A DNA stretch of 64,000 nt, taken from contig JADQAV010000020.1 of NCBI GenBank assembly GCA_019775845.1, forward strand, positions 620,001-684,000. The letters run 5' to 3'. The notes under the pieces were generated by a model that was not told where the DNA came from, did no database searches, and saw only the letters and a program-made list of their open reading frames with translations. Both the position numbers and the translations under genes were made by a program. Positions 1 to 64,000 of this stretch are shown one piece after another. The first letter of the stretch is position 1. Each line of letters opens with the position of its first letter. The stretch comes from Myrmaecium sp. VS I D KN 1 (taxonomy: Eukaryota; Ascomycota; Dothideomycetes; Valsariales; Valsariaceae).

Positions 1-2734
1 TTCACCGGTCGCACGAGGGCTTTCCTTTCGTTTCGTTCCTGCGGAAGGACGTGGAAGATGCGCTACTATATCGCATCGTCAAGGATATTTGCGGCAATCG
101 TTCATCTATTCTGCCGCTGGAGAACTGCCCGGTGGAAGACATCGAAGCCATTCGCGGCTTTATTTCCGCGCCGAAGGTCAGCAACGATATTTTACAACGC
201 GTGGATTCGATGTTCCCTCAACGCCCTGCCTTACGGGCGCGTCTATACTTATTGCGCGGGCTTTTGGTGCACCGACTGCTCATCCTTGCGCTAAAGAAAC
301 GCTGGAACGTCGAATATGGACTACATCCCCTTCGTGATCCAGTCGCTGTTCCTTTCCATGCTAAAGGCGTGCCTTCTGACCAAGCCGAATGGGGTCATCC
401 AGACGTTGCTATCTTGTTCACATGTCTTTCATTCTATCATGGAGGGCTTACTATGGCTCAGCTCCAGGAAGCCCTGCAGCATATCCTAAAATCAGATGAT
501 CCATCCTCTGAGTACAGCTCATGGGTTTTGGATGTAAACAATGTGCCAGAAACTCTGCGTGAATGGAGCGTTATCAACCTTGAGGATGCCATTCAGGTTG
601 CTGAGCTGTGGCAGCTGTTCCGCTTCAGCGTTGCGGCGATCGACTACTTCCTCGACCGCTTTGTGTTTCCCGAGCACTGTAAGCAGTTTCAAGTTAAACT
701 TCAGGCATCGGGATGGGATATCCCGCTCTTCACGCAGACGACAGATAAGGATAAGCCGCTCACTACCGGCTTCAGTGGCACCAACGACACTAAGAATCTA
801 CTACCTCTCACAATCACGCAAGACGACTTAACAGGACTGTCGCATACGAACGCGGAAGTATTGACATACTTACTTCACAGCCGCAACCAAGGCTACGTCC
901 TTACGCGGCGGAACGGAAAGCGTTTCACAGAGCAAGAACTTCTGTACAAGCTTCATGACATGTCAATCCGCATCCTTCTAGATGCCGGCGCCCAGATCCT
1001 CGAGATGGACAACTATACGCTCGCCAAAAATTGGCTCCACATCTATTATCAAGCACCTGCGGTCATTTTCTTCGATAACTCTAACACAGCTATGGTCTTG
1101 TATAGGAACCAGAGGTTGGTACCATTGGTCGCATCCGCATTCGCGGACAATATGGACGAGTGTCTAGTGTACTTGGATGAGGCGCATACGCGAGGGACAG
1201 ATCTGAAGCTCCCTCCAAATGCCCGTGGCGCACTCACCTTAGGATTAGGTCAAACGAAAGACCATACAGTACAAGGTAAGTAAATAGCCAGCAGAGGTCC
1301 CCGAAGAATTCTAACGTACTTGCAGCAGCGATGAGGCTTCGACAGCTAGGCACTACGCAATCCATCGTTTTCTTCGCTCCTCCCGAGGTTGATCAGAGCA
1401 TTCGGGATTCGCGCGGAAAAGGACAGGAGGCCTTCCTGACCTCACATGACGTTGTATACTGGCTGATGGAACAGACATGCAATGGCATTGAACAGCTGCA
1501 GCCTCTCTACTTTGCACAGGGTATGGACTTTTGTCGTCGTATGCAAGCAGCGGAAGATAACTCCGCCTTCCTTGAGGATTCTCACCAGCGACAAGAGTAT
1601 CTCAAAGTCATCGAACAACCGGAACGAAGCACTTTGAAGCAACTCTACGGGCCGAAACAAAGCCTCCCCAGTACTCCTTGCCAATCGTTCACCCTTGGAC
1701 CGATTGCCACCTACGCCAAGCAACTGCATACCTTGCGTAAAGGCTTCCAAGACAACGGCAATGCAGTTCATGGCTCCGCACTCCAAGAAGTGGAGCAAGA
1801 GCGGGAAGTCGAAGTGGCGCATGAGGTCGAGGCGGTTCGCGAGCTCCAGAAGCCCACGAACTACGTGCCCCTTACCTTCAAAGGCCTCAGTCCCGATATT
1901 GCCAGCTTCGTCTACACAGGGCGGACCAGGCCTGGCTCCCTTGCCTACGTCGAGATGTTCACCGTCCTCTCGAAAACATCACTGGGGAGGAAGCATCAGC
2001 TTCTACCCGTCCGATCGCAACTGCTGATCTCGACCGAGTTCCTCCGCACGGTCTCTTCTAACCTTGTTAGACCCATGGACGATCTCCAGCGCCCAGTCAA
2101 TTGGATTGTGTGGAGTAACATCAGTGAGATCGCGCTTGTAGTTAATCAAGAAGAAGTGGAGATGATAATCCCAATTTTGAGCAGTGGCTTGGTACCACCC
2201 ACTCATCTGCTCACCTATGCAGCCCCCGTAACCAGGAAGATGGTCCATTTCAATGGGATGGACTTTTTCGCTATGCCGCCTCTTTCCAAACACTGGCGAG
2301 CGCCCTCTTGGCTAAAGGTAGAGCTTGGGATCTACAGCGGGAGGCTATTCTTCGACTTCGACGAGTACGAGGACGTCCGTCGCTACCTGGAAACTCCAGA
2401 TTCGAAGCAAAACATCAGCGGTGGCCCTGATATTCCGCGAGAAAGTAGAGCAGGGCTTCACGCGAAAAATCCTTCTCTGTTTCTCCATGAGTGGATCTCT
2501 CTCCGCCGGAAAGGGCAGGACATTTCGAACAGTCCGATCGGCTACGTCTGCCACGGCAAAGTGCTGACCAAGACGCATAAGTTCTTTGTGAATGTTGCGG
2601 ACTCCCGACCACAGCAGGTAATGGGAAGAACAAACGCAAAAGGCCAAGGTGGCTTGATGGAGATCTGCTCGACTGACAGCAACAGTGACCGTATGTCGAT
2701 GGACTCGGAGAGGACGCTGACGGATGGGAAGTAA
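1..2734 (+). CDS. DUF3638/DUF3645-type giant protein, C-terminal part (5' partial)
   Basis: The coding frame is already open at base 3, so the gene enters from the left and only about 893 C-terminal residues are here. Exons are 3..1275 and 1326..2734, split by a 50-base GT-AG intron; the junction reads DHTVQ-AAMRLRQLG. The clearest block is YLDEAHTRGTDLKLP (bases ~1169-1213), followed by LGLGQTKDHTVQ and, in the next exon, QSIVFFAPPEVDQ. I know this set from very large fungal DUF3638/DUF3645 proteins, often database-labelled ubiquitin thioesterase or ubiquitinyl hydrolase; that activity is poorly supported and I saw no catalytic Cys/His pair in this part. The last ~150 residues are family-variable. 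Codon use is richer in A/T endings than in genes to the right. The stop is TAA at 2732. Family call fairly sure; function unknown. Confidence 0.85.
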
Positions 2735-3342
2735 TGTCACATTCTCTTATGAAGGGGAAGCGTGCTTGCTTGATTGTAGCGTAATGTAGTATAGTCGAGC
2801 AGCCAAATCCTCTGTCAACTCGTAAACTGACTATGCCCCCTGTCCGCGTTGCTCGAAACTAACTCAACCCAAGAATCCGCATGAAAAGCTAAGAGAACTT
2901 AGGTAAATCTAAAGGTGACCTAACCGTAGATATTTGAAATCTTGCGCCAGGATGTCCCCGAAATACGAAAATGATGTTCAGAATCTTAGAACCGCGGTAT
3001 GAAGGAGTCCAAACCAAGTGATTATGAAGAAAAGGAAAATGAAAAGTAAGTAACGGGGTGAAATGAAAAGGAAAGAAGGAAGAAAATCGAACGGTAAGAA
3101 AATAAACTCAAGAAAGGACGGCCAGGGGGAAGGAGAGGAAATAAAGAAAAAAGGAAGTAGGGGAGAGGGGAAAGGAAGAATATAGGAATGACCTACCGCG
3201 GAGGAATCCTCGTTCCTTAATATCTTTCTTCCCTCCGTTCATTCAATTTTGTCTCTAGAGCACGTCTGCTGATAGTTTGTTGGATAAGCGCAACGAAACG
3301 CCTTCTCTTCAATCATATGAATGCCGCATTAGTTTCTTGCCG
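2735..3342. other. convergent intergenic region
   Basis: Lies between the 3' ends of the DUF3638-type gene and the minus-strand DUF7587-like gene. Bases ~3000-3185 are strongly purine-rich on the plus strand (GAAAGGA-type runs). I see no gene. Confidence 0.6.
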
Positions 3343-5131
3343 TTATGCCGGTATATTCTTGTTGCCGAACTTCTCCATAGCTCGTTCCTGTATCTTTCTT
3401 GATAGCTCTCGCCTTCGATTGCGACCCTCCCATCGGTACCAATTATAACCCTCTGAAGTGGTTAAGATATGAGCATCAACGTTGGCGCGCGTTGCAACCT
3501 TTTTGCGGTGTCTCTCGCTGAGCAATTGGGAAGGCTTGCGCTTACGGGTCTGTACGTCTTCCTGGGTGGTTTCGGCCGGTGGTGCACGACCAAGCACTTG
3601 ATGGCAATAGCCCAGAAGGACGAGTAGCTGTTCTACTTCGGGAAGATTGGTCGGAATTGGTGTGCTCTGGGAACACAGAGGGCCTTCGATATCGGCAGCT
3701 GAACGGCGTTAGAGAGCACTCGAAGCTTGCGTCAGATCAAGGCATACGTACCCGTATAATGGTCTTTAATCCACTTCTCAAAAGCGCAGCTGGGTATTTC
3801 CCGAGCTCGGAGTGATAGGAGGCTCAAGAAAGGTATAAGCGTTCTCCCGCGGCGCCGTTGGAACAAATTGGCAATATTTTGAGCGACCTCACAATCCCGT
3901 TGTGAGATCGGCGCAGGTTCCACTCCGCTTTCCTCGAATCCAAGATGACGTTGAGCCAGACAATGAGTGTAGAGCTTGGTACGAGCCGCAAGCTTATCTT
4001 TGATCCAGATGGTGGGGAATATCTCGAATAAGTCTTCTTCTATCATCGCCTCGAACGCGACATGTGCGAAGTCCCGGTTGGTATCGAGTGCGCCTAAGAA
4101 CAGGAGCACCTCATGGGTGTACATCTCCATGTTCGGTCTGAGTTCGTCGCAGTCAAAGGCCTCGACAAGGTCTTTCACTGCGTAGAACTCTGGAGTATCT
4201 TGGTGGAGGTGTGCACTGCCTGTCTCGACCTGTATACCCTCTTTCTCGATTTGCGTATCGTCTTTCTCGGATTGCGTACTGTCTTTCTCAGCTTGCGTAC
4301 TATTTTTCTCAGATTGCGCACGCTCCTTTTCGAGCTCCGTAGTATTTTTACCGAGAAGTGTATTACCTCCCTCGAGTCCTATAATCTCCCTCTCAAGCTG
4401 TACCTCATTCTTATCGAGCTCCCGAGTATCCCCACCAAGCGGCGTCAACCTCCACAGATCTCCATAGCAGATAAACACATCGCGCTGACCAGTCTCATGT
4501 CTCAAGACCGCATGGACGATCGCGAAGATCAGCGACGTCGTGAACGAAAGGAAGAAATCATGTCGACGGTTTCGCCAGCGCACATGGTTATTCAGCACCG
4601 CACAGCCTATTTCAACGGGTACCCTCGACAGCTCCGACGGGTTTTCAATGGTGTTGATTTGCATGTGTCTGGCGGAGCTGGATAGGAATATACCCGGGCC
4701 GCTGAAACCGGTCGAACGGTGCACGCCGTGCAAGGAGTATGTTCTCCATAAGCCATGCGGTACGAGATCACGAGAACCTTGAAGGTGTTATTAGAGCTTT
4801 CATAGAGATACTTCATGAGGTTTTACCTTTGAGATTTTTAAGCTCCTGTTTCCCCAGCGTTCCTCTGAGGTGCTCATGTCCTCCTCATCGAAGAATAGCT
4901 TTTTTTGCATTACCTTTCTCCAATCTCCCAACCAGGGATTCACCATGTCGGGGGCAACATCTATTAGTCGCGGCACGAGGGATACGAAATTCTCTTTGTG
5001 GTCGACGCTGAAGTCGCGTTGCGGTTATTGTTTTCACCCTCCGCAGCATCTTCCTTCGATGTGACAGGATCATTCTTGGGATCCTCGTTGGCCTCAGAGG
5101 GGACCTCGCAGGCTGAAGAAGCCATGCTCAT
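3343..5131 (-). CDS. DUF7587-like protein with heptad-repeat insert (5' exons uncertain)
   Basis: Minus-strand gene. Two exons are well supported: 4777..3752 and 3698..3343, joined in frame across a 53-base intron (donor GTACGTATG, acceptor ...GTTCAG). Upstream I infer a 19-base exon 4845..4827 and an exon ending at 4914. The first exon is ambiguous: it may start at 5131 (MSMASSACEVPSE) or further up near 5359. The main exon reads DLVPHGLWRTYS, then AVLNNHVRWRNRRHDFFLSF and DVFICYGDLWRLTP, which resembles the fungal DUF7587 domain as I remember it (a recall match, not a search). A heptad series (EKxxTQx units) is inserted after this. The C-terminus is basic (TRKRKPSQLLSERHRKK). Function unknown. 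Composition is like that of the neighbouring giant gene and unlike the core block. Confidence 0.6.
4215..4420 (-). repeat. 21-base coding minisatellite (heptad repeat)
   Basis: Read on the minus strand this encodes successive seven-residue units such as KNSTQAE, KDSTQSE, KDDTQIE and KEGIQVE, preceded by looser heptads (LDKNEVQ, LEREIIG). The units are degenerate at the base level. A charged coiled coil is the likely product. Boundaries are approximate. Confidence 0.7.
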
Positions 5132-5711
5132 ATACTCGTCCGAAAGCTGATGGGATGAAAGCTGATGGGATATATTGTGAGCCTGTTGGTTGTACTCAGT
5201 AGTGAAGTCAAATGAAGATGTCTCCAAGCAAGGAAAAGAACGAGGCCATTCAAGGAAGAAGAAAGAAGAAGCAAACTGGAAGTAAATAGTTACTGCAGAA
5301 GAAGAGAAGAACTGTTGAGAGGTGCTTGTTTTAAAGCCACTGTCAAGTGAATATAGCATCAGCTAGCCTTGTCTATGCCTGACATATAAGGCAACCAAGC
5401 AGGGATGGACGAGGCACACGACACGGGCCGCAGTACCACGCTGGCACGTGATTCTTCAACAACGACAAAGCCAACATCGAACTCCTCATCTATACTATTA
5501 CTGGAGCCATATAGCATCTAGAATGTAAGGTTATATGCAGTACCATATGAGGAAGCGTTCTCGATCATATTCCAGTATACGACCTACATAGTCGCAACAT
5601 TAGAGATCGCGGTCCTCCTGAACCTCGGCCGCGCGGAAGCCGATGAAGCACGTCCCGATCCGGTCCGCATCATCAACGTCCCATCTACAACCTATCAAAC
5701 CATCATCCACA
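5132..5711. promoter_or_regulatory. divergent intergenic region
   Basis: Separates the minus-strand DUF7587-like gene from the plus-strand ketopantoate reductase-like gene, so it should hold both promoters. A TATA-like CATATAAGG lies near 5383. It also marks the shift from A/T-leaning to GC-rich coding sequence. If the upstream start near 5359 is used for the minus-strand gene, part of this stretch is coding. Confidence 0.5.
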
Positions 5712-6941
5712 ATGTCATCAAGGTAGGTCACCCCCTTACAAAATCCAAAGACATTCATTATACTCATCCACCTCAGCACCAGCAACCCCCCAACTCACAT
5801 CCTCTTCGTCGGCGCGGGCGCCGTCGGCTGCTTCTACGCCTCCCGCCTGCATTCCGTAAGTCCCTCCACACCAATCAACCCCCCCCCCCCCTTTTATCAT
5901 TTCCCATTCTAAATCCCACCTCTCCCTCCCTCCACCCAGCCCTCAAACAACATCCACGTCTCCCTCGTCTGCCGGTCCAACTACACCGCCATCGCCAAGT
6001 CAGGCGTACACCTGCAAACCCACAGCTTCGGGGACTACCACTTCCAGCCGCACGCCGTATACCCCTCCATCGCCAGCGCTGCGCGCGCCCCCACCGCGCC
6101 GGCAGAGGGATGGGACTACATCGTCGTGACCACCAAAGCCCTGCCCGACATCACCGACGACGCCGCAGCGATCGAGCCGCTGGTGCGCAAAGCGCCATCG
6201 GCGGAGAGCAAGACGTGCATCGTGCTGATCCAAAACGGCGTCGGGGTCGAAGCGCCGCACCGGCAGCGCTTCCCCAGGACGCCGATCGTGAGCGCGGTCA
6301 CGGTGATCAGCGCGGAGCAGACGCGGCCGGGGGTCGTGCGGCAGAACCGGTGGACGCGGATCAGCATGGGGGCGTACTCGGACGGGTTGGGCGGGCGGAC
6401 GACGGGGGCGATGCGGGAGCTGGGGCGGGTGGGGGATGAGCGGGTCCGGCAGCTGGTGAGGTTTTTCGCGGAGTGTGGGGGGTTGAGGGATGCGGAGTTT
6501 TATGATGAGGTGGGGCTGCAGCAGGTGCGGTGGCATAAGATCTGTATTAACGCGTCGATGAACCCGTCTGCTGTGCTGGCGGGCGGCGTGGGGAATGCGG
6601 ATATGGTGATGGATCCGGAGCTGCGCGTTCATCTGAAGGGCGTGATGGATGAGGTGTTCGCGGCTGCGCCGAAGATTTTGGGCAAGGAGTTTCCGGAGAA
6701 GCTGGCGCGGCCGGAGAAGATCATTGCCAGCACCGAGCGGAACCGCGGAGGGAAGCCGAGCATGTTGCTGGATTGGGAGGCGGGGAGACCGATGGAACTT
6801 GAGGTCATTCTTGGAAACCCGATTCGCATCGCTCGCGCTCATGGCGTGGAGATGCCGAGGATGCAGACGTTGTATGCTCTCTTGCAGTCGGCAGCGAGGA
6901 TGAGAGATGCTAAGAGGAGCGCAACGGCTGCGAAGCTCTGA
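5712..6941 (+). CDS. 2-dehydropantoate 2-reductase family protein (ApbA/PanE-like)
   Basis: Three exons: 5712..5722, 5777..5855 and 5940..6941 (introns of 54 and 84 bases), giving 363 residues. The first exon codes only MSS plus two bases; splicing yields MSSSTSNPPTHILFVGAGAV, placing the Rossmann motif GAGAVGCF near residue 15. Other family marks are WDYIVVTTKALPD (~75), CIVLIQNGVG (~100), KICINASMNPSAVLAG (the conserved KxxxNAxxNP block, with the expected catalytic Lys) and SMLLDWEAGRPMELE near the C-terminus. The family reduces ketopantoate to pantoate with NADPH in coenzyme A synthesis. Fungi have several paralogues of unknown substrate, so I do not assign it to pantothenate synthesis outright. 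It converges on the CipB-like gene. Confidence 0.9.
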
Positions 6942-7214
6942 TCGTGTTGCGCTTTGTACGAATTCCTGAATTCGACATTCGTTCTGTCAACCGTCCTCTC
7001 CGGACGGACTCTCTTGTACCTGGTTTCTCTACATTATTTTTTCCGCAGCGTTCTGCTAATCTCGTCCATGTCACATATTAATCGTCCTCAGATCAGAAGC
7101 GCAAAATGAGAGTAACTATCAAGTCGTGCGAGACACGAGCGTTCATTAATACCTACATAAACGAGCGAAAATCACCACAACAACCGCCACCACCACCACC
7201 GCCCAAACCCAACC

Positions 7215-8234
7215 TCACTCTTCGACAACAACAGGCTTCCTAAACGACACCCCCTCGCGATGCGCATCCACCGCCTCCTGCAGACTCTCCAAGCCCCTCC
7301 TCCCCACAATCCACGGTTCCGGCGCAACCCGATACACCCCCTCCTCCAACGCCTTCGGCAAAAAGTCCTCATACACCGCGGGACCCACTTCATTCTCCTC
7401 CAAACTCGTGCCCCAAACCATCTTCGCCGCCACACCCTCCGGCATTTCCTCCGGGAGATACGTCGCCGACGCAACAAAGACAGTTTTCTTCGCCTTCTGG
7501 GCGATTTCCAAGCTCGACGCCGACGGCCCGGCAGCGTGATAAATGCCCGCGAAGTCAACCTCATCAACCGCAGCCACGATATCATCGATGACAGTCGGGC
7601 TACGATAATCAAACAATCTGCTCGCGCCCAGGTCCCGGAGGGCATCAAAATGCGCCGACGACGCCGTCGCGAAAACCTGATATCCCGCAGCAGCAGCGAG
7701 TTGCACAGCATTACACCCCACCGCCGACGCCGCGCCCCAAACCACGACCGTCTTCCCCGTCGGCGTCGGCGGGACGGACGGCATCTGCAGACCCAGGAAG
7801 TCCCGCTGAAACAACCCCGACGCCGCCGTCGAGAGCGCGAGCGGGAACACGGCCGCCTGCGCATAGGGCATCGCATCGGGGATGCGCGCCGCCAGGACCG
7901 CGCGCACCACGACGTAGCGCTGAAACGCGCTCTTCCAGAGCTCATTCCGCAACCCCGAGCCCCCGGCCAGGACGCGGTCGCCGGGGCGGAAGCGGGTGAC
8001 CGCGCTGCTGCCCACCTCGACGACCTCCCCGGCCAGGTCCATGCCCAAGATTCGGGGGTAGGTGAGCCAGGGGAAGAGCGGGCGTTGCTGCAGGATGTGG
8101 TCGATGGGGTTGGTGGCCCAGGCGTGGGCGCGCACGACGATTTCGTCCTCCTTGGGGGGAGTGTAGGGTGCGGAGCGGATTTCGAGGGGTTGGTTGAGGG
8201 CGTTTTGCCAGGCGGCGGTGTTGGTGGGAGGCAT
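7215..8234 (-). CDS. zinc-binding-type oxidoreductase, CipB-like (MDR superfamily)
   Basis: Single-exon gene of 339 residues. I start it at MPPTNTAAW because related proteins begin there; the frame stays open to 8309. N-terminal GroES-like part: PYTPPKEDEIVVRAHAWATNP, LGMDLAGEVVEVG, FRPGDRVLAGG. The Rossmann part has VVVWGAASAVGCNAVQLA near residue 170. The layout matches Aspergillus CipB and related medium-chain dehydrogenases, some of which act as trans enoyl reductases in polyketide clusters; no polyketide synthase is nearby, so no pathway is implied. The structural-zinc cysteine cluster is absent, as is usual in this subgroup. Likely NADPH-dependent and cytosolic; substrate unknown. Confidence 0.88.
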   Translation of the reverse strand: MPPTNTAAWQNALNQPLEIRSAPYTPPKEDEIVVRAHAWATNPIDHILQQRPLFPWLTYPRILGMDLAGEVVEVGSSAVTRFRPGDRVLAGGSGLRNELWKSAFQRYVVVRAVLAARIPDAMPYAQAAVFPLALSTAASGLFQRDFLGLQMPSVPPTPTGKTVVVWGAASAVGCNAVQLAAAAGYQVFATASSAHFDALRDLGASRLFDYRSPTVIDDIVAAVDEVDFAGIYHAAGPSASSLEIAQKAKKTVFVASATYLPEEMPEGVAAKMVWGTSLEENEVGPAVYEDFLPKALEEGVYRVAPEPWIVGRRGLESLQEAVDAHREGVSFRKPVVVEE

Positions 8235-8814
8235 GGTGGGGGAGTGGTTGGTGTGGAAGATTGGTTGATGTTTTGGATGAAGGTAGATGAGGGAGCCGGT
8301 AATGAGCAAGAATCGGATGTCAAGGACGTATATATATACTTATTTATACATATGAATGAACACACGGCTGTACTCCTACACTGTCCGTTTTGGGAAAGAA
8401 TCTCGGGTCTCCGGAGTTTAGCATCTCGGGGTTAAGACATGAGATCCGGGGTTACTCAGCGAGGGCATGACAGTCCGATTACCCCATTAGGACGTACAGT
8501 AAACAGGCAAGGTGGTAACCGGAACCAAGATGCCCTACTGCTGATACATCCTCCTACTATACCTACACTTAAGGGAGGAAGCTAGGAGTATAGCTAAGCA
8601 TGCGAATTTGCAAGAACGACTCTCGCCGGTTGTGGGATACGACACTCAAGTTCCACTCATCTCAATAAACAATCCAATCAGTAAAAAGAGAAGCAAAAAG
8701 CCCCTTAGAATGATATCTCCCAGATTTAAAGCGCAGTCAAAAACATCTATCCATATACACCAAAACAAAAGAAACAAAAAAAAGGAAAGAAACCAGTCAA
8801 ACCATCCGCCCCCC
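8235..8814. promoter_or_regulatory. intergenic region between tandem minus-strand genes
   Basis: Holds the promoter of the CipB-like gene (right of its start at 8234) and the 3' end of the GT25 gene. Repeated CTAGGTATA/CCTACTATA-like motifs occur at ~8550-8600. No coding sequence seen. Confidence 0.5.
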
Positions 8815-10494
8815 TCACTTCCCCCCCTCCCCCTCCTTCTTCCCCTCCACCTCAACCTTCCCATACTCCTCCCGCCCCACCCACACGGCGCGTCCAGGTG
8901 GGATGCGCGCGCTCGACAAATCCAACGTCTTCCAGAGCGCCAGATCCGGGAACTGCGCTGGCAGAGCGGTGGTCGCGCCCTGGAGGAGGGGTTCCAGGTT
9001 GAGCTTGACCGGGTAGACGACCCAGGGGGTTTCCGGGTGGGCGCGGATCCAGCGTTTCTTGTTCGTCTTCGATTTCGTCTTCTTTTTGGGGGAGGATGAG
9101 GAGGCGTTGTCTTCTTCTTCCTCATCGTCGTCGTCGTCGTCCGCTTCTTCTTGTTCCCAAGGGTCGGCGGGCGGGCGACCGAGGGCGGCGGCGGAGGCGG
9201 AGGTCGTTGTTGTGCCTGTGTCGTCGTCCATATCGACAATATCGTCGATATCCTCCTCCTCATCGCCTTCCTCCTTGTCCCACCCGCCTTCATACGGCGC
9301 ATTCGGATCCTTAGCTTCATCATCATCACCAACAACAGCGCGGCGCGCGCGGGAGCCCACGCGATCCGAGTCCTTCGACGCATCACCAGCCGCCTTATAC
9401 ACGCCAAAGATCGTCGGGTACGCAGCGACGCAGCCGTCGCGGGTGAAGCGCTCGGTCTTGCACAGCCAGCCCATGGCGGAGTCGATGTTGCCCTTCTCCT
9501 GCTCGCCGGCGGCCTGGTCGAAGAGGAAGCGGGCCGCGCCGCGGAGGCTCATGCCGTAGGCCGCGAAGCAGTTGAGCTGGTGGGCGAAGAAGACGAGGCG
9601 GGCGCGCGGGTTGCTCAGCGCGGGCGGGGTCAGGTTCGGTTTTCGCCACCACGTCCGCTGCTCTGGCAGGATCACGGTCGGGTCGTCCGTCTGGGAGACC
9701 CAATACGGGTTGCCTTCTTTGCGGTAGTCTTTGTTGTACACGCCGCAGTGGCCCAGCGCAAGCATATCCCAGTCATCGCCGTAGGGGGAGTGCGGGATCG
9801 GGGCGGCGGCCTGGGACGTGTCGGACTGCTCCTGCTGCTGCGCCTGCCGCTGCTGCTCCTGAATCGAGCGGGCGCCGCGGGCGAACTCGGTCATCTGCGC
9901 CTTCAGCATCACATCCCAATCGGCGTCGTCCTCGAGGATGAGGGCGGTCTGGATGCGCTCGCGGACCATGCGCTGGTAGATGTTCATGTGGGCGCGCCAG
10001 CAGCCCAGGGTGCCGACGCTGTGTTTCCAGTTGGTCGGGTAGGCCTGCGGCGCGATCAGCGACCCGTTCACCCCGTCCACGAACTCGACCTCGAGCCCCG
10101 TGAGGAAGGCGGCCAGGCTCTGGAGGTCCCGCTTGTCCGTCCGCGACGGCATCGACAGCACGAAGATCTTCTGGAACTGTATGGCGGCGTATCGGGGGTC
10201 AGCGATCGGCGAGCGGGAAGAAGGGGGCACAACACCACCAGCACCACTCACCCCGAGCGTCGCATTCTGGACGTCCTTCAAGTTATCCCACGCCGGCTCC
10301 GTCAGCTCGATGAGGGGATGCGCGCCGAGCTTAGGGGCATCGTCGTGAAGATCCGCAGCGGCGCCTTGGCGGATCGAATGCCACCCTTCCGCGACGTAGC
10401 CGGACGGTCGCTGGCTGAGGAAGAGGACGACGCAGAGGGCAGCGAAGACGCAGCCGACCGGAACGGCGACGCGAGGCTTGATCCGGTTCAGCAT
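8815..10494 (-). CDS. glycosyltransferase family 25 protein, type II membrane
   Basis: Intronless, 559 residues from MLNRIKPRVAV; an in-frame ATG at 10596 would add 34 residues, but the chosen start puts the signal anchor (GCVFAALCVVLFL, ~13-25) right after basic residues. Catalytic part: IFVLSMPSRTDKR with FVDGVNG (~115-150), GTLGCWRAHMNIYQ (~170), and TALILEDDADWD (~195), the GT25 acidic metal/nucleotide-sugar motif. Then a Gln-rich insert and LNCFAAYGMSLRGAARFLFD (~330). GT25 enzymes transfer hexoses such as galactose; a Golgi role in glycoprotein or wall glycan assembly is inferred. Unusual is a ~130-residue tail full of Asp/Glu (DDDDDDEEEED) and Lys (KKKTKSKTNKK) before a conserved-looking end (WVVYPVKLNLEPLLQG). 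Confidence 0.88.
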   Translation of the reverse strand: MLNRIKPRVAVPVGCVFAALCVVLFLSQRPSGYVAEGWHSIRQGAAADLHDDAPKLGAHPLIELTEPAWDNLKDVQNATLGVSGAGGVVPPSSRSPIADPRYAAIQFQKIFVLSMPSRTDKRDLQSLAAFLTGLEVEFVDGVNGSLIAPQAYPTNWKHSVGTLGCWRAHMNIYQRMVRERIQTALILEDDADWDVMLKAQMTEFARGARSIQEQQRQAQQQEQSDTSQAAAPIPHSPYGDDWDMLALGHCGVYNKDYRKEGNPYWVSQTDDPTVILPEQRTWWRKPNLTPPALSNPRARLVFFAHQLNCFAAYGMSLRGAARFLFDQAAGEQEKGNIDSAMGWLCKTERFTRDGCVAAYPTIFGVYKAAGDASKDSDRVGSRARRAVVGDDDEAKDPNAPYEGGWDKEEGDEEEDIDDIVDMDDDTGTTTTSASAAALGRPPADPWEQEEADDDDDDEEEEDNASSSSPKKKTKSKTNKKRWIRAHPETPWVVYPVKLNLEPLLQGATTALPAQFPDLALWKTLDLSSARIPPGRAVWVGREEYGKVEVEGKKEGEGGK

Positions 10495-11229
10495 CCTCAC
10501 TTCAGGCCCACGGGAGAAGGGCAGAACGAGACCAGACGGGCCCGACGACTCTTGTAGGATGCGAGGAATGACGGAGAAGCGAGAGATAGGTAGCAATGAG
10601 AAGGTAAAGGAGGAAGGATGGAGAGAAAGCGAGGAGAGAGGTCAACTGAAAGGCTGGGAGGTTCCCCCCATCTAGACTGTTGGATCGGCGCTGTCGCCGC
10701 CGGACTCAACCTTATTTTTCATCTGGGGAGGCGTTGGATAGGGAGATACAGAGGTGCATACTGTACATAGACATCGTCAGCGGGTGAAGGCAGAAAAAAG
10801 AGAATAATATTGCAAGCTGTTAGAATAGAATGCCCGCCGATGCGGTAAAATCACATAGAGATGCATGTGCATATGAAGTTGAAGTACATAGAGACGAACG
10901 GGTGTTGATGTTGGGGAGGACCGCGATCACGTGTGGATTGAACCCCACACCAAACGTCCCTAACCTCAGGCACGTACCCGACGTGTACTTTATATAGAGA
11001 TGATGAGTGAATTGCCCATGCATATCCGCCCGCGCCAGATCGCGCATTCGGGAAGGAGGAAGGAAGGGAAAAGCAAGAAAACAGGAACAACCGAAAACAT
11101 CGATCAACTTTTCCCTAAACATAATACTCCTCACAAATGAATATGAAAACCCTCTTACGTGAAACCTCTACCAGCATCGCCTCATCATCAGATAGAAAAA
11201 AGAAACAAAAACCCAGACCCAAACCCCCC
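10495..11229. promoter_or_regulatory. GT25 promoter and TSR1 3' flank
   Basis: Non-coding stretch between two minus-strand genes. It contains the upstream region of the GT25 gene and the terminator side of TSR1. TTTATATAGAG near 10990 resembles a TATA box, but no gene start on either strand fits it. Confidence 0.45.
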
Positions 11230-13923
11230 TCACTCCTCCCCCTCAACAGCAGCCCTCTCCTCCCCAACCCCCCTCCACCCCCTCGCCGCGCGGGGCCAAA
11301 CACGCTTATACAAACTCACCGCCACCGCATCAAGCGGATTAATCATGCCATCAAACGTGGCCTTAAAATAGCCATGGGTGCCCAGACTCTCCTTGATATA
11401 CCCTTGCCGGCCGCGCTTGGTCCAGAGCTGGAGCGCCTTGAACCACTGCACGTCCTGCGGGTTGAAGAACATGTACCGCACCGTGACGACGCGCTTGTGG
11501 ATCTTGTACGGATGGCCGGTCAGGATGATGCGTTTGGCGATGACGCGCGAGGTCGAGGGCGGGAGGGAGGTGCCCGTGCCGATGAGGGTGAGGCCGTTGG
11601 ACGCCGGGGAGAGGGCGGGCGCGTCCGTGTCGGTGGCGTCGTGCATGGCGTTGTCGTCGTCGTCGTTGGCGTCGTCGGTTTGGGAGGAAGGCACGCCGCG
11701 CTTGAAGAACAGTGCGGGGACGGAGCCCCAGGTCAGAGGACCGATGAAGGTGGCGATGGCCGACTGGCCCGGGTGCAGGTACCGGTTGAACTTGTGGACG
11801 TCGTTGGGGGTGTTGCCGGCCTGGGAGAAGAGCGGGTTGATGACCATGCGACGGGGCCCGCACTGGAGGATCAGCTCCTCCTTCGACTTGAGCGGGGCCG
11901 GGTAGTCGGAGGAGAGGGTGATGCTGTAGTTGAGGCAGGTGCGCTTGTGCTCGTGGCGGAGGAGGGAGAACAAGGGGAGCGGCTGGGAGGGGTCGTAGGA
12001 CTGTTGGAACGACAGCGGCACGTTTCGCAGGTGCACGTGGACCCGAGTGCCAGGCTTCACGCCGCCGACCAGCGTCTCCTTGAGCACTCGGCTTTTGGCG
12101 CCCTTGTAGTCGGCCACCTCGAGCAAACGCGCCCACTCCGCCGGCTCATGCGGCTTGTCCTCCTCCGTCTCCCACTGGCTGGTCTTGAAACTCTTCAGAC
12201 CGCGGTAGCGCGCCAGACGCTCGCGGGCCAGGACGTGCGGGTGAAGCTCGATCTCATCGGGAAACTCGAGGTCATCCTCGGCTTCGGTCCGGCGCTGCTT
12301 GCGGTACGCAGCGATCTGTTCCGCCTCGTCCTCCGGAGACGGGTCGTCGAACATCTCCGACTGGGGGTATTCGGACGGCGCGGCTTCCGTGGGCTCTCGG
12401 CCATCGACATCCATGCCTTCGATGCCATCGGCCGGATGAGCCGGACCGCCATTGTCGGCCTCTTCGACATCCATGTCCTCGTCCACGCTCTCGAGATCAG
12501 AGCCGGAGTAGTCGATGTCATCGAGGTACCAAGCAGCCTGGTAGTTGGAGGTGCCCTTCGGCAAGCGCTTCGGCCTCCTCTGTCTCTCCTCCTCTTCCTC
12601 ATCGGTAAAGTAATGGTGGTCATCCAACAAAACACCCTTCCTCTCCGTCGGCGCCATGGACACCGGGTAGTCGTTCGCGTCATCCATGACAGCCTCCTCA
12701 GGCGCCAGCTCGGCCAGATCATCCTGATCCTCAGTCGGCTGGTCGAGCACGGCATCCTGACCTTCAGCGTCAACCGCCATGTCACCCTCCTTATCCTTAC
12801 CCTTGCGCGACTCCAGCGGCGCCGCCGTGATCTTTTCGATCTGGAAGTCTCCCCAGTCGCCCACCTGCACCAGCCGGTCCGCTTTGAGGGATCGGCCCCG
12901 GACGACACCGGTCAGCACGACTTCGCCGGCGTCCTGGCCCTCAGTCATGGCGTTCTTCCCGCCCGGCCAGCTGACTTCCTCCACCAGCATCCAGCTGCGG
13001 TCCTCTCTCCACCGGATGCCCTTCGGCATCGTCGTGCACAGCGACCGCATGACATTCGCACAGTCCTGGCGGGCATCGAGCGAATGCACCTTCTCGACCG
13101 TCGGAAGGAAGTGGGTGATGAACGACTTGAGCGAAGCAAGCGTCTGCTGCCTCTTCTTCACCGGCTCAATCGCATCCAGCGCCTATCCCACATTAGCATT
13201 TCCCAAAAGAAAACAAAAACCACCCAACCCCCCAAGCCCGACTTACCTGAACACCCACAACAACATTCCCCAACCCCTGACTCTCCACCGCCCGAATAAT
13301 CGTCTCGCCAAGCGCATCCACCTCCTCCACCGCACTCAAAACAAACACTACAAAATCCGCCACCCGACACGCATCCAACACCGGCATCAGCTCCCGCCGA
13401 CACACCAGCCAGCCAACCCTCCCCTTAAACCTCTCCACCTCCGTGCGTACCCAGCCCGCCTCCGGCACCCGCTGGCCATCCGCGACGTCCACGCTCTCAT
13501 TCAGCCGACGCACGGCCGCGGCCGCGTCCACGTCCGCGCACAGCGGCACCACGGCCACCTGCCGCGGCGCCCCGTCCCGGCCCTGGAAGACGGCCGTCGA
13601 GTGCAGGTGGTCGCGGTGGGCGCGGACGCGTTTCTGCTTCGCTTGGTTGCGCCGGTTGAGCTTGGAGAGGACTTGCTGGTGCGGGGTTTTGCGGGAGCCG
13701 CGCTCGAGGGAGGAGGGCGTTTCGACTTTGCCTGTAGGGTTACGGGAGAGAAGGATGTTAGCGAGGTTGGTTGGGAGGTGGAAGATGGGTGCTGGGGGTT
13801 CTGAGAGGCCGTACCTTTCGACCGCTCCTTCAACGCGCTTTTGCTTGCATGTCTGCTCTTGTACGGCTTGTGACTCTGCTTCGTCGTGCTGCGATGGTGG
13901 TGCTGTTGCGGTTGGGAAGACAT
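11230..13923 (-). CDS. TSR1: ribosome biogenesis protein Tsr1
   Basis: Three exons: 13923..13815, 13731..13247, 13182..11230 (introns of 83 and 64 bases), 848 residues. The N-terminus has HHHRSTTKQSHKPYKSRHAS followed by ALKERSKGKVE, the basic start typical of Tsr1. An AARP2CN-like region follows, then a long acidic linker (DEEEEERQRRPKRLPKG, YSGSDLESVDEDMDVEE), and the conserved C-terminal domain (RVHVHLRNVP, HPGQSAIATFIGPLTWGSVP, HGYFKATFDGMINPLDAVAV). Tsr1 is a Bms1-like, GTPase-dead factor of 20S pre-rRNA processing and late 40S assembly. The size is close to family norms. The coding strand is C-rich at the 5' end and strongly G-rich at the 3' end. Confidence 0.95.
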
Positions 13924-14803
13924 GGCGCCTCCTCCTCCTGCTGCTGCAGAGGTACTGCTGCTGGTGCCGCCGGCCTTGAAGCGATACGGTAGGTTCTCCA
14001 GGTTTTCCAATCTTCTTTCGGTGCGTTTCGTCGGGTATCGAGATGTCAAGGACGTCGTCGGTGGGAGAAGAGAAAGTGGCGGCGACGTCGATGTCGGGCT
14101 GCAGTGGTCCAGGTTCACCGGATTTTTCGACGGAGGGGAATTTTGGCGGCTGTGGAGTTTATCGATAGCGGAACAAGGGTTCTTGGGGTGGACCGTGCAC
14201 AGGGAAAGGCAACGAGGCAGCGAGGTCGTAAGGCGGTAAGGCAGAGATGCTGAAAGAGAGAACCACGCACCCACGACGATCATTTCAACTCAAGAAGCTC
14301 TACTCAACTCTTTGCACTCTCTAAATTTATCTACCCAGGTAGTCCCTTACAACAGAAGCCGTGAGGAAAGAAAACCATGTCCTAGCAAAAAACCAAAGCG
14401 TATGTAAAGTAGAGTAGATATCATCTTCATCGTCACTTCTCCCCATCCGTTCTCCGTTCTCCCTTCCACTACACCTTCGTTCTCCAGCATCCTAGGTATC
14501 CTCCTCACAGCCTTTCCCAAAACCAAGCAAACACGCTCTCTAAACCCCTCTCTCTCTTAAACCTCGAAAGCCCGTCTGCCTCATATCCATAATCATCACA
14601 GTAGATATCCGTAGTCATACAACCCCAGTCCCAACCCACAAAGTCATCACATCACACACTTTTCCCTTCCATAGCCGGCAAGAAGGCACAGCCCTCTGCA
14701 AATATGTTACACATCTCAAAACCCATCATCTCATCTCAGCTTCATCAAAAGAGAAAACTGGAAGGAAAAAAAAGTCAACCAAAAAAGAAAGGACCAACCC
14801 CCC
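13924..14803. promoter_or_regulatory. TSR1 promoter and PTR2 3' region
   Basis: No gene seen. The right part (14400-14800) is C/T-rich on the plus strand with AAAGAAAGG-type ends near 14770 and is probably the transcribed 3' region of the minus-strand PTR2 gene. The left part lies upstream of TSR1. Confidence 0.45.
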
Positions 14804-16753
14804 TCAACCCAACCGGTTCAACTCCTCCTCCTGCTTGTTCAGCCCATGGAAGATGATCCACACCAAGCATCCCGCCACGAACGACGAGCACGCCAAGCCC
14901 ACAAACATCCACAGGATCTTCGGGTCCTCCGCGACCGGGACCAAAGCCTCGCCGATCGCGCTGCCAAACGCGTTGGTGAGCAGATACATGCTCTGCACAA
15001 ACGACTTCATGCTGGGCGGGGCCTTCGTGTACGCGTACTCGAGCCCGGTGACGGAGGCGAAGATCTCGGAGATGCCGATGAGCATGTAGGCCGGGGTTTG
15101 GATGGCGATGTGGACGCGGTTGCCCGTCGTCTCGCCGTCGACGATGCTGGCGTCGCAGAGCGGGTGATCGTAGCACGGCCCCGCGGAGTAGATGAGGTGC
15201 TGGACGATGGCGGCGTAGGCCATGGCGAGCGACGCGACCCAGAAGCCCAGGGTGATGCGGTTGACCGGGGGGAAGTTGATCTTGAGCTTGCGCAGCAGCG
15301 GGTACACGAACCGGTCCAGGATCGGCACGAAGACGATGATGGCGATGGGGTCGAAGTTCTGCATGAGGTCGTTGGGGATGCCGTGCGCGGCCATCTCGCC
15401 CGCCTGCGTCACGAAGTTGTTCGAGAACTGCCCGTACACGACCCAGTAGATCGGGTAGAGGGCGAAGACCTGGCAGGCGATCAGGGCGCGCTTCACCTCC
15501 TCGACGAAGTGGTCGTCCCACGGGTACTCGACCTTCGCCTTCTGGCCCTCGGGCAGGGTGGCCTGGTAGGACGGCTTGGCCGCGTTCTGGTTGCGGTTCT
15601 TGATCATGATGCCGATCACGCGGAAGGCGTTGGTGATGACGGAGCCTTGCGGCGGCCGGACGACGTAGCGCTTGCGGCCGAGGATCAGGACGGCGGCGCC
15701 GGCGCAGAACATGCAGAAGGCCATGAGGTACGCCGACCAGAAGCCGATGTCGCGCTCCATGTAGGGGGTCGCGAGCAGGGAGAGGGAACCGACGTTGATG
15801 CAGAGGTAGAAGATCATGTAGATCCGCTGGATCGTCACGGCCGGGTCGATGATGACCCGCTCGCCCTTCTCGGTGGTGTGCACCGCCATCAGACGGCGCT
15901 CGTACTGGTCCGCAATCAGGGGAGCCACGTTGGACTTGATTCCACCGGTGCCGATGCCGATGATGATGATGGCGGCGATGAAGCCACCCTTGCCGGCGCC
16001 ATTCTCAAGCGAGACCGGAAGCGAGGTGAGGAAGAGGATGAGGAGACCGATGATGTAGACGACGCAGTGGACAAGGATGGTCTTGTACTTGCCGAGGTAC
16101 TGGTCCGCGATGATGGCACCGAAGATGGGAGTGACTGGCGACCATCAGCGTCAATGCGTCAGGGAGAGGAGAGAGAGAGTGCGCGCGCGCTGCACTTACC
16201 GTAGCACCAGAACTGGAAAAAGGTACCCAGACCAGTGGCACCCTGCTGACCCATGCCGAGGGCACCGCGACCTTCGCTGCCATCGAGGGGTCGTTGGATG
16301 TAGTTCTGGAACAGACCCTGGACGCCGTAGTAGGTGAAGCGCTCGCACAGTTCGACGAAGGCGACCAGGAAGGCGGACATGGGCAGGCGGTCACCGATGT
16401 GACGCAGGGTGTGCTTCTCCTCGTCGGTGGGCTCGTCGCCATCGGCGGTCACGATGGGCGCCTTCTCGTCGACCAGGCCGGCCTCGAAGCTGGCGCGCAG
16501 GGGACCGCCGGTGAAGTCCACCGACTTCTTCTCCGCGGGAAGCGCGAGGGTCTGGTGCACGCTGGGAAAGGGGAGGAAATCATGTTAACAGGCGCATTCT
16601 TCGTCGCGGCGAGGGAGGGCAATGCCAGGCCACACGGCACGTGCAGGCGTGATGGTGAAGCGGCGGTGGAGGTAGTGGTGGAGGTGGTGGTGGAGGTGGT
16701 GGTGAACGACAACAGCGCACATACCGGGCAACATCAGACTCGTGTTCAGCCAT
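14804..16753 (-). CDS. PTR2: proton-coupled di/tripeptide transporter (PTR2/POT family)
   Basis: Three exons: 16753..16725 (MAEHESDVA plus two bases), 16561..16200 and 16134..14804, with introns of 163 and 65 bases; 573 residues. Marks of the POT family: FVELCERFTYYGVQGLFQNY (the E-R-F-x-Y-Y-G helix 1 motif), YGVTPIFGAIIADQYLGKYK (loop 2 signature), GTGGIKSNVAPLIADQY, then several membrane helices and QTPAYMLIGISEIFASVTGLE-type helix 10 sequence. It imports di- and tripeptides with protons at the plasma membrane. In fungi PTR2 is usually under nitrogen control; GATA-type sites lie upstream. The very small first exon and long first intron are notable. Highly confident in family. Confidence 0.95.
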
Positions 16754-17029
16754 GCTGGGCTACGTGAGGTGAGAGAGCGACCCCGGGGTGGAGGATGGAT
16801 GGGTCGCGCGCTGCAGTTGCGTCTGCGGGTGGGAGGAGAGGGGCAGAGCACGAAGGGGGAAGAGGGCAGGGGAATGGAAGAGGGAAGAAGAAAAAAAAAG
16901 ATGTGAAAGAAAAAGAGAGAGAAGATGCAACGCCGGTCCACCGGGGGAGAACGTTTATGAAGGTGGGCGTGGGCAGTTGGGCGTGAGCGAGTGAGCCATG
17001 GCCCCTCGAGTTCTCGTCGGACGGGATTT

Positions 17030-17270
17030 TGCTTATCGGTCGGCTAGCGGTGGTGAGAGGCAGATCAGGCAGGTCGTCCAGGTCGTGCCGGTCGTCCAGG
17101 CCATCATCCGGCATTCCAGAGCACCGGTGGGGTGGACGTGGGAGGCCCTGGCGTGGGTGGTGGTGGTGATGGTAGGAGTACAGTCCCTAGTACTGGTGGT
17201 CGTCGTGAAATCAAAAAAGAAAGTCACGGCAAGTCGCCTGTCCGCAAGTGCCCGTTCTGTTATCGCCACT
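17030..17270 (-). promoter_or_regulatory. candidate GATA-factor (AreA-type) sites upstream of PTR2
   Basis: CTTATCG at ~17033 and GTTATCG at ~17263 read CGATAAG and CGATAAC on the gene strand and fit HGATAR-like nitrogen-control sites, about 280 and 510 bases before the PTR2 start. Two sites of this size are expected by chance fairly often, so this is only suggestive. Confidence 0.25.
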
Positions 17271-18606
17271 AGGTATTGCTACTAAAACTCCTAGCACACT
17301 CACCACCACTCCGCCTGACCCTGGACGACGTTTCATCCGAACCGCCTCCACAGTCGCACCGCTACCCCCAATCCAGCCGTAGCGGGCGGTCCCAGACAAG
17401 GTCGTTCTGGCGTAGCGTCCACCGGCCATTCCAATTCCGAACCCTTCCAAGGCTTTAACAGCTTCGAATCACAGGCGTGCCAGGCCAGGGCGAACATGCG
17501 CCCGCCGGCCGATCAGGTTGGGAGGATATCTAATCGGCCAGGTTCTTGTGGTGCGAAGGAGGGGACGAAGGAATGAGAATGTTGCTGGCGCAAACGCCCA
17601 GCCTGTGTGGCGGCGGGAGTTGCGGGCGGGGCCAGGGCTGCAGATGCGCATCGCCATGGCTGATATCGGACATCCATGCCTGTGAGCCGGGGGGAGGGGG
17701 GAGGAAGGGAGGGAGGTAACGCTGGGTTATTGGTTCACCGTCTGACTTCGAGCCAAGTACTCGAGAGCTGCCAAGCCTCTCTCGGCCATGGTGTGCTCGC
17801 ACTCCTCGCACTCCCCGATATGTGACAGGCGCTGGGTTGGGTTGACTTTGGTCACGTCGGATTAAAGGTGGGAATAACGGCCATGGGATAGGATGGCCAT
17901 GGGGAATTCGAATCCTTCACGTTCGGTAACTAAAGAGCCTAGTACTAGGTAGAGCTAGGGTAAAGTTGGATCGATTGGTGGAGCCAGCACCGGACATGGC
18001 CGACCTGGAGATAACGCCTCCAACCACTGAAGAGAAACGAAGGGAGCAAGATTGCTTTCAGGACTCTATACGAAGTTGAAGTCAAACAGACACGAGTGAT
18101 GATGAATAGAAAACCGTTCCCAGTGAAGAAGAAATGAAGGAAAAACAAGTAAAAGAAAATACCTCGTAAATCTAACGGCCATCGCGACATACCTCATCCA
18201 CACAATAAATCGCATCAATCGCGTGCTCAGCACAAAGATCATAAAATCAAGTACCTAGGGACTGAGGTATCACCACCAAACTTTTCCTGCCACCTACTCC
18301 TACAAACCGCCGCCGCAAGACCACCGCCCGGATCCCAACCCGAAAACGGAAAGCTTGCCGTGTGGTGGAAGAAAAAGTCCGCTCCCGACACGCCCCATCA
18401 CAAGCAAAGCGCCTCGCGCCTCGCTGCCGCTTGCTCGTGCCGGGTCTCCCCGTTGCCCATGCTCTATCTCGCGTGCGGGCAAGGGAGCAAAGGGCACAAG
18501 CGCGATAGGCCCACACGTCAATCAAGTCAAACAAGCGGCTATACGAATATCGCACTCTACTACAATAAATTACAGCAGCCATTGGGTTCATATGAGTTGA
18601 TAAGGA

Positions 18607-18608
<2 letters not shown>

Positions 18609-18640
<32 letters not shown>

Positions 18641-18644
18641 AAAA
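18609..18644. repeat. (GAAA)n microsatellite
   Basis: About eight near-perfect GAAA units in the gene-free stretch. Confidence 0.95.
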
Positions 18645-19955
18645 GGTTCCTCCTCGTCGATCACTTACTCAGCGAGGAAGGTGACAGTTTTGTGGCTTGT
18701 GGCGCTTTTCATCTCGGCCTTCCAGAAGGTTGGATGGAAGGTTGGAGGAGCGAGGAGGGAGGATTGGAGGGAGGATGGAGAGCGAATGGGAGGGATGGAG
18801 ATCGGGTATCACATCATCATCCCATGGATGCCGGGCATCCCACACCACCAAGGCACGCATGCGAGAACGAACAAAAGAAAAAGAGATATCAACCACCATC
18901 GCCGCCGCCGCCGCCACTATCAACCACATCATCCCTTCCCTCAAAAGCCCCTCCCACGCCTCCCGCGATCTGAAAGAACACCAAGATCGAGGATGGAATC
19001 CTTCGAACCATTCCCTCCTCCTTCCTTCCTCTCCTATCTAAGCTACAGTACCTCGCTACACAGTACCCAGGCGCCACCACGAATCCTTTCCACTCTCTCG
19101 CGCGGCAAAGTATGTCGGTAGCTGGCCGGTCTTCCCCGACGACGAGGAGGAGGAGGAAGGAAGGGGGGCACGTGATGGGATGTCAATCTGGCCTCGCCTC
19201 TGAACCTCTTGTGAGAATGCAGTGTGAGTGTGTGTCGGAACCCGTCGATGCGTTCCGCGGAGCGCCCATGATGTCTTAAGGAAGAAGAAGAAGGAGGAGG
19301 AGGTTACAATATAACAAGTACTCTAGAATAGTAAGTATATATGAAGCCGTACGCATGCACTTGAAACTGCACATCCCAACAACCCATCCTCTTTCTCCCC
19401 CTTTGCACAGAAAAAGCATGTGAGTGCGTAAGGAACCGAAACCTCAAAAAGCTCCGCGGGCGCAAGCGCGCCATCATACCTCATTCGGCCGCCCGTCCGG
19501 CTATCGGGACCGAGAAGCCGAGCTTCCCCCCAGGGCAGTGGACACCCGTGACCCACAGAAGTGCAAGTTCAGGTGGACGAGTTTATGATAACCACCAACT
19601 TGCCTCAGGCCTTCTTCGCAAAATGTAGACATGCATTTGTACATATCTATATAAACCCTTAGTATGGAGGAGAGTGTTACTCTTAATTTTCTCCAGGACG
19701 TCGGCCACCTCCGAACACGCTCTCTCGTGCACCGGGGCAGTGTCTAGACTCAAAAACCAAAAGTGGACCTCGGCTTTTCCTCTCAGCGGGTCTTTCACCA
19801 AAGTAGCGTGAAGTGTGGGGAAATTCTTCCAACCACAATGTGGGGAGACGTTACATAGCGCCGTATACCTAAACACAGACCTCACTCACTCGGCTCAGCA
19901 TATCACACACGCGGAACGAGAAGAAAAAAAAAAGAACGAAAATAAAGTGATTGGT

Positions 19956-19983
19956 TTGATTGATTGATTGATTGATTGATTGT
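19956..19983. repeat. (TTGA)n microsatellite
   Basis: About seven perfect TTGA units, in the gene-free stretch between PTR2 and GET2. Confidence 0.95.
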
Positions 19984-20758
19984 TTATTATTCACAGCCAC
20001 GACACACAAGTCCCTATCTTGTAACGAGTGCTCGAAATTGCGTCTTCTTTATCTGTCTGCATATGTCCCCTGGACCGGGGCCGCTCGGGCGATGAACTTA
20101 CATAGGTAGGATCCACTTGTCGCGCGTGCGTGGGCGTGGGGGTGGATTGGGGAAGGGGGAAAGCCAGGGGTGAACGGCGGACCCTGAGGGGAGGATGCAG
20201 GTACGCAGGTATTCCTGCTATTAGGTACCTGTTACCCGGTTACCATGTTGTTTATCCAGCTTGGTCGCTATCACGGGAGGCGTGGCCGAGAGAGAAGCAC
20301 AGTGGATGTGAGGTGCGAGACGCGCAGTATGTCTCCCACGTGTGTGTATGATCGGTCCCGGGTGGTGGTACCTATCCCTCCCTCAACGAGGCAGGTTGAC
20401 GATAGGAATAGAGGGCCATGGGACAGTATATCTGCAGCTGCAGGTAGACGAGAAGACGAAGACGAAGACGAACAAGACAAGGCGAAGCAACAAGCCGGCA
20501 AGAGGTGGGTGGAAAAACGGCTGGGAACGCTTTGCTCGCGTGTATACAGCGGCCATGTCATTTTCTCTTGAACCTTCATTGTTATCATAAGTGCCGAAAG
20601 GTCTTCGTCCATCATCATGTTCTTTTGCACCATCATTATTCTCGTAAGTACCGGAAGGCCCTCCATCATTCGGAGAATAACAGATTCATCTCATCCTGGT
20701 GAAACAACCACCATCGCCATCATCCCATCCCATCCCAACGCCTCCAGCAAACCCCATC

Positions 20759-21871
20759 TCACATCCCCATCCCAACCCCCGCCCTCCCCGCATCCTCCCC
20801 CGGGCCCCCATCCAACCCACCCCTCCACCACGCCACCACCCCAAGCACAAACAAAACCACCAACGCATCCGCCACCACCGTATTAAAAATAATCGCATAT
20901 CGACCCAGGAGCCTCGCCCTGCCCGCCCACGGCTCCGGCAAGACGCGACTAAGCGTCCGTAAGATCTGCCCCCGACCAGGCGCATCCTGCAGCTGGCCCT
21001 TCTCCAGAAAGTAGCGGGTGGTCTGCAAAACGACCTGGGCGGTGGCGAAGAGCGGGAAGAGCGGGACGCGCGGGGGACCGACCGTCGCGGCGCGGGCCTC
21101 GGCGCTGCCGAACGCGGTGGTGGCGGAGGTGGACAGGGCGACGGAGAGGCCGAGCAGCAGCGCGATGAAGAGGTGGAGGAGTCGCCAGATCTGCGTGCTG
21201 ATGGCGGGTGGGGGTGGAGGTTGTTGTTGGGCTTGGGATTGTGGGTCGCCGCCGGCAGCGCCCATCATGGTGGTGAGGAGGGAGAGCGGATCGTTGAAGT
21301 CGGGTGGGGATCCGGGGGTGCCGTTTGGTCCTGCGCCGCTGCTACCGCCGCCGCCGAGCATTTGCTGCATCATTCGTGCCATGGCTGCGGAGGGATCGTT
21401 GGGGTCGAGGCCGGCGTCGTCGGGGGCGTTTAGGAGGTTGAGCAAGCCGCCGCCGCCAGGAAAGGGGGATGCAGTGCCGGGAGTGCCATTATTGCTCGGC
21501 GTGCGCGCGGTGGTTGCGGGACTGTAGTAATGCTGGCTGATGTCGATCTCCTCCGGGTCCTCGGCGACGGAGGCAGTTGGAGGCGCTGCTGTGCTGGCAG
21601 GGACGGTAGATGAGGCGGGCTTCGCAGTCGCTATGAAAAGGACGTCAAGTCAGCGTGACTGTGGTCGAGCTCTTGTGATTGTCCACGTACCTGTTCCAGG
21701 CTCCTCGGAAGCTGGCGCAGGTCGTCCGCTCAGTGATGTGATCGCCGCCAACCGCGTCGCTCCTCCCGCTTGAATCTTCGCATTCCGACGCTCGCGACGC
21801 AGACGAGCTTGTCGCTGTGCCGGCGTCTCATCCGCCGGTCCCGGAGAGGTTGAGGGCGATGTATCTGCCAT
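20759..21871 (-). CDS. GET2: GET complex subunit Get2-like protein
   Basis: Two exons: 21871..21691 and 21630..20759, intron of 60 bases, 350 residues. The N-terminal block RQARLRRERRNAKIQ followed by GGATRLAAITSL is the basic motif by which Get2 recruits the Get3 ATPase. A disordered middle with MARMMQQMLGG and a PQSQAQQQPPPPP linker leads to three likely membrane helices: IWRLLHLFIALLLGLSVAL (~210), a shorter one around PLFPLFATAQVVLQT, and VVADALVVLFVLGVVAWW near the end. This order (Get3-binding cytosolic head, three C-terminal helices) is that of fungal Get2, which with Get1 forms the ER receptor for tail-anchored proteins. It shares a 211-base divergent promoter with the AYR1-like gene. 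Confidence 0.88.
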
Positions 21872-22082
21872 ATGTCTGTGGTGGATGTGGTGTGGAAGTG
21901 GTGCGGAAAAGAAACAAACGTTGGTGTGCTGGCGGAGAAAGTGCGGGTGACGAGTGACGTGCAACGTTGCGAGGTCCGGAAGCTCCAAAGGCTTGGCATC
22001 AACAGCTCGTCTGAAGCCCGTGCCAAAAACATCACTTGTGAACCGCAACCCATTTCCAACGAGCGGATCAACAATCACAACG
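21872..22082. promoter_or_regulatory. short bidirectional promoter, GET2 / AYR1-like
   Basis: Only 211 bases separate the two start codons, which point away from each other, so the two genes must share regulatory DNA. No clear TATA box. Confidence 0.7.
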
Positions 22083-23119
22083 ATGGCGGACGAAAGAGAA
22101 ACCGTCCTCATCACCGGGTAGGTGGAGCAGGAACAAGGCTTCCGCTCTCCCACGCCCAATTCCGCAGTCATGTAGTGACAACGGATCCCCACCAGCTGCA
22201 ACCCAGGCGGGATCGGCCATGCCCTCGCCCTCGAATTTCACGAGAAAGGTACATTTCCCTTCCTATCCAAGCAGTCCATCCAACACCGCAAGAAGAAGAA
22301 GAAGGACAAGAACCCCCACTAACCCCCCCTCCCCCAACAACAGGATACCGCGTCCTCGCCACCGCCCGCCAAACCTCCAGCATCGCCGACCTGGCCGCCC
22401 TCGGAATCCACACGCTCCCCCTCGAGCTAACCTCCGCCTCCAGTATCGCCGCCCTGTACCACCAGCTCACCCAGCTCACCGGGGGCACCCTCCACTACCT
22501 CATCAACAACGCCGGACGCAACTACACCGTGCCGGCGCTGGACATCGACCTCGACGACGTCGAGGCCATGTTCGCCGTCAACCTCTTCGGCGTCATGCGC
22601 ATGTGCCAGACCTTCGCGCCCGCCCTGATCGCCGCCGCGCCAGGGGGCACCATCGTCCAGATCGGCAGTCTGGCCGGCGAGATCCCCTACGTCTTCGGGG
22701 CGGCGTACAACGCGTCCAAGGCCGCGTTGCGCAGCTACAGCGACGCGTTGCGCGTCGAGCTCGCGCCCTTTGGGGTGGCCGTCATCACCGTCGTGACGGG
22801 CGGGGTGCGGAGTAATTTGCAGCGGGTGGAGCGCGAGTTGCGGCCGGAGAGCCTGTATTGGCCGATCGCGGCGGAGTATCGGCGGCGGTTGAAGCATGCG
22901 ACCGAGGGCGCGATGGAGACGCGGGCGTATGCGCGCTCGGTGGTGGCGCAGGTCACGGCGCGGCGGAAGCCCCGGTGGGTGTGGGAGGGGAATAAGAGTT
23001 GGTTGGTGCGGTTTGCGTTGCGGTTTTTGCCGCATGGCTTGTTTGATTATGTGATGACGAGGATGTTTAATTTGTGGAAGCTGAGGGGGACGGCGGGGAA
23101 GATGGGGAAGACTGATTAG
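22083..23119 (+). CDS. short-chain dehydrogenase, AYR1-like (1-acyl-DHAP reductase type)
   Basis: Three exons: 22083..22117, 22196..22248 and 22344..23119 (introns of 78 and 95 bases), 287 residues. Splicing gives MADERETVLITGCNPGGIG, a TGxxxGIG cofactor motif; then YLINNAG (~90), IGSLAG (~145) and the catalytic Y-N-A-S-K in GAAYNASKAALRSYSDALR (~160). The C-terminal part (WLVRFALRFLPHGLFDYVMT) is hydrophobic as in Ayr1, which sits on ER and lipid droplets and makes lysophosphatidic acid from acyl-dihydroxyacetone phosphate. Substrate is inferred from overall likeness only, since many fungal SDRs share this layout. The coding strand turns strongly G-rich after ~22800. Confidence 0.85.
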
Positions 23120-23375
23120 ACCCGTCATGCCGTGTCATCGTTTGTATCCACTAAATACATCTCCCAAGTCGATGCTTCGCTCCCATTCTGTAATCCTTTG
23201 CTGTTCACTCTCAAAGCCTGTGTGTGTATGTGTCAATCTCGCAGTAAACCGCTCCAGTACAGCGCCGTAGAGTCAAGATAAGGTATTGCAAAACGAGGGA
23301 AGGAAAAGGAAAAGAGAAAAGGAAGAATGAGGAAAGAAAAGAAAGAAGGAAGAATAGAAAAAGAAAAACCGCCCA

Positions 23376-24986
23376 TCACGGCAACTCCACCCCCGCAACC
23401 TCCACATACCGCTCATCCACCACCGCCGGCCTCCGCTTGCAATCCGCCTCCGCCTTCATCGCAACCACCTTCTGCGCCCTCATCCGACAAACCGTCACCT
23501 TCTCCAACCTGACCTCCTCCGCCCAAACCATCTCCCCAAACCTCTCCACCAACGCCGTAGCATCGATGAACTTCTGCGTCTCCTCCTCCCCTTCACCTTC
23601 CTGCCGCCCAGCCTCCCCCTCCCCCTTCCCCTCCCCCTCCTTCTTCTTCCGCCCCCTCCACCCGCCCCGGCGCTCAAGCGCATACACCGTATTCACCACC
23701 GTCGCATGGAGCTTCAGCTGGCGTCCATCGTCGACGAGGAAGCCGCGCTCCAGCGCGGCGCGACGCAGCGCGGCGGCGAAACGCGGGAGTCGGTCTGTGG
23801 GGTCACGAGCCTCGGCGTAGATGACGGAGGTGCGTTTGGGGGCGTGCATGGGTTTGAGGGAGGCGAGGGTGATGGTGAGGGGTGCAGGTTCTTCTGCATT
23901 CTTCCCTTTTCCGGCATCTTCTGCTTCTTCGGTCGCTGCGCTCCCGGCTTCTGCGAGCAGTGCCCGGACGTCAAGGTTTTCCAACCACTCCACCACCTCC
24001 TTGACACGTTCTTCATCCGTCAAGCTCATCACGCCGAGCGTAAGATGCAGCGTGCCCACCGGCCTGATCGCCTTCGCAGGGACGTGCGGCAACCCCGGCG
24101 CCGCATCGTTCTCGTCAGCAGCGCCAACCGCCCGCCGAAACGCCGCGATCCGCTCTTCCAGCTGCGGCCGCGACGTCTCCGTCACCAGGGGCAAACACAG
24201 AAAATGCGTCAGCGGCGGTTTCTTCACATGCAGCTGCTTCCCCTCCTTCCCCTTCACGTCCTCCGACCCCGCACCGCCCTCTTGCTCCGCAAGTATCACC
24301 TCGCCCGGCTTAACGCGATACCCCGCCCTCCGCGCCCTCGGCGCCATCGTTCCGTCAAGCGCGCAGGCCTCCTCGGCGGCAGCAGCGGCGGCGGCGGTGG
24401 CAGCTGCGGGAAGGCCTTTCCGGGCCGGCTGCCTCCCGGCGGCCCACAGCCGGAGGAGTTCGTCCCTGCGGTCGCGCGCGGCGGACTTGCGCCAGCCGCT
24501 GAGGTTGCGGCTGGGCCGGCCGACGAAGGCGTGGGTGATGGCGGCGGCGAAGGAGGCGAGGGCGTCCCGTGGATCGGCGTCCGGGGGGAGGATCCGCTCG
24601 AGGTGCTGGGCGGAGCGGTGGGTGAAGAAGGTGGAGGGGTTGGGTGCGGGTTGGGGTTGTGGTTGTGGATGGTCGGTGTTCGGGGGCGGTTTGGGTTTGT
24701 CGTCGGAGTTTGAGTCTGAGTAGCGGCGAGAGCTGATGTGTGTGGTGGTGAGGAGGGAGTATGGGGATGGGGATGTTGTTGTCGTCGTCCGGTACGCGGC
24801 GGCGAGCAAGGGGTGGTGAGGCGGGAGGCGGCACATGCGGATGCGCAGCAGGTCGCAGTGATGAGATGCGACCTGGGTTTGTGCAGCTGGTGCGAGGTTC
24901 AAATGGGATGTGTTGAGGTGTCGCTGTAGGCTGGAGTGGGTGGAGTGGGTGGAGTGCGAGGTGGAGTGCGGAGCGGATGACGGCAT
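23376..24986 (-). CDS. AKAP7/ASCC1-like 2H phosphoesterase domain protein
   Basis: Intronless. The longest form has 536 residues; an inner ATG at 24836 gives 486 residues and a Ser/Thr/Arg-rich, acid-free start ending HISSRRYSDSNS, which looks like a mitochondrial presequence. The body has two 2H-type motifs: LHLTLGVMSL (~320 of the long form) and LKLHATVVNT (~430), spaced as in the 2'-5' RNA ligase-like domain of AKAP7 and ASCC1. LTHFLCLPLV before the first motif also fits. Such domains bind or cleave RNA 2',3' cyclic or 2'-5' bonds; the fungal target is unknown. Low-complexity inserts are present (an Ala run near 205, a Gly/Glu/Lys stretch near 455). It lies downstream of, and parallel with, the phosphomannose isomerase gene. 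Confidence 0.8.
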   Translation of the reverse strand: MPSSAPHSTSHSTHSTHSSLQRHLNTSHLNLAPAAQTQVASHHCDLLRIRMCRLPPHHPLLAAAYRTTTTTSPSPYSLLTTTHISSRRYSDSNSDDKPKPPPNTDHPQPQPQPAPNPSTFFTHRSAQHLERILPPDADPRDALASFAAAITHAFVGRPSRNLSGWRKSAARDRRDELLRLWAAGRQPARKGLPAAATAAAAAAAEEACALDGTMAPRARRAGYRVKPGEVILAEQEGGAGSEDVKGKEGKQLHVKKPPLTHFLCLPLVTETSRPQLEERIAAFRRAVGAADENDAAPGLPHVPAKAIRPVGTLHLTLGVMSLTDEERVKEVVEWLENLDVRALLAEAGSAATEEAEDAGKGKNAEEPAPLTITLASLKPMHAPKRTSVIYAEARDPTDRLPRFAAALRRAALERGFLVDDGRQLKLHATVVNTVYALERRGGWRGRKKKEGEGKGEGEAGRQEGEGEEETQKFIDATALVERFGEMVWAEEVRLEKVTVCRMRAQKVVAMKAEADCKRRPAVVDERYVEVAGVELP

Positions 24987-25206
24987 TGTTGTCCGCCCGG
25001 TGACGGGCCCGAAGTGGACTAGCGGCGCGACATGGCTGCTGCCTCATGAGGACATTCGAGGGGAACCAGTTCACATTCTTCATTTTCTCAATCAAGGGAT
25101 AATATTACATACAACATGAGCGTCGTGCATCATCGAATCTGCTGCCTTCGTTGACAACATCCCTTATCTACCGCTCCTCATACGCCAAATCGTCCACTTC
25201 TCACAA

Positions 25207-26491
25207 TCATTCAACATACGCCTCAAAAGCCTGCAACCCCTCCTCGCCCGCTTCAAACTGCAACTCCGTCCCATGCGCAATGAAAAAGATATAGCCCTCC
25301 GACAACTCATACTCCTTCCCCTTCGCCATCAGCTTCCCCTTCCCCTTCGTAACGAACAAGATACCCGGCCCATTCACCTCCGCAATCGCCTCCGACTCCC
25401 CTTGCTTCAACGTCGTGGCTAGCATGTTGAACTCGCTCATCGGCGGGGCGTACACTTGCGTCTTGCCGTGCTTGCTCTTAGGTGATGGCTTCGGTTTCAA
25501 GAGGGCTTCTGAAGGGTCATGCGGCGTGAAGGTTAGGCAGTCGCAGAACAAGTCGGCGCTGTTGCGGTCCGCCGTGGGACAGAAGCCGGTGTTGAGAACG
25601 TTGTCGCTGCGGGCCATACATTCGACGATGTCTCCAGCGAGGTAGGCGTGGATGCCGTCGGCGGGGATGTAGATCGCATCGCCTGCCGAGAGCTTGAGGT
25701 AATTCATGGTGATTAGGGCGACAAGCGAGCCCGGGTCGGTCTTGCCATACTGGTTCTGGAGGCGAGGAAGTAGCTTGGGGATGTATTCAGCGTTCTTGAA
25801 CGCGTCCGCCGGCAGCTTCGAGAGCGCTTCTTCGGTTTGCTTGATGGTCGATTCGTCGGCCGTCAGCATGCTGTGGACCACGTGCTTGAGGACTTGGTTG
25901 TCGAATTTGGCCTTCTTCACTTCCGGCATGAACCGCTGGAGCGGTTCCAGCTTCATGGTCTCGGCAATATCGTCGAGCGGACGGAAACCGACAAAAGCCT
26001 CGAACTCGCCCAGCGCGAGAGCAATCTCCGGCTTGTGGTTGGGGTCGGTGAAGTTGTCCGGGTCTTTGCGGTGCAGCTCCGCCGCCACGGACTTGTCAGG
26101 ATGCAGTTGTAGCGGCAACGCCTTCGCGATGGACAGGATCTTTGGCAGATAAGGGAGGTTTGTGTGTCCGAATTTGCGGATCACGTTCTGGCCGACGAGC
26201 TCATTGGAATGTGCGTCGATGACTTTCTGTAGCTCTTCACCGGTTGCGAGTACTTGAGACGGCAGCGTGGGATATGTGCCCATCCACCTGGGGAAGATCG
26301 CTGTCAGTTGACGTGAATGCAAACGGAATCCGCGCGCCCACTCACATCTCCGCGTATGAAGTATCCTCATCGATCTTGAAGTCCGTCCCGGGCGTCTTCG
26401 AAGCCAAGACGGCGGATAACGATTGCGAGCCCTGCTTGCCCCATGGATATTGATTGACGTTACACTTGAGCTGGATCACTGACTCCGGCAT
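25207..26491 (-). CDS. mannose-6-phosphate isomerase (type I)
   Basis: Two exons: 26491..26346 and 26287..25207, intron of 58 bases, 408 residues. It interconverts fructose-6-phosphate and mannose-6-phosphate, the entry to GDP-mannose for cell wall and glycoprotein mannose. Visible family marks: NQYPWGKQGSQS (~12), YAEMWMGTYPTLPS across the splice (~47), LPLQLHPDKSVAAELH (~110; Q and H bind zinc), HKPEIALALGEFEAFVGFR (~140), GDAIYIPADGIHAYLAGDIVE (~270) and SDNVLNTGF (~295). Length is normal for fungal type I enzymes. Codon use is more balanced than in neighbours, as expected for a well expressed gene. Confidence 0.96.
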
Positions 26492-27554
26492 GGTGCTTGC
26501 TGGAAGAAGTGAATCGGGGATATCTGGTTTCTTTGAAAGATTCGGAGGTACGGTAAATAGTTCGAAAGGTGTTTGATGTGAGATGATTGAGCCCCAAAAA
26601 CATACAGTATGCAAGAGATTTAAATACAAAGAGAGTGAAGCGGCGGGACTGCTGGGTGTTCGACTTTCGGCACGCTGGGTGTAGCAACGTCATAGACGGT
26701 CATCCGCCGCCCCTCAGCCTTGAAGGGTCCACTCCGCCCGAAAACCCATGGCGGCGATCGGATCCAAAGCACAATGGCATGTCATCGACGTGGATGCGCA
26801 TGTCACTCTCTCAACCCGCCAATTGTTTGTGGGGACATCTCTGGTCATCAACGGCAGGATGGGTTTTGTGTGCATACGGTCGAAACGGGCTCCGTACGCC
26901 CAAGAAACTTGCTGGTTCTATATAGCGACCACAACGAGCGCGGGTTGAGGTCGTAGCAGCATGAACATCATTTGCAGACGTAAGGCAGAGATGGAGCTGT
27001 GAGTGAATGGACATCCCTTCTTCCACGATGGGCCGGCATGGGTGGAGTCACAGGTATACTTATATATAAAGACATGAAGATCGAATCAAATGAAGCTTCA
27101 TGTCACTGACCTTCCAGCTCCCTCGTGCCTCTGTCATCCGGCCGTCTGGCTGAACTTCGGACAAACAGATCATCGGTCCGGCTGAGTCCCGGGATGTGGA
27201 GTTCCGACGCCTTACCTTACCTTATCACTCAACGAGTCAACGTCCAGCAACGCCCGCGGAGCTGGATACGAGGAAGTCTAGAAATTCCACGTCTCTCTTC
27301 TCTACCAGCGGCTATATAGAGCTTTCAATGGCACCGTTTGCACCCGCAGTCCTGGTCTTCGCGCCCTCTTTCAAGTTTTGTTAAGACCTATCCGCGGAGG
27401 TAGCGGACGATCTGACAAATCACCCTGCGCCTTGCACGTCCCGTCAATGCAGACGGGGATTCTCGTATCCTGCAAAACTGGATGAGAAACTTGAGAAGGC
27501 CGTGAAGGGAGCAGTTATCAGCAGCACATTGCACTGCGGCTGTATCCAGGCACG
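26492..27554. promoter_or_regulatory. divergent intergenic region, PMI / Zn2Cys6 factor
   Basis: About 1.06 kb between two start codons that point apart. A TATA-like TTATATATAAAG lies near 27058. Open frames here are short and domain-free. Confidence 0.5.
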
Positions 27555-29001
27555 ATGCAAGCAGAGCACACGCCCGACAGCGGTACGCCAATGACCCAGG
27601 AGTCGCCCGCGACGGACAACGTCGTGGGCGTGAGCACGCCGCCGATCACGGCGCGACGGACGCATAAGAAGTCCCGGACGGGCTGTCTGCAATGCAAGGC
27701 TCGGAAAGTGAAAGTGAGTGGTATGCGCTCTTCTTTACCGGCCAGAATCACCATTGTCAATTCTCATCCGAGAATTCCTCATTTCGTAATTTCGTATATC
27801 TGGGCCGTTCAAATTTGATATTGGTTCTCTTTCGCTGCAGCGGTCTTGCGTATATATCATTTCCGTGAGCCACTTCCTAATGCTCGGCCCTCTCAAGTGC
27901 GACGAACATAAACCCGTCTGTAGGAACTGCATCAGGCACGGAGTCCCGTGTGTCTTCAAAACTCCAACGCTCTCTGCGCGGGCGCGAACCCCTTCCGACG
28001 GTTCCGTCTCCTCCGACCGGAACCGCACTCAGCCCACGGGCTCCGCGAACACCGCCCGTTCGGAGACGGTGCCCGCTCCGCGCGCAGGGCCGTCAGAGAT
28101 GAACATGACGGAACTCGAATTACTCCACAACTACTCCACCTCAACCGCCTCGACACTCTCCAAGCACCCGATCATGCAAACCGTATGGCGGATCACCGTG
28201 CCGCAATACGGGTTCGCCAACGTCTTCGTGATGCGAGCCATCCTCGCCATCTCCGCCTTCCACGTCGCCTACTTCCGGCCCGGGCAGAAAGCCTTCTACA
28301 TCGCCGAGGGCACGCACCAGCACGACACGGCCCTGCGCATCGTCTCCGGCATCCTGCCCGACATCACCGCGGAGAACTGCTCGGCGCTGTACATCTTCGC
28401 CGCGCTGACGACCATCATCGCCTCGGCCCGGCCGCGGCGGCCCGGCGACTTCTTGCTCGTCGCCGACAACGGCGTGTCCCAATGGGTCCGCATGTTCCGC
28501 GGCATCCGCGCCATCCTCGACAGCGCCGCCGACACCATCCGCTGCGGGCCGCTCGGGCCCATGTTCACCGTCGGCATGCGCAAGGTGCGTCTGCGCGACA
28601 CCAGCGCCGGACCCGGCCCGGACCAGCTGCAGGTCCTCCACCGGCTCATGCGCGAGACCGTCCCCGACCCGGCCGTGTTGCAGGTCTACCTCGCCGCCAT
28701 CGCGGAGCTGGACAAGTCGTTCGCGGCCGTGGCGGCGCAGGCCCCGCACGACATCGAGGCCACCGATGTGTTCGTCTGGCTTTTTGCGGTGTCGGAGGAT
28801 TATCTGGCGTTGCTGGCGCAGCGCACGCAGGAGGCGCTGGCGATCCTGGCGTTTTTCTGTGTGGTTCTGAGGGAGCTGGAGTCGAACTGGTGGATGGGGG
28901 GGTGGAGCATCCATATCATTTCCGGTGTCTATCATTCGCTGGATCAGGAGCATCGGCTTTGGATCCAGTGGCCGATGGAGCAGGTTGGGTGGATTCCGTG
29001 A
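27555..29001 (+). CDS. Zn2Cys6 transcription factor, sterol-uptake-control (Upc2)-like
   Basis: Two exons: 27555..27713 and 27898..29001; 420 residues. The 184-base intron splits the zinc cluster. After splicing it reads CLQCKARKVKCDEHKPVCRN and continues CIRHGVPC, i.e. C-x2-C-x6-C-x6-C-x2-C-x6-C, a complete binuclear cluster at residues ~44-70. The body starts with MTELELLHNYSTSTASTLS and continues VWRITVPQYGFANVFVMRAI, the opening of the fungal-specific regulator domain in Upc2-like factors. Nuclear; target genes unknown. The neighbouring MFS transporter is a possible target only by position. The intron is long for this locus and holds a second acceptor (TTTCGCTGCAG ending at 27840), discussed as a finding. 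Confidence 0.88.
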
Positions 29002-29285
29002 AGGGTGACTGCTTGACGTCTGTTCTCCGCCGATACCTCGCCTGCACCCACCTCAAAGCCATCATAAGCGATGTGAGGCTTCGTGGTTCTGCACGTGGCA
29101 AACCATTTCCGGGACAGCGTGCCTCATCCCTTCATAACAGCACCAACGACTACGCCTCCCACCATCGCCACGAGACCCCAGAAGCCATATGCACCTGGAC
29201 CCCAGCAGGCGGTCCTCAAGCGAAACCGAAAACATAAACCTCCCCGCGCCAGCGCGACGAATCCACAACACCTTTCTCCCGAACG

Positions 29286-29318
29286 GGACGGGACGAGACG
29301 AGACGAGACGAGACGAGA
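29286..29318. repeat. (GAGAC)n pentanucleotide repeat
   Basis: About six near-perfect five-base units just 3' of the Zn2Cys6 gene. Confidence 0.9.
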
Positions 29319-30338
29319 GGCGAGAGGAGGAAAGCATACGTGGCAGGCCGAGCAAGAGGGGTTGGGCACGGGTAGTTGTGGGTTTCGACGTGGAGACCCC
29401 ACCTCAGGACGGAAGTACAGTAGTATATGAGCGTTACCGGATCATCACCGTCGGAAAGAGTAGAGAGAGGAAGGAGGAGGAGGAGGAGGAGGTTGCGCAT
29501 CGTGCGCCTCCAGAAAGTATAAAAATGGCAGTATCCGTCCGCCGTGAGAGGTGGTGCTGGGAGGGACTCTGTGTAAACCCAGCCTACCTATGTAGTAGTG
29601 CCGCTCAGCCTGGTGCGTCTGCGGTCTGCATGCAATCCTCTTCATACTCTTCAATTCACACCTGGATGATGATGACACTCTCGACGCATGGGTTCACATG
29701 TGATGGGCATCCGTTTCCGGTCACCGCATCACATATTTAGCATGGAAAAAAAAATCCCGGACGGAAAGACGAATATCGGTCTACTAAATCACCAGTTGAA
29801 TCCTTCCATCGTCGTGACTTTGGGATCTCCATCACCGGCGATCGAGAAGAGGGAGAAACGCGTCGCATCAATCAACCTCCCACCTCCCTCCCTCCCTTTT
29901 TCTTCCACCGTAAACCGCATATCACACACCGCACACCGCAAACCCCGGTCCCGGTCGGTCAGTAAGTCCGAATCCGTTCACCTCTCTGTTCTTCTCTCCC
30001 GAATTTCCTTTGCTTGACGGGAGGTCGTAATTACGGCTTCAGCTTTAGGCTCGGCCGAGGTGTGGTGAGAAATAGTGGGGTTTAACGGTTTTTAGTGGGG
30101 AGTTGGGTTTGGTTCGCTGCGGCGCTTGCAGTCGGCCGAGCGCCCTCGGACTTACCCTAGCAGCATCAATCGACAGGCTCTCCTGCAATACTACTATATT
30201 ACTAAGATCCAGCCGTGGTGGCGTTATCAGTGATACAGCGCGGCACGCCTACATTTAATAGTAAAGAAAAAAAGAAAATTTCACGAACCACCGCGGGCAA
30301 AGATGGCAGCAGACTCGATTATCGGGAAGGGGGGGGGG

Positions 30339-30340
30339 NN
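30339..30340. other. two ambiguous bases (NN)
   Basis: Follows a run of ten G. Looks like an unresolved homopolymer or a closed assembly gap. Confidence 0.95.
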
Positions 30341-30730
30341 CGAAACGCCATCTCCGCGAGTAAGGACCTTAACGCCGAGGCCTTCTCCGACGTGAACGTT
30401 GTTGTCTATAGCAAGCCTTATTCCCACCCAGAATTATCACGATGGACTAACACCTAGTCGGCTGTACTAGCAGGATGTGCTAGTACCTAGTATCTAGTAC
30501 CCAGTCACCCAGTACCTATCCTTCCCGTCGCCCCCTCCTTCGGCCGGGAAGGAAGGCCATAACAGCGAAAGGAGAACGACGACATGGTATAAAATCGTCC
30601 GCCACCCTATCAGTGGGTTATCAGTTCGCTCTTTTTTCTATTTTATCACTCCCCTTCTCGGGAACCTCCGACGATACTGCCTTTGCATCCCGGGGAGAGC
30701 CAGTAAAGTAAATACTTGCGACACGAGCTG

Positions 30731-32287
30731 ATGGCTTCTTCCAACCCGGCGACATCGTCCTACGCTTCCTCGCGCGGCGCGGCGGGGAGTCACGGTCACG
30801 AAAGAATGGCGAATGCGCCTGACGTCGCGAGGCTGAGCGCGGCCAAGGAGAAGGAGATGGAGCTGGAGCGCGAGATGGAGGAGACGGATGCGGTGATTCT
30901 GCCGCAGGTGGAGACGGAGCCGCAAGGGGAAGGGGGCGAGGCGGAGAAGGGAGCCGTGCCGCATCCCATGGATCCGAATCAGTTCCCGGATGGAGGACTG
31001 ACGGCGTGGATGGTTGTGTTGGGGGGGTTTTGTAGCTTGTGAGTGTAGGCTCCTTCTGCGCGCGGCCCTTTTCGCCCTTCCCGATGGCGGTTCTTATGCT
31101 AGTGATCGTTGTTGCATGGCTAACGTCCTGTCCGCTCCAGGTTCTGCTCTTTCGGCTGGATCAACTGCATCGGCATCTTCCAGGACTACTACCAAACCCA
31201 CCAACTCGCGCAGTACTCCTCCAGCACCATCTCCTGGATCCCGTCGCTGGAGGCGTTCATGATGTTCTTCGGCGGGCCCATCATCGGGAAGATCTACGAC
31301 AACTACGGGCCCCGGCTGCTGCTGCTGGGCGGCACCTTCCTGCACGTCTTCGGCCTGATGATGACCTCGCTCGCGACCGAGTACTACCAGTTCCTGCTGG
31401 CGCAGGGCGTCTGCTCGCCCATCGGGGCCTCCATGCTCTTCTACCCGGCCATGTCGTGCGTCGCGACGTGGTTCCACCGGCGGCGGGCGCTGGCCTTCGG
31501 CGTCACCGTCGCCGGCTCCTCCACCGGCGGCGTCGTCCTGCCCATCATGGTCGACCGGCTGATCCCGGAGGTCGGGTACGCGTGGGCGATGCGCATCGCC
31601 GCCTTCCTCATCCTCGGGCTCATGATCGTGGCCAACCTGACGCTGCGCTCGCGGCTGCCGCCCTCCCCCAAACCCTTCCGCCTCCGCGACTTCGTCACCC
31701 CGCTCACGGAGCTCCCCTTCTTCCTGCTCACGCTCGGCTGCTTCCTCTTCTTCCTCGGCATGTTCCTGCCCATCAACTTCCTCGTCCTGCAAGCCCAGCA
31801 CCAAGGCATGTCCGCCGCCCTCGCCACCTACCTCGTCGCCATCCTCAACGCCGCCTCCCTCTTCGGCCGCGTGCTGCCGGGCTACGTCGGCGACCGCCTC
31901 GGCCGCTTCAACGTCCACATCATCCTCTGCATCTTCACCGGCGTCATCGACCTGGCGCTGTGGATCCCCGCCAAAACCAATGCCCCCATCATCGTCTTCG
32001 CCGCCCTGTACGGCTTCGGCTCCGGCGCGTTCGTCAGCTTGGTGCCCGCGCTGATTGCTCAGATTAGCGATATCCGTGCCATTGGTGTGCGCACCGGGGC
32101 TGTGTTTGCGATCATCTCTGTTGCTGCTCTTGTTGGTAACCCGATTGGTGGCGCCCTGATTGATCGCTGGGATGGCGCGTACACTGGCTTGCAGATCTTC
32201 TGTGGTGTTGTGCAGCTTGCGGGTGCGGTGGCTTTTGTTGCGGCGAGGGTGGCGTTGAAGGGGTTTAGGGTTAAGGTGAAGGTGTGA
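30731..32287 (+). CDS. MFS monocarboxylate-type transporter (MCH family)
   Basis: Two exons: 30731..31038 and 31141..32287, intron of 102 bases, 484 residues. The hydrophilic N-terminus (~90 residues, EKEMELEREMEETD) leads to FPDGGLTAWMVVLGGF, the helix 1 start that marks fungal monocarboxylate/riboflavin-type (Mch) permeases, then FCSFGWINCIGIFQDYYQTH after the splice. About 12 helices follow, e.g. GTFLHVFGLMMTSLA, LLTLGCFLFFLGMFLPINFL, GYVGDRLGRFNVHIILCIF, IISVAALVGNPIGGALID. Plasma-membrane uptake or export of organic acids or related small molecules is the family role; substrate cannot be told. Exon 1 is G-rich and exon 2 restarts C-rich on the coding strand. Confidence 0.9.
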
Positions 32288-33106
32288 GGGGGTTGGAAGG
32301 TGTTGCGGGTGTGAGTAAGGAAGGGGGCAATGAATTCTTTCAGCGTCGCGTGTTGGGTGTTCGGAGCTTGGGACGCTTAGTACCCGGTCATCAGGAGAGG
32401 AGGAAGTGAATATCAGATCACCGCGGTTATGGATGGAAAGTCAAGACTAAAGAAGGGAAAGAAGAAGAAGAATCAGAGGAAAAAAAGGAGAGCGGCCGGC
32501 CGCATTGAAGCAACATATCATAATGGACCAATCGCAATCGGGGGTCAGGATACGTCAGAAAGAGGATGAAAGGCGAACGATGTGAAAACAACGTATTATC
32601 AATGAGTTTGTAGAGATCAAGCGAATTGTAGCGAATATGACTTATTTTCTGAAATTTTTGAGAAGATGTTCATCAGCGTTCTTTTCTTTTGACAATGAAT
32701 TGGAGAAGCAGAAAGTATGACTAGATGCCGATTCTCCGAGGAACTCCATGCGGCTATTAGTGAATTTGAATGTCCGAAGAGGTTATGATGCTGTAAACGA
32801 GCATCGAATCATGCTGCTGCTGTTGCTGTTGAAGCTGTGTGGTGGTGCTTGTGATACGGAGCAGTCTGCCAGTCGCTGGCACACTGGGGCCATTACTACG
32901 GAGCGATCCGTTAAACGTCCCACGCCAAGACTTCACACACCGGGGGCAGAACCTCAACATCCTCTCTTCCCCGAAAACGTCCATCTCGACGGTCCACGGT
33001 CCACCCATAAACCACCACACAACCCGGCCAGCAATAGGGGAGTGTGGAAGACGACGGACTCCATTACACCAATTGCCACCGATCCATCCTTCCACCGCGG
33101 CCGGCC
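32288..33106. promoter_or_regulatory. intergenic region, MFS to MRPL24
   Basis: About 0.8 kb with A/T-rich DNA at 32560-32720, MRPL24 upstream sequence to the right and a CTGCTGTTG run near 32815. No gene seen. Confidence 0.45.
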
Positions 33107-34012
33107 ATGGCGTCCACCCTGCACCTCACCCTCCGCGGGCTCCGCCTGAGCGCGAGCAGCACCAGCAGCAGCAGCACCACCTATCTCCAGACCCGACTCT
33201 TCAGCAGCACCCGCACCCTCCTCGCCTACAAAGGCCCCCGGCCCAGCAAAACCCTGCAACCCCGCCAACGCAAGCTCCTCACCAAACCGCACGAGCGGGG
33301 GCTACCCGCCGACCTCCCCAGCTACCTACACGACGCCTGGCGCCGGGCCAACAAAACCGGTCGACGGCTGCTGCGCGAGCACGCCGACGTGCCCGCCTAC
33401 CCCTACGGCCGCACGTACGTCTACAACCAGGCGAACTGGGGCCTGTACGGGGGCCAGCGGAAGCAGTTCGGCAACAACGTGTCGCGCAAGACGGAGACGA
33501 AGACGCGGCGGCACTGGGACGTGAACGTGCGGCGGAAGCGGCTGTTCAGCGTGATCCTGGGCCGGCACCTGCCGCTGCGGGTCTCGGCGCGGGTGCTGCG
33601 GACGATTGATAAGGTGGGGGGCTTGGATGAGTATTTGCTGGGCTCGTCGGCGCCGGGCAGGTTGAAGGAGTTGGGTATGGCGGGGTGGAAGTTGAGGGCG
33701 GAGTTGATGAGGCATCCCGAGACGAAGAGGAGGTTTCGTCGGGAGGCGCTGGCGTTGGGTTTGCCGGCGGAGAGGGTGGAGGCGTTGTATGGGAAGGAGG
33801 TGGAGGAGGCGGAGCGGCAGGCGGGTGGCCAGGAGGCGGAGGGTGCGGAGGCCCAGCAGCAGGAGGATCCTCGTGGTGCGGTTGTTGCTGAGCTTGAGAG
33901 GCTTGCGATTTCGGTTGAGAAGGCCCCGTTGCCGGGCTTGATGGAGGTTTCGGGCGCGACTGGCATTCCGAAGGGTCCTGAGGCGCTCAAAGCTCCTACT
34001 TTGGGCATTTGA
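33107..34012 (+). CDS. MRPL24: mitochondrial large ribosomal subunit protein bL28m (Mrpl24-like)
   Basis: Intronless, 301 residues. The start at 33107 (MASTLHLTLRGLRLS) gives a Ser/Thr/Arg-rich, acid-free presequence of ~40 residues (TRLFSSTRTLLAYKG). The core has GRTYVYNQANWGLYGGQRKQ, FGNNVSRKTETKTRRHWDVN and VRRKRLFSVILGRHLPLRVS, then ARVLRTIDKVGGLDEYLLGS, which is the L28 domain as found in yeast Mrpl24. The tail (~215-301) is rich in Glu/Gln/Ala and variable. It is a structural protein of the mitochondrial 54S subunit. Composition shifts sharply from C-rich to G-rich codons at ~33600. Confidence 0.93.
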   Translation: MASTLHLTLRGLRLSASSTSSSSTTYLQTRLFSSTRTLLAYKGPRPSKTLQPRQRKLLTKPHERGLPADLPSYLHDAWRRANKTGRRLLREHADVPAYPYGRTYVYNQANWGLYGGQRKQFGNNVSRKTETKTRRHWDVNVRRKRLFSVILGRHLPLRVSARVLRTIDKVGGLDEYLLGSSAPGRLKELGMAGWKLRAELMRHPETKRRFRREALALGLPAERVEALYGKEVEEAERQAGGQEAEGAEAQQQEDPRGAVVAELERLAISVEKAPLPGLMEVSGATGIPKGPEALKAPTLGI

Positions 34013-34651
34013 GGGACGGGTATTCTTTGGCTTATGTGATTGGGAGTGGATGAGGTTCATGGAGAGAGAGACGGAGATGAATAGTATGTATGTGTGTTTT
34101 TGTGTGTATCATAGTTTGACCTTTATTATCTTCTTGCCTTTGCCATTCTTCAAGGTTCTTCGTCTTTTCTTCAAAGTACCATGTATTTGGTTTCGGTCCT
34201 CGATGAAGCGAAGGGAATGCGATAGCAGTGATCTCGGGTCGGTTCAAAGAAAAGGAGTACACAATAGGCCGATCGATGCTGGTGTGATATACGATATGTT
34301 CTTATACAAGAAGCCAGCGGTGACTAAAGTGCCTGAGAATTACATCTAATTCATGGATTTCTTGTCTACACGGTGTAGAGTATATACAGACAGATGACTG
34401 TCCCCAAAGAAAGTAGGACCGCCAATCAGCTTGGAGAAAAAAGAAACAAGGACGCCTCCCCTAACATCATGTACATTATATGTTATCCCAATCCCACACT
34501 CTCCGCGAGTCGGACGACGTCCCACAGCCTCCACATACATACCAGGCTTTTCATTCCCACCGTTACTCACTCCAATCATTATCATTCACTTCCACTTCAA
34601 TAGCGTCCTCTCTTCCGCTCACTCCACCGGCGGAGACTCGGGTGATTCCCC
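34013..34651. other. convergent intergenic region
   Basis: 3' flanks of MRPL24 (plus) and the membrane glycoprotein gene (minus). T-rich on the plus strand near 34100-34200. Nothing coding seen. Confidence 0.5.
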
Positions 34652-35890
34652 CTACGGCCTCCCCGTCCTCTGCCTCTCCACCTCATCCCTAAACGCATTA
34701 CCCGCACGCGGCGGCGTCGTCGTCTCATCATCCGTGACCAAACTCCCCAAACTCTCATCGCGGGCATGACTCCTGCGTCGCGGGGGGGCCACAACCTCAT
34801 CCCGATACTCGGGTTCCAACTCGGGGCTCATCTCGCGCTGCTCGAGACGAATCGCGCCCGCCTTGCCCAGACCCAGACGCTGGCGTTTCGACTGGCGGGT
34901 GCCGTAGCCACCGCCCCGGCGGCGACCCATGACGTTGCCGAGGCCGATGTGGCGCTGGTGGCGCATGCCGAAGTAGAGGCCGATGACGACGAGGATGACG
35001 AAGCCGAGGGCGACGGGGAGGCCGATCATGAGGCCTTCCTTCTGGAGGGTGTTTTTGGCGGGGGGTTTGTAGTGGGAGGGGGGTTTGTTGGTGAGGGAGA
35101 GGTACGGGCCGGTGTAGGCGACGGCGGAGGAGGAGGTGGTGGGGTCGTAGAAGTGGGCGTACAGGGTGAGGTTGTAGCGGGAGTAGCCTTGCAGCCAGGC
35201 TTTTTGCATCGTGATGGTTGTCATGCCGACGTTTTTTTGGATGGGCGAGCTGGAGTAGGCTTGTGTGGTGGAGTCGTTGGCGTAGTTGAGGATTACGGTG
35301 AGGGTGGAGTTGGAGGCGCCGCCGTAGAAGTCCGGGTTCCAGGTGACTGGTGGGGATGGTTAGGATGGGTTTGATGGGGGCATGCTTCGCTTGGGGCACG
35401 CACCGTAGTATGTTTCGCCATAGTAGACTTCGGTATCGTTGGCTGGGAGACAGAAGGGCGTGGCGGTCTGCGTGCAGGAGGGGAAGTTGCTTGCAGCAAC
35501 GGGGGTGGCCGTTCCTCCGGTGGTGCTGGGGGAGGCGCTGGTGATGGCGGAGTCGGCGGTCGTGGTGACCGCACCGGTAGCAGTGGCCTTGGAGCCGGTG
35601 GAGGTAGGGCGGTAGTACTCGAGAGTCGTCCTGGTGCCACTGATGGTGGTCACGATGAGGGCGACGGTGGGCGCAGTGGAGGAAGAGCTCGAGGTGCTGG
35701 TGGAGGAGGAGCTGGAGGAGCTGGCGGCAGTAGCTACACCTGCGTCAGTAACGGGAGGACGTGTGAGTACGACTGGGGGAGATATCCTACTCTCGGCTGC
35801 TCTCCTTGCGAACGGGCTGGCGGATGCGCCAAGGAAGGATGTCGATGCTGCTAGGAGCACGGCAAGGCTCTTGCTGGTGCTGAAATGCAT
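34652..35890 (-). CDS. single-pass membrane glycoprotein with Ser/Thr-rich ectodomain
   Basis: Two exons: 35890..35404 and 35346..34652 (57-base intron), 393 residues. Order: signal peptide (MHFSTSKSLAVLLAASTSFL, cut near ASASP), a dibasic ARR site at ~29 that Kex2 could use, a Ser/Thr-rich stretch (~50-130), then a Cys-bearing domain (CTQTATPFCLPANDTEVYYG, TWNPDFYGGASNSTLTV, WLQGYSRYNLTLY), one membrane helix (LMIGLPVALGFVILVVIGLY, ~265) and a basic cytosolic tail. The domain is conserved in filamentous fungi; I have a weak memory of likeness to yeast Psg1, which stabilises the Pma1 pump, and would not name it so. A cell-surface or Golgi protein is likely. A second, in-frame 51-base intron is possible near 35739-35789. 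Confidence 0.78.
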
Positions 35891-36829
35891 GGCGAACTGT
35901 CCGAGGAGCGTGCTTTGAACGAGAGACAGAGGCCAGCCGGGTACGGATTCACACAATCGATGCTGTTCGTTGCGGACCAGAGAGCGCAGGAGAGGAGTGA
36001 ATAGCCCGGAAGCTAAAGAACGACGGAACGAGAGAGCAAGGAGGTGAAGGAAAGGAAAGGGAGTGAGTGAGAAATAGAGTGAGACGAATCAAGCGAGCGT
36101 TAATAAAGTGAAGGTGAATGTTATGGATGCCCCCTGCGTTCGGCCAGCCGTCGCCTTGCCTCGCGCGCAGACGGGAAATAAATGGCTCAGGGGGCGATCG
36201 GGAACGCCCAGCCGTAAACAGTTCGCACATCAGAGATGCCGGGACCCCGCGAATGGCGATTGTTTGCCTGACAGCCTGAGGACGTTGCGGTTGTGAACCC
36301 TGAGAAGTCAGGAGGCAAGACGACTTGATCGTTCGAGTCCATCTGATTAGGTAGTAAATGTACATACGGAGTAAAGTACCACCTATAAGTAAATGAGAGA
36401 TCCTTATACAAATTGATAAGCAGAACTCTGTGACTATGTACTGTACATACTCTAAGAATCTGATCATCCTTTACCTTCACCTTCCTCTACCTGATACAAC
36501 AGTGTGCGGAGTGCAACTGCGACGAGGGGCGCGCCAACCTCATTGGCTGTGCCAAGATCCTGAGCTCTCTTCACCCCTACGGAGATACGTAAACTGTCCT
36601 CTCCCTCTTCCATCTCCGTGCTTCCTTCCACCGACCCTCACGACTCCATCCACTTTCTCCTTTGCACCCGCCCTTTAGACTACTCCACTAATTGGCCTTC
36701 GAGTCTTCCGTCTGGCCTTTTCTATACTTGTGCCGGTTTCCATCTCGAACTGATCGGAGTCGCAGCCTGTAGGCAGCTCTGCAGGACTCGTCGATCCTCC
36801 ACCCGATTTTTCTCATCAACCGCTCCACC
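35891..36829. promoter_or_regulatory. divergent intergenic region
   Basis: About 0.94 kb between the minus-strand glycoprotein gene and the plus-strand thioredoxin-like gene; should hold both promoters. CTCGTTCC-type pyrimidine/purine tracts but no domain-bearing frame. A TTCGAGTCC box at ~36327 is not part of a tRNA (see rejected items). Confidence 0.5.
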
Positions 36830-37737
36830 ATGCGTCTCTCCTCGACACTCCTCCTCGCGCTTCCCGCGATCGCCGTCGCCCAGGAACAGATCCCCCTCGC
36901 CGACAAGGTCAAGGGATGGTTCAGCAAGGCGCAGTCCCTCGTCTCTTCCTCCGTCCCCGCGGCTCCCTCCCCGGCCGACGCCGCCGCCTCTAAGGTCGCT
37001 GAATACGTCGTCACCCCTCTCCACCTCGACGACTGGCAATCCACAATCCAGGAAGCTTCCGCATCCGCAGCCGAAGCTGGCCCCGTCGAGTGGATGGTCT
37101 TCATCACCGGCGGCAACAAGACCTGCTACGGCATGTGCGGTAACGTCACTGCGGCGTGGAATGTGCGTGATGCGAAACCCTCCAGTTTGGCCCCGAGTCT
37201 ATTCACTAACCCACCCAACAGAAGTCCGTCCCCCTCCTGGCCGCGAGCCCCAACGCCCCGCATCTCGCGACCGTCGACTGCGAAACCGAGCCCATTCTCT
37301 GCAACGCCTGGGCCGCCGGCGCTCCCGCCATCTACCACTTCCTGATCCCGCAGCCTCTTCCCGACCAGTCCAAGCCGGCCACCACCGCCCGCTTCATCCG
37401 CCTTAGCCGTAACACCACCACTCCGACCGACATCGTTGAGATCCACACCAAGGAGACCTACAAGAACGTTCCCCCGTACGAGGGTCCTTTCCACCCCTTC
37501 GATGGCTGGGTCTTCCAGTACGGTCTGGCTGTTCCCGTCGCCTACGTCGTCTGGGGTCTTGCGAAGATGCCTTCCTGGCTTCCGATGATCGCGATCAGCT
37601 TCTTCAGCAGGAACTTCATGTAAGTCCTGAACATTCAATTCGTCTGACATCTACTAACGCATATCTGAAGGGGAAGGAGGATGCCTCAGGCTGGCCGTGG
37701 CGGCCCTGGTGCTGCCGCGCCCGCTGCTGCTCGTTAA
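36830..37737 (+). CDS. secretory-pathway membrane protein, thioredoxin-like candidate
   Basis: Three exons: 36830..37162, 37222..37619 and 37671..37737 (introns of 59 and 51 bases), 265 residues. A signal peptide (MRLSSTLLLALPAIAVAQ) opens the protein. The lumenal part has VEWMVFITGGNKTCYGMCGN, where W-M-V-F-I looks like a thioredoxin-fold beta strand followed by a CxxxC, then ATVDCETEPILCNAWAAGAP, resembling the region after a thioredoxin active site, and a cis-Pro-like APAIYHF. One membrane helix (YGLAVPVAYVVWGLAKM) lies near 215 and a short Arg/Gly tail ends it. I know conserved fungal homologues without a function. An ER membrane redox or folding role is only inferred; the spacing CYGMC is not the usual CxxC. 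Confidence 0.8.
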
Positions 37738-38443
37738 GGGAACGGAGATTGCATCGGAGTATTTGATTTTAGGAAGAAGGTGTTGTACGCCTCTGGGTAA
37801 TGTCTTTTACTACTTTTGACGGACATCATGTGTTTTTTGACGGACACGAATGAATGGACGGATATGCAAAGTCCTTGTGCTTGAAACTTTCTTCGTTTGT
37901 TGTATGGGCCTTTTTCTTCTTCCTTCATACAGGGAAGAGAGTAGGTACCTAAGGCTGTGACCAGACTAATACCCAGAAATAAATTGAGCTCAACGAAAAG
38001 ACTTTGCTTTTCACTCCATGTGAGCTGATTTATTCGTTCCGTGAATTGTCAGGGACCTTGCGTCGCTCTCTGGCTCTATCTTACCTCTGGCTGGGAGGAA
38101 AAGGGAAGGAAGAGAGAGCCTGGTCCGCAGGCCGAGATTCAACCGGCCCTGGCGTCACCAGCATCTGGGCATTTTATCCAGAGTAGCAAGACCGACCACC
38201 ACACTCCTTTCGCGTTTGCCTCCCACACGAAAAATCCTCTTCCTCCCGCCCGACCTGCCTTTCCGCCTTAAACAATCTAAAGAAGCTCACCAACCTCCAA
38301 CGGCTCCGTCTACACGGTTTTCCCGCCATCCGCAGTATCTGATACACACGCACATACACCCACCACCGGAGCTATACACACACGCATTACACACCACTAC
38401 ACTACAACACACACACCCCCCCGCGCGCGCAGCCAAAGCACAG
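37738..38443. promoter_or_regulatory. intergenic region upstream of PTH2
   Basis: Contains a CACACA-rich leader at 38340-38415 just before the PTH2 start. No gene seen. Confidence 0.45.
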
Positions 38444-39157
38444 ATGGCATCCCACGACAACCGCCCGCCCGCGACGACCGCCGCGATCGCCATGGCCAGC
38501 GCGCTCGTCGCCGGCGTGACGGGCTACTTCCTCGGGCAGGCGTCGGCGCTGGGGTTGTTTGGGGGCAAGAGCAAAGGCAGGACGGGCAAGACGAAGCGGG
38601 GCGCTGGGAAGGCGGAGGAGGAAAGTGCCGAGGAAAGCGAGCTGGAGGAGAGCGAAGAGGAGGAAGAAGAGGAAGAGGAGGAGGAAGCTCAAGCAAATCT
38701 CTCCTCCTTCGCCGATCTCGCCGCGCAGGAGGAGTGCAAGTTAGTCCTGGTCGTGCGAACGGATCTCGGCATGGGCAAGGGTGCGTATTCCCCCCTCCAT
38801 CCATTGCCTCTCCCAATCACTGATGTCCCACACACAGGAAAAATCGCCGCCCAAGCCTCCCACGCGACGCTGGCCTGCTACACCGCGCTCCTGGCCTCGG
38901 ACGCCAACCACCCGCTCCTGCGCCGCTGGGAGCGGACGGGCCAGGCGAAGATCGCGGTGCAGGCCCCCGCTGGGGTGGCCGGGGAGGAAGGGTTGGAGAT
39001 GCTGCGGCGGCGGGCGCGGGAGTTGGGACTGTGTGCAAGGGTGGTGAGGGATGCGGGACGCACGCAGATTGCGGCGGGGAGTGCGACGGTGTTGGGGGTT
39101 GGACCCGGGCCAAAGAGTGTGGTTGATGCGGTGACGGGGGGGTTGAGGTTGTTGTAG
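38444..39157 (+). CDS. PTH2: peptidyl-tRNA hydrolase 2 (Pth2), membrane-anchored
   Basis: Two exons: 38444..38780 and 38838..39157, 57-base intron, 218 residues. It frees peptides from peptidyl-tRNA. N-terminal helix IAMASALVAGVTGYFLGQAS (~15-35) is the membrane anchor seen in eukaryotic Pth2 (mitochondrial outer membrane). A Lys/Gly linker and an acidic run (ELEESEEEEEEEEEEEAQ) follow. The catalytic domain has CKLVLVVRTDLGMGKGKIAA followed by QASHA, where the K-G-K-I-A-A-Q-x-S-H-A motif is family-defining and is split by the intron; then LLRRWERTGQAKIAVQ, DAGRTQIAAGSATVLGVGP. The intron is a multiple of three with no stop, so retention would insert 19 residues into the active-site motif. Confidence 0.95.
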   Translation: MASHDNRPPATTAAIAMASALVAGVTGYFLGQASALGLFGGKSKGRTGKTKRGAGKAEEESAEESELEESEEEEEEEEEEEAQANLSSFADLAAQEECKLVLVVRTDLGMGKGAYSPLHPLPLPITDVPHTGKIAAQASHATLACYTALLASDANHPLLRRWERTGQAKIAVQAPAGVAGEEGLEMLRRRARELGLCARVVRDAGRTQIAAGSATVLGVGPGPKSVVDAVTGGLRLL

Positions 39158-40028
39158 GCTCCGTGATGGGGATGGGGGAGTGATGGTCATGTGGAATGGG
39201 GAGCGTTGTGAAGAGGGAAGCGGTCTCGGTGGACAGCCCATATCATGCTCCCATATGCGAGCGGTGCATGGTCTGGGGATCACACTTTGCTGAAGACAAC
39301 GAACGTTGTTGCACTTTGACAGACGTCTATCAAGACAGCAAATGTCTATCAAAGCAGCAAGTAGTTCCCAACGTCACGCACATGGTAGACACTTCCAACC
39401 ATCATCACAACCCCATCCGACTACCTCATATACAACGCAAAAAAAGATAAGATAATATGTACGCTGCCATGGTTTTCCAGTACATCATGCGCGAATCGCA
39501 TCTGTTGAGGCTAGAATATGGCGCGCCGGGGCCCCTCCATCCTCCGCCGAGCTCACCCGATTGCCCAAGAAAGACAACCGGGGGGCTCAAGGCATCAGAC
39601 TTCGCGGAGAGGAAAAAGAATACACCCAGTGTTGCTCTGAGACCTGTCGACCGGACATTGACACCAAGTCTAAGCGACGGGATGGCTCCATAACGATCGG
39701 TCGAACTGTCGCGAGCAATCAACCGAACCAGTCCCCTCCGAAGAGGAGACGGCCCGGGATCGCTGGACACAGGTCTGTTGTTTTGATGAAGAGAAAAGAA
39801 GGGAAGTTGTCTGGCGGAAAAGTTTCTTTTATGGATGGCCGGCGGGTGCTGGGCTTGGCGCGCTAAAAGAGCAGGGCATCGCACGGACCACCTGCTTAAC
39901 GACGACCGACGTCGACTGCAGCGTACTCGACGTCTGGCAAGTTAACCACCTTCACTCCTCGACGTTCTGTCAACCACACCCCCATTTGCACGGTTCTCTT
40001 AGGCTTACAAAAGCCTCTGTCCGTCAAA
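39158..40028. promoter_or_regulatory. intergenic region, PTH2 to SNU66
   Basis: About 0.87 kb. A 152-residue open frame on the minus strand (39426-39884) has no domain and is not called. The right half is the SNU66 promoter. Confidence 0.45.
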
Positions 40029-42077
40029 ATGGACGCACTCAGCATCGAGGAGATCAACAAGATCCGCATCGCAGCGGGGGCGAAACCGCTCCCGGTCCCC
40101 GGTGCCGCCACTCCGACGACCGCCTCCGACGGTCCCACCTTCAAAGCCACCAAAGCCGACGGCGATGCCTCCGACAAAGAGGCCGCAAGCACGCTCGAGA
40201 CGCGCTCCGCGGCGAGCTACGACAACTGGAAGAAGCTCGAAGAGGAGCGCAAAGCGAAAGAAGCGCGGGAGGCGCGCAAGGAAGCCCTGAAGCGGGCGCG
40301 CGACCGGGCGCAGCGGTTCGCCACGCTGGAGGGCAAAGGCCTGGGCGAGAGCGAGGACGCCGAGCTGGACGCGAAGGCGTGGGCGGCCAAGTTCGGGAAG
40401 CGGCAGAAGAAGCTGGAGCGGGAGCGGGCGCGCAAGCTGGCCGAGGAGCAGGCGGAGCAGGAGCGCCTGGCCGAGCTGCAGTATACGGCGGCGGACTTGG
40501 CCGGGGTGAAAGTGGCGCATGAGTTGGGCCAGTTTGAGGAGGGGGAGGAGCAGATTTTGACGTTGGCGGATAAGGCGGTGGATGCGGAGGATGAGGAGGA
40601 TGAGTTGGTGGCGACGACGTTGAGGGAGAGGGAGATGTTGCGGGAGAGGTTGGAGTCGAAGAAGAGGAAGAGGGCGTATGATCCGAATGATGTTGATGAG
40701 AGTGGACAGGGGACGATTCTTGCGCAGTATGATGAGGAGATTGAGGGCAAGCGGCGGAAGGTCTTTACGCTCGACGGCCAGGGTACGGCGAAGAAAGAGG
40801 ATGTGGATGCGTCGATGGAAGATGCTGCCAACGGTCATCGTGGCGTTCGGATCCGCCTGGATGATCTGAACGAGGAAACTCCCATCTCCGACTACGTCGA
40901 CCCGTCGGAAGTCAAAGTCCGCAAGCCGAAGAAGAAGAAGGCCAAGGCCAGCAAGAAGAAGATCGCCGACGACGACGACATTTTCCCTGCCCCCGAGCCG
41001 AAGCAGACAAACGGCAACATGGATGTGGACACACCCGACGGCGCGACGCCTGCTCCCCAACCCAAGCGCGTCAATTTCGATGAAGATGTCATCGATGACG
41101 ACGACCTGCAGGCGCGTCTTGCCGCACAACGCAGAGCAGCGCTGAAGCAGCGGAAGAAGACGCGCCCAGAGGACATCGCGAAGCAGCTGAAAGAGGAGGG
41201 CTCGGCGACGCCGGCCGCGGTCGAGTCGGTGGAGAACGACGAGGAAGAACCGGGCTTGATCATCGACGAGACGTCGGAGTTCGTCGCGCACCTACAGCGG
41301 CCGTCGGCTGCGCCCGAGGACAAACCGCGTCGCAAGTCAACTACGCCTGGTCGCACTCCCGGCCGCACCCCTGGCCCCGCTTCCCCCGACGTCGACGGCG
41401 ATGTCGACATGGAACAATCATACGCCGAGGCAGCCGAGCCGGAGGAAGGTCGGGAGCGCGCCCAGCGCGACTCGACCGCGCCGGCGGACGTCCCGGCAAC
41501 CGGGCTGGAGGAGGAAGCCACGCTGGACCAGGGTGTGGGATCAACGATCGCGATGCTCAAGCAGCGCGGGCTGATCAAGGAGCAACACGGAGCGGAGCTC
41601 ACGCAGAGCTACCTCGAGCGGCAGCGCTTCCTGGCAGACAAGCAAAAAGCGGAGGAAGAAGCCGAGCGGCGTGCGCGCGCGCAGCGCGAACGGGACCGCC
41701 AAAGCGGCCGGCTGGACCACCTCTCGACGCGCGAGCGGGAGGAGTACGCGCGGCAGAACAACGCGCTGCGGGACCAGGTGGAGGCGCGGCGGCTGGCGGA
41801 GATCTTCAACCAGGAGTACAAGCCGAACGTGGAGCTGAAGTACGTGGATGAGTTCGGCCGACGGATGGGCGCGAAGGAGGCGTTCAAGCATCTGTCGCAT
41901 CAGTTCCATGGGAAGGGGTCGGGGAAGCAGAAGACGGAGAAGAGGCTGAAGAGGATTGAGGAGGAGAGGAAGCGGGAGGCGATGAGCGCGTTGGATAGTA
42001 GTCAGCATACCGGCATGAACTCGGCGATGACGGCGACGAGTAAGAAGACTAGGCAGGCGGGGGTGCGGTTGCAGTAG
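40029..42077 (+). CDS. SNU66: U4/U6.U5 tri-snRNP protein Snu66 (SART-1 family)
   Basis: Intronless, 682 residues. The first residues MDALSIEEINKIRIAAGAKP form a HIND element, the Hub1-binding motif of Snu66/SART-1. Long charged helical stretches follow: SYDNWKKLEEERKAKEARE (~65), AKAWAAKFGKRQKKLERERA (~118), YDEEIEGKRRKVFTLDGQG (~238), then linkers with Lys/Asp repeats, and the conserved C-terminal part GVGSTIAMLKQRGLI (~500), VELKYVDEFGRRMGAKEAFK (~605) and LSHQFHGKGSGKQKTEKRLK. It helps activate the spliceosome from the tri-snRNP. Lack of introns in a splicing gene of this locus is worth noting but not strange. Sure of the family. Confidence 0.96.
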   Translation: MDALSIEEINKIRIAAGAKPLPVPGAATPTTASDGPTFKATKADGDASDKEAASTLETRSAASYDNWKKLEEERKAKEAREARKEALKRARDRAQRFATLEGKGLGESEDAELDAKAWAAKFGKRQKKLERERARKLAEEQAEQERLAELQYTAADLAGVKVAHELGQFEEGEEQILTLADKAVDAEDEEDELVATTLREREMLRERLESKKRKRAYDPNDVDESGQGTILAQYDEEIEGKRRKVFTLDGQGTAKKEDVDASMEDAANGHRGVRIRLDDLNEETPISDYVDPSEVKVRKPKKKKAKASKKKIADDDDIFPAPEPKQTNGNMDVDTPDGATPAPQPKRVNFDEDVIDDDDLQARLAAQRRAALKQRKKTRPEDIAKQLKEEGSATPAAVESVENDEEEPGLIIDETSEFVAHLQRPSAAPEDKPRRKSTTPGRTPGRTPGPASPDVDGDVDMEQSYAEAAEPEEGRERAQRDSTAPADVPATGLEEEATLDQGVGSTIAMLKQRGLIKEQHGAELTQSYLERQRFLADKQKAEEEAERRARAQRERDRQSGRLDHLSTREREEYARQNNALRDQVEARRLAEIFNQEYKPNVELKYVDEFGRRMGAKEAFKHLSHQFHGKGSGKQKTEKRLKRIEEERKREAMSALDSSQHTGMNSAMTATSKKTRQAGVRLQ

Positions 42078-42530
42078 GTGGGTGGGGGTGTGGTGGGTGA
42101 TTAAACTCTTTTCTTTTTTTTTTCTTGCTTTTCTTTCTCTCTTTTTCTAAGTCTTTGGTTTGGGATCCAGTGGGAGTTTGTGGATTTGGAAAAAGCAGAT
42201 GGGTTTCTTGGGAAGACGAGCGTCGTGCTTCCACCGAAGATGTGCTCGCACATACATCTGCTCCCATCGAACCATAACCCATGTACGATCAGAACAGACC
42301 AGAAAGACAGGAAGACAGGAAGGCGGACGGACAGACAGACATAATCATCGTTAAGCCGGGGAAACAGGAATACTAGGGCAGAAACTGCTGATAACCGTGC
42401 TCTTTCCTTCCCATAGCACCATGTACATTACTAGCCAACCACATCAAAAAGAAAACAAAAACCCCAAAAACACGAAGACATAGAAAAGCACCCTCTCTTA
42501 AAAACAAAAACCCTCCATCCCCCAACCACT
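42078..42530. other. convergent intergenic region
   Basis: 3' flanks of SNU66 and of the 281-aa orphan gene. T-rich at 42104-42150; (ACAGG/ACAGAC) short repeats at 42305-42342. No gene. Confidence 0.5.
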
Positions 42531-43747
42531 CTACCTCCCCTCCAACCTCCCCACCTCCCCCCTCACCCTCTCCACCTCCTCCCTCAACCCCCTCATCCTC
42601 ACCCTCCACTCCCTCCTCCACCCCTCCTCCCCATCCCCACCCAATATCCCCCCATCCCCCCTTTCCCCCCTCAACCCCCTCACCCTCCCCCCATACCCCC
42701 GCACCGCATCCTCCAACCCCCCATCGCGAGCGCTCGATGCGATACGCACCCGCACCTTCAGCCCCAACGCGCGCGCGACGGCGGCTAGATGGGCGGCGTG
42801 CGCGCGGTCGTGACGGGGCAGGGGCGCGCCGGGAGGGAAGAGGAGGCGGTCGTGCAGGGTGGTTAGGTGGGTGAGTAGGGGGAGGTGGGGGGGTGGGCTG
42901 GGGAGGGGGGGGAGGGTGCTCCGGGGGGTGGTGGTGGGGAGTTGGGGTTTAAGGGGCAGGGGGGAGAGCTGGGAGAGGTGAGAGAGGAGGCGGGAGAGGT
43001 GGGTGGAGGCGGCAACGGCGGTGGTGGGGATTGTTTCCTGTTGTTTTTTGTTTTTGTTTGTTAGTGAGGTGGGTTGAGGTGGGTTGAGGTGGGTTGAGAT
43101 GGGTTGGGGATGTTAGGCGGGGGAAGGAAGGGGGAACGGGCTTACGTAGAAAAACCCCACGTCCCCGTCCAGCACCTCCCGGTCTTGCGGGGGGATGTGG
43201 CCGGCGAGGAGGGAGTGGATGAGGGTGAGGACTTCGATGAGCTGGGTGGGGGTTAGGTGGGTGTTGGATCTGGGGGGGGAGGTGTGCGTGACGTACGTCG
43301 CGTGGGAGTTGGGTTGTTGAGCTTAGTGTGAGGGCGTGGAGGGTTTGCTGGAGGATTTGAGCCCGCGCGGTTTGGGTGCGGAGGGTGGTGAGTTTCTGGG
43401 GGGTTGTTAGTGAGTGAGTGAGTGAGTGAGTGAGTGTGAAGGGAGGTTGGGTTTTGTTTAGATGGTGTTGTGAGGGAGGTACAAGGGGAAGTAGATGAAG
43501 ATACAGATGAAAAGAAGACGAAGAAGCGGAGCATGACCGGAAAGAAAAGTGATTCAAGACGGAGAACGCTGAAAGAGACCATAAAAGAGTGAGAAAACCT
43601 CACCTTCTCAACCTCCTCATCCTGCCTCTGCCGCTTCAAATTCCTCGTCGAGCCATCCAAGTTAAGCTTATTGGTAGTGAGGTCGCGGTACAGAGCCTCG
43701 AAGCGGGGGTTCTGCGACAGCACGGCGGGATCAAGTGGTGGGAGCAT
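42531..43747 (-). CDS. fungal conserved protein of unknown function, 281 aa
   Basis: I rebuild four exons: 43747..43604, 43395..43297, 43241..43146 and 43037..42531 (introns of 208, 55 and 108 bases), all in phase, 281 residues. The start MLPPLDPAVLSQNPRFEALY followed by RDLTTNKLNLDGSTR is the conserved part; I recall similar openings in uncharacterised Aspergillus proteins. Then helical stretches (TARAQILQQTLHALTLSS, LIEVLTLIHSLLAGHIPPQD, DGDVGFFYETIPTTAVAAST) and a Pro-rich linker. The C-terminus (MRGLREEVERVRGEVGRLEG) would be a coiled coil. Function unknown; size, helices and the final coil would suit a small scaffold, which is inference. The last exon is extremely C-poor and G-rich on its coding strand. 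Introns 1 and 3 carry tandem repeats. Confidence 0.75.
43071..43108. repeat. 10-base intronic minisatellite
   Basis: About four copies of GGGTTGAGGT inside intron 3 of the 281-aa orphan gene. Confidence 0.9.
43409..43437. repeat. (TGAG)n microsatellite in intron
   Basis: About seven perfect units inside intron 1 of the 281-aa orphan gene, close to its acceptor. Confidence 0.9.
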
Positions 43748-44329
43748 CGTCGAAACGAAAAGTCCTCAGAACTGAATCGATGGTATATGATATACGGATC
43801 GTTCTTCATGGAGAGAGATGAGGACGGTGATGCCGTGCAAAGTCCGGATCGGGCAGGTTGTAAACATGACGGGCGGGACGCTAGACATCCTTGTTCTTGA
43901 TACCTTAGGCATGCACACACTCCAGCCTGACGGAACGACCTCACAGCCTCAGGCAGGACTACCGATCGAATTTACACCTCACGGCCCCTTGCAGGAGGAA
44001 CTTTTGATTGTCGGCAGAGAACCTGGTCTGCCGTGCCGTGGCTGCATTGCATTGCATTGCATATATTACGCGCAGTCGACATATTTATATATGGGAAAAT
44101 CGATTCATCACATTTCCTTGGTGTCTTCTACTTCTCTCTCTTCTCACTCTTTTCCACATCATTCACTTTCTTTCAGTCGATCTATAGTATCTTAGACGAT
44201 CCACCAGTCCGTCCATAACTGCGACATCCACGTCTCTACGGTCATACACCCATTCACCTTCGACCATTACCTACCCGTCTATCAACTACAGACCGACACA
44301 TACCGGGGCAACACTATAACCTCACCTCC
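43748..44329. promoter_or_regulatory. divergent intergenic region
   Basis: Lies between the start codons of the orphan gene and the RCC1-like gene. A (GCATT)n run is at 44043-44060 and TATATTTATATATGG near 44062-44095 could serve as TATA elements. Confidence 0.5.
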
Positions 44330-46146
44330 ATGGAACTCTACGCCGCCGGCTTCAACGGCCACCACCAACTCCACTTCGCCTCGCTCGGCGATGCCCCGGA
44401 CAGTCCGGAAGACTTCCACACCTTCCAAAAGGTCGCCTCCGCCGAACGAATCCAAGTTCTCTGGGCCGGCTGGTCAGAAACGCTGGGTGAGTATTCGTCG
44501 GCGGAGAAATCACATCCATTCACCCACATGAGCATCACGGATTCACAATTCTACCCCAACTCAGCTAACCACCCCCCCAGTCCTCGTAGACGACCGCCTC
44601 CACCTCCTCGGCCACCGAGCCAGCCAACGGCAAAACAACCTGGTCGCCTACCCGGACCACCTCGACCCCTCCACCGCCTTCACCTCCTTCTTCGGCACGC
44701 ACGACCGCTTCCTCGGCTGCCTCACCACCGCCGAACCCGCGCAGCAACCCCAACCCACCTTCCGCTCCCGCTCCTCCCCACCCTCTCCCTCCACCCTCCT
44801 CCCACCGCTCCCACCCACCCCGCACTCCCCCCTGCGCCCCCACTCCCTCTACCTCCTCCAACCGACCTCCCGTCCGCGCTCCCCCTCCTTCGCCCTGCTC
44901 CCCGCACACTCCCCCACCTCCCCCCCACTCTCCCACATCCTCACCACCCCAACAGGCGCCCTGCACATCCTTCCCCTCCCCACCCCCTCCGCCCCCACCC
45001 CAGCCCTCCTCACCTTCCCCTCCTTCCCCACCTTCACAACCTGGTACCTCTCCCCCCAGCCCTCCAACCCAGCACCATACATCAGCACCCCCCTTCCCCC
45101 CAACCTACACCACAACACCCATACCCTCACCACCACCGCCACCAGCATCCTCCTGCACAGCCACACCAGCTCAGAAACAAAAACAAAACAAACCCTCCAC
45201 ACCGCCTCCCCCATCGACCCACGCTACCCATCCCTCCTCGGCCGCCCGCCCGAGGAGCCAGAATCCTTCCGTCCCGTCCCCTCCCTGGCCCCAGACACAT
45301 ACCCCTCCTTTACCTCCTCCTACTCCTCTGGCGGCCCCGATGACGGGGAAACACGCATAACCCACCTCGCTCCCCTCGCAGGGGGCCCCCATCTCGCGCT
45401 CGTCCTCGATGCGACCGCGGGGGCGGCGTATGCGTGGGGGTGTGCGGCGCCGTCGGCGGCGGGGGGGCTCCTTCCTTTTGAGGAAGGGGGAGGAGGAGGG
45501 GCAGGGGCAGGGCGAGAAGGGAGGGTGATTGCGGATTTGGTACCCCGCCGGAGGGCGTCGCGGCCGCTTCGGGACACCGCCACCGACCACGACACCGACT
45601 CCACCGACTCCGACTCCGACGAAGAAGACGAGGAGGAAATCCACCTCATCCGCCTCCCCCCCTCCCCCGACGGGGACGGCGCCAACACCGCCGAAGCCGA
45701 CATCCTCGCCGCCACCGTCGGCGGCGGGGAAGCCGGTGGTGGAGGGCACGTGCTGCTTCTTGCTTCCGTTCCCATCCGCCAGGACGATGACGCGGAAGCG
45801 GAGGAGCAGGACGAGCACGGGCACGGGGACAGGAAGGACGAGGACGAGGAGGACGAAGAAGGCAAGGAGGAGGAGGACGAAGAAGGCAAGGAGGAGGAGG
45901 AGGACGAAGAAGGCAAGGAGGAGGAGGACGAACGACGAGACAAGAGGGAGACGCGCATCTACGCCGCCGGCGCCGGGGGGCATGGGGAGTTGGGTCTTGG
46001 CCTGGGCCTTGGTCTGGAGGAGCCGGCGGAGTTTGTACCCGAATGGACAGAGGTGCGGGATTTCCGGGGCAGGGAGGTGGTGCAGATCCTTGCGGGAGCC
46101 GGGTGGGGGAGTTTTGTGGTTTGTCGGAGGGAGAGGAGGGAGGAGG

Positions 46147-46182
<36 letters not shown>

Positions 46183-46205
46183 GCGAAGGGCATTCGAATC
46201 AGTAG
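44330..46205 (+). CDS. RCC1-repeat-like protein with acidic low-complexity inserts
   Basis: Two exons: 44330..44486 and 44581..46205, 94-base intron, 593 residues. Blade-like RCC1 motifs: MELYAAGFNGHHQLHF at the start, VLWAGWSETL-VLVDDRLHLLGH across the splice, LALVLDATAGAAYAWGCAAP (~355), and IYAAGAGGHGELGLGLGLGL (~525) with VVQILAGAGWGSFVV near the end. Fungal relatives are ATS1/RCC1-type beta-propeller proteins; partner unknown. Between blades lie a Pro/Ser-rich stretch (~85-160) and a long acidic run from repeated GAG/GAC/GAA codons (~460-515); the protein ends in 11 Asp. Exon 2 holds no in-frame ATG before the acidic half, so the short exon 1 is needed to start it. Family call moderate. 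Confidence 0.75.
45838..45931 (+). repeat. coding minisatellite, acidic (DEEGKEEE units)
   Basis: Three to four copies of a 24-27-base unit coding for DEEGKEEE(E), inside the RCC1-like gene. Copy differences are whole codons, so the frame is kept. Confidence 0.9.
46150..46182 (+). repeat. (GAT)n coding microsatellite
   Basis: Eleven GAT codons giving a poly-Asp run near the C-terminus of the RCC1-like protein. Confidence 0.95.
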
Positions 46206-46332
46206 GGAAAATGATGAAGCAGGGGATGGAAGGCAGAGAAGCAGACCAAAAAGGCCAAAAAAGCGACAGAAGAAGGCATACACGCGGTAAAAATACATTG
46301 ACCACCCGCCAGCCACACGGCGCAGGAAAACG

Positions 46333-46357
46333 CATCCCATCCCATCCCATCCCATCC
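46333..46357. repeat. (CATCC)n pentanucleotide repeat
   Basis: About five copies, between the convergent RCC1-like and MRP49 genes. Confidence 0.85.
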
Positions 46358-46451
46358 ATCTTTTTCATCCCCATCTTTCACCCACCCATCAAACCGCAAA
46401 AAAGAAAAACCACTCCCCCACCCACAAGCCCCCCTCCACCAAACATCTCAT

Positions 46452-47408
46452 CTACACCATCCCCCTGGCCTGCTTCAGCATCTCCGCCTCCTTCCGCTTC
46501 TGCGCGCGCACCTGGCGGGACAGCTCCGCGTCCCGCCGGCTCCGCTCCGCCAGCTCCTCCAGCTCGCGCGCCTCGGCCACGTCCTCGGGCGTGGGCGGGA
46601 TCGGCTCCGCCCCGGTCGCCCGCACCAGGTCCTCCAGGATCTGCTCCGGCGTCCGGTGTCGCATGTCGATGATTGTCGTGCGGCCGGTCGTGGTCACGGG
46701 TGGGTCGGCGGCGGCCGCGGCGGCAGAGGCCTCGGGGGACGAGGCGGTGGTGGTGTCGGTGCTGTTGTTGTTGTTGTTCTGCTGCTGCTGCTGCTGGGCT
46801 GCTGGGCCGGTTCGAGGCGCCCACGTGATCGTGAGCTGAGACGGCTTCTCCGGGTCCGGTTCGCCGTAGCGTTGGACGACCATGCGTACGCCCGGGTTGC
46901 GGTACTTGAGTCGAGGAAGGATCTCGCGCCAGAAATGCCTAGCCAAAGGAAGGAAAAAGAAAGGAGAAGAAAAGAAATGTCAGCAAAATATTCCAACCAC
47001 ACCATCAAGGATCCTGATCCTCCTCGCCCTCTCAACAGGTCGAAACTCACCTCGCCCCCGCATTCCCATGATCAACCTTGGCCCCGAAATCCATCCGCAA
47101 CTTCTGCACCTCCTTGGGCAGCACCGCGGCCCCGGGTCCCACGCGCAACTTGAGGATCTATCTCGCCCGAACGACAGCAGTATCAATCAGCACACATCAT
47201 CGAACGCCGTATACGCCTCTTCCATCCAGACAAAAAGAAAAAAAAGCCACCCGGGAAAAAATAGGGAGTATATACCTTCTACATGGACGTTAGCTTACTG
47301 CTACACACAGGGAGAAAGTGAGAGAAGGGGGGGGTAAAGACAACGTACCGTCCTCATAACCCGCATACGCTGTAAGATTGACGGCATCCTCGTGCTCGGC
47401 GTCGACAT
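46452..47408 (-). CDS. MRP49: mitochondrial large ribosomal subunit protein Mrp49-like (L51/S25/CI-B8 domain)
   Basis: Three exons: 47408..47349, 47157..47051 and 46938..46452 (introns of 191 and 112 bases), 217 residues. The spliced N-terminus reads MPSILQRMRVMRT-ILKLRV then GPGAAVLPKEVQKLRMDFGA, KVDHGNAGARHFWREILPRL and KYRNPGVRMVVQRYGEP, the L51/S25/CI-B8 thioredoxin-like domain of fungal Mrp49. Initiation may be at MSTPSTR (47408) or at the in-frame Met eight codons on. A Gln/Asn run (AAQQQQQQNNNNN) and Ala/Ser linker interrupt the domain; the C-terminal helix is charged (ELEELAERSRRDAELSRQ). Structural protein of the mitochondrial large subunit. The first intron contains another full set of splice signals. 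Confidence 0.85.
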
Positions 47409-48694
47409 GTACTGTCCTGTATTCTTCTAAATATTCCTTTTTCCTCTTGGCGCTCTCAAATATGGAGAAGGCGGCGACGGCTACGGCGGTGGTGGTGATG
47501 GTGGAGGAGGAAGGAGAATATCGTCGGAGGCGAGGAGAGACGGACAGAGAGGAAGCCGTGTGGAAGTGGTATGTGTGAAAGGTCGAGGATCGAGGGTTGA
47601 GCGGAGCGAGCGAGCGAGCGGTGGGTAAAATCAGGTAGGTCGATTTTTCGTGTGTGCAGCAGTGCGATGCGATGCGCAGTAGGTATGGTCTGGGTTCGTG
47701 TTGTTTTGGCCAGGCGCCCTCCTCGTGTTTCCCCCGTGAAGTCGTTGAGATTGAATACTCCTCCTAGTACCAGTACCAGTATCTTCACAGAAAGAATGAC
47801 AGCCGGCCGGCGATGAGAGGTCGGCAGGTCGGCGCGGGACCCCCCGACGGCCTGGGCGGTGCCTTGGCGGAGAAATGGCTGGGCCGGGCGTCACATCCAC
47901 ATGCCCATGCCAAGCATATCACGATTGGTGAGAACGGGGAGCAACAAAAGAGGAGCAAAAACAGAAAGAAACAGGGATGAAGAGAAAAAAAAGGGAAGAG
48001 CAAGCATGAAGTCGATTTCTCTCTCTTTCTCTACAGGAGGAACCTAGATAGATAGTGAAATGCATTCTCCATCCATCCGATCCTATCGGACATCATTCCC
48101 ATGAACTTGCATCCGCACCAGCGGCGACAGCAACAGCGAGATTCTAGACCCTATCTCCTCTGCTTCCTTCGAAGTCCTCCATCCTCCTTTCCTCCCCATC
48201 TACCCTTGCTCTCAATTGATATAACGAACCCCTACCACAAGAGGGCGAGCAAAAGACACACACATCACACTGAACTGTCTACTCACTCTCTTTCTCTTCA
48301 TCAACATCATCTTCTTCTTGCTTTCTTTCAACCATCATCATGCTCCAAAAAAATACAAAGTCAATTTCTTTTCAAGAAAGCAAAAAAAAGGAAAGAAACC
48401 CAACAAAAAGCAAAGGATGAAAGGAAAAAGGTGAGAAAAAAAAAAGAGAGAAACAGTACAGTGAGGCTGATAGAGCAGCACGAGGGAAAAAAAAAGAAAA
48501 ACAAGGGAAAAAGGAAGGGGGAAGAAAAAGGCCACCCCACCACCACCACTACCCTTCCCCTCCTATCATCAAGGGTAAGCTACCGCTACCCGAGACAGAA
48601 AGCAAGCAAGAGTAGAGCACAATATCCAGATCCCACCCCCACCGTCATCATCCTCCTCCTGCTCCAACCCCTCAACCCACATCGACAACCCCAC
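47409..48694. other. gene-free region, MRP49 promoter and YPD1 3' side
   Basis: About 1.3 kb. The right half is A-rich on the plus strand (AAAGAAAAAG-type tracts, 48350-48530), T-rich for the minus-strand YPD1 transcript. No domain-bearing frame. Confidence 0.5.
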
Positions 48695-49369
48695 TCACGC
48701 CTCATCCCGATAAAACCGCCTCAGCACCTTCTCCACGTCGCGAAACTCCTGCTTGGCCTGGGCGATGGTGGTGCGGAGGCGGTCCAGGCTCTTGTCGTCG
48801 TCCGGCTCGTCCTTGGTGCCCGTCTCGTCCTTGCGCGCGCCGAAGTGCTGGATCTTCTCGCAGCTGTCCTTCACCTTCGTCAGCCCGAGCGTGGCCGACG
48901 AGCCCTTGAGGAAGTGGCCCAGCGAGGAGAGTTGGGCGAGGTCTTTTTCTTTGCTGTGTGGAGGGAGGGGGGGTTTGGTTAGTGACCATTTTGTGTCTCT
49001 ATTGGGTCTGTGGTGTTGGATGGGTGGGAGGGGGGTGTCTGCTTCTACACCGTCGGTAGGGAGATGGATGAAAGGGAAAACATACATGCTAGTATCCATC
49101 TTGGTAAACGTGCTCTCCGCCTGCGTGAAGAAGTCATACACGATGCTCTTGCTGAACTCGCGCTCCTCCTCATCGTCATCCATCTCGAGGATCTGCTCGA
49201 AGGTCGCGTAGTCGATGCTGTCGCCGAGGTCGGCCGGCAGGCCGGTCGAGCCGGTCTCGCTCTGCTGTTGTCGGAAAGAAGGAGTCAAGTCAGCGTTGAC
49301 CGTTGTTGTTGTTGTCCTCCCATCACCCCCGTGTCTTGTATGTACCTTGTCCTCTTCGCGGCCGGGCAT
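48695..49369 (-). CDS. YPD1: histidine-containing phosphotransfer protein Ypd1/YpdA
   Basis: Three exons: 49369..49346 (MPGREEDK), 49264..49086 and 48953..48695 (introns of 81 and 132 bases), 153 residues. It passes phosphate from hybrid histidine kinases to response regulators Ssk1 and Skn7 in osmotic and stress signalling. The HPt four-helix core shows IDYATFEQILEMDDDEEERE and FSKSIVYDFFTQAESTFTKM, then LSSLGHFLKGSSATLGLTKV, where the His of LGHFLKGSS is the phosphorylated residue (~96). A final helix (AKQEFRDVEKVLRRFY) closes it. An acidic insert (KDEPDDDKS) sits in the last loop, as in other fungal Ypd1. The first acceptor is a CAGCAG tandem site. Confidence 0.95.
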   Translation of the reverse strand: MPGREEDKVHTRHGGDGRTTTTTVNADLTPSFRQQQSETGSTGLPADLGDSIDYATFEQILEMDDDEEEREFSKSIVYDFFTQAESTFTKMDTSMYVFPFIHLPTDGVEADTPLPPIQHHRPNRDTKWSLTKPPLPPHSKEKDLAQLSSLGHFLKGSSATLGLTKVKDSCEKIQHFGARKDETGTKDEPDDDKSLDRLRTTIAQAKQEFRDVEKVLRRFYRDEA

Positions 49370-49471
49370 GATGTTGTTGATGATGTTGTTGTCTGATCGG
49401 TTGTGTATGTAGGTAGTCGGGGGTTGTGGTGTGAGGTTTTTTTCTTCTTCACGTTGCGGGGCGCGAACGGT

Positions 49472-49494
49472 GGTCGGTCGGTCGGTCGGTCGGT
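49472..49494. repeat. (GGTC)n microsatellite
   Basis: Five to six copies about 100 bases before the YPD1 start codon on its gene strand; a shorter copy recurs at 49817-49832. Confidence 0.9.
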
Positions 49495-49556
49495 ACGGTA
49501 GGGTCGAGTCGAGTCGAAGAAGAAGGGTGTTTGGTAGGTAGAGTAGGTATGGAGGA

Positions 49557-49576
49557 AGGATGGATGGATGGATGGA
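49557..49576. repeat. (ATGG)n microsatellite
   Basis: Four copies in the YPD1 upstream region. Confidence 0.85.
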
Positions 49577-50651
49577 AGAGCTGGAACGATCGGGGCCGTC
49601 GTAAGGATACTACTACTCTGCTCGGCGTGCGAGGGGGTTGGGTAGGTGGAGAAGAAAGTATGGGAGAGATGGAAGTGAAGAGGGGCAGGTAGGTGGGTGG
49701 GGGAAATCAAACAGGCTTTCGGGGTAGTATCTGCAGGGAGAGCAGCCCCGAGGGAAAAAAAAACGCCAGCAACGGGTAGGGCTGTCGAAAACGGGACGGA
49801 TGGACACAGCGGACGGGGTCGGTCGGTCGGTCGAGAAGGGGAGGGTGGGAGAAAGGGCCGGCGGGTAACAAGCAGTGCAGGTGGGTGGGAGGCGGGAGGG
49901 GGAGGGGAAGGGGAGAGGTTGACCTGTCCTGACCTGTCCTGTCCTTCGCCCAACACCAACACCAACCAACGGACGGGCACACCACACACCCAAACCACCT
50001 ACGAAGAACCTAACTCCTAGCGGGTGTTCGAGAAGCAAAAAAAAAAGCGAAAAAGCGCTGATGTGACTTGCCGCGGGGGCACACACAAACCCTTCGGCTG
50101 AAAAGAAGAAAAAAAAAGCTGCACTGGTCGCTCCAGCCGCGGGCCCCACCACCAACGGGTGTTACGCAGGATGGAGGATGGAGGATGGAGGGGTAAATGG
50201 ATGGATGGTACGCCGCTAGCCGAAGAGAGGTGTGAGTAGCCGACGGCGACAGCGACGACGAAGACGCTGTCACGACGGGAGGTATGAGCTGAATTGAATC
50301 AAGTACTGCGAGGAAGACCGAACAGGTTGCTCTAGCTAGGGAAGACGTCGCGCGCACGAGTACAGTACATACGCCTACAAAGATGCGGTTTCCCAGCGAA
50401 AAGGGGAGCGAAGGTGGGGGGGATGGGCGGTCAGGTCGCTCTCAGGCTGCACTCAGGCCGCAAGTCTGGGTGGCTGGTATATAATAGCGACGATCAGGGT
50501 GAATGATGATGATGAAATACAACCTATCACGACCCCCGGGCCGTCAAAGCAAAGCAGCTTTTTAACGAAGGGAATCCAACGGTAAACGGCCGATCTTCAT
50601 AACCACCTCAAAGACATGTGCCGGTGGTGATCGAGATTTAAAAAAGAAAAG

Positions 50652-50681
<30 letters not shown>
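50652..50681. repeat. poly(A) tract, 30 bases
   Basis: Uninterrupted A-run preceded by AAAAGAAAAG. No target-site duplication or retroposon body is visible beside it, so I treat it as a simple repeat. Confidence 0.95.
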
Positions 50682-50684
<3 letters not shown>

Positions 50685-51142
50685 CTCCTGCCTCTGTGCC
50701 TCTTCCATCACCCCCATCTTCACCCACCAACCTCCTCCCCCGACAGCGACAGCGATGCCCAAAGTCCAAAGAAGAGGGATCAGCAACCGACAGCCCTCGC
50801 CTTGCACACCGGTCGGTGTAGGTGGGGACCCACCCACCCACCGTGCCGATCGATTGGTCGGAGTAATCTCCCGCGTCAGTGACGGCGAGGGCGGGGGAAC
50901 TAAATCTATAACTTTCCGGTAGACACACACACATATACACTCCAATGTACACACACATAATAGCAAGAGCAAGAGCGCGAGAAGGAAAGAGAAGAAGGAA
51001 AAAGAAACAGTTGATTTTTCATGCTTCTACCGAAAGAACAAAAGAAGAAGAACCTCCTATGCAGCAACACTACTCGCTCTTCCGCACGTGTTCCACCCAA
51101 CGTCCGACTTGACAGAAACCTCCCTCACCTCATCGTCCCTCT

Positions 51143-52819
51143 TTAACCCTTGACCTTGTAGATGGCCTCAGCAAGGCGCTTGACGTTGCCAGACGTGATG
51201 CCAGCCACGGAGATACGGCCGTCCTTGGTGGCGTAGACGGAGTGCTACAGAAGTGGTAAATGTTAGCAAAACCAACCCCAATCTTCAACTTCCCAAAAGG
51301 GCTTGCCAGGAAACGGCAAGAAGAAAACATACCTCCTTCGCCAAAACATCCATCTGCTCCGGCGTCAAGCCAGTATACGCAAACATGCCAATCTGCGAGG
51401 TGATATGGCTCCAATCATGCGCGCTCCCCAGCTTCTCCAAATTCTCCTTCAGCAACGCACGCATTGTGATGATGCGGTCCGCCATACCCTTCACCTCGCC
51501 CAGCCACTGCCGGTTCAAGGCGGGGTCGTTGAGGATCTCGGACGCGAGCCGGGCGCCGTGCACGGGCGGGTTCGAGTAGAACGGCCGGACGAGGATCTTG
51601 ATCTGCGAGTCCACCCGCTTCTTCTCCTCCGCCGACTCGCAGACGATCGAGAAGGCGCCGACGCGTTCGCCGTAGAGACCCTGGGTGCGTGGGGTCGGTT
51701 GGTTAGAGAGAGATCAAGCGTGCAGCGAACGGGGAGAACGTACCATGTTCTTGGCGAAGCTCTGCGCGAGACACGGGCGCAGACCCTCGCTGATGAAGTG
51801 CCGGACGGCGAAGGCGTCCTTGTTGGTGTCGCCGCTGGCGAAGCCCTGGTAGGCCATGTCGAAGAAGGGGTAGTGCTCGCCGTCCTTGACGGCCTGGGCG
51901 ATCTCCTTCCACTGCTCCGGCGTCGGGTCGACACCGGTGGGGTTGTGTGCGCAGGCGTGGAGCAAGACGATGCTGCCCTTGGGCATGGCCTTGATGTCGG
52001 CCACCATGCCCTCGAAGTCGAGGCCGATGGTGTCCTTGTTGTAGTAGCGGTACTTCTGGACCTTCAATCCCGAGTCCTGGAAGACGGCGTTGTGGTTTGC
52101 CCAGCTGGGCGTGGGGATGTAGATCGTCTTGTCACCGGGGTAGTGGCGCTCGAGGAAGGCACCACCAATTCGCAGAGCACCGGTACCGGAAATCGACTGG
52201 GTGATGGCAACGCGGTCTTCTTTCACCGGAGCGGACTCCGGACCGTAGGCCAGGAGTGCAGCAGCCTTGGTGAATGCAGGGATACCGGTGATGCCGGCGT
52301 ATTCCTTGTCCAGTTCGTCCTTCACCACCCTCTTCTCCGCCTCCCGCACGGACGGCAGCACGTAAGGCTTGCCCTGGTCATCACGGTATGCGCCAACGCC
52401 TGAGCTCGATTAGATGCTGCGACGGAGCGACGCGTGCGAAACGGGGTTGTCGCAACGTACCGAGGTTGATCTTCTCGGGGTTGGGATCGGCCTTGAAAGC
52501 TTCGGTGATACCTGTCGGATGATCAGCAAGGTAGTCAGAGTAGTATATACGGAATGTGCGTCTTACCCAAGATCGCCTACAAGTGAGGCATCACCGTGAG
52601 CATCGTTCTCGATCAACTGATTAGACGGGGGAGAAGGGACATACATCCTGTGTTCGGTCAGCAATGGGGTGGAGGATAGCTTCACGCGGCTCGTGCTTGA
52701 CTCACAGGAGGACCCTGGGGAACCTTGGCCCAGACCGAGACGGTCCTTCTGGCGGCGGCTGCGAGGGAGAACTGCTTGGAGACAGCCTGGCGCACGGCGA
52801 CTCTCGAGGAGGACAGCAT
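51143..52819 (-). CDS. aspartate aminotransferase, mitochondrial
   Basis: Seven exons: 52819..52706, 52647..52645, 52576..52567, 52511..52461, 52399..51744, 51680..51333 and 51244..51143; 427 residues. It swaps amino groups between aspartate and 2-oxoglutarate (malate-aspartate shuttle). The N-terminus ([20 protein letters not shown]) is a mitochondrial presequence. Core: [20 protein letters not shown] (~65), [18 protein letters not shown] (~210), [15 protein letters not shown] (~245) and LAQSFAKNM (~273), whose Lys binds pyridoxal phosphate and sits at an exon end; then [10 protein letters not shown] and [14 protein letters not shown]. Exons 2 and 3 are only 3 (GAT) and 10 bases. Joining them gives VPQGPPD-AILG-ITEAF, matching the conserved PPDxILGxTEAF of the family. 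All introns are 55-88 bases. Confidence 0.95.
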
Positions 52820-53581
52820 GGCGACGATGTGGATGGAGGAAAGAGGAAGGGAAGAGGTTCGAGAAGTAGAGATCAATGGCAAAAGCAATGATCAAAGGTC
52901 GGGGAAATCAGGTGAGATGGGAGGGAATCCGGGGAATGGTGGAGCTCGAAGAGTGACGACGGAACTGACGAGCGAGGTGGACAGGCCAGGGAAGCGTCCG
53001 TGTTCGAGCGATGCACTGGTGGAGTCCACTTTTCCCCGACCTCCACAAGACGGAAGCTGCCGTGCAGAGGTGAAGAGTGAATTTTGCCGAGGTGTCGTTG
53101 CTAGGCGGAACAGAAGGAAAGAATTCAGTCAGTGTTCGACCTCGCCTAGGTGCTATAAACATTTTTCATACTCGCTGAAGCAATCGTAGGTACATGGATT
53201 TCCACTTGGAGCTATCAAACTCCTCAATACCGCCGACCAAAATCCGACAAAGACCGCAACAGGAGGAAAAAATGAAAATTTCTTCTCGGGGAGATGGAAG
53301 TTGCGGTGCTCGATGGGTTAGCTGGGAGCTCGAGCTTCCTCAAGCTTCCGATGATATACGCGCGATCAAGGAAGAAACCGGGAGGAAGCTGTCCGAGCTC
53401 GCAAACCCTACCTTAGGTAAGCCGCCCGATCGGCAACCGACGGGGTGCTCTGACACAGGATCTTTACGCCTCAGGCATAAACTTACTCATGCAAGGAATA
53501 ATTTCTATCTGATGTACCTTACTGTACGTGACCGGCACATGTTGTGATACCCATCCTCACCTCACCGCACTCACCCACACC
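52820..53581. promoter_or_regulatory. divergent intergenic region, AAT / GEP3
   Basis: About 0.76 kb shared upstream DNA. CCTACCTTAGGTAAG (~53407) is a short palindrome-like motif. No coding frame of note. Confidence 0.5.
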
Positions 53582-55847
53582 ATGCGCAGGGCTCTCCGGA
53601 GCGTCGGGCGCCAGGTCCAGCACGAGCGATCACTCTCCCAGACCTCCTCCACCACCTTTGTCTGTCCTGCCCTCCTCCGACCACTCCATGCCGCACCTCC
53701 ACCGGCCTCGACCCGGCAAAGACGACCGCTGTACAGATGCCTCCACACTTCTCCGAGACGCCTGGATAGCAAGGCCGCGACGCTGTCCTCCGAGCCGCAT
53801 AGTAGTCTGACCGAACATGCCGTCCCCAACTCGGAGCTACCACTGCTCCCTGTCACATGTCCGGGATGTGGCGCACCTACGCAAATCATCGACCAAGAGG
53901 CCGCTGGCTACTATGATGTCCGCCGAGGGGCAGTGAAATCATACCTGACGGGCAAGACGAAGGAGAGCCCGCTGAAGGCAGAGAAAGACGTGTTCACCAA
54001 GGTCATCCAACAGGCAGACCCGGAGCTGCTTGAGAAGATGGGTTTGAAGGATACCGAGACCAGTATGTCTCCCCCGGCAGCTGCTGAAAGAGAGACACCT
54101 CCACTGACTCTCAAGAGACCCTCCGCCGCCCTCTACAGGGTACCAGCCCCCAACGTGCGAGCGCTGTCACAACCTCCTGAATCACTCGCGAGGTGTTCCC
54201 ATCTTCCACCCTTCCATCGAATCAATACAAGCAATTATAGAGGAGTCGCCGTACAAGCATAACCACATATATCATGTCGTCGACGCCGTTGACTTCCCCA
54301 TGTCTCTTATACCCCAGCTCCAAAGAGCGCTGGAACTCCCCAAGATGCGGACCCAGAACCGGCGTTCGAAGCATCTCCGATGGCAGCACGGACGGGTGGC
54401 CGACGTCAGCTTCATCATAACGCGCTCGGACCTGCTGGCACCGATGAAGGACCAAGTGGACAGTCTCATGCCGTACATGCAGGACGTGTTGCGGGACGCG
54501 CTGGGCGCCACCGGCAAGAACCTGCGGTTGGGCAACGTCCGGCTCGTCAGTGCCAAGCGAGGCTGGTGGACAAAGGAGGTCAAGGACGCCATCTGGGAAC
54601 GAGGAGGGGCTGGTTGGATGGTGGGTAAGGTCAACGTCGGCAAGAGTAACCTCTTCAATGTTGTGTTCCCCAAAGGGCGCACCGACACCGATGTCAACAT
54701 CGATCGCCTGCGGGCGGAAGCCGGTAACGCCGCGCTCAAGGAGAACAAAAAGCTCGATCCGATGGAGGAGCTCCTCGCTGCTTCAAACGCTCGAACCCAA
54801 CCTCCAGTTTCCGAAGAAGAACCGGACAAGTATCCCGAAGACCTCTTCTCCGAGGACTCCCTCCTCCCGCCTCCGCAGCCCGCCACACCGTATCCCGTCC
54901 TACCGATCGTCTCCTCCCTCCCCGGCACCACCGCCTCCCCCATCCGCGTGCCCTTCGGCAACGGCAAAGGCGAGCTCATCGACCTCCCCGGCATCGCGCG
55001 CAGCGATCTCGACCAATTCGTCCTCCCAGAGCACCGCGCCAGCCTCGTCATGAAATCGCGCATCACCCCGACCAAAGACGTCCTCAAACCCACCCAATCC
55101 CTCCTGCTGGGCGGCAACCTCATCCGCCTCACCCCGGCCACCCCGGACCAGATCTTCATCGCCCACGCCTTCACCCCCATCAAATCCCACATCACCAGCA
55201 CCGAAAAAGCCATCGGCATCACCACCGGCACCCGCCCCACCGCCATCGACACCATCGCGACCCCGGAGACCGGCGCGCGCATGGCCCTCGCCGGCCGGTT
55301 TCCCCTCAAGTGGGACATCACCAAGCGCGCCGCGGGTCCCCTGACCGACCCGGCCGCCGTCAAGCTCCGCACCAGCCAGCTCCCCTTCGTCGTCTACGCC
55401 GCCGACATCCTTATCGAGGGCGTCGGCTGGGTCGAGGTCCAGGCGCAGGTGCGTCGCAGGCGCGTCGAGATGAGCGCGCGCTTGGCCGCGCAGCCTCCTC
55501 CCGCCGAGGATGACGAACCTCAGCCGAACGACGTCGCAAAAGAAGAAGAAAACCTCGCCGAAACAGAAAAACCCCCCTCCCCACCTTCCTCCACCGCCAA
55601 GGACGAGCAGTCGAAAACCCTCTTCCGCCCCTTCCACCTCGTCCCCGCGCCCCTGTCCTCCCTGCCGTACCCGGAAATCGAGGTCTACTCCCCCGACGGC
55701 CGGTTCGTGGCGGTGCGGCGGCCGATGGGCGCGAGCTTTTTGGGGGGGCCGAAGCCGAAGCCCCGGAATGAGCGGAAGACGCGCCCGCGCAGGAGCATGC
55801 GGAGTGTGCGGTTGGGGGAGAGGGCGAGGAGGGGGAGGGAAGGTTAG
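53582..55847 (+). CDS. GEP3: mitochondrial YqeH-like GTPase Gep3/Mtg3
   Basis: Two exons: 53582..54062 and 54139..55847, 76-base intron, 729 residues. A long presequence (TSSTTFVCPALLRPLHAA, LYRCLHTSPRRLDSK) precedes a zinc finger split by the intron: CPGC (~98) and, after the splice, PTCERCHNLLNHSRG. The GTPase is circularly permuted: G4-like ITRSDLLAP (~225) comes first, then G1 GKVNVGKSNLFN (~290) and G3-like ELIDLPG (~395). This order defines the YqeH/Mtg3 group, which matures the mitochondrial small ribosomal subunit rRNA. The C-terminal part (PFVVYAADILIEGVGWVEVQ) is the substrate domain, with an acidic Pro-rich insert and a very basic tail (KPRNERKTRPRRSMRSVRLG). Confidence 0.93.
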
Positions 55848-56470
55848 GGGGGTTGGGGGGATGTGTATGTTTGAGTGTATATTATGGTGTATGTGTGTTG
55901 CTCTCCGATAGTCTTACTCTCTGATCGAGAGATGTGCTAAATAAATATATCACCATATAACTCCCAGGCTGATGAAAGAGAAAAAAGGCAAAAACTTTTG
56001 ATGTTATGATGTTGACCCTGCTCTTCCTTCCCCTTATCAGAAGGGCTGAAAGAGACAAAAAGAGAAATCGGGTTCTGCAGATGTGTACCTATCTTCCACC
56101 CCTCCACCTCCTCCTTTCCCACCTCTTCCTCTCCGTCGTCGGGTGGCTAGTCGCGCCACCAGCAAATCTTCTCTCCTTCTCTTTCTGCTTCTTCTCATCG
56201 CTTTCATCGTGATGCTCTCAAGGCGTGGAGCGGAACGAGCCAATATAGGTCCCTGGCAGTTGACAGCTTCCTCCTCCCCCCACCCTCCTTCCTTCCACCA
56301 TCGCCATCCCCACCCCCACCCCGCCGCCACCCTACCCAACACCGCAGCCCAGCACGCGTATCCCACGCACATCCACCCATCATCCTTCACCCACACCCCT
56401 CCCCCTCTCTATCTGCCCAAATCCCCGCATCGACGTCCTAAGGAGAACGACACATATGCCTCAGGCAGCC
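55848..56470. other. convergent intergenic region
   Basis: 3' flanks of GEP3 and the 122-aa orphan gene. C-rich blocks at 56270-56330. No gene seen. Confidence 0.45.
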
Positions 56471-56898
56471 TCAATCCGCATCCCACATAACCACATCCCC
56501 ATCCCGCCGCAACAGCAGCGGGGACGGAGGCATCACCTCCACCACCCTCGGCCGCAGCAGCGCGCACGCCGCCCAAAACGGCGGCGCATCCCGCATCACC
56601 ACATCTCCATCAGCGTCTATGGTTGGGGGCGTAGGAGGCAGGGGCGCGCGACGAGCTGGGAGGATGTTAGAAAAAGAGGCTGAGGCGGTGGATAAGAGGG
56701 GGGAAGGGACGTACGTAATGGCGAAGGCTTGTGGATGCCTGCCCGGCCGAAAGCATGTGTGACGATGTTCATGCGGCCTTTGAGGGGCGCGAGGTAGGGG
56801 CCGGCGAAGTTTTGGGCGGCGCGACGGGAGATGAGGCGCTGGGGGAGGTGCGCTTTGAGGAGGGCGTGCTGCAGGTCGGTTGTGGTGATAGTTGGCAT
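56471..56898 (-). CDS. small orphan protein, 122 aa, with duplicated DGDVVM motif
   Basis: Two exons: 56898..56715 and 56655..56471, 59-base intron (donor GTACGT, branch CTAAC, acceptor CTCCCAG), 122 residues. The start MPTITTTDLQHALLKAHLPQ is followed by RLISRRAAQNFAGPYLAPLK and GRMNIVTHAFGRAGIHKP; the C-terminal half has TIDADGDVVMRDAPPFWAAC and, after LLRPRVVEVMPPSPLLL, a second copy RRDGDVVMWDAD at the very end. I do not recognise a family. Good splice signals and an even amino-acid make-up favour a real gene; being short and unmatched counts against it. Confidence 0.5.
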
Positions 56899-58226
56899 GG
56901 TGGTGACGGGGGGTTTCTTGGTTGGTTGGTGGTGGTGGTGGTGATGACGGTGGTGGTTGGAATGATGGTATGCTTGTGGATGATTGAGGGATTCGGTTTG
57001 CGGTGAGGTTGGTTGAGAGAGGAAGGAAGGAAGAAGCTGGTGTTGGCTTGGGGAGGTTTATATAGATAGTCTCTTGAGAAGTCAGGCAGTATAGGCAATC
57101 GAGACAGTTCAGGCAGTCCAGGCAATGCAGGCAATGCAGACTGACAGTATTCTGCAGTTGAAGAAGAAAAGTGGGGCTTTGCAACTGAATGGACGTTTTG
57201 CAGAAGGGCTTCTGGCATGCGATTTTGAATTGGGCTGCACTGAATGGAAAGGGAATGACGTAAGAAGACTTGAGATGCGATAGAACCAACGTAAAGATGA
57301 AGGTGCGAAATAGTGCTTAATACGCGAAATTTACCTATCAAGAGAGGCACACGTAAGCGCAGAGAACGCAATTATAAGACTGTGAATCGCATTGACAAGA
57401 GATAGAAGATAGCAGTAGCAGACTGCAGAGCATTCTAGAGGAGATAAAATCGAGAATATGCGCACAAATACCTGACATCCTGACGAGAAAACTTGAAGAG
57501 CGAAGGGACAACGACTTGAGTATCACAGGGGAGGAAGCCAGTCTATGCTCAACACTCTGCCGCAGACGGGCCATTTGGTGGAACATGGTCAAGAGAAGCA
57601 TACGAAAGACTTGTCCATTACGGCAATTACAAGATCCGGGCAGACTGAAGCGAAATGGAGGAGCAACCTGCTTAGGACAAGGGAAAAAAAGACTAAGAAA
57701 GAAGCGAAACGGACGACGCAAAGACAACATTGACGATGAAATAGCCATACGTGCGAATATATAGACGAGTAGCGGAGAAAGGAGCAGACTATGAAGAAAC
57801 GTATAACTAATTAGACTACACTAGACCGCCCACAGACAGAGAGATGGAGCTTGTGAAAGGCAATTGAGTCACATCCGGAGAAGCATTGTACGGGTAAGAC
57901 GAGCGGAAGATTCAATCGGAGGCCATAGCATGCGTGGATGTGCCGTATAGATACACAGTAGAGATGGCGATAGATATCCTCACTCCGACGACGAGGTGAA
58001 CGGTGACGGTCAAGGGTAGAAGTGAAGTGCTGATCGACTGCGGTGTGCCCGCCAAGACCATGGCAGTCCGGCGGACCCTGTCCGTTCCAGTCCATCCACC
58101 GCCCCCAGCCCTACGCTCGGACCAACGAGATTTTTCGAGCCCGCTGCCGCTGAACATCGCCGTCGTCCAGAGGACAGTTGCAGTCCAGCATCCACCAGTT
58201 CCTCGGACGCCCCCTCCACCGCCACC
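56899..58226. other. divergent intergenic region, 122-aa orphan / UTP7
   Basis: About 1.3 kb. Contains a CAGGCAATG-type repeat. Bases 57290-57830 lean to A/G on the plus strand and contain short, domain-free frames on both strands. The UTP7 promoter lies at the right end. Confidence 0.5.
57083..57145. repeat. imperfect 9-10-base minisatellite (CAGGCAATG/CAGGCAGT)
   Basis: Six or so diverged copies of CAGGCA(A/G)T(G/C) in the upstream region of the 122-aa orphan gene. Confidence 0.8.
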
Positions 58227-59941
58227 ATGGAAGTCGCAACCGCTCCCACAGCATCACGCAAGAAGGCCAGCGCCCCGACCGCTGCGGACCCGACCGAGCT
58301 GATCCGCAAGGAGCACACCGAGGCCGCCGTGCGCACCTACGGCCGCGGCGAGCGGATCAAGACCAAGTCGATCAAGGACAAGAAGCTGCGCGCGAACCTG
58401 CGCAGCCTCGAGCGCAAATACCAGACCGCGGCGGAACGCGCTAAGGATGCGGAGATCCTGCTGGAGCATGAGAGCGGCTACCTGGAGCCCGAAGGCCCGT
58501 TGGAGCGGACGTACAAGGTGCGCCAGGACGAGATCGTCAGCAATGTGGGCGTGGAGACGGCGAAGAAGGGGTTCGAGCTGCGGCTGAATGATGGCCTGGG
58601 CCCGTATGTGCATCGCTACTCGCGCAACGGCCGCGATTTGCTGTTGGGCGGAAGGAAAGGGCATGTGGCGTGCATGGAGTGGAGAGAAGGCAAGCTGGGT
58701 TGCGAGCTGCAGCTGAAGGAGACCGTGAGGGATGTCGCATGGCTGCACAATAACCAGACCTTCGCCGTCGCCCAGAAGAAGTACGTCTACATCTATGCTC
58801 GTGACGGCGTGGAGATACACAGGTTGCCGAACCACATCGAGCCTCTATTCCTGGAGTTTCTTCCGTACCATTTCCTCTTAGCTTCTGCGGTAAGGCGAAC
58901 CCACAACCTCTTCGGACATCCGACCAATCTAACACGCTCTAGGGCAACTCAGGCTACCTCAAATACACCGACACGTCCACTGGCCAAACTGTCGCCGAAC
59001 TCGCCTCCCACCTCGGCACGCCGACCGCGCTGGCTCAAAACCCGTATAATGCGATCCTCCACCTTGGCCACCAAAAAGGTCTTGTCACTCTCTGGTCCCC
59101 CAACTCATCCACCCCTCTCGTCAAGATCCAAGCCCATCGCGGCCCGGTCCGAGCGATCTCGATGGACCGCAGCGGACACTACATGGTCACCGCTGGCCAG
59201 GACAAACAGATGAGCGTCTGGGACATCCGGAATTTCAAGCCCGTCCACAACTACTTCCTGCGCCAGCCCGCTTCATCGCTCGCCGTTTCCGACCGCGACG
59301 CCGTTGCCGTCGGATGGGGAACCCAAGTCAGCGTCTGGCGCAACCTCTTCGACAAATCCCTCGCCGACCAACAAATCGACGCACAACCCAAACAGCAAAG
59401 CCCATACATGTCCTGGGGCGGCGAAGGCCAGCACGTAGAGCGCGTCTCGTGGTGTCCATTCGAAGATATCCTCGGCATCTCCCACGACACCGGCTTCGCC
59501 TCCGCCATCGTCCCAGGCGCCGGCGAACCCAACTTCGACGCCCTCGAAGTGAACCCCTACGAAACCGTCAAGCAGCGCCAGGAAACCGAGGTGCGACAGC
59601 TGCTCAACAAGCTCCGGCCGGAGATGATCAGCCTGGACCCGAACTTCATCGGCAACCTGGATCTGGCCTCGCACGAGCAGCGGCAGCGGGAGAAGGACCT
59701 CGACCGCGACGCGAAGAAGGCGGAGCGCGAGGAGCTGGAGAAGCTGAAGAATCGTGGCCGCGGCCGGAACAGCGCGCTTCGTCGCCATCTCCGCAAGCGC
59801 GGCCAGAAGAATATTATTGATGAGAAGAAGGTCCGCATGCAGGAGGCGCTGAAGCAGCAGAATAGTCGGGAGGAGCAGAAGCGGCGGAAGATGGAGCAGG
59901 AGTATGGGCCGGCGTTGGCGCGGTTTGCGCGGAAGGGTTGA
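58227..59941 (+). CDS. UTP7: U3 snoRNP protein Utp7 (BING4-type WD protein)
   Basis: Two exons: 58227..58889 and 58943..59941, 53-base intron, 553 residues. Utp7 is part of the small-subunit processome that cuts 18S pre-rRNA in the nucleolus. A basic N-terminus (ERIKTKSIKDKKLRANLRSL) leads to WD blades (RNGRDLLLGGRKGHVACMEW, VRDVAWLHNNQTFAVAQKKY, NPYNAILHLGHQKGLVTLWS, GHYMVTAGQDKQMSVWDIR), then the BING4 C-terminal domain: SPYMSWGGEGQHVERVSWCP, FEDILGISHDTGFASAIVPG and AGEPNFDALEVNPYETVKQR. A Lys/Arg-rich helical tail ends it. Length matches the family. Confidence 0.96.
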
Positions 59942-60843
59942 TGTTGATTTCTACTGCTCGGCTACTTGAGTCGCTTTCTTTTTTCTCATTTGCTATCTTC
60001 CGTTCCACGGCGTATCTGGGTCGGGGGAAGAAAGAAAAAAGCTGGAAGCATTGCGCGGCGTTTTCATGGTTTCCGTAGATGGTGAGCACATCCTCTTCCG
60101 TCTTCGCTTTGCAGCTGGGAAACTGCATGGTTATGTATATATAATATACTCCTTAAGGGTGAGATATATCTTTCACTGGCGATGAATGAGGTCTTGTCCC
60201 CAGAGACCAATTCCCATCTCACCGGTACCTAGCTTTGACATGTCAGTCTCCCATCCACCAACGATGGTGATCGGATATAGCCCAGGTACCGATATATCAG
60301 ACCATGTCCGTCTCGGGAAGGCCCACCAACGAAAGCGCGGCCGACGATCCGGCCGACCAATCACGCTCGTGCGTCTAACGACCCGTCACTTAACCTTGGA
60401 AGCTTAGCGCTCCTTAAAATCACCTCCTTTCCATCGGCTACCTGCCTCGGTAGGTATGTACTGCTCCGGTACTAACCAACTGCCCGCCATCAGGCGAGTC
60501 ACACCCGGCTCTACTGACACATTGTACCGTGGAGAGTGACCTAGCGGCCCGCCCAGTCAGGCCGGGCTTAGACCGAAATGGGATGACCGATTGAGCCGGA
60601 CGGCACCTTATACGAAGTTGCTCCTGCCCGACTGCTCTATATCCACCGCTGTTGGGAGGAGATGGCCCGGAGGGAGTCGCTGCTGCCTGCTTTGTAGAGG
60701 TCAGAGCGGTCTTGCACTTCTTCAAATCCGATCCTCCCGCCTCCCTTCAGTACCACTCCTCCCTCAGCTCTCTCTCTCTGTCCAGCGGTCCGCTCTCGAC
60801 AAGAAAACCACCACAACAACATACAGAAGTGATCGCACCCACG
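59942..60843. promoter_or_regulatory. intergenic region, UTP7 to GPI-type gene
   Basis: About 0.9 kb. TATATATAATATAC near 60135 lies in the UTP7 3' flank. CTCTCTCTCTGTCC just before the next start (60770-60783) is a typical fungal CT-rich transcription-start element. Confidence 0.5.
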
Positions 60844-61747
60844 ATGCCTTCCCCTCGGACCGCCCTCTTGCTCGGCGCGCTCCTCGGCGCCGCCCACGCC
60901 GGCCTGCTGCTCTCCCCGCGCGACGACAGCAGCAGCTCCGACGAGACAGACTACATCAACAGCGTGTGCTCGCCCGACATCAGCGGCTCGGACAGCAGCA
61001 CGATCCCGCCCTGCATCTCAGTGACGACGATCGAAGCGGCCTGCTACCCCAACGGGACGGAGCCGCTGGACTACCTGGCCTCGGCCGAGTGCCTCTGCGA
61101 CGCGCCCAGCACCTTCTTCGCCGACTGGCAGGGCTGCCAGCGCTGCCTGTACGTGCACGGCGCCCGCACCGAGCGCGACCTCGACACGTACGCCGCCATC
61201 CTCAGCTCGGCCAGCGCGGCCCTCTGCACGGGCACCCCGACCGCCGAGTTCGCCGCCATCTTCTCCAGCGTTGCGGCCGACGTCGCCCCGGCCACCTCCG
61301 GCAGCACCGTCTTGAGCGATCTCTACCCCAGCGAGACGGCGGTTAGCTTGTACTACACCGCTAGCTCCTCCCAGGGTCCCGGCGTGATCACCGGTCTGTC
61401 CTTCCCCTTGAGCTGGATCTGTGAGTGAGAGCAGCCCACTAACCGATGACTCAACAGGCAGCGCGACGGAAGCCACCGCCACGGCCGCGGCCAGCGGCGG
61501 ATCCGCCCAGGCCAGCGGAACGACGGCGGGGACCACTGCTGCGGGCGCCTTCCTCAGCACCCAGGCCAGCTACTCGGGTGAGAGCACGGTGTCCCGCTCT
61601 TCGAAGACGGGAAGCGCGACGGCTGCGGCCACCACCGGAAGCAGCAGCTCGTCGACTTCGGCGAGCGGAGCGGGACCGACGGCTGCAGCGCGTCTCGGAG
61701 CGATGGCGGCGCTGGCCGGCGGGGTTGTTGCGGCGGCGGCTTTGTAG
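60844..61747 (+). CDS. secreted, probably GPI-anchored Cys-rich protein
   Basis: Two exons: 60844..61393 and 61458..61747 (64-base intron with donor GTCTGT), 279 residues. A second donor, GTGAGT at 61421, also keeps frame and would add nine residues with a 37-base intron. Signal peptide: MPSPRTALLLGALLGAAHAG. The ectodomain has eight Cys (SVCSPDIS, IPPCISV, AACYPNG, AECLCDAPS, GCQRCLYVHG, ALCTG), likely four disulfides. From ~185 on it is Ser/Thr/Ala/Gly-rich, ending in GAGPTAAARLGAMAALAGGV then VAAAAL, a small omega region plus hydrophobic tail typical of GPI signals. The Cys spacing does not fit CFEM. Wall or plasma-membrane surface protein; function unknown. Confidence 0.83.
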
Positions 61748-63504
61748 GGAGGGATGATGAAGATGAATGCTTTTGATGGTGGGTGGGTTGTATGGTTCGT
61801 TGATTGCCCGTTCTCAGCCTTACAGATGCAGCTACAGTGTGCGTAGTACAGGTTTTACCGCAGTAATACCTAATCAGTAATTACTAATATCCAATCCTCA
61901 ATCGGTCAACGAGTTGATATCGACAGCTCCAGTTCCTGTCTGCGCACCAGAGCAAGACATGTTGCTACTGACATGGAACTTTCTTACATATTCATTTCTC
62001 ATTCTTTACATATTTTTTTCTTCCTTTTCCTCTCGCCTGAGAACAAAAAGGTGGAAACATACGTTCGGCATCCCAAGATCTCCCAAGTTATCTCGCAACC
62101 TGTCATTTTCATGCTCAAGTTGAATGGTTGTTCCCAGCTTTTGTTTTTGCTTGGTCACAGTCCATGATTTCCGTATGTAAGAGGGAGCGTGGAAGTGTGC
62201 CTGAGGCCATCCACCATCATCAATCCGCCGCGGTCATGCTTTCCAGGTTCTTGGCAGCCACCACCGGACGACACTCCATGCCATTCCCCTTTCTTTGCCG
62301 TCGACGGTAGGTGTACCTTCTTACTTTTCCAGTCTTGCTCCCTACCTATGGTGCTTTTTGGTGAGGCACACACATGCAGCCGTTATCTCTGCTCTTTAGG
62401 TAGATTAGTCTTGAGGGAGGGAGTCGTTCGTGTTCCGTGTGCATTTCGTCGTCTTTCGGTTTTCTCTTCGTTTGGTCTTCTGTGGGTGACTTGGTTGTTG
62501 GCGATGTCGTCGTCGCCGTCGTCGTAGCTGCGGTGTTATACTGGGGGAGGTAGGTTGTATTGTGCTTGGTTTCTTCTTTTGATCAGTTGTCATGATAGGT
62601 CATGTCCGTCTTAGTCTGTCTGTCTTCGCTCTCTCTCTATCTCTTTCTCACTTATGGAATTCTTCCCTATGGGACCGTGTTGTCCCCGATGTCATACGTT
62701 CAATTTCTAGGCCACTGTTTGCTTGAGCGTTAGAGTCCGTGGCCTGTGTCGTCATCATGTTTCCTTGCTTTTCTTCCACGTCCTCTCTTGAGGGTTCTTA
62801 TGTGCGTTGCGGTCGTATTGCTTGAACGTCAAGCACTTCTATCATCAGCTCTGCTTGGGAAGGTATATCATCCTTTCCTTTTCTGCGAGAGTCTTATGTG
62901 TCCGTCCCTGCGGTTATATAAGGAAGGGGAGACGGCTCCTATTAAAGTCATTCCTCATCTTCAGTCTATATATATCTATAATCGTGTCATAAAATTGGAA
63001 CTACTCTCTTACATTTCAGTTGCCTTTATCTGCGGTTTCCATCTGGTTGCCGTTGAAGCGATGAGGGCGCAGGCCGTCCGGCTCGATTTTCTCGACGGTT
63101 TCCATATGAATGTCAACTGCCTCAACATGACAGACTGCCTCAACGTCCGCAAAAAGCTGCATTGCCTTCACCATGAGGCAAACGAATCTCTTGGCACGCG
63201 TCTTCAAAACCGCCGAACCGTCGTTGCTGAAGCTTGACCTTCTTCTTCACCTCACAGCAGTCTTGTTGATAGCACCAAAAGCACAATCAGCACGACTGAA
63301 CGACATTCGAAAAGCCACGAGCAATTCTTCCTCCTTCCCTTTACCAACAGCTTCCGTCTTCCTTCGTGACCAACAGCGTCGCCAGCAACAGCTTTCTTCG
63401 ACCGACACGTCACTTCATCCCAAGCAAACAGGTACGATTGCATCTGCAATGACGACTTTCCATACGCATCTTCTAACCCTCACAGAAGCTTCTCATCTTA
63501 TAAA
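61748..63504. other. 1.8-kb gene-free region
   Basis: T-rich on the plus strand from 61980 to 62900. Several frames of 60-160 codons exist but are low-quality, overlap on both strands and show no domain. A (GTC)n-like GTCGTCGTCGCCGTCGTCGTAG run lies at 62504-62527. Could hold a long 5' leader of the right-edge gene. Confidence 0.45.
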
Positions 63505-64000
63505 ATGGCCGTACTCAAGTACACCGCCCGTCGTTCGGCGCAAGTCGCCCGAGACATCGCCCGTCGGATGGAGGTCGTCAAGCTGCCGGCCGTCTACTCA
63601 ATGATCCCCAGCGCCAGCCCGGAGCGGCTGCGCGCCATCAGCACCGCCGCGCGGATGGACGTGAAGGCGAACAAGACGCCGAAGAAGGCGAGCGTGCAGG
63701 TCAAGTTGAACTTCCTCAACTTGGCCGGGACCAAGGTCTACAAGCCGACGGCGCAGAGGGTGTTTGGTAAGCTTCTTCCGTCTCCGTCTCCGTTCGCCGG
63801 AGCCTTGTCTGCCTGCGTTCTTTATGTTCGCGCTGACGGATGATGAAGGCTTGATTGCCAAAGTCCTCTCGTCGAGGTTGCGGGCGAAGAGGCTGGAAGA
63901 GAAGGGCATGCGGATGGAGGGGGTAGAGGCGACAAGCGTACGTCCTTTCGCCAACCACCCGGTCTTGCATCCTCTAACATATCCTCCAGCCTACCCCGAC
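63505..64000 (+). CDS. unknown conserved-looking protein, 3' partial
   Basis: Runs off the right edge. Exons 63505..63766, 63849..63937 and the start of a third at 63990 (introns of 82 and 52 bases), at least 120 residues. The start MAVLKYTARRSAQVARDIAR has few acidic residues; then MEVVKLPAVYSMIPSASPER, DVKANKTPKKASVQVKLNFL and, after the first splice, LIAKVLSSRLRAKRLEEKGM. It is basic and I do not recognise it. The strong splice signals (GTAAGC, GTACGT; CTAAC branch before the third exon) and even composition support a real gene. Confidence 0.65.

Follow-up and report, generated by a model that had tools for sequence, protein, structure and literature searches.

The stretch of DNA analysed here, 64 kb in all and hereafter called the window, carries on its minus strand a gene for a mitochondrial aspartate aminotransferase (AAT) in which one predicted coding exon consists of just three bases, GAT. 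Judging from the sequence, we put at about 0.92 the probability that the mRNA of this gene contains GAT as an exon, and constitutive inclusion is the most likely form that this would take. Of the splice models tried, only the one with the micro-exon restores the conserved protein sequence; GAT would supply the one conserved Asp in the PPDxILG segment. We regard it as a well-supported prediction and not as a new kind of system.

The aminotransferase gene runs from 52819 to 51143 on the minus strand and comprises seven coding exons (Table 1), which join without internal stops into a complete mitochondrial-type enzyme of 427 residues. Its introns measure 55–88 nt, and GTRNGT fits five of its six donors. 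Four whole introns lie within 306 bases near the coding 5′ end (52400–52705, minus strand), and the exon that follows them is 656 nt long. Pfam Aminotran_1_2 (PF00155) matches residues 55–422 of the predicted protein with an E value of 7.5e-92, and the solved mitochondrial AAT chain 3hlm_A aligns without gaps over residues 28–425 (573.3 bits). Mitochondrial AATs are the best solved relatives of the enzyme, at up to 573.5 bits. Among the best 60 of 85 PDB matches, the top six chains score 546–574 bits; four of these are named mitochondrial, and the other two, 1ama and 1aka, are named aspartate aminotransferase without that word and are presumably the chicken mitochondrial enzyme. Cytoplasmic AAT chains reach no more than 420 bits among the same 60 matches, where two chains named mitochondrial, 4eu1 and 4w5k, also score lower (388 and 387 bits). 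The N-terminus, which precedes the part alignable with mature enzymes, is basic and rich in Ser and Ala and is presumed to act as a presequence. Tryptic digestion of the predicted spliced enzyme would release the peptide VPQGPPDAILGITEAFK.

Table 1. Predicted exons and introns of the aspartate aminotransferase gene, listed in the direction of transcription with window coordinates.
Feature	Position	Strand	Remarks
Coding exon 1 (114 nt)	52706..52819	-	Presumed presequence and start of mature enzyme; last residues ...KVPQGPP
Intron 1 (58 nt)	52648..52705	-	GTGAGT donor, CTGAC branch site (10 nt after its A), CAG acceptor
Micro-exon GAT (3 nt)	52645..52647	-	Asp39 of the 427-residue predicted protein
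Intron 2 (68 nt)	52577..52644	-	GTATGT donor, TAG acceptor
Coding exon 3 (10 nt), GCGATCTTGG	52567..52576	-	
Intron 3 (55 nt)	52512..52566	-	GTAAGA donor, CTGAT (11 nt after its A), CAG acceptor
Coding exon 4 (51 nt)	52461..52511	-	
Coding exon 5 (656 nt)	51744..52399	-	
Coding exon 6 (348 nt)	51333..51680	-	
Coding exon 7 (102 nt, stop codon included)	51143..51244	-	

Other features of the window were noted alongside the gene. Antisense to the aminotransferase exons runs a stop-to-stop frame of 378 residues (51267–52403, plus strand), perhaps a shadow of codon use, and a 30-base homopolymer (A on the plus strand) lies downstream of the gene at 50652–50681. A Pfam scan covered 30 of the 106 listed open frames of the window. 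On the minus strand, open frames match glycosyltransferase family 25 (8815–10641), GET2 (20759–21649), phosphomannose isomerase type I (25207–26475) and the Hpt domain (48695–49609). The plus strand has an open frame at 39900–42077 that covers the whole SART-1 profile (1.6e-181), SART-1 (Snu66) being, we assume, a tri-snRNP splicing factor, and one at 33038–34012 for the mitochondrial ribosomal protein bL28m, whose best match is chain 6ywe_S (2.8e-40), which we take to come from the Neurospora crassa mitoribosome. A Zn(2)-Cys(6) cluster domain is also present elsewhere in the window. This domain, the bL28m match and the short introns of the aminotransferase gene, with their GTRNGT donors and CTRAY motifs, give the window a fungal look; it probably comes from a filamentous ascomycete, in which the AAT gene would be nuclear.

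GAT is flanked on both sides by complete splice sites. The original prediction had placed the end of exon 1 at ...GGT CCT CCT, and this proved exact when checked base for base. The remaining boundaries that it gave were likewise found in the sequence: intron 1 reads GTGAGT...CTGAC-CGAACACAG, GAT comes next, intron 2 opens with GTATGT and closes with CTTGTAG, and the 10-nt exon is followed by GTAAGA. The two flanking introns have the lengths that it gave, 58 and 68 nt, and the consequence that it foresaw for skipping of GAT also holds, in that joining exon 1 straight to the 10-nt exon leaves an open, in-frame product that reads PPAILG and is one residue shorter.

We listed all linear combinations of one, two or three GT-AG introns, each 40–160 nt long, that lead from the end of exon 1 to exon 4. 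This gave 285 models (46 with one intron, 189 with two and 50 with three), of which 52 are open and in frame (2, 38 and 12, respectively), and a single model of the 285, that with the 3-base exon, produces the motif P[DN]x[IVLM][LMF]G. A wider enumeration added GC-AG and AT-AC introns, extended the lengths to 35–170 nt and allowed removal in any order, including nested removal. Its open, in-frame products number 2, 224 and 757 after one, two and three steps, and the motif appears in none of the 2, none of the 224 and one of the 757, the one again being the 3-base-exon model; with no other motif-bearing product, non-canonical introns are ruled out as an explanation. The spacing between VW and ITEAFK is 11–14 residues in seven linear models and 12 in the skipped form. 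Three other linear models that have the family spacing of 13 were rejected: each depends on one or more poor donors (GTCCTC, GTCTAA, GTGATG or GTTCCC), and all lack the motif. The proposal that GAT supplies the Asp of the family is thus upheld as the sole model tried that has the motif, and the family spacing is kept.

The expectation that the family has an Asp at this position was confirmed in bacterial homologues and in mitochondrial AAT chains. In all five displayed PDB alignments, each to a mitochondrial AAT, the query GPPDAILG stands opposite GPPDPILG, although the five chains are closely related to one another and not independent witnesses; the yeast chain 1yaa is also among the PDB matches. 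Asp also occupies the aligned position in 80 of 82 homologous loci, a set made up of 2 loci from viral contigs and of 80 bacterial homologues that are the best 80 of 568 relatives, come in many cases from few genera and are not independent witnesses; the other 2 of the 82 loci end before the position and have no letters there. The two viral-contig relatives are 45 and 50% identical, and both are cut off before the N-terminus. All of the best 80 of the 568 relatives from prokaryote contigs are titled bacterial, and no fungal contaminant was found among them; the 82 loci together thus include no fungal orthologue. Ranking of the 52 open models with a profile built from the 80 bacterial homologues alone put the 3-base-exon model first, at 508.6 bits, and the skipped form sixth, at 499.9 bits, or 8.7 bits below the included form. 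The five top-ranked models all include GAT together with its GTATGT donor.

The splice signals around GAT were scored as donors with frequencies from 2,022 Fusarium introns (excerpt of PMC5677156). Nine GTs occur in the 129-nt gap between exon 1 and the 10-nt exon, and the two that score above 0 are the two that the micro-exon model uses. The donor of intron 1 at 52705 scores 2.32, which ranks it within the top 3.3% of all 6,926 GTs that the window has on its two strands and makes it the lowest of the gene's six donors; that of intron 2 at 52644 scores 4.26, within the top 0.92% of the same 6,926, and is the strongest in the gap. Each of the gene's five introns other than intron 2 has a CTRAY with 10–22 nt after its A, and CTRAY is reported in 91% of the 2,022 Fusarium introns (excerpt of PMC5677156). 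Near the acceptor of intron 2 there is no CTRAY: the intron's sole copy, CTAAT, has 44 nt after its A, and two copies of CTCAC have 20 and 7 nt after theirs. The branch site of intron 2 is the weakest point of the micro-exon model, and this weakness bears equally on skipping because the same acceptor is used.

Chance expectation was gauged by shuffling the 129-nt gap by dinucleotides 20,000 times, in a setting in which the end GT and AG were fixed and both introns were at least 45 nt long. YAG-GAY-GTRNGT arose in none of the 20,000, AG-GAY-GT in 0.33%, AG-NNN-GTRNGT in 0.32% and the bare AG-NNN-GT in 12%, for patterns that were picked post hoc with the site already seen. Both strands of the 64 kb together hold six copies of YAG-NNN-GTRNGT. 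The full architecture, defined as a CTRAY no more than 25 nt upstream, a GTRNGT donor 45–110 nt upstream and, on the downstream side, a YAG one intron length away, is present at one of the six, the GAT site.

These features suggest a route by which GAT could be spliced into the mRNA. The gene would have two ordinary short introns three bases apart, the ends of each being recognised together across the intron (intron definition). In filamentous ascomycetes, splice sites are reported to pair in this way (excerpt of PMC6616335), and under such pairing recognition of a short exon as a whole is unnecessary. With three bases between them, the 3′ complex of intron 1 and the U1 snRNP of intron 2 would lack the room to bind together; that a tiny exon cannot hold both complexes has been argued for plant micro-exons (excerpt of PMC8831610). 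Intron removal would be sequential because spliceosomes cannot occupy both sides of three bases at once. Intron 1 would probably be excised first, given that its branch site and acceptor are canonical and the branch site of intron 2 is poor. Its removal would join GAT to exon 1 and leave the GAT/GTATGT donor intact, and this donor would next pair with the TAG at 52577. Because GAT would fill exonic positions −3 to −1 of the intron 2 donor, that donor would be complete whether before or after the loss of intron 1.

Several other readings of the site can be weighed against the micro-exon. If the gap were removed in one step as a single 129-nt intron (52705–52577), GAT would be no exon and the enzyme would read PPAILG without the Asp. 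Such an intron has GTGAGT and TAG ends, keeps the product open and in frame, and dispenses with a 3-nt exon altogether. Its product, however, would drop a residue found in 80 of the 80 homologues that have letters there and in 5 of the 5 displayed PDB alignments, would be one residue shorter than its homologues and scores the 8.7 bits lower given above. The intron itself would be longer than the gene's others (55–88 nt), would leave idle the acceptor that follows CTGAC (CTGAC...CACAG) as well as the gap's strongest donor, and would draw no advantage from the branch-site argument, as it relies on the same weak branch region. We consider this reading very unlikely. A regulated cassette, with GAT included or left out according to condition, would give two enzymes that differ by one Asp and no early stop. 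Skipping is frame-neutral and costs one residue, whereas retention of intron 1 or intron 2 leads to early stops, and there are reports of a glucose-dependent micro-exon of 20 nt in Trichoderma virens (excerpt of PMC11121469) and of a 15-nt exon that is skipped in rtnA of Aspergillus niger (excerpt of PMC6616335). The Asp, though, is invariant among homologues with letters there, and for that reason a skipped form would likely be a defective enzyme or noise. We think regulation of this kind unlikely; as a sub-case of the reading of GAT as an exon, it adds nothing to the 0.92.

Stwintrons of the Pezizomycotina resemble the GAT site in having two short, near-abutting introns that are removed in consecutive steps under intron definition (excerpts of PMC5639578 and PMC6616335), and intron 1 might accordingly be imagined to interrupt one of the splice elements that belong to an external intron, leaving no true exon between the two. 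In a stwintron, one intron interrupts the donor, branch site or acceptor of the other, a definition that does not describe GAT, where three coding bases stand between two complete introns. GTATGT lies wholly downstream of GAT, hence no donor is interrupted, and the enumeration with nested removal yields no other motif-bearing product. This reading is highly improbable. An assembly error or a pseudogene would make GAT an artefact that happens to sit between good splice signals. A single sequence was read, which leaves room for such an error, yet no damage is seen in the other exons, the alignment of the protein to 3hlm_A is free of gaps over the residues given above, and the window's N bases, two in all, lie far off at 30339–30340; an artefact is scarcely credible.

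Inclusion of GAT as an exon, the reading that we prefer, can be set beside micro-exons described elsewhere. Those of Schizosaccharomyces pombe were reportedly tested by Romfo et al. in 2000; as GAT would be, they are handled by a spliceosome with intron definition, and those of this fission yeast may include equally short ones. The shortest fungal nuclear exons that we found reported are 6, 15 and 20 nt long. One further fungus for comparison is the basidiomycete Phanerochaete chrysosporium. Its P450 genes, like the AAT gene around GAT, have very short exons among short introns, the shortest being 6 bp (excerpt of PMC1184071). The micro-exon of Xlr2 in Trichoderma virens is, like GAT, from a filamentous ascomycete, and it was missed by the automatic gene model; it differs in being 20 nt long, glucose-dependent and part of a transcription factor gene, and the product without it loses the DNA-binding domain (excerpt of PMC11121469). 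According to its authors, in the same excerpt, no functional micro-exon of a filamentous fungus had been described earlier, and S. pombe alone had provided experimental tests of fungal micro-exons. The 3-bp exons of fungal mitochondrial genomes have the size of GAT but are organellar, with introns that are not spliceosomal (excerpt of PMC12308204, citing Xavier et al. 2012). Among the matches listed from the open-licence literature, searched by title and abstract start, we found no report of a nuclear 3-nt fungal exon, which is weak evidence of absence. Among ten listed of 475 matches, no title or abstract start named a fungal AAT gene. Two fungal papers with suggestive wording were set aside: the "3-bp exon" of PMC8379801 is a piece of a larger second exon, and the "exon of 3" in PMC10744626 comes from exons of 399 and about 300 nt.

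Micro-exons are spliceosomal exons of small size, as a rule 3–30 nt, and ones of 1–3 bases are known in plants (excerpt of PMC8831610) and animals (excerpt of PMC7392893). The original prediction had placed three bases near the lower limit of what spliceosomes define; this stands in a qualified form and not as an absolute, 1-nt exons having been validated in plants. The 1-nt micro-exons of plant APC11 and VPS55 resemble GAT in being ultra-short and in lying in a conserved gene, and were absent from annotations; their authors argue that the flanking introns compete, both complexes being unable to fit on so small an exon. They differ from GAT in their smaller size, in their RNA-seq and RT-PCR support and in their conservation among land plants (excerpt of PMC8831610). 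A 3-base exon is also documented in Drosophila homothorax, where, as with GAT, one codon is added and the frame is kept. In that animal gene, the 3-nt exon is an alternative to a 48-nt exon that starts with the same three bases (excerpt of PMC7392893), whereas for GAT no longer exon form restores the motif among the models tried.

Gene finders and short-read aligners that are unable to place 3-nt exons would give an AAT without its conserved Asp, and the mistake could then propagate from one database record of a fungal AAT protein to others. Tiny exons are easily overlooked in gene annotation. GAT could be an old exon conserved in many filamentous ascomycetes, left by introns one codon apart, that forces a fixed splicing order and gives a one-residue-shorter isoform without an early stop; we offer this broader idea tentatively and lean against it. 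Were it true, every other nuclear spliceosomal exon on record for filamentous fungi would be larger than GAT, whose arrangement would be structurally one step from a stwintron. The site would provide a concrete test of splicing order, because both introns cannot be assembled at once. If GAT is present in the mRNA, a fungal spliceosome that works by intron definition copes with a one-codon exon in a housekeeping gene.
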